A stretch of DNA of 21,222 nt from a virus: IMG/VR virus record IMGVR_UViG_3300034170_000138, positions 1-21,222 of that record. One strand, 5' to 3'. Below the pieces are notes generated by a model that saw only the letters and a program-made list of their open reading frames with translations, searched no databases and was not told the DNA's origin. Position numbers and translations under genes: made by a program. Positions 1 through 21,222 of this stretch are shown here, in pieces; position 1 is the first letter of the stretch; each line of letters opens with the position of its first letter.

Positions 1-1753
1 CCGTGACCCGGTACGTGCGCGTCGGGTTCTGGACGACGCCGTTCATCACGACGATCTGCGGTGCGCCGGTGGCCACCGGCGGCGTCACCGTGACGTCGGT
101 CGGCGTGTAGGTGACGTCGACGATCTTCGAGCACGCCGGGGCGCTGGCGCTCCAGGAGTACTTCAGGCCGTTGGACACCTGCATGACGCGTTGGGCCGTC
201 TGGCCGGCGCAGCCGTTGAACTGCTGCTCGAGCAGGGCCTTCAGCTGCACGGCCGTGAGCGTCATGGTCACGAGGCTGTTGCCGAAGGGCTGCACGGTGA
301 ACGCGTCGCCATAGGTCAGCGCGTACGGGTAGCTCGCCGTCGCCGACACGAAGCCGGGCGAGCGCACGCCGCCGGCATTCATGAAGGCGATCTGCGCGCC
401 GCCGAGCGAGGCCGGCTGCGTGGCCAGCAACTGGGCGTCGGCGATCAGGCTTCCGGCGGGCTCTTCACCCGCGGCGTTCGCGGTCGACGGCAGCGCCGTC
501 GAGATCGTGCCGACGACCGCGTTGGCGAGCGGGGAGACGAGGGCGTTGTAGCCCTGCACGATGTCGCGCACTGTCGGGTCCGCGGCAATCGCCTGGTTGA
601 TCGCCGGGTCGGTACGGTCCACCAGGCGGTTGGTCGGCGCGACGGCGACGACGTTGTGCGTCTGCGGATCCAGCTTGACGTCGATGTCGGTGATGATGCG
701 GCCGAAGGCGCTCGCGCTCGTCACCGGGATCAGTCGACCTGCCTTGTTGGGCAGGCCGGTGGGGCGCTGCGTGGAGACGGCGACCCCGTTGACCTTCTTG
801 ACGTCCACGGTGTTGGCGGAGCAGTTGTACGCCGCGTGGGTGTGCGCGCTGATCACGAGGTCGACGGCGTCGTCGAGTCGATTGACGATCTTCTCGATAT
901 CGGACGCGGAGCCGTCGGCATTCTTCAGGTTGCCGTCGCAGCCGTTGATGTCGCCCACGTTCGGGCTGGACTGGAAGCCGCCCTGGTGCACCAGCACGAC
1001 GATGGCCTCGATGCCCTGGGCACGCAGCCGTGGCACGAGCGCGTTGACCGTGTCGGCTTCGTCGCGGAATTCCAGGCCCGCCACGCCGGTGGGCGTGACG
1101 ATGCCGGGCGTGCCCTTGAGCGTCATGCCGATGAAGGCCACCTTGACCCCGTTGAACGACTTGATGCCGTACGGCGGCAGCAAGGTGCGGCCCGTGGCGG
1201 TCTCGAACACGTTGGCCGACAGCCACTTGAACCGCGCTCCGTCGAACGTGCCCGGCGCGCGCGAGCCCAGGCCCTTGCAGCTGTTGGCGTCGGGTTGGCC
1301 ATTGGTGAGCTTGCAGCCGCCGGCCTGAAGCCGCTTCAGCTCGGCCGAGCCCTTGTCGAATTCGTGGTTGCCCACGGAGGTGAAGTCGACGCCGACGTGG
1401 TTCATCGCCTCGACCGCCGGTTCGTCGAAGAACAGCGCGGAGATCAGCGGCGAGGCGCCGATGAAGTCGCCGCCGCCGACGACCGCATTGAGCGGGTTCT
1501 GCGTCTTGAGGCGGGCCACGTAGGCGGCGATGTACTCGGCGCCGCCGACCGCAGGCCGCTGCGCCGCCGGAACGATCGTGTTGACGCCGAACGTGCCTGG
1601 CGACTGCAGGTTGCCGTGGAAATCGTTGAAGCCGATGATCTTGACGGTGATCGGCGCGGGCGCGGTCGCCTGTGCCATCGCGCAACCGGCCAGGGACGAG
1701 GCGATCGTCGCGGCCAGCAGCGTGCGGCCGAGGAGGAACTGGGTCTTGTTCAT
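1..1753 (-). CDS. Bifunctional metallophosphatase / 5'-nucleotidase, secreted (C-terminus outside window)
   Basis: The protein belongs to the UshA/CpdB/5'-nucleotidase family: an N-terminal two-metal calcineurin-like phosphoesterase domain followed by the 5'-nucleotidase C-terminal substrate domain. It should hydrolyse extracellular nucleotides or similar phosphate esters to release phosphate. Visible metal-site motifs are FNDFHGN (D44, H46), GGGDFIGAS, GNHEFD (N129, H130) and SAHTH (H304, H306). The C-terminal domain starts near residue 370, and 584 codons are present before the window edge. The N-terminus is a signal peptide ending in LAGC (Cys24), so it may be a lipoprotein; cleavage a few residues later (AMAQA) is the alternative. 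The ATG at 1753 lies 12 nt after the PEP-CTERM gene stop with a TGAGG upstream, so the two genes probably form an operon. The long open frames on the opposite strand are GC-driven shadows. Confidence 0.93.
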   Translation of the reverse strand, partial: MNKTQFLLGRTLLAATIASSLAGCAMAQATAPAPITVKIIGFNDFHGNLQSPGTFGVNTIVPAAQRPAVGGAEYIAAYVARLKTQNPLNAVVGGGDFIGASPLISALFFDEPAVEAMNHVGVDFTSVGNHEFDKGSAELKRLQAGGCKLTNGQPDANSCKGLGSRAPGTFDGARFKWLSANVFETATGRTLLPPYGIKSFNGVKVAFIGMTLKGTPGIVTPTGVAGLEFRDEADTVNALVPRLRAQGIEAIVVLVHQGGFQSSPNVGDINGCDGNLKNADGSASDIEKIVNRLDDAVDLVISAHTHAAYNCSANTVDVKKVNGVAVSTQRPTGLPNKAGRLIPVTSASAFGRIITDIDVKLDPQTHNVVAVAPTNRLVDRTDPAINQAIAADPTVRDIVQGYNALVSPLANAVVGTISTALPSTANAAGEEPAGSLIADAQLLATQPASLGGAQIAFMNAGGVRSPGFVSATASYPYALTYGDAFTVQPFGNSLVTMTLTAVQLKALLEQQFNGCAGQTAQRVMQVSNGLKYSWSASAPACSKIVDVTYTPTDVTVTPPVATGAPQIVVMNGVVQNPTRTYRVT

Positions 1754-1765
1754 GATGCGCGGGCC

Positions 1766-2356
1766 TCAGTTCGATGCGGTGGACTTGCGGCGGCGGGCGA
1801 CCAGCGCGACGGCGGCGAGACCTGCGAACAGCAGCGCGGTGCTCGACGGTTCCGGGATGGCCGAGATGCTCAGGCGCACGGCACCGTTGGTGGCGTCGAG
1901 GTCGGCCGCTGCGGCGGGATCGAAGACGGATTGCAACAGCCAACCGCTGATGCTGTAGCTGCCGGGCTGCAGGTCGAAGACGCCGCGGCTGTAGGCCGGG
2001 TCGGCCAGGGCCTGCGTGAAGTCGAGCACGAGCGCGCCGGCGGTGGTGCCGGTGGCAACGCTGGACGTGGAGCCGAGCGTCGCGCCGAAGTCGCTGATCT
2101 TGAAGGTGTCGCCGGCATAGCCCGCGTCGACGACCGTGAGCGTGCCGTGGCTGCCGGCAGCGATGGTGAACGTGAAGCTCAACGGCGAGCCGTCGGTGTC
2201 GTCGATCCAGCCGTTGCCGAAGTCGGCCGCGACAAGGCTGTCGACGTTGAATTCGTTCCAGTTGCCGTCGGCGGCCAACGCGACGCTGGTCGCCTGGGCG
2301 GGCGCCGCGAACGCGGCCATGGCGGCGAGCGCCACCGTCATCAGTTGCATCTTCAT
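1766..2356 (-). CDS. PEP-CTERM sorting domain-containing protein
   Basis: This 196-aa secreted protein has a signal peptide (about residues 1-22, ending APAQA) and a classic C-terminal PEP-CTERM signal: P168-E169-P170, a hydrophobic helix (about 174-187), then an RRRK cluster. Such proteins are processed by an EpsH-type exosortase and usually go to the cell surface or exopolysaccharide matrix. The middle (about 25-165) is rich in Gly, Asp, Ser and Thr and is probably a beta-sandwich; no enzyme motif is visible. The ATG at 2356 is preceded by GGAG at suitable spacing; a second ATG two codons on (2350) is possible. It is the first gene of a pair with the 5'-nucleotidase, and a Pho-box-like sequence lies about 80 bp upstream. 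Its specific ligand or role is unknown. Confidence 0.9.
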   Translation of the reverse strand: MKMQLMTVALAAMAAFAAPAQATSVALAADGNWNEFNVDSLVAADFGNGWIDDTDGSPLSFTFTIAAGSHGTLTVVDAGYAGDTFKISDFGATLGSTSSVATGTTAGALVLDFTQALADPAYSRGVFDLQPGSYSISGWLLQSVFDPAAAADLDATNGAVRLSISAIPEPSSTALLFAGLAAVALVARRRKSTASN

Positions 2357-2436
2357 CTGTGTGCTCTCCGGAGGTCGTTCGAGGCGCGCCGCCCTCGTGG
2401 GGCCCGCGCGGGAAGAAGCGACTGTCGGAGATGCAG

Positions 2437-2454
2437 GTGACCGTATCGTGACGG
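2437..2454 (-). promoter_or_regulatory. Candidate Pho box (PhoB site) in divergent phosphatase promoter region
   Basis: On the minus strand this reads CCGTCACGATACGGTCAC, two 7-mers (CCGTCAC, CGGTCAC) around a 4-bp spacer. That matches the 7+4+7 layout of the PhoB consensus (CTGTCAT-N4-CTGTCAT) with two mismatches per half-site. It lies about 80 bp upstream of the PEP-CTERM start. A perfect half-site CTGTCAC is at 2538-2544 on the plus strand, on the phosphoesterase side. The rest of the 2357-2705 intergenic region shows no clear -35/-10 pair to me. PhoB control is inferred from the sequence and the phosphatase genes on both sides. Confidence 0.35.
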
Positions 2455-2705
2455 GGGGATGACCCGTTGCAACGTGCGAAGGGCCGTCGGCCTGTGTCCC
2501 CCTTCGCGCAACCGGCCGCCGCTCGGCACACTCGCCACTGTCACGAGGTCGACGGGGAACCGACGATCGGGTCGCGGGGAGAGGCGACCCGGGGGGCGCT
2601 TGCCGATGGCGTCGCGACGATGCACGATCGCACGAACGCCGCAGGCTCGTACGTTCGCCTGCAGCCTTCGCCGCGGCTGCCGCGGCCACCCGGAGGCAAG
2701 TCATC

Positions 2706-4163
2706 ATGAGTCAGATCGACCACGTATTCGTGCTGGTACTCGAGAACCGATCGTTCGACCACTTCTTCGGCCTTTGCGGACGCCCGTCCGTCCATCGACC
2801 GGGTGACAGCGCGTTTCAGGCAGGGGCGACGGATCGCGCGGTGTTCGACCCGCCGCACGAGTTCGACTCGGTGCAGGCGCAGATCGCCGGCGGCGCGATG
2901 ACCGGCTTCGACGCTCGCGCCAAGCTGGCATTCCTGCCGTCGCAGATCCCCGTCGTCAGCCAGCTGGCCGACGAGTTCGTCCTGTTCGACAACTGGTTCG
3001 CCTCCGTGCCGGGGCCGACCTGGCCGAACCGCTTCTTCGTCCATGCGGCGTCCAGCGGCGGCCTGGCGACCAGTCCGACTCAATTGCAGGAGAGCGGGGC
3101 CGTGATCACGACGAGGTCGCCGTTTCGATTCGAGAACGGCACGATCTACGATCGCCTGACGAGCTGCGGAAAGAAGTGGCGGGTCTATCACGGCGACGTC
3201 CAGCCGCAGGTGCTGGCGCTTCCCGGCATGGTCAGGCAGTATCTGGACGGCAGCGACCATTTCTGCCCCTTGCTTGACGGCGATCCGCACTTCTCGAGCT
3301 TCGCGGCCGACGTCGGTGACAGCGGATACGAGCCGGTCTACACCTTCATCGAGCCGAACTACGGCATCGAGATGGGCAGCCAGTTCCGTTTCGGCGACTC
3401 GCAACATCCGCTGGGACTCGTGAGCGCCGGGGAATCCCTGATCAAGCATGTGTTCGAGGCGCTGCGCAACTCACCGATCTGGTCGAGCAGCGCGCTGCTC
3501 GTCACCTGGGATGAGCATGGCGGCTTCTACGATCATGTGGCGCCGCCGCCTGCGACGCCTCCGGGCGATGAAGCGCTGAACGGACCGCCCGGCGGCCGTG
3601 CGCCCCCGTTTGCATTCGATCGCCTCGGCGTTCGGGTTCCTGCGTTATTGATCTCGCCGCTTGCACCCAAAGGCAGGCTCGGCAGCGAATTGTTTCCTGG
3701 GGCCGTGTTCGACCATTCGTCCATCATCCGATCGGTGTTCGAACGTTTTGAGCTCGGCGCGGCGTTGACGGCACGAGACGGTGCCGCGCCGAGCTGGAAC
3801 GCCTGCCTCCGCGCTGACGCCCGCGACGCCTCCCAGGATGCGCCGACGGCGCTGGCTGCGACATTCGACAATGCACGAGTCGTGGACGCGACGTCCGCGC
3901 CTCGGATGTCCCAGCTTGCCGTGGACGGGTTCCTCGCGGGCGCGGCACTCATCGCGCACGAGCTCGACCACGAGGTCGCCAGCGCGGCGGGGCGCGTGCC
4001 GCTCGCCCACAACGTGCCGCAGTCCGCGGCCGCCTATGCCGCAGCCCGGCAGGCGTCCGTGAGGGACCCTCGGTTTCGCTCGCACGTCGTGCAGTACATC
4101 AACGAGGTTGGCGTGCGAGTGCAGGGGCATCGCATTCGAGGCGCGTCGCAAGTCGAACCCTAG
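2706..4163 (+). CDS. Phosphoesterase family protein (phospholipase C / acid phosphatase type)
   Basis: This 485-aa protein belongs to the bacterial phosphoesterase family that includes non-haemolytic phospholipase C and AcpA-type acid phosphatases. Family hallmarks are visible: ENRSFDHFFG near residue 13, TWPNRFF near 103, FIEPNYG near 216, TWDEHGGFYDHV near 268 (metal-site Asp, Glu, His), and a downstream HSSIIRSVFERF block. It should hydrolyse phosphomonoesters or phosphodiesters such as phospholipid head groups. No signal peptide is visible, although many relatives are Tat-exported; a cytoplasmic location or a missed upstream start would explain this. The ATG has a strong GGAGG 9 nt upstream. 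It is divergent from the PEP-CTERM/nucleotidase pair, consistent with a shared phosphate-acquisition theme. The exact substrate cannot be told from sequence. Confidence 0.9.
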   Translation: MSQIDHVFVLVLENRSFDHFFGLCGRPSVHRPGDSAFQAGATDRAVFDPPHEFDSVQAQIAGGAMTGFDARAKLAFLPSQIPVVSQLADEFVLFDNWFASVPGPTWPNRFFVHAASSGGLATSPTQLQESGAVITTRSPFRFENGTIYDRLTSCGKKWRVYHGDVQPQVLALPGMVRQYLDGSDHFCPLLDGDPHFSSFAADVGDSGYEPVYTFIEPNYGIEMGSQFRFGDSQHPLGLVSAGESLIKHVFEALRNSPIWSSSALLVTWDEHGGFYDHVAPPPATPPGDEALNGPPGGRAPPFAFDRLGVRVPALLISPLAPKGRLGSELFPGAVFDHSSIIRSVFERFELGAALTARDGAAPSWNACLRADARDASQDAPTALAATFDNARVVDATSAPRMSQLAVDGFLAGAALIAHELDHEVASAAGRVPLAHNVPQSAAAYAAARQASVRDPRFRSHVVQYINEVGVRVQGHRIRGASQVEP

Positions 4164-4324
4164 CGGTCGAGCCCCGGGCACGGTCGACGATGGCCGAGCC
4201 CCTGGACAGACGGCGTCGGCCATTGGCTGCATCGGCGCCGCAACAGACCTGGCGCCGCGGCAGCAGGTGCGCAGCGCGTCGAGGCCCGACCCGACCCGGC
4301 GCGGAACCGCGCGCCGCGACGACG

Positions 4325-4355
4325 TCGTTCGAATTCATCCCGCTGAATTCGACGA
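4325..4355. repeat. Inverted repeat with 6-nt loop
   Basis: TCGAATTCA (4329-4337) and TGAATTCGA (4344-4352) form a perfect 9-bp stem around TCCCGC. Three further pairs can form if T4328 is bulged. No T-tract follows on either strand, so it is not a typical intrinsic terminator. It may be a protein-binding dyad or a transcript-stabilising hairpin downstream of the phosphoesterase gene. Confidence 0.6.
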
Positions 4356-4941
4356 TGCCACAGGTCGCAGCATGAACACGTTGTCGCAGTTCCTCCGCTC
4401 CAGGCCGCTCGCGGCGCCCCTGCGAGTTCGACTGGCGCTGTCTCGCCTGGCTTCCGTCGCCTCTAGCCCAACGATCGAATCGATATTCGCCTCGGCCATG
4501 AACCAAGACACCGCGTGCGCCTTTGATCGGGATTTCGCGATGAGCGACGGCAGCAGCGATTTCGCCGCGCAGCCCGTGCACTCGCCGAACGCGTTCGCGC
4601 CCAATGGCTTCCGACCCATCGCGCGTGGTCAATCCGCTCGCCGAGTTTCGTGGCCAGCAGGCCATGGACGTATCCCTTGTCCATCAGTTGCGCGACCTTG
4701 TCGCGCGCGGGTGCTCCCGGCAAAGGCTGATCCGGTCGGTGGAGGAGATCGCCAGTCGCGTGCGCCGCCAGGGTGGCCAGCTTCTCGCAACCGGCTGCCC
4801 GAACCACGCAGGGGCCTGCAAACGCCTCTGGCGCGAGGGGCCCTCCGCGTCACGCGGAATCCGGCATCGGCCGACCCGCGCACGACCGTCGAGCGGGCGA
4901 AAGCGAACGGAACTTCCGCTCGGGTCGACACGAAGCAGGGC

Positions 4942-4976
4942 GCGCACCGCGCACCGCGCACCGCGCGCCGCGCGCC
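4942..4976. repeat. Heptamer tandem repeat, 5 copies
   Basis: Three copies of GCGCACC (4942-4962) are followed by two of GCGCGCC (4963-4976), an uninterrupted 35-bp array of 7-bp units. It begins 13 bp beyond the stop codon of the frameshifted minus-strand ORF that follows. Copy number is likely to vary by slippage. It does not lie inside a gene that I can support. Confidence 0.85.
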
Positions 4977-4988
4977 GGCCTGCGACGG

Positions 4989-5391
4989 TCAATCGCCGAT
5001 CAGGTTCAGGCGCTTGCCCGCGTTGCTGACTGCGGCGGCGATGACTTCCTGGAAGCCGAACGCGTTGCCGAAGCCCGACATCCACCAGTTCAGGCCGGTG
5101 CCATCGGCGCGCTGCAGCGACGGCAGCGGCACCGCGATGACGGTCGCGCTGGAGCGCACGTCGCGATGTTCGTGGATGAGACGGCGGACCTCAGCCTGGA
5201 TGTCTTCGGCTGAGCAGAGAGCTCTTGGCATCGATGTGGAACCGGGTTGCGCCACGTGGCGGCGTATCGAAGAGCAGGGCGCTCTCGTCGTTATCGACAT
5301 CGACATCCTGCCAGGCGGCGGACTGGAGCGGGCTTGCCGATCCAGACTGTCGATCATTTATAACGCATTTGGCGGAGGGGGCGTCTGTCAA
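4989..5391 (-). pseudogene. Frameshifted hypothetical gene (about 130 codons)
   Basis: Two minus-strand frames join into one plausible protein. The first (from a TTG at 5391 or slightly downstream) reads sensibly through VDVDNDESALLFDTPP to FHIDAKSSL, then degenerates and stops at 5191. A frame shifted by one base picks up with SAEDIQAEVRRLIHEHRDV, continues through GLNWWMSGFGNAFGFQEV and ends at 4989. The switch lies near 5211-5222, inside the slippage-prone run GAGCAGAGAGCTCT. A single-base indel explains it; a sequencing error or programmed frameshifting are alternatives. I do not recognise the family. No ribosome binding site or ATG start is evident, which supports decay. Confidence 0.5.
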
Positions 5392-5457
5392 GCCCCCCGT
5401 GAATCCTGACTATTCTAGCCTGCCTCGGCCAGTCCGCCAGTTCGTCCGCCGCGATGC

Positions 5458-5967
5458 TCAGAACTCCAGCCGCGTGAAGAAGCCGATGATGCGTGCCTGC
5501 AGCAGCCTCACCGCGTCAGGTTTCATACTGGCAATGCGCTGACAACCATCGACTGTTGCTCTCCCAGCAGCCGTTATCGATCGCAAATCCGCATAAAAGG
5601 TTCCCAGCCCGGGTACGTCAGGCAAGGGCGCAAGCGCCCAAATGCGCTGTTCTAGCACTTGCGACTGGATCTCAGCAGGCAGGCTGCTGATTGGATGGAG
5701 TGGGGCCACGGTAACCCTGGACTGACCTTTATCGATTTCGCAGTCGTAGGAGAGCACCACAGCAAGGCCTTGGTGGCCACCAGCCAAGAAATGAAAGCGA
5801 TTGTTCCTTTTGACAGCGACATCGCTCTCGGCCCAACCATTCGCGCCCTTCGCCATGGTGGCGAATCGCAGGTGGGTTGGCGGTTCCACCAGAATCCCTT
5901 GGGCCACGTCCTGAACGACGTCGCCTTGACTCAATTTCTCTTGCAGCCTTTCAGCCCACCACAGCAC
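5458..5967 (-). CDS. Hypothetical protein with SYDCEIDK motif (third gene of operon)
   Basis: A protein of about 169 aa if it starts at the GTG at 5967; an upstream TTG at 6063 would overlap the preceding gene by 85 bp. Visible features are a SYDCEIDK motif after a hydrophobic strand (GLAVVL), a FYADLRSIT motif, and a C-terminal helix ending GFFTRLEF. From memory, uncharacterised proteins in mobile islands share this pattern (xHDCE/DIDK, then xxDLRxIT), but I cannot name the family. The clustered Asp, Cys, Glu and Asp could be an active or metal site. It is the third gene of a minus-strand operon, 11 nt after the previous stop. Base composition is less GC-rich than the host genes. Function unknown. 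Confidence 0.7.
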   Translation of the reverse strand: MLWWAERLQEKLSQGDVVQDVAQGILVEPPTHLRFATMAKGANGWAESDVAVKRNNRFHFLAGGHQGLAVVLSYDCEIDKGQSRVTVAPLHPISSLPAEIQSQVLEQRIWALAPLPDVPGLGTFYADLRSITAAGRATVDGCQRIASMKPDAVRLLQARIIGFFTRLEF

Positions 5968-5978
5968 GAGACGGCAAC

Positions 5979-6326
5979 TCAGATCAACGGGGGCGGCAGC
6001 AAGAACGACTCGTCTTTCTCGACGAGCGTTGCCGAGCGCATGCGCTCCAGCAGGCCAACCCAATATCGGTCCGGCACTTCGTCCTTATCCACGCGTGCAG
6101 CGGCCGACGCGTTCCCACCCGTATTCGACACAACTTGCGATCGCGAGACGGCGGCCAAAGGACTGCAAGCAACCGCAGTAAGGCTCGAAGAAAGAAATGC
6201 AGCGGCAACCGCAGCCTTGGCAGCGCGAGACATCTTCGGCCTGGCCGCAGATTCTGCGAGTCCGCTGTAGATCGTCAGAGCGCCGTCTAGCCAGCTGCGA
6301 ACGTCAAAAGCCTCAAACCCGGTCAT
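5979..6326 (-). CDS. Small hypothetical protein, middle gene of operon
   Basis: A 115-aa protein starting at ATG 6326, only 2 nt after the stop of the upstream gene. A GGAG ribosome binding site overlaps that stop, so translational coupling is likely. It has an amphipathic N-terminus (residues 1-25) and then an Ala/Ser-rich hydrophobic stretch (about 34-60, including AAVAAAFLSSSLTAVACSPL) that could be a weak membrane segment or buried helix. The C-terminal part is charged (DKDEVPDRYWVGLLERM) and ends LLPPPLI. No known family is recognised. Its position between two other unknown genes suggests it works with them. Confidence 0.65.
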   Translation of the reverse strand: MTGFEAFDVRSWLDGALTIYSGLAESAARPKMSRAAKAAVAAAFLSSSLTAVACSPLAAVSRSQVVSNTGGNASAAARVDKDEVPDRYWVGLLERMRSATLVEKDESFLLPPPLI

Positions 6327-6328
6327 CT

Positions 6329-6949
6329 CTACTCTCCTTCGAACAGAGGCTGCGCGCCAAGGTCAGCTAACGTGTTCATCATGCCCAGCAGTTGGCTGAC
6401 ACGAACCTCGACCCGCACGACGCCATTGATCTGTAGCTTGCCCCCGTTGTTCATCGCGTGAAACGCGAAAGGGGAAACCTGATAAAAGTCCATCGCGGCA
6501 TCTCCAGATGAAACCGCCGTCGTCACCACATTCGAATTCAGGGAAATGGTTTGCTCAGGCTCATCGTCGATCGTAGCCGCCACTTCCGGCTCGAGGCCCT
6601 GAGCTCTTACGATCTCCTCCAAGGGCGGCGCCGACATACTCTTCAGGGCCCCCAAGAACCGTCGAACAGGCTCATTTCCCATCGTGATGATCACCAGAGA
6701 TCGCAAAGCCTTGCCGCCGAGCTTCACTTGGGAGAACAGAAAGCGATAGCCCCCAATCGTGGGATGCACGGCGAAAATATCTGCCACATAGCGGCGATCC
6801 GGCGCAGGTGCACCATCGGCTCTCACGCTGAGCTTGGTCGTCGTGACGCCCCCGACCCTCACTGAGTGCAGGACCTGCGCGTCAACGATGAAGCCTTCGC
6901 CCTGTCGAGGGAGAATGTCGTTAGCGTGCGCCTTGAGGTGCTTGGTCAT
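6329..6949 (-). CDS. Hypothetical protein, first gene of three-gene operon
   Basis: A 206-aa soluble protein with no signal peptide or membrane helix. It appears to be alpha/beta with alternating hydrophobic strands (YRFLFSQVKLGG, RSLVIITMGNEPVRRFLGAL). An acidic linker (about 125-140) precedes a second domain (about 145-200) containing MDFYQVSPFAFHAM and a C-terminal amphipathic helix. I recognise no catalytic motif. It starts at ATG 6949 with only a weak upstream Shine-Dalgarno. It heads a tight operon with the 115-aa and 169-aa genes, in an accessory region with base composition different from the flanking host and phage genes. Function unknown; a defence, toxin-type or stress role is possible from context only. 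Confidence 0.75.
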   Translation of the reverse strand: MTKHLKAHANDILPRQGEGFIVDAQVLHSVRVGGVTTTKLSVRADGAPAPDRRYVADIFAVHPTIGGYRFLFSQVKLGGKALRSLVIITMGNEPVRRFLGALKSMSAPPLEEIVRAQGLEPEVAATIDDEPEQTISLNSNVVTTAVSSGDAAMDFYQVSPFAFHAMNNGGKLQINGVVRVEVRVSQLLGMMNTLADLGAQPLFEGE

Positions 6950-7171
6950 TGGACCAGGGACTGTAGCATCTGGCCGTTTCGTGCGTCGCTTTCAACTGTC
7001 GCAGCCAGGCCTTCGGGGCACAGTCGGTGCCAAAAAGTGCTCGGTTCGAGGCCATCCAAGACCTCAGCCCCGAGCTAGGTGGGGCGCCGCGTCCAAGCGG
7101 CAGGCTCAAGGGGTGCGCCCCTGCCCGCCAACTCATCAGGCACACTCTCCAAGTCAAAACTGGAGGACTTA

Positions 7172-7477
7172 ATGCGCCTGTACCCTTTCGCCTCGTGCCT
7201 ACTTCTTGCCGCCTGTGCATCGAGCGGGGTGATTCCCACTGGCGCTGACACCTACATGCTCACCAAGACCAGCGCCGGCGGAGCCTTCGTCAGCGGCGCT
7301 GCGGTCAAGGGTGACCTCTACGTCGAGGCCAACAAATTCTGCGGCGACAAGGGCCTGGTGGTCGATACCGTGGACTCAAGCTCAAAGAACGCCATCCCGT
7401 TCGCGCGCATGCCGAGTGCCGAACTGCACTTCAAGTGCGTCAAGTCTGCGGCTGCCGCCGCCTCGGCGCCGCAGTAG
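7172..7477 (+). CDS. Small putative lipoprotein
   Basis: A 101-aa protein with a short signal peptide and lipobox LAAC (Cys15), so it should be an acylated periplasmic or outer-membrane lipoprotein. The mature part contains TYMLTKTSAGGAF and a strand-rich core with Cys residues (ANKFCGDKG, HFKCV) that could form a disulfide. The tail is Ala-rich. The start ATG 7172 is chosen over upstream in-frame starts because it begins the signal peptide and has a GGAGG 6 nt upstream. The pattern resembles short lipoproteins common in Burkholderiales; no specific function is known to me. Confidence 0.85.
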   Translation: MRLYPFASCLLLAACASSGVIPTGADTYMLTKTSAGGAFVSGAAVKGDLYVEANKFCGDKGLVVDTVDSSSKNAIPFARMPSAELHFKCVKSAAAAASAPQ

Positions 7478-7609
7478 GGGGACTGGCTGGCGGGCATGCG
7501 TGGATCGCCACGCCGGGTCAGTAATCATGCGGCCTCTGGCGGAGCGCCTGTCGGCCGGCCAGCATCGAGCCGAAGCGACAATGGCCACACCGCACCAATC
7601 GGAACGAAC

Positions 7610-8167
7610 ATGGACGACCAGACTGGCCTCAAGATTCTTCGCGATGAGTTGGCGAAGGTGAAGGCGCAGGGCCAAGAATCCCTCAGCGTTGAAGTGCTCG
7701 ACCAGGTCATCATAGGGTTGCAGGAACAGGCGGGCACCTCTCTGGATCACCGCAAGCTGCACGCACAGCACATCCTGGCGCAGTACGACGCCGACGTACG
7801 GAGCGGCATCGAGGCCTTCAAAGCTACGGTCGAATCCGGTCGGGAAGCGCTAAACGCCCTGCTCCTGATCAACGGAGGTGCGGTCGTTGCACTGCTGGGA
7901 TTCGTCGGCGCGATGGCAGCAAAGCCGAACGGCCTGGCCGTCGCAACCTCGATGCGTGCGCCGCTGCTTCGTTTCGGCGTCGGCGTGCTGCTGGGCGCCG
8001 TCGCCTTCGGCGCGCGCTACGTTTCGCAGGCTCTGTATGCGTCCAACATGAGGAAAGCCGGTCACGTGGCAAACGCCGTTTCTATTGCGCTGTCGGCGGC
8101 CGGATATTCCGTGTTCGTCTGGGGCTTGGTCGGCGCCGGCGATGCAATCGGGGTCAAGGGCCCGTAG
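7610..8167 (+). CDS. Hypothetical membrane protein with coiled N-terminal half
   Basis: A 185-aa protein starting at ATG 7610 (MDDQTGLK). The first 75 residues are soluble and helical, rich in Glu, Gln and Lys (KILRDELAKVKAQGQ, then HILAQYDADVRSGIEAFKATVESGREAL). Three hydrophobic segments follow: about 78-101, 118-140 and 155-178. The layout resembles uncharacterised inner-membrane proteins from accessory regions with a cytoplasmic helical sensor-like part and a small C-terminal membrane bundle. No enzymatic motif is visible. It lies about 130 bp downstream of the lipoprotein gene on the same strand. Function unknown. Confidence 0.75.
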   Translation: MDDQTGLKILRDELAKVKAQGQESLSVEVLDQVIIGLQEQAGTSLDHRKLHAQHILAQYDADVRSGIEAFKATVESGREALNALLLINGGAVVALLGFVGAMAAKPNGLAVATSMRAPLLRFGVGVLLGAVAFGARYVSQALYASNMRKAGHVANAVSIALSAAGYSVFVWGLVGAGDAIGVKGP

Positions 8168-8254
8168 GCCGGTCCGGCCCGCGCAGGCGCGCCGGCGCTC
8201 AGTCGACGATCGGCAGCCCTGCAAACGTCGAACCACTCGCGCTACGATGCGCCA

Positions 8255-8473
8255 ATGTGCAACCGGGAACACCCAGCGCGCCGCGAACTCTACTGGGCGG
8301 AATTCCCCGCGATGCCGCCGGAAAACCTGCCAGTAGGCCCGATCTTCCCGCGGAAGCCTGGGCCGTGGTCGCGCTGGAAACCGGGATTGGGAGACGTCGC
8401 TGCGCGTGCCGATCGACGAAGCGCAGGCGTAAGTACGGCTGGCGGCAGTGGACACTTTCGCGGCTGGCCCTGA
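8255..8473 (+). pseudogene. Possible truncated SRAP (SOS response-associated peptidase) remnant
   Basis: The 72-aa frame begins MCNRE and contains LPVGPIFPRKPGPWSRW. SRAP/YedK/HMCES proteins begin Met-Cys, with Cys2 as the catalytic residue that cross-links abasic DNA, and many proteobacterial members have an FPRxxGPFxR block near residue 40. After that block this frame diverges and stops, whereas a full SRAP protein is about 200-230 aa with WGL and HxR motifs that I cannot find in any frame downstream. It is therefore read as an N-terminal fragment. A short unrelated ORF is the alternative. It ends 9 nt before the next gene. Confidence 0.35.
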
Positions 8474-8482
8474 AGATGCGCC

Positions 8483-9139
8483 ATGAGTCAAGCAGCCCAA
8501 CCAAGCCACCGCGCACTGCATCTCGGCATGTACCCGGATGCCGTTGCATTCAAGAAACTCGACGGCCCGATGGCGAGGCAGTTGAGGGCAATCGCGCTGC
8601 ATCGAACTGACCTTCTGTTCTGCCAACAAGCCGTTGAGAAGCTATTGGAAGCAAGCCTCCAGCCTCTCGTCGAAGTCGTTCACCATGCCTTGTGGATTGC
8701 AGCAATCGCGCAATATTTCAAATGCTTCGGCAGCAGCAAATCACGGGGGCAGCTATCCGCCGCCAAAGTCTTCAAGAGCCATCCTCAGGCGTTGCCTGTC
8801 TTTCAGTATTTTCAAGCGCTACGCGACAAACACATCGTCCATGACGAGAATGCTTACAGCATGTCATTTGTTGGCTTCGCACTGAACCCGAGAGCTGACC
8901 AAACGAAAATCGCGGGTGTAGTCTCGCTCGCATTAAATGCGGATAGCTCTGATGATTCACACGTTCGCAGTTTCAGTGAGCTTGTCAGAGCTACTCTCGA
9001 CTGGGTTGAAGCGAAGCGAGAGGAACTGCAATCGATGCTCGCCTCAGAATATGAAGCAATGTCGTATCCGCAGTTGGAGGCAATGCCAGAAGTCTCGTTC
9101 AAAGCTCCAGACGCAGCACAGATCGCGATTCCTCGCTAG
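8483..9139 (+). CDS. Hypothetical protein with HEPN-like RxxxxxH motif
   Basis: A 218-aa, mainly helical soluble protein starting at ATG 8483. Residues 110-122 read FQALRDKHIVHDE, giving R114-x5-H120. This fits the R-x4-6-H active-site signature of HEPN RNases, where an N-terminal helical bundle carries a (D/K/H)KHxxH-type motif; related proteins often write DKHxxH here. The N-terminal region (about 15-60) is helical (LHRTDLLFCQQAVEKLLEAS) and the C-terminus has a long helix (RATLDWVEAKREELQSMLASEYEAM). Base composition is clearly less GC-rich than the flanks, suggesting acquisition. No partner nucleotidyltransferase antitoxin is seen next to it. The HEPN assignment rests on the motif and helicity only. 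Confidence 0.75.
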   Translation: MSQAAQPSHRALHLGMYPDAVAFKKLDGPMARQLRAIALHRTDLLFCQQAVEKLLEASLQPLVEVVHHALWIAAIAQYFKCFGSSKSRGQLSAAKVFKSHPQALPVFQYFQALRDKHIVHDENAYSMSFVGFALNPRADQTKIAGVVSLALNADSSDDSHVRSFSELVRATLDWVEAKREELQSMLASEYEAMSYPQLEAMPEVSFKAPDAAQIAIPR

Positions 9140-9192
9140 GCTCACTGCAAGCGCGGGCCAAACGGGCGATTCAGGACACTGGGGAGGATGGC

Positions 9193-10008
9193 ATGAGAAC
9201 GATTCGATTTCGAGCGATAGCTGCAGCGATGGCTGCGTGCGTGGCCACGACGCCGACGGCCCATGGCAGGCCGCACCACGCCACTCAGACTCTGGCACCG
9301 GCAGTCAGCGCGCCGGCGGATCAGCGGCCTCGCGAGCCGGTGCCCGTGGCAATCGTCTCGCAGCCTCCGGTGCCCGAAGACGAACGCCGGGCGCTGGAGC
9401 TCGAGCGAGCACAGAAGACGGCATCGGATGCCGCCCTCGTCACATGGACGAAGGTGCTCAGCATCGCGACGCTGTTGCTTGCCTGCGGCACCCTGGCGCT
9501 TTGGTGGGCGACAAGGCGCCTTGTCGTTGGAGCCGACAAGACCGCCGAGAGGCAACTTCGCTCCTACCTGTTCGCCCAGGTACTGATCGAGCACGAAGTG
9601 GCACGGCCCCTCATCGTCAATGCATCCCTTCAGATAATGGTCCGCGTCACCAACCACGGCACAACCCCTGCAATATTGACTCGGCTACGCGCACTTTGCG
9701 TCATCGACGACGGAGCGCCTCGCACATTGCCGACTTTTCCGGGAGCCGACCGTGAAGTTCCCGCGGGCATTGCGATCGGGCCGAACGGTACCTTTGAGGA
9801 GCGGATATTGGTGCCGGCGGATCTTCCCGGGCTCGCTGCGGTCCAGGCCGGCCACCAAAAGCTTTTTTGCTGCGGCATCATCTCCTATGAAGACGTGCTT
9901 GGCCTGCGTCGCGAGACAGGCTTCTGCTGGCATCTTGCGAACCCAGTCGGCGGAAGCGGGAATTGGTTCACGATCACACCGGATACGCCGCTGAACCATC
10001 GATCTTGA
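9193..10008 (+). CDS. Uncharacterised single-pass membrane protein
   Basis: A 271-aa protein with an N-terminal signal-like segment (about 5-25), a Pro-rich linker, and a transmembrane helix (about 84-106, IATLLLACGTLALWW). The helix is followed by a charged helix with TAERQLRSYLF. The C-terminal domain reads as a beta-sandwich: VRVTNHGTTPA, then CGIISYEDVLGLRRETGFCWHL. The combination ERQLRxY / NxGxTPA / GxxxYxDxxG...TxFC is, from memory, typical of a very widespread uncharacterised family with two N-terminal hydrophobic segments found in phages and genomic islands. The start has GGGAGG upstream. It is the last plus-strand gene and converges with the phage block. Function unknown. Confidence 0.8.
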   Translation: MRTIRFRAIAAAMAACVATTPTAHGRPHHATQTLAPAVSAPADQRPREPVPVAIVSQPPVPEDERRALELERAQKTASDAALVTWTKVLSIATLLLACGTLALWWATRRLVVGADKTAERQLRSYLFAQVLIEHEVARPLIVNASLQIMVRVTNHGTTPAILTRLRALCVIDDGAPRTLPTFPGADREVPAGIAIGPNGTFEERILVPADLPGLAAVQAGHQKLFCCGIISYEDVLGLRRETGFCWHLANPVGGSGNWFTITPDTPLNHRS

Positions 10009-10160
10009 GTGCTACTTCGATTACGCACCGTGCCCGTTCGTCAAGGGGTCGAAGCGCGCCGAAATCGTGCCGTTGACCTCAGCATCCAGATCCTGGTCAG
10101 CGCATCGCGCTTGGCGGGCATGAAGATCGGTCGACCACCTTGTCTGTCCGATGGACTGTA

Positions 10161-10616
10161 TCAGCGCTTCGGAGAATGGCCCTCGACGGGAGCCGAGCGC
10201 TTCTTTCGCTGCCGCCGTGACGCCGCGTAGGCCGCCAGCCATTCGGGCAGATCGACGATCTCGCCGGTCTCCACGTCGACGATCTGCCGCAAGCCGCCGA
10301 AGGCGAACGTCCGGCCGGCGTTGCGAAGCTCGCACCAGCAATCGAGCTGCTGCAGCTCGGGATGGACCCGCTGCACGCGCACGATGCGCTTCGTCGACAC
10401 ATCGCAGGCGTCAACGTACTTGATCAGCCACCTGGCCGCGAACTTCGTAGGCGCTCCGGCGAATGCTGATGGCGACCCAGAGGATCGACCGGCGCGTGGC
10501 CTGGCATCCGGCGGCGGCGCGGCGGCGCGTGAGGCACTATTGCGCCGGTCGTCCTTGCGCATCGCCCAGAACACAAGGACGATGGCAATCGCAGCGAAGG
10601 CCAGCAGTTCAAGCAC
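10161..10616 (-). CDS. Membrane-anchored WYL-like domain protein
   Basis: A 151-aa protein with an N-terminal membrane helix (about 2-18, LLAFAAIAIVLVFWAM), a Pro/Ala/Arg linker, and a small beta domain (about 62-130). That domain reads WLIKYVDACDVSTKRIVRV, then LDCWCELRNAGRTFAFGGL and VDVETGEIVDLPEWL. This is the shape of the WYL-type ligand-binding fold (I-x-Y-x-D/N, later W/Y-C-x-L-R-x-x-R-x-F, then D-x-x-T-G-E). WYL domains normally sit behind HTH domains and control phage and defence genes; a membrane-tethered version without HTH is unusual. The start is GTG at 10616 with a weak ribosome binding site. It is the distal gene of the minus-strand block. Confidence 0.75.
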   Translation of the reverse strand: MLELLAFAAIAIVLVFWAMRKDDRRNSASRAAAPPPDARPRAGRSSGSPSAFAGAPTKFAARWLIKYVDACDVSTKRIVRVQRVHPELQQLDCWCELRNAGRTFAFGGLRQIVDVETGEIVDLPEWLAAYAASRRQRKKRSAPVEGHSPKR

Positions 10617-10776
10617 ACTCGGAGTATGCGGGACGGTCCGGCGAATCGAACCAAGTTCTCGGACTCACCCCTTGATCGTGGGCGCGCGGAGAGAAGGGCG
10701 AACGAGGCACTGCGCAATCGCGTGCACCAGCGGCCGACGCACACTTGCCCGCGAACTACGTCGACGCTTCGCTGAT

Positions 10777-11043
10777 TCAGAAAGCCGCATGACGCTTCGC
10801 ACTTGCCTCGGCCAATGCCTCTCGCGCGAAGGCCTCAGAGTTGTTGAAGACTTCGTCGATGCTGGTGGAAACGCGAATCCTCGGATTGATGAGAACCGTA
10901 GCGCCGCCTCCTTCAGGGATGAGTTCTCCATGCACGTGGACGGCGCTGCCCGGCATGTCGGCTGCGTAGATGAAGTACCCCCATCGCCGACCGGTGCTGA
11001 CTTCGTCGAACCCGCCGCGATGCTTCCTGACGTTCGATTCCAT
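10777..11043 (-). CDS. Small hypothetical phage-region protein
   Basis: An 88-aa protein starting at ATG 11043 with GAGG about 8 nt upstream. The first 30 residues read FDEVSTGRRWGYFIYAADMPG, a beta-rich core with HVHGELIPEGGGATVLI follows, and the C-terminus is helical (DEVFNNSEAFAREALAEASAKRH). No membrane segment or known motif is seen. It belongs to the series of small minus-strand genes downstream of the phage tail module. Function unknown. Confidence 0.65.
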   Translation of the reverse strand: MESNVRKHRGGFDEVSTGRRWGYFIYAADMPGSAVHVHGELIPEGGGATVLINPRIRVSTSIDEVFNNSEAFAREALAEASAKRHAAF

Positions 11044-11167
11044 TTTCGAGCCTCTTCAGTGATCAGCAGAGCCTCGATCATGACGCACCGACGGGATTCA
11101 ATGCGTACACGCGACTTGGTCACGGCGTTGACCTTGGCGCAGGGCGGCATCGCAGGATCTTCGGCTA

Positions 11168-11389
11168 TCAACTATGCCCGCCGAAGCGCGGGTCGGACTT
11201 CGCGAGAGTCTCCATTGGCCCGATCTGCTCGAGCCCGCGCTTGAGAGCAATGATGGTCGCTGCGAACGTCTCTCCAACCTCATCATTGGTCAGCTGCTTT
11301 CCGCCGCCAACCGTAGCAGCGATCTGCATCCGTGCCGCGACAATCGTCGCGGCTGCGTTGGCCAAGAGTTCGTTCTGCACTTTTGACAT
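11168..11389 (-). CDS. Small helical hypothetical protein (similar in layout to 11468-11662)
   Basis: A 73-aa protein starting at ATG 11389, chosen over the upstream in-frame start because of the GGAGGGAG ribosome binding site. It is a helical hairpin: VQNELLANAAATIVAARMQIA, then LTNDEVGETFAATIIALKRGLEQI. The layout matches the 64-aa product of the adjacent gene, suggesting an old duplication. Phages often carry such small Ala-rich proteins; no function is known. An inverted repeat CCACCG/CGGTGG (11402-11418) lies just upstream of the ribosome binding site. Confidence 0.7.
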   Translation of the reverse strand: MSKVQNELLANAAATIVAARMQIAATVGGGKQLTNDEVGETFAATIIALKRGLEQIGPMETLAKSDPRFGGHS

Positions 11390-11467
11390 GTGTATCTCCC
11401 TCCACCGGGCATCGGTGGTGGGCGCCATGGTACGACGGAGCGCCGCGTGACCGCGACGTCCATCGGA

Positions 11468-11662
11468 TCAGTACGACATGGGCATTGGCTCGTCACCACC
11501 GTTCAGGCCCCGGATGCGTTCAATGGCCTTTTCAAGCTGTTGGTACGACTCGACGATCGCTCCGGCCTCATCCAAGTCGAGGCCAACGAACGCAACCTTG
11601 CCCGCTGCAATTTTCGCTGCGGCCAAAGCCACGGCCAGCCGAACCTTATCTTCGAATTCCAT
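11468..11662 (-). CDS. Small helical hypothetical protein
   Basis: A 64-aa protein starting at ATG 11662 with a strong GGAGGAGAG ribosome binding site. It consists of two helices around a short turn (VRLAVALAAAKIAAGKV, then LDEAGAIVESYQQLEKAIERI) and an acidic Met-rich tail. The pattern parallels the neighbouring 73-aa gene. Function unknown; position and size suit a small phage accessory or regulatory protein. Confidence 0.7.
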   Translation of the reverse strand: MEFEDKVRLAVALAAAKIAAGKVAFVGLDLDEAGAIVESYQQLEKAIERIRGLNGGDEPMPMSY

Positions 11663-11696
11663 TTTTCTCTCCTCCCACCGACTGTCGGCGGCGCCG

Positions 11697-11906
11697 TCAT
11701 CCTACGCCTAGCTGAGACGCCGCTGCCCGGGGCCTGCCCGGCACTGCGCTCGATGAACCGCGCCGCGGCCGCTGCGCCAAGGCTCGCGCGCCTGGCCTTG
11801 CTGCGATGTCGTACGCCATGGCGCCACGCTGCTCGCCGACGCGCTCCGCGCAGTAGAGGCCGGCGGCCACCGCGAGCAGGATAAGAAGCCCGGCGACGTG
11901 CGTCAC
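11697..11906 (-). CDS. Small single-pass membrane protein
   Basis: The GTG at 11906 overlaps the TGA of the preceding gene (GTGA), a typical coupled start. The 69-aa product has one N-terminal transmembrane helix (about 4-20, VAGLLILLAVAAGLYC) followed by GEQRGAMAYDIAA and then a low-complexity Arg/Ala/Pro tail. A tail read in another frame is possible, so the 3' half could be frameshifted. It might be an Rz-like or holin-associated small protein, but no lysis gene is identified nearby. Confidence 0.5.
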   Translation of the reverse strand: MTHVAGLLILLAVAAGLYCAERVGEQRGAMAYDIAARPGARALAQRPRRGSSSAVPGRPRAAASQLGVG

Positions 11907-12526
11907 GCCCAGGCCGCCTCTGCCGACCGGGCCAAACGCTTCCGCACTGCAGCGGGCGGGCTCAGCAGCTGCTTTCGCGCGCTGGCGAGCGGTGAGAAAT
12001 TCCAACGCGTTTCTTCAGGTGGCGCGGCGGTGGCGGCCTCCGCCGCCTCTCGCGCATCGGCGAGTTTCAGCACGTGCACGAGCCAGCCCGGCCTGAACTC
12101 TCGCGCCCGAACCTCTTGCGCGTCGAACTTCGACACGAAGCCCGGTGGCCACGGCGAGTCGAGCTGGAACTTCGGGGGCGGTGGCGCGGACTCGGCTGCC
12201 ACTCGCCGGCGCTCGGCCCGCTCGCGCCGGCGCGCGACGTCTTCGTCCGAGGGGATCGGTTTGGCCGGGCGGTATTCAATCGTCGCGCTTTCGTTTCCGG
12301 CGCCAAGCGTCCAGGCAATCTGGGGAATTCCTTTGCGGTACCGCTTCCTGATCAGGCGCAGCTTCACCGCATTGGCGAGCAGTTGGTGCAGCGCGCCCGG
12401 CTTGACGCTCAGCCGGCGTGCCAGGTCGAACGTTTCGAGCTGCGCGCCCCGCGGAAGGCCCTTGAATATCTGAAGCGCTCGGAACCCGGTCGATCCCTCA
12501 ACGATGAAACCCAAGGTGACCTCCAT
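11903..12526 (-). CDS. Winged-helix-like phage regulatory protein
   Basis: A 207-aa protein. Residues about 12-75 (FRALQIFKGLPRGAQ, then FDLARRLSVKPGALHQLLANAVKLRLIRKRY) read as a winged helix-turn-helix: helix, Ser/Val-turn, recognition helix, then a basic wing. The middle (about 95-125) is Arg-rich, and the C-terminal part contains DSPWPPGFVSKFDAQEV and a long Ala/Glu region ending in an Arg-rich helix. It is probably DNA-binding. The start ATG 12526 lacks a clear Shine-Dalgarno and overlaps the end of a small upstream ORF, suggesting coupling; a TTG four codons on follows a GGAGGT closely. It is translationally coupled to the membrane gene downstream. Confidence 0.65.
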   Translation of the reverse strand: MEVTLGFIVEGSTGFRALQIFKGLPRGAQLETFDLARRLSVKPGALHQLLANAVKLRLIRKRYRKGIPQIAWTLGAGNESATIEYRPAKPIPSDEDVARRRERAERRRVAAESAPPPPKFQLDSPWPPGFVSKFDAQEVRAREFRPGWLVHVLKLADAREAAEAATAAPPEETRWNFSPLASARKQLLSPPAAVRKRLARSAEAAWA

Positions 12527-12671
12527 GCAGGTTGGGTGCGCACGTCGCAGCCTTGTTGGCGTCCCTCGTGCGCATGCCGATCGCTTCGAACTGGTAGGGA
12601 GCGATCAGCGGGCGGCGGCCATAGAGTCGGGCGGCACGCGCGTGGCCACCTGCGCGATGCGACCGCCCCAT
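12498..12671 (-). CDS. Possible small basic protein
   Basis: A 57-aa frame from ATG 12671, just after the stop of the upstream gene (12676), ending 28 bp inside the winged-helix gene. It is rich in Arg and His (MGRSHRAGGHARAARLYGRRP) with a C-terminal Cys/His segment. The spacing favours a real coupled gene, but the composition could also come from a shadow frame. No family is recognised. Confidence 0.35.
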   Translation of the reverse strand: MGRSHRAGGHARAARLYGRRPLIAPYQFEAIGMRTRDANKAATCAPNLHGGHLGFHR

Positions 12672-12675
12672 GGAC

Positions 12676-13194
12676 TCAATGCACCGTTGGCGGCGTGAAG
12701 GCACGCGTCGCCTGCTTCCATGCCCACAGATTGACATTCGCCAGATGCCCCCATTGCCTGACGTGATCATTCGAGTCGATCTGCTCCAACAACGCCAACG
12801 CCTCGGACCGCTTCATGCGTGTCCCGAATGCCAGGTGGTAGGCTAGACCGGGTTGATTGAGCCCGACCGGCGACATGACGATCGCCCTGCATCGCTCGCG
12901 CTCGCGCTGAACCGCTGCCTCATGGAGTCGGCCGTCGCCGCGACCGACCGACGCCCTCTCGCGCGCGCCGCGCTCATCGTCGACGGCGACCCTGCGAGGT
13001 TCCATCTTCGATGGCAGTGGCGTCCGCTGCGAAGCCTCCGGCAGCGAAGGCAACACCGGCACCTCCGGCGGAGAAATGGTCAGGCGGTCCTCGGCTCGAG
13101 GCGACGACAGTCCGAAGAGATGCGCCAGGCCCAGAGGGATCCGACGAAGCGCGTCGACCGCGGTCGACGCCAGGGATGTGATCGTCTTCTTCAT
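12676..13194 (-). CDS. Hypothetical phage protein with C-terminal motif resembling phage head proteases
   Basis: A 172-aa protein starting at ATG 13194, overlapping the HTH gene stop by 4 nt (ATGA). The N-terminal third is Leu/Pro-rich and disordered-looking. Residues about 95-140 read QRERERCRAIVMSP, then AYHLAFGTRMKRSEALALLEQI. From memory, this ER-x-R-x-x-AI...A-x-HLAF-x-T-x-M...EA-x-x-LL pattern is common at the C-termini of phage S49/ClpP-type head proteases, where it may belong to an internal scaffold. Here it stands alone with no protease domain. The C-terminal tail is unique (HVRQWGHLANVNLWAW). Role unknown. Confidence 0.65.
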   Translation of the reverse strand: MKKTITSLASTAVDALRRIPLGLAHLFGLSSPRAEDRLTISPPEVPVLPSLPEASQRTPLPSKMEPRRVAVDDERGARERASVGRGDGRLHEAAVQRERERCRAIVMSPVGLNQPGLAYHLAFGTRMKRSEALALLEQIDSNDHVRQWGHLANVNLWAWKQATRAFTPPTVH

Positions 13195-13562
13195 TGCGTG
13201 CTTTCGTTGACGGCCGGTGGCCGTTGGGAGGCATGCGGCGAACTGGTCTTCGCCGTCGCGCGCTCGAGATCCGCCAATGCGGACACCGCGGAGGCGGCCG
13301 CTGCGGACATTGGTGCAGGTGCGGACATCCGCATGCAGTGCGGACACTGCGGACATGAAAAACCTGCCCGAAATCTGCGGATGTCCGCACTCAGAAATGG
13401 GCCAGCGGTGTTCCCGAGACGCCACTCGCTGCCGACGAGATTTGCGGCGAGTTTTCCAGTCTCATCACGAGGGAGGCGGCCCTCCGCGATGCCGCGGCGA
13501 ACGAGTCTCTCGTCGCACCCGTCGCGGCGCGCGAACTCGCGAATGGAGATCAGCTCAGCCAA
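13191..13562 (-). CDS. HTH DNA-binding protein (Nu1/excisionase-like) containing the TGCGGACA repeats
   Basis: A 123-aa protein from a TTG at 13562. Residues 4-50 (LISIREFARRDGCDERLVRRGIAEGRLPR, then a wing) form a MerR/excisionase-like winged HTH of the type seen in phage small terminase Nu1 and in Xis proteins. The C-terminal half is encoded over the repeat array, producing CPQCPHC and an Ala/Ser-rich stretch (APAPMSAAAASAV), and ends in a short helix. It is the first gene after the tail module and is coupled to the next gene. The DNA repeats start at its first codons, so autoregulation is plausible. Alternative roles are small terminase or excisionase; neither partner gene is in the window. 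Confidence 0.65.
   Translation of the reverse strand: MAELISIREFARRDGCDERLVRRGIAEGRLPRDETGKLAANLVGSEWRLGNTAGPFLSADIRRFRAGFSCPQCPHCMRMSAPAPMSAAAASAVSALADLERATAKTSSPHASQRPPAVNESTQ
13278..13389. repeat. TGCGGACA octamer cluster inside the HTH gene
   Basis: The octamer occurs at 13278, 13302, 13320, 13339 and 13348 on the plus strand, and inverted (TGTCCGCA) at 13382. Two copies are extended into 14-bp near-palindromes: TGCGGACATCCGCA at 13320-13333 and its exact reverse complement at 13376-13389. With the two copies at 13564 and 13580 this makes eight octamers in about 310 bp. I saw no other exact copy in the window. It resembles an operator or iteron array. Confidence 0.85.
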
Positions 13563-13870
13563 GTGCGGACACCTTTTAGTGCGGACACCTTTTTGCCCCC
13601 TTCACCTAGACAGACATCACGGCGTCCAATAGCCCTCGATGCAGAAGTCGTTCCGGAGTACCTTTTGCTTTTTGCGGGGGCGGCGGGCACGCGGGGCCCG
13701 GCAGCGAGCAGCAGGTCCGCGGTCTCTCGGTCGTCACGCCGAAGGAGCGCCAGGCGCGCTCCCCGGGCCGTGGCTGCGTTGCGGCTGCCGCGCCGGTGCC
13801 CACCCACGCTGCCGATGGTTTGAAGACCGAACGGTGACCGAACGGCGATCCGCGGTGCAGGGCCATTCAT
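13550..13870 (-). CDS. Doubtful ORF coupled to the gp45-like gene
   Basis: A 106-aa frame whose ATG (13870) overlaps the gp45-like stop by ATGA, which is the main reason to list it. The product is Arg/Ala-rich with a weak helical centre (ARLALLRRDDRETADLLLAAG) and runs through the 16-bp repeats into the start of the HTH gene. A second overlapping frame (13606-13866) is about as good. Mu-like phages place gp46 here, but neither frame resembles it. If neither is real, 13595-13866 is non-coding. Confidence 0.2.
   Translation of the reverse strand: MNGPAPRIAVRSPFGLQTIGSVGGHRRGSRNAATARGARLALLRRDDRETADLLLAAGPRVPAAPAKSKRYSGTTSASRAIGRRDVCLGEGGKKVSALKGVRTWLS
13562..13593. repeat. Perfect 16-bp tandem repeat at the HTH gene start
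   Basis: AGTGCGGACACCTTTT is present twice head to tail (13562-13577 and 13578-13593). Each unit contains the TGCGGACA octamer. On the transcribed minus strand the pair lies immediately upstream of the TTG start of the HTH gene, where an operator would sit. The 16-bp period puts the two octamers about 1.5 helical turns apart. Confidence 0.9.
13825..13845. repeat. Short direct repeat GACCGAACGG x2
   Basis: GACCGAACGG is found at 13825-13834 and 13836-13845, an 11-bp period. It lies just downstream of the gp45-like gene and could be a small binding site or a chance duplication. Confidence 0.6.
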
Positions 13871-14589
13871 GGCGTCACGGCCCCCGAGATTCCGGTGACG
13901 GCGGTGCCGCCGGCGCGGAACGTGCCTGGCGCGTGCTCGTGCGTGCTGCCGACGTCGTGCCCGTTGTTCGTCATGGCGCCGGTGACACTCGTGTCGCCGA
14001 TCAGGGACGTGATGCCGGTGAGCGTCGTCGCTGCCGTGATGCCCAGCGTGGCGGCTTCGGTGGTGACGGTCGTGGCGGTCGTCGTGATGGTCGTCGCGTT
14101 GACGGTCATCGTGGTGGTGTCGATCTCCACGGACGGGGCCTGCAACTTGATCAGCGCACCAGCCTGCAGCGTGATGTTGCCGCCGGCGGTTGCGGTGATG
14201 TCGGAGGTCGTCTCCACGACGATCGGGCTGTCCTTGCCCTGCACGTGGATGCCGGCGGCCGACAGATAGACGAAGCGGCCCTTGTCGTCATGGATCGCGA
14301 CCTCGCCGCTCGCGAGCCCAGTCATGCGAACCGTCTGGTTGTTCGTCGCCACCACGACGCCGTTGGTGCGCTCACCGGCGATGAACAGCACGACCGCGTC
14401 GCTGCCGACCGGTGGGTTGGATACGAAGCCGTACTCCGCCAAGCGCGGCGTGTCGTCCTTCAGCTCGTCCTGGCCGAGCTGCACCTGCATGACTTGCGCC
14501 GACCTCGAGTCATCGACTTGCGTGATGCGCCCTGCGCCGATCGCCATCAACGTGCGACGCCAGAGGCGCGTGATCGCTGAGGTGTTCAT
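13867..14589 (-). CDS. Mu gp45-like baseplate spike / assembly protein
   Basis: A 240-aa protein matching the Mu gp45/P2 gpV central spike: an N-terminal OB-fold region (about 16-110, GRITQVDDSRSAQVMQVQ, then GSDAVVLFIAGERTNGVVV), a short linker, and a Thr-rich beta-helix (about 130-205) with repeated TTxT strands. The tip carries the H217-x-H219 metal-binding motif (STHEHAPG) typical of iron-tipped spikes. It should pierce the outer membrane when the tail contracts. Its start overlaps the upstream hub gene by 4 nt. It is full length and shows no obvious damage. In Mu, gp46 to gp48 would follow; here they are missing. Confidence 0.92.
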   Translation of the reverse strand: MNTSAITRLWRRTLMAIGAGRITQVDDSRSAQVMQVQLGQDELKDDTPRLAEYGFVSNPPVGSDAVVLFIAGERTNGVVVATNNQTVRMTGLASGEVAIHDDKGRFVYLSAAGIHVQGKDSPIVVETTSDITATAGGNITLQAGALIKLQAPSVEIDTTTMTVNATTITTTATTVTTEAATLGITAATTLTGITSLIGDTSVTGAMTNNGHDVGSTHEHAPGTFRAGGTAVTGISGAVTP

Positions 14590-15734
14590 CGTACGCCCAG
14601 GTTGTCAGGGAGCCCAGCAACCTCGGCAGCGAGTGCCGAGTCGAACACCGCCGGCGCGACGTCGAACGCTTGCGGAGGCATGATCACCAGATCGCAATGC
14701 GTTCCGTCTGCGCCTTTGCGATAGGTCACCTCGCTGATCGTCCAGACGCGGCCGCTGACCTTCAGCGTTGGCAGATCGAGAGCCACCAGTGTGTTCGCCT
14801 GGTAGAGCGAGCCAGCCTTGTCGCGCCAGCTGTCCGTGGTCAGCCGCACTGCGAAAGATCGGCCGAAGCGCCTCGAGGACTCCCAACCAGCGCGAGCAGC
14901 CGCAACCTCCTGACCGCCGATGCCTCCGCCGCTGGATTCGGCGATCAGGATCTTCAGGCGATGCCGCTTGACGGTCTGATCAGGTCTCGACGCGATGAGA
15001 TCGCCGCCGTTGCCGACGTCCAGGAACTTCGCCACCGGCTGCATGTAGCAGCGGTACTCGCTGAACCTCTCGTGCATGGATAGCGTCGCGCTCGCCGACT
15101 CGACGTTGATCCCTTGACGGAAGCCCGAGGCGGCACGTTGCGTGGTGGAGGCGCGCGCGAGCAGCAGGTTGCCGTCCTCGTCGTCGTAGGCCAGGAGGGC
15201 GCGGAACCGGCACAGGCGCTCGATGATCTCGTACGCGCTTTCTCCGCGCATCAGGTTGAACTTTGGGATCGGGGCGCCGGCGTCGTCGACGGCTTCGACC
15301 GTGATGCCGTAGGGTTCGGCCAGCTTGCGCGCCACCTCGAGCACAGACGAGCCGACGATCTGGCCGTTCGGCCACTCGGCGGAGCAATCGACGAGGTCGG
15401 CGCACTTGCTGCGCCCATAGACCGCAATCGCATGCTCGTCTTTGGAGATCGACGGGGTGACGATGTCGACGTAGCCGGTGATCACCGCCTGGCCGCCGAT
15501 GCGCACCGTGCACGGATCGCCGGGCTTGATCTGCAAGGCATCGGCATCCGCCGCGTAGAGATCTGTGAGGCGGAGCTCGAAATCGCTCGGCAGCCGCTCG
15601 ATGCCGCGCGTGATGCGCACGTCCTGCCAGCCGCCGTAGCTCCGGCCGTCGATGAGGATGGTGACGTCATCGCTGCGCGCGGCGTTCGCGGTGACGGTGA
15701 CGTGCTGCACTACAGGGTCGATCGGCTGGTTCAT
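14586..15734 (-). CDS. Mu gpP (gp44)-like baseplate hub / tail protein
   Basis: A 382-aa protein of the gpD/gp44 hub family. It has an N-terminal beta domain (about 22-110, TILIDGRSYGGWQDVRITRGIE, then ELRLTD, CTVRIGGQAVITGYVD and AVYGRSKCADLVDCSAEW). The middle reads SVLEVARKLAEPYGI, ESAYEIIERLCRFRALLAYDD and LLLARA. The C-terminal part has WESSRRFGRSF and the hallmark VWTISEVTYRKGADGT. The trimeric hub holds the gp45 spike and joins tube to baseplate. It overlaps the neighbouring genes by 4 nt on each side, so the module is tightly coupled. No frameshift or missing part is apparent. Confidence 0.92.
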   Translation of the reverse strand: MNQPIDPVVQHVTVTANAARSDDVTILIDGRSYGGWQDVRITRGIERLPSDFELRLTDLYAADADALQIKPGDPCTVRIGGQAVITGYVDIVTPSISKDEHAIAVYGRSKCADLVDCSAEWPNGQIVGSSVLEVARKLAEPYGITVEAVDDAGAPIPKFNLMRGESAYEIIERLCRFRALLAYDDEDGNLLLARASTTQRAASGFRQGINVESASATLSMHERFSEYRCYMQPVAKFLDVGNGGDLIASRPDQTVKRHRLKILIAESSGGGIGGQEVAAARAGWESSRRFGRSFAVRLTTDSWRDKAGSLYQANTLVALDLPTLKVSGRVWTISEVTYRKGADGTHCDLVIMPPQAFDVAPAVFDSALAAEVAGLPDNLGVR

Positions 15735-17104
15735 GAGATGAGGGCTTTCAGCACGCGAGGCATGAATGCAGGGTGAATGGGCGCTGCCCGAGACACGAGT
15801 TCGTCGGCACGCGACGGATCGCGATAGAGACGCTGGGCCAGCACGAGCGATGGGAGGGAGCTGGCAACATCAACGGTCACAAGGCCCGGGAGCGACGCGC
15901 CGCGGGCGTTGAGGTCCTTCACTGCCTGCACGCGCAGCGCGCGCAGAGACGCGTAGACGCCGTCCTCGAGCTGGTCGCCCGCGATCGTGATCTCGGTGTC
16001 GAGGTCGGCCAGCACTTGCGTTCGGACATCCGCCGCGTCGTCGCTTGACCATGGCTGGTACTTCGAGCCGGCAATGGCGAGCGTGACCACCGAAGCTCGT
16101 CGAAACAGGTCGGCGCACGCGCCCTGCACCACCAGGCCCCCGCCGGTCGCGACGCCGTCAGGCACGAAGTTGGCAAGTGACTGCAGCCCGCGCAGCGCGT
16201 CGCCTGGCGTCGATGCGACGTTCAGAATTGCGGTGGCCAGCGCCTGCACGGCATCGGTGAACGGCGCCGTGTTGCCGATACCGATCTGGGATGCAGCGCT
16301 GACGAGTGCCGTGCACGCGCTCGCAACCAATGCGCGCGCGGCAGAACGAGCGGCGGCGAGCCCTTGTGGCGTCAGGCCAGCCGTAGCTGGGATGATCTCG
16401 CCTACCGAGACGCCGGATGCCAGGCCGAGCAGGCGGCCATAGTTGCCAGGCAGAGAGACGGCCAGCTTGATGAGGCTGGTGGCGTCGTTGCCCACGCGCT
16501 GCGCCTGAGCTGACCATGCGACAGCTTGCGCCTGAACCTGATTGGCTTGCGATGCGCCAGCGACCAGTGGGCCGGCAGCCTTTGCGACGAAGGCCGCGTT
16601 GCTTGCGCTCGCGGCCGCGGACGAGGCACTGGCGACTGCATTCGCGCCGTCCGACACCGACGACGGGTAGAGGCGCTGTCCCTGCCGGACGAACTGGAAG
16701 CGGTAGGCGAATGTGCGGCCCTGCTCCGTCTCCTCCCAGTCGAACCCGATGACCGCGACCTGCACGCGCCCGAGCGTGGGGTGCACGAGCTCCCCGTCGC
16801 CAGGCGCCTCCACCGCGGCGATCATGCGCGCCCGCTGAGCGATGACGTCGTCGCCAGTGACAAAGCCGACGATCTGGATCCGGCGCGACTGCCGGCCGAG
16901 ATCTTCCACCCATGGAAGGTCGCGGAACGGGTACTCGTGCACCGCGTTGCGCCGGCCCGCCTGGCCGCCGCCGCCGCGCACGGCGAACGGCACGTTCCGG
17001 AAGGACGCGGGCTGCAGCTGATCCCAGAACGAAGGCGCGGCGGCCGCGCTTCGCGCTGCTGCGTCGATCGAGGCCGCTCCGCTTGTGGCTTGCGGATCGC
17101 TCAT
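15731..17104 (-). CDS. Mu gpN (gp43)-like DNA circularisation/tail protein
   Basis: A 457-aa protein with the DNA-circularisation N-terminal domain at about residues 25-118: FWDQLQPASFRNVPFAV, RRNAVHEYPFRDLPWVEDLG, IVGFVTGDDV, then GELVHPTLGRVQV and a WEETEQGRTFAYRFQFV end. The remaining 340 residues are Ala-rich and helical. In Mu, gpN is a baseplate/tail component acting between tape measure and hub; the family name comes from a related protein annotation, and circularisation is not expected to be its real activity here. Both ends overlap the neighbouring genes by 4 nt. Confidence 0.9.
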   Translation of the reverse strand: MSDPQATSGAASIDAAARSAAAAPSFWDQLQPASFRNVPFAVRGGGGQAGRRNAVHEYPFRDLPWVEDLGRQSRRIQIVGFVTGDDVIAQRARMIAAVEAPGDGELVHPTLGRVQVAVIGFDWEETEQGRTFAYRFQFVRQGQRLYPSSVSDGANAVASASSAAASASNAAFVAKAAGPLVAGASQANQVQAQAVAWSAQAQRVGNDATSLIKLAVSLPGNYGRLLGLASGVSVGEIIPATAGLTPQGLAAARSAARALVASACTALVSAASQIGIGNTAPFTDAVQALATAILNVASTPGDALRGLQSLANFVPDGVATGGGLVVQGACADLFRRASVVTLAIAGSKYQPWSSDDAADVRTQVLADLDTEITIAGDQLEDGVYASLRALRVQAVKDLNARGASLPGLVTVDVASSLPSLVLAQRLYRDPSRADELVSRAAPIHPAFMPRVLKALIS

Positions 17105-18675
17105 GGCAGGTCTCCGCTGGGCATGGCGTATTGGGTCAGGGTGGGCTGATAGGCGCTGGAGACCGGCGTCCCGCCCTGTGCCTTCGCAACCGCCGTGACG
17201 CGCGTGCCGGCAGGGAGGCCGTGAACATGCAACTCGATCGATTGCACGGCCGCCGCGTTGTACTGGTCTTTCGAGAACGGCTGCTTGCCCTGTTCATGGC
17301 TCACCATCGCGGCCATCAGGGCTGCACGCGTTTCGCGGTCATCCAGATCCAGATGCTGATCAGGGGAGAAGCCGGTCTTCTTGGAAACGTCGTCGACGTA
17401 CGCCCCGGTGTTGTTCTCGCTGGGCGGCGCGTACTTGCCGATGATGCTGCGGGGCGTGTCGATTCCACGTGAGCCGTAGAGCCCGAGCTGCTCGCCCATT
17501 GCTCGCAGGCCATCGCCGGGGCTGGCGAACTGCGCGAAGCCGCCGACGGATGGCACCCCGCCCCAGGATCTGAGGTTGCCGGGGTTGTTGCGCTTGATCG
17601 CCTCCGGCAGAGCGCCAGGCCTCAAGGAGCCACCGATCTGGCCGCTGACGGAACGCTGGGCAGCCGTCGTCAGAGCTCGCTCACCGAACAGACCGTGGGA
17701 CACGGTGTCGAACAGCGCCGAGACGCCGGTCAGGCGCATGCCTGCTCGGATCGCGTCACCGTTGAATCCCATCGCGGCGGGGAACGGATTGGTGTGCGAT
17801 TCTGTGAGCCGGCCGGTCAGTGCGTCCATGCCCTTCGTCAGCGCTGGCACCATCCGTGAGCCGATGCTGTTTCCGACGCCATCGGCCGCGGCCTTGAGCC
17901 GATTCAGCGAGTTCGTGAAGTCGACCGACCACTGCAGCGCCTGGGGGCCAGCTTCGCCATGCAGCCTTCTGAATTCGGCGGAGAGGCGGCTGATGGCCTC
18001 GGGGCCTTGCATCAGCAGCGGAATTGCGTCCGGCGGGATATGCAGTGCGTTGGCGAGCGCCTCGCGCACGTGCGGATCTGCGATTCGGGACATCGCGAGC
18101 GCAATACCATTCATCGCTCCGTCGACGTCAACCATGCCATTCTTCATCGGCGTGCCGATGCCGAGCTTCTCCAGCGCTTGCAATGCCTCGGCATCGCGGC
18201 CCCACTTCGCGTTGTGCAAGGTCGTTCCCAAACCATCGAGGGTGTTGGTGAGAACATCCGCGTGCACGCCGGCCAACTGGGCTGCGCCACGCCAGTCCTG
18301 AAGCGCTTGAGAGGAGATTCCGAGGCGTTGAGACGTCCGATTGATTTCGAATCCCGAACTCGCGAAGCGCACGCCCAGCCCGATCGCAGCGCCACCGGCT
18401 GCCAGCAGCCCGCCGACGATGCCGCCGGCGCCCAACACTGTCTCTAGTGGCCCCAACGACAGGCCCAGCGTCCGGCCCATGGTGACCGCTGCGTTCGAAA
18501 CGTTGCCCATTCCCTTCGCGACCTTGTTGAGGTGCATCTCGCGGGAGAGGGCGCCCACCTGGCGCTGCACGTTGACGAGCGGGCGCGCAGCCTTGCTCGC
18601 CTGATCGTTCAGCTTGCGGAACGTCTTGGTGAAGTCGTCGATCGCTGAAACGCGAACCTGGAAATTGTTCGCCAT
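17101..18675 (-). CDS. Tail tape measure protein with lysozyme-like segment
   Basis: A 524-aa tape measure: an N-terminal helical/coiled region (FTKTFRKLNDQASKAARPLVNVQ), a hydrophobic Gly-rich region (about 75-105, GAGGIVGGLLAAGGAAIGLG), and a helical body typical of Mu gp42-like proteins (RLGISSQALQDWRGAAQLAG). Residues about 360-480 carry a KRNNPGNLRSWG segment continuing to GLYGSRGIDTPRSIIGKYAPPSENNTGAYVDDV-type sequence. That is a structural lysozyme-like domain used by phages to cut peptidoglycan locally. Tape length sets tail length, so this protein, shorter than the roughly 690-aa Mu gp42 I recall, implies a shorter tail. AGGAG precedes the ATG at 18675. No tail-chaperone frameshift pair is seen upstream. 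Confidence 0.9.
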   Translation of the reverse strand: MANNFQVRVSAIDDFTKTFRKLNDQASKAARPLVNVQRQVGALSREMHLNKVAKGMGNVSNAAVTMGRTLGLSLGPLETVLGAGGIVGGLLAAGGAAIGLGVRFASSGFEINRTSQRLGISSQALQDWRGAAQLAGVHADVLTNTLDGLGTTLHNAKWGRDAEALQALEKLGIGTPMKNGMVDVDGAMNGIALAMSRIADPHVREALANALHIPPDAIPLLMQGPEAISRLSAEFRRLHGEAGPQALQWSVDFTNSLNRLKAAADGVGNSIGSRMVPALTKGMDALTGRLTESHTNPFPAAMGFNGDAIRAGMRLTGVSALFDTVSHGLFGERALTTAAQRSVSGQIGGSLRPGALPEAIKRNNPGNLRSWGGVPSVGGFAQFASPGDGLRAMGEQLGLYGSRGIDTPRSIIGKYAPPSENNTGAYVDDVSKKTGFSPDQHLDLDDRETRAALMAAMVSHEQGKQPFSKDQYNAAAVQSIELHVHGLPAGTRVTAVAKAQGGTPVSSAYQPTLTQYAMPSGDLP

Positions 18676-18819
18676 GCTGTCTCCTGGATCTCAATGGCAC
18701 AACCGCGTGCCCGATCGCGGCGCAATAGATAGCGTGCAGCGGCCTGCTTGACTGCGCGCGTGCGCGGCTGCGCGAACCTGAGAAATGACGCGCTGCATGC
18801 CGTCGGCAGATGGGCGGTA

Positions 18820-19449
18820 CTACATCGCGTTCGTGATGTACGCACGAACAGAAGAGGTGAATCGCAGCTTCACGCGATACAGCGCGCGAGGCGCGAGCGG
18901 AATATTCGGCGCCAACCCGATGACGGCAAGCTCGCCCGCGCCGACCTCGTTGAATGATCCGCCGGCCAAGCTGGCGCTGCTCACGTTCCCTGTCGGTGGC
19001 GCGTAGTTCAGCGCAGCGGTCACGCCGCCTCGCTCGAGCATCTGCGCTGTGATGCCAGGGCTCGCGCCATCGCCAATGATGTCGAACAGGTGGCCAGCGG
19101 CCGGCAACACCCACACAAAGCGTCCGACACCGCCGCCCGCCGCGATAGACGGCTGGGTCGCGTCGAAGGGCGACGCGGGCGCCACGCCGACTATCACACC
19201 GAACTCGCTGCTGATGGTCCGAAGCTGACTTGTCGTGCGCGCCAGCGTGCCGGCGGAGATGGGGACACCGCCATGCAACTTGATCACGGGCGCACCGGCG
19301 AAGGACTGCAGCGAATCGATGACGACGTCGCCCATTGCATACGCATTCGCGTCCGTATCCAGGAGGCGCCAAAGCGCCGGCGCAGAGGCTCCGGTCAATG
19401 CGCGGAGGTCGCTGTGGGGGACGAGGCCGAGGCTGAAGGTGGTTGACAT
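18820..19449 (-). CDS. Unrecognised phage protein (209 aa)
   Basis: A 209-aa, Gly/Ala-rich, beta-strand-rich protein with no membrane helix or Cys, starting at ATG 19449 with AGGA upstream. Segments include GDVVIDSLQSFAGAPVIKLHGG, GRFVWVLPAAGHLFDIIGDG and GELAVIGLAPNIPLAPRALYRVKLRF. The composition is that of a virion protein. Position upstream of the tape measure would suit a tail tube or decoration protein, but the sequence does not look like Mu gp40 or P2 FII. A 144-bp gap to the tape measure holds only a doubtful 35-aa ORF. Function unknown. Confidence 0.75.
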   Translation of the reverse strand: MSTTFSLGLVPHSDLRALTGASAPALWRLLDTDANAYAMGDVVIDSLQSFAGAPVIKLHGGVPISAGTLARTTSQLRTISSEFGVIVGVAPASPFDATQPSIAAGGGVGRFVWVLPAAGHLFDIIGDGASPGITAQMLERGGVTAALNYAPPTGNVSSASLAGGSFNEVGAGELAVIGLAPNIPLAPRALYRVKLRFTSSVRAYITNAM

Positions 19450-19557
19450 TGGGGATCCTGGTCAATGGGAAAAGCGGGCGCTCGACTCGGCCGAGATAGA
19501 CGCGGGCGGTCCGCGCGGCGTTTCAGCGAGATTGCTCGAAGGTGCTCGGTGCGTGGC

Positions 19558-20322
19558 TCAATCGTGGAGCTTAGAGGCGTACCCGCGCTTGGTGAACATG
19601 TCGGCGCGCACCTGCTCTTGCGTGCGCAGGGCGCGGGACTTGTAGGCTTCGAGCTTGTTGAATGCCATGCGCGGTTCGCGGACACGGAGTGCGAGCTCAG
19701 CCAGCGCAGGGTCGTCGTCGATGTGCGCGAGCTTCACCGACTTGCCGTCGACTAGCGCCGTCATCGAATCGCCATGCAGGAGATAGCCGACGCCGCGCAG
19801 ATCGGGCAGCAACATCTCGCTGAGCTGCTGGTTGACATACGCCCCCGTCGCATTGGATGCGACGACCAGCATCCGCATCGCTTCGATCATCGGCGCCGCA
19901 GCCTGGGCAACCTGCTCGGCGAGGGCCCGATTCACAGCGCCGCCATGCTCGAGCGCGACTTTCTGCAGGGCAATCCGTTCGGCGTCCAGCTTGGCCTCGG
20001 CAGCCGCAAGCGACTCCGCCAAGTTCTTGCTGACTCGAACTTTGCGATCGGCCTTGGCCGCGGCGTCCGCCACCGCGCCTTCTAACTTCTTGGCATCCTT
20101 CTCGATCAGCTCAGCGGCCGAATCGGTCATCGCCAGAGCCAGCTTCGTGTCGTTCGCCGCCAGGGCGTTCGCCGCATCCTCCTGGAGCGCTCTCGCGCTG
20201 GCGATTTCCCTGTTCTGGTTGTCGATCGCCGCGTTGATCCGCATCACCTCGTCATAGGCGACAAGGGCTTGCGCGATCGCCTGGCGGTGCTCGGGGGAGA
20301 TCTCCGGGATTTCGAATTTCAT
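19558..20322 (-). CDS. Coiled-coil phage protein (254 aa)
   Basis: A 254-aa protein starting at ATG 20322. Residues 10-140 are a nearly continuous, Ala/Glu/Lys-rich coiled coil (AIDNQNREIASARALQEDAANALAA, then AESLAAAEAKLDAERIALQ). A globular C-terminal part follows (LLPDLRGVGYLLHGDSMTALVDGKSVKLAHIDDDPALAELALRVRE). The layout resembles phage scaffold-type or head-assembly helpers, but no specific family is recognised. It lies between a Zn-motif gene and the 209-aa gene on the same strand. Confidence 0.75.
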   Translation of the reverse strand: MKFEIPEISPEHRQAIAQALVAYDEVMRINAAIDNQNREIASARALQEDAANALAANDTKLALAMTDSAAELIEKDAKKLEGAVADAAAKADRKVRVSKNLAESLAAAEAKLDAERIALQKVALEHGGAVNRALAEQVAQAAAPMIEAMRMLVVASNATGAYVNQQLSEMLLPDLRGVGYLLHGDSMTALVDGKSVKLAHIDDDPALAELALRVREPRMAFNKLEAYKSRALRTQEQVRADMFTKRGYASKLHD

Positions 20323-20346
20323 CGGGTTCTTTCGTTGCGCCGGCGA

Positions 20347-20913
20347 TCAGATGGCAGCGGCCGGGCCGGCGCCGGGCGTGCTCGTGTTCTCGATGGCCGC
20401 GGCGCGCACGGTGCGGGCGACAGGCGCGGCGAAGCACTGGATCCGCGCCCAGGCCATCGCTTCGCTGACGGTCGGCATCTGGCCGTTGCCGCGGCGGAAG
20501 TCGAGCGCCTCGATCTCCGGGGGCCCAGCTGCTCGCGTCAGGCGCCGCACTGTCTCGTCGCTGTCCGCCTGGCGCGCGGACAGTTGCTCGAGTTCGGACG
20601 GGTCCTCGATGGACAACGCGTGGGCCGGATCGGCGTTGTCGACTGAGGGCCGTTCGCTCGGGAAGCGCCCGCTGGAGTCGCAGGCGTTACAGGTGCCATG
20701 ACGGGCGCCATGACAGCCGCCGCCAAGCCCCTTCGCCATTGCGCCCAGTCCGTCGAGCGCCAGGCGTGCAGCGCGCGCATTGCTGGCGAGCGGCGGCCGG
20801 GACGTGTCGAGTACGCCGGCCACGATGCGCACGAGCTGGTCCGCGCGCGCCGCGCCGACCGTGCATTGCGCGTGCTTGTGGCCCGATGCTCGTCCGCGCG
20901 CGACGTCGGTCAT
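20347..20913 (-). CDS. Phage protein with putative zinc-binding knuckle
   Basis: A 188-aa protein whose start overlaps the preceding stop (ATGA at 20913-20910). Residues about 70-85 read GGCHGARHGTCNACDSSG, a C-H-x3-H-x2-C-x2-C arrangement that could bind one zinc. The N-terminal part has a helix (ADQLVRIVAGVLDTSR, AARLALDGLGAMAKGLG) and the C-terminal part another (DPSELEQLSARQADSDETVRRLTRAAG). It is a phage-type protein of unknown role, possibly nucleic-acid or protein binding. Confidence 0.65.
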   Translation of the reverse strand: MTDVARGRASGHKHAQCTVGAARADQLVRIVAGVLDTSRPPLASNARAARLALDGLGAMAKGLGGGCHGARHGTCNACDSSGRFPSERPSVDNADPAHALSIEDPSELEQLSARQADSDETVRRLTRAAGPPEIEALDFRRGNGQMPTVSEAMAWARIQCFAAPVARTVRAAAIENTSTPGAGPAAAI

Positions 20914-21194
20914 TGAAGTCCTCCGCCAGCATTCGCAAGGGGGGTACGAAGCCCCTTCCCGAATTCGAGCGTTGCGCAGATAAGCCCCATCAGCTTACCG
21001 AGCTCCGCGATGGCGTCGTCGCGGCCGGCCTGGTACTGCGCCCGCTCGGAGGCCGTGAGCGGCCGGCCTGGCAGCGCCGGCGACCATTCGACGGCCGCAG
21101 TCCCGCGTTGGCCCGGGATGATCGGAGGAACGATCAGCGTAGCCGTCCAGCGACCGACAGGCCAGGAGCGGACGAAGACAGGTTCAGCGGACAT
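20910..21194 (-). CDS. Small conserved-type phage protein (EWSP motif)
   Basis: A 94-aa protein from ATG 21194 with GGAG 9 nt upstream. It reads VGRWTATLIVPP, then AAVEWSPALPGRPLTASERAQYQAGRDDAIAELGKLMG. From memory, the VGRWTxxL...EWSPxxPxxLTxxExxxYxxGRDxxxxEL pattern is a common small protein in prophages of Burkholderiales and Rhizobiales, usually in the early or regulatory region and without known function. It is coupled to the Zn-motif gene downstream. Finding it just upstream of structural genes is one sign of mosaicism. Confidence 0.7.
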   Translation of the reverse strand: MSAEPVFVRSWPVGRWTATLIVPPIIPGQRGTAAVEWSPALPGRPLTASERAQYQAGRDDAIAELGKLMGLICATLEFGKGLRTPLANAGGGLQ

Positions 21195-21222
21195 TCACAT
21201 AGCTCCTGCCACCACACAGTCC

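Follow-up and report, generated by a model that had tools for sequence, protein, structure and literature searches.

The cos packaging sites of lambda, 21 and N15 share one order of parts, namely cosQ, cosN and the repeats bound by the small terminase subunit TerS (PMC9026076, PMC4669245), and in lambda itself cosQ (GGGTCCT) lies about 30 nt before cosN and the R3 repeat at bp 50-65 (PMC9026076). The TerL-binding function of lambda TerS sits in the C-terminal half of the protein (PMC9026076, PMC6739421), and packaging specificity in lambda-like phages is set by the R sites together with the recognition helix of TerS (PMC4669245). In PICIs of E. coli, furthermore, a protein called Rpp has a TerS-like DNA-binding domain, is encoded beside the island cos, pairs with the helper TerS and redirects packaging (PMC6739421); the start of rpp is near cos bp 102 (PMC6739421, PMC9026076). 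For Serratia phage BZS1, 12-nt 5' cohesive ends, GCATTGCGCGCC, were determined with PhageTerm, and the cos was confirmed by PCR (PMC7556043).

Here, we analysed a stretch of 21,222 nucleotides of viral DNA (hereafter called the window; IMG/VR record IMGVR_UViG_3300034170_000138), in which the octamer TGCGGACA occurs in eight exact copies (seven on the plus strand and one on the minus strand) within 310 bp. The plus-strand copies start at 13278, 13302, 13320, 13339, 13348, 13564 and 13580 and the minus-strand copy at 13382, exactly where a preliminary description of this DNA had placed seven direct copies and one inverted copy; that description had also held that the window contains no other exact copy, and a search of its whole length indeed found none outside the array. 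Also confirmed was a perfect 16-bp tandem repeat (13562-13577 and 13578-13593), and a pair of inverted repeats was found to be exact reverse complements as claimed but to measure 15 bp (13319-13333 and 13376-13390) and not 14 bp. Under a first-order Markov model of the window, 0.017 copies of the octamer would be expected per 310 bp and 1.2 per window, and the six copies within the helix-turn-helix (HTH) gene of the locus were matched or exceeded in none of 20,000 codon-preserving synonymous shuffles. When one mismatch was allowed, the octamer total in the window did not exceed the chance level; the signal therefore lies in the exact octamer and in its clustering. In eight bacterial genomes with relatives of the HTH gene, the ratio of the octamer's frequency to that of its reversed control was between about 0.65 and 2.6. 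The octamer is hence no repeat with strong enrichment across the genome, the outcome on which the preliminary description had made its proposal depend. Among the papers listed in a full-text search of the open-access literature for the octamer, only chance occurrences in unrelated papers were seen.

The HTH gene encodes a protein of 123 residues, for which an N-terminal helix-turn-helix is predicted confidently (pLDDT of about 86-96 at residues 1-50 and low beyond). This protein by itself matched phrog_57 (terminase small subunit) with an E value of only 0.0095. Fifteen viral relatives were found, and 12 of the 14 aligned family members matched phrog_57 with a best E value of 3e-24. Among these 14 sequences, those of the window and of the record L009 are short, whereas the other 12 are full-length with about 175-225 residues and are followed by TerL. 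The match of most family members to phrog_57 and the TerL gene next to the full-length relatives therefore identify the window gene as a TerS gene and bear out its earlier designation as a phage HTH gene; as judged from the alignment, its DNA-binding domain has been retained and its C-terminal half lost. The HTH of the window shares 76% identity with that of L009 at a dN/dS of about 0.17, and the linker peptide has diverged around the retained words. A fold search of the PDB gave only generic MerR/Xis-like winged-helix matches.

Upstream of the array, we noticed elements resembling cosQ and cosN, and the locus on the minus strand reads as follows (cos bp are numbered in the direction of the gene):

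13653..13663, minus strand: cosQ-like element AGGTACTCCGG, 76 bp before the first octamer
13621..13635, minus strand: cosN-like element GGGCTATTGGACGCC, 28 nt after the cosQ-like element, aligning with the cos of BZS1
13622-13633, minus strand: predicted 12-nt cohesive end GCTATTGGACGC, from alignment with the cos of BZS1 (putative nick)
13580..13587, minus strand: R word 1, TGTCCGCA, cos bp 47, the position equivalent to R3
13564..13571, minus strand: R word 2, TGTCCGCA, cos bp 63, beside the TTG start
13191..13562, minus strand: TerS DNA-binding-domain gene, 123 aa, without the C-terminal TerL-binding half (alignment with relatives, phrog_57)
13382..13389, plus strand: inverted R word (TGCGGACA in gene direction), cos bp 245
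13348..13355, minus strand: R word TGTCCGCA, cos bp 279
13339..13346, minus strand: R word TGTCCGCA, cos bp 288
13320..13327, minus strand: R word TGTCCGCA, cos bp 307
13302..13309, minus strand: R word TGTCCGCA, cos bp 325
13278..13285, minus strand: R word TGTCCGCA, cos bp 349

The words thus span cos bp 47-356 with the start of TerS at bp 72, which agrees with the place of cosB repeats from about bp 50 on and beside terS. In the relatives, the first word is preceded by the cosQ family consensus GGGTCCTTCC, which is followed by a motif resembling CGGGCAATTGCGCGCCGCG. A cosQ element was present within 150 bp of the first word at 51 of 62 loci (shuffling gives GGGTCC in 9% of the upstream stretches), and the distance from cosQ to the first word was 72-78 bp at 45 of 50 loci and 88-89 bp at the other five, where at least some of the first words carry a mismatch. 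The spacing between cosQ and cosN, about 30 bp in lambda-type sites, is likewise fixed, being 26-31 nt at 25 of the 26 measurable loci and 28 nt in the window, and the first word begins 47-49 nt past GGG at 25 of 27 measurable loci. The cosQ variant of the window, AGGTACTCC, deviates from the GGGTCC of most relatives and is common to L009 and the TerL-bearing L064; the cosN-like element of the window also deviates from the family consensus.

The array was found to be conserved together with terS. Full-length relatives have the same word array at the start of terS and again in its linker, where the frame in which the words are read varies, with inverted words at positions comparable to that in the window, and in 14 relative records the octamer is nearly confined to terS (in one of 45.5 kb, for example, five of six copies fall within 220 bp). 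We then scanned IMG/VR for the DNA layout independently of any protein, using two direct words plus one inverted word as the pattern; a scan with three direct words was dropped because its matches were mostly unrelated loci, and the direct-plus-inverted layout is hence the more specific signature. Sixty-one stretches were obtained, about 50 of which have a TerS HTH at the array; eleven have neither the TerS HTH nor a cosQ at the right distance, and one of these eleven, L051, is part of a longer record that does bear TerS. Intragenic words fell into five strand/frame classes over the 61 loci, with at least two classes at 52 of them. The DNA is therefore conserved while the encoded peptide changes. 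In the linker, the function of the DNA prevails over that of the protein, as the preliminary description had suggested might be so for the C-terminal protein sequence, and its expectation that homologous HTH genes would keep the array held for most of them. No array was found in Rhodobacter phages that have a distantly related TerS (28-30%), and neither a clear array nor a significant replacement word was found for the TerS relatives of L022 and L030. In the latter two records, the recognition helix is GCSHTLVQK, and a few GTTGCC words occur near the start and in the linker, a number not significant in shuffles. We also noticed three loci (L161, L162 and L193) with dense TGCGGACA arrays of 9-14 copies each and without a TerS homolog.

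The comparison with BZS1 connects this layout to a verified packaging site. TerS of BZS1 is a relative of the window TerS family, and the verified cohesive end of BZS1, with ACGG directly before GCATTGCGCGCC, falls exactly in the family cosN motif. Nine GGTAACA words are found in BZS1 at bp 48, 55, 67, 218 (inverted) and 246-297 with the terS start at bp 75, as compared with words at bp 47, 63, 245 (inverted) and 279-349 and TerS at bp 72 in the window; the GGTAACA array is not mentioned in the consulted passages of the BZS1 paper (PMC7556043). The same layout with other words was found in Citrobacter phage phiNP (GGTAACA), Acetobacter phage phiAP1 (GGTTGCA) and Acidithiobacillus phage AcaML1 (GGTTTCCA). 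Also, replacement words occupy the same positions in L020 (TGTTCGCA) and L018 (TGCCCGCA) with P of about 0.01, and TTTGCA is suggested as the word of L043 and L047 with weaker support than in those two. A word that changes within a fixed layout is what would be expected where the protein that recognises the site diverges in turn. The cosB word may change together with the recognition helix of TerS, as a handful of phages suggest.

Given the fixed position of cosQ and cosN, the TerS/TerL context and the verified cohesive ends of BZS1, the array is very probably cosB, the part recognised by terminase, of a lambda-type cos site for packaging on the minus strand. In this site, the cosQ-like and cosN-like elements would precede words that begin at bp 47, run through the terS start and continue in the linker at bp 245-356. 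Words of either orientation would be bound by winged-helix domains of TerS, which would hold TerL in place; TerL would then nick cosN, at a position predicted by the alignment, to leave 12-nt 5' cohesive ends as in lambda-type sites, and begin packaging.

The locus resembles the lambda-like cos in the order of its parts (with binding of the repeats by TerS being predicted here), in the position of the first repeat near bp 47-50, in the GGGTCC core of cosQ in the window's relatives, in the mixed orientation of the repeats, and in a word that differs between phages, where it is a determinant of specificity in the lambda-like ones (PMC9026076, PMC4669245). Words of the window family are, however, 7-8 bases long and present in about 4-10 copies, whereas lambda-like phages have one or three 16-bp R sites (R3-I1-R2-R1), and the array crosses the terS start codon into the linker, whereas lambda-like repeats end before terS; a profile comparison of the window TerS family with lambda Nu1 gave no significant match, either. 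The IHF site between the R sites of a lambda-type cos is not universal and is absent in N15. BZS1 and phiNP share the cosN motif, cosQ, a related TerS and the array layout with the window but have a different word and are complete phages with TerL. A further likeness is to Rpp/cos of EcCICFT073, where a stand-alone protein like the DNA-binding domain of TerS is encoded beside cosQ-cosN in an element without TerL (PMC6739421, PMC9026076). In this comparison, which is made by description, Rpp and its cosB differ from those of the helper, whereas the window array has the same word as intact phages, and the window element carries tail genes, unlike the PICI.

Around the array, the window has the following genes:

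11903..12526, minus strand: conserved element gene with a weak MarR-like winged-helix match; homologs in L009 and L026
12676..13194, minus strand: small protein with a C-terminal motif like head maturation protease tails (phrog_17040 E 4e-4, phrog_6382 E 4e-10)
13867..14589, minus strand: Mu gp45-like baseplate protein (PF06890 E 7e-21)
14586..15734, minus strand: Mu gpP-like baseplate hub (phrog_177 E 6e-116)
15731..17104, minus strand: baseplate hub / DNA_circ_N protein (PF07157 E 4e-32; phrog_184 E 2e-74)
17101..18675, minus strand: tail tape-measure-like protein, 524 aa (phrog_2276 E 5e-65; homologs in L009, L026 and L025)
18820..19449, minus strand: conserved element gene; homologs in L009 and L026
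19558..20322, minus strand: coiled-coil-like conserved element gene, shared with L009 (E 8e-43); homolog also in L031 (E 3e-4)

The Mu-like baseplate and tape-measure genes fill 13867-18675 with no terminase or portal detected, and tail genes would be unusual for satellites. The protein of 12676-13194 has a homolog in L009 (7137-7754) and no relative in a viral scan; from its motif, it is a possible capsid-assembly, scaffold or capsid-size factor. A PEP-CTERM protein (1766-2356) and a phosphoesterase-family gene (2706-4163) of the window are probably bacterial chromosome beside the element.

The gene order of the window is kept in L009 and in L026, a contig from a Lysobacterales assembly; both are syntenic with the window in the 18820-type gene, the gpP-like hub, the tape measure, the TerS DNA-binding domain with the array and the 11903-type gene. 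The C-terminal TerL-binding domain of TerS and an adjacent gpA-type TerL are absent in all three; because the contig of L026 is too short, ending about 1.5 kb past the TerS gene, the absence of TerL there refers to a search of its genome bin. Profiles of TerL (PF05876, gpA-type) and portal (PF05136) matched 13 of 13 records with full-length TerS and were missing only in the records of the window and L009, possibly fragments, which are also the two with truncated TerS. Intact TerL-bearing array phages have gpP homologs at 41-47% identity to that of the window, and the tail genes of the window therefore resemble those of possible helpers. Two other records are comparable. In L025, from a Rhodospirillales assembly, the order is Int, AlpA, DUF3987/Toprim, cos/TerS and tape measure, so that the integrase, AlpA-type regulator and primase of PICI-like satellites are all present; in L031 (Acidisoma silvae), cos/TerS is preceded by a DUF5906/VapE-like gene. 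No gpA-type TerL was found genome-wide in either genome. L009 has a helicase and HTH_17, and an HNH endonuclease gene of the L009 element (L024 1017-1628) lies upstream of the replication genes. Near cos/TerS of L031, furthermore, a ThsB-like TIR protein (12993-13445; Thoeris family, PF08937 E 2e-12) is possible defence cargo. As a lead to a tRNA attachment site, ARAGORN matches at 9499-9589 of the window and 2758-2849 of L025 were rejected, since they overlap reading frames, and L025 has no direct repeat of at least 18 bp. Because a detectable TerL and the TerL-binding half of TerS are both lacking, we somewhat favour the view that the window element would be a satellite, in which cos and the stand-alone DNA-binding domain of TerS would recruit the terminase of a helper phage, as Rpp does.

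Other functions of the array have to be weighed. The preliminary description had proposed either that the HTH protein binds the repeats as operators or that they form an iteron-type origin, and the position of cosQ/cosN, the TerS/TerL context and the verified cohesive ends of BZS1 contradict both. What stands of the former is that this is an array of sites at the DNA level, to which the HTH protein or the full-length members of its family probably bind; its use as an operator, by which the protein would repress its own or tail-gene expression, is very improbable. Such a role would fit an HTH protein with a weak match to the Cox-like excisionase/repressor family and a start codon abutted by two sites, but most of the sites are intragenic and reach up to about 280 bp beyond the start, their spacing is locked to cosQ/cosN, the family members are TerS, and the BZS1 array lies at a verified virion end. 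Autoregulation by the HTH protein may nonetheless occur as a side effect. Still less credible is an iteron-type replication origin within a replication gene like lambda O, despite direct repeats within a phage DNA-binding gene; this gene encodes TerS and no initiator, the layout is that of cos, and the replication genes of L009, L025 and L031 (DnaB, DUF3987/Toprim and DUF5906/VapE-like) are separate and upstream. As for a repeat at the protein level with the DNA repeat as its by-product (e.g., the CPHC motif), CP.CPHC is indeed encoded in the window and L009, but in relatives, where frame and strand of the words vary, they are read as VSA, ADK, VRT and MSA, and synonymous shuffles fail to regenerate the copy number; the shift of frame between relatives refutes this explanation, to which we give next to no credence.

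For the element as a whole, the main rival to a satellite is an inert remnant, namely a decaying, deleted prophage whose cos and terS stump are leftovers unused by any helper. The truncated TerS, the missing TerL and portal, and the incomplete set of tail genes are in line with such decay, as is the lack of an integrase, none being found in the contigs of the window and L009, possibly fragments (the window contig ends in tail genes). Nevertheless, the gene order with open frames is kept in three independent records, dN/dS is about 0.17 for the HTH and below 1 for the other shared genes, the array and the cos spacing are intact, and the satellite-like L025 and L031 also lack a gpA-type TerL genome-wide. 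We thus consider a remnant unlikely, albeit far less so than an operator. Extending the satellite reading, we propose, tentatively and with slightly more doubt than belief, an undescribed family of proteobacterial satellites that would carry their own tail-hub/tape-measure genes and TerS DNA-binding domain together with the multi-word cosB array of a helper, whose terminase they would thereby capture, and where the joint change of word and recognition helix among helpers would be a readable code of packaging specificity.

In conclusion, the repeat array provides a predictable packaging signal for a large group of cultured and uncultured phages. The sequence by itself suffices to locate cos, by means of cosQ, cosN and a word repeated within terS, and because the word differs in an unchanged layout, packaging specificity could be read from it. 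If the window element is a satellite, furthermore, it would represent a further lineage of packaging parasites beyond the well-studied enteric and Gram-positive ones.
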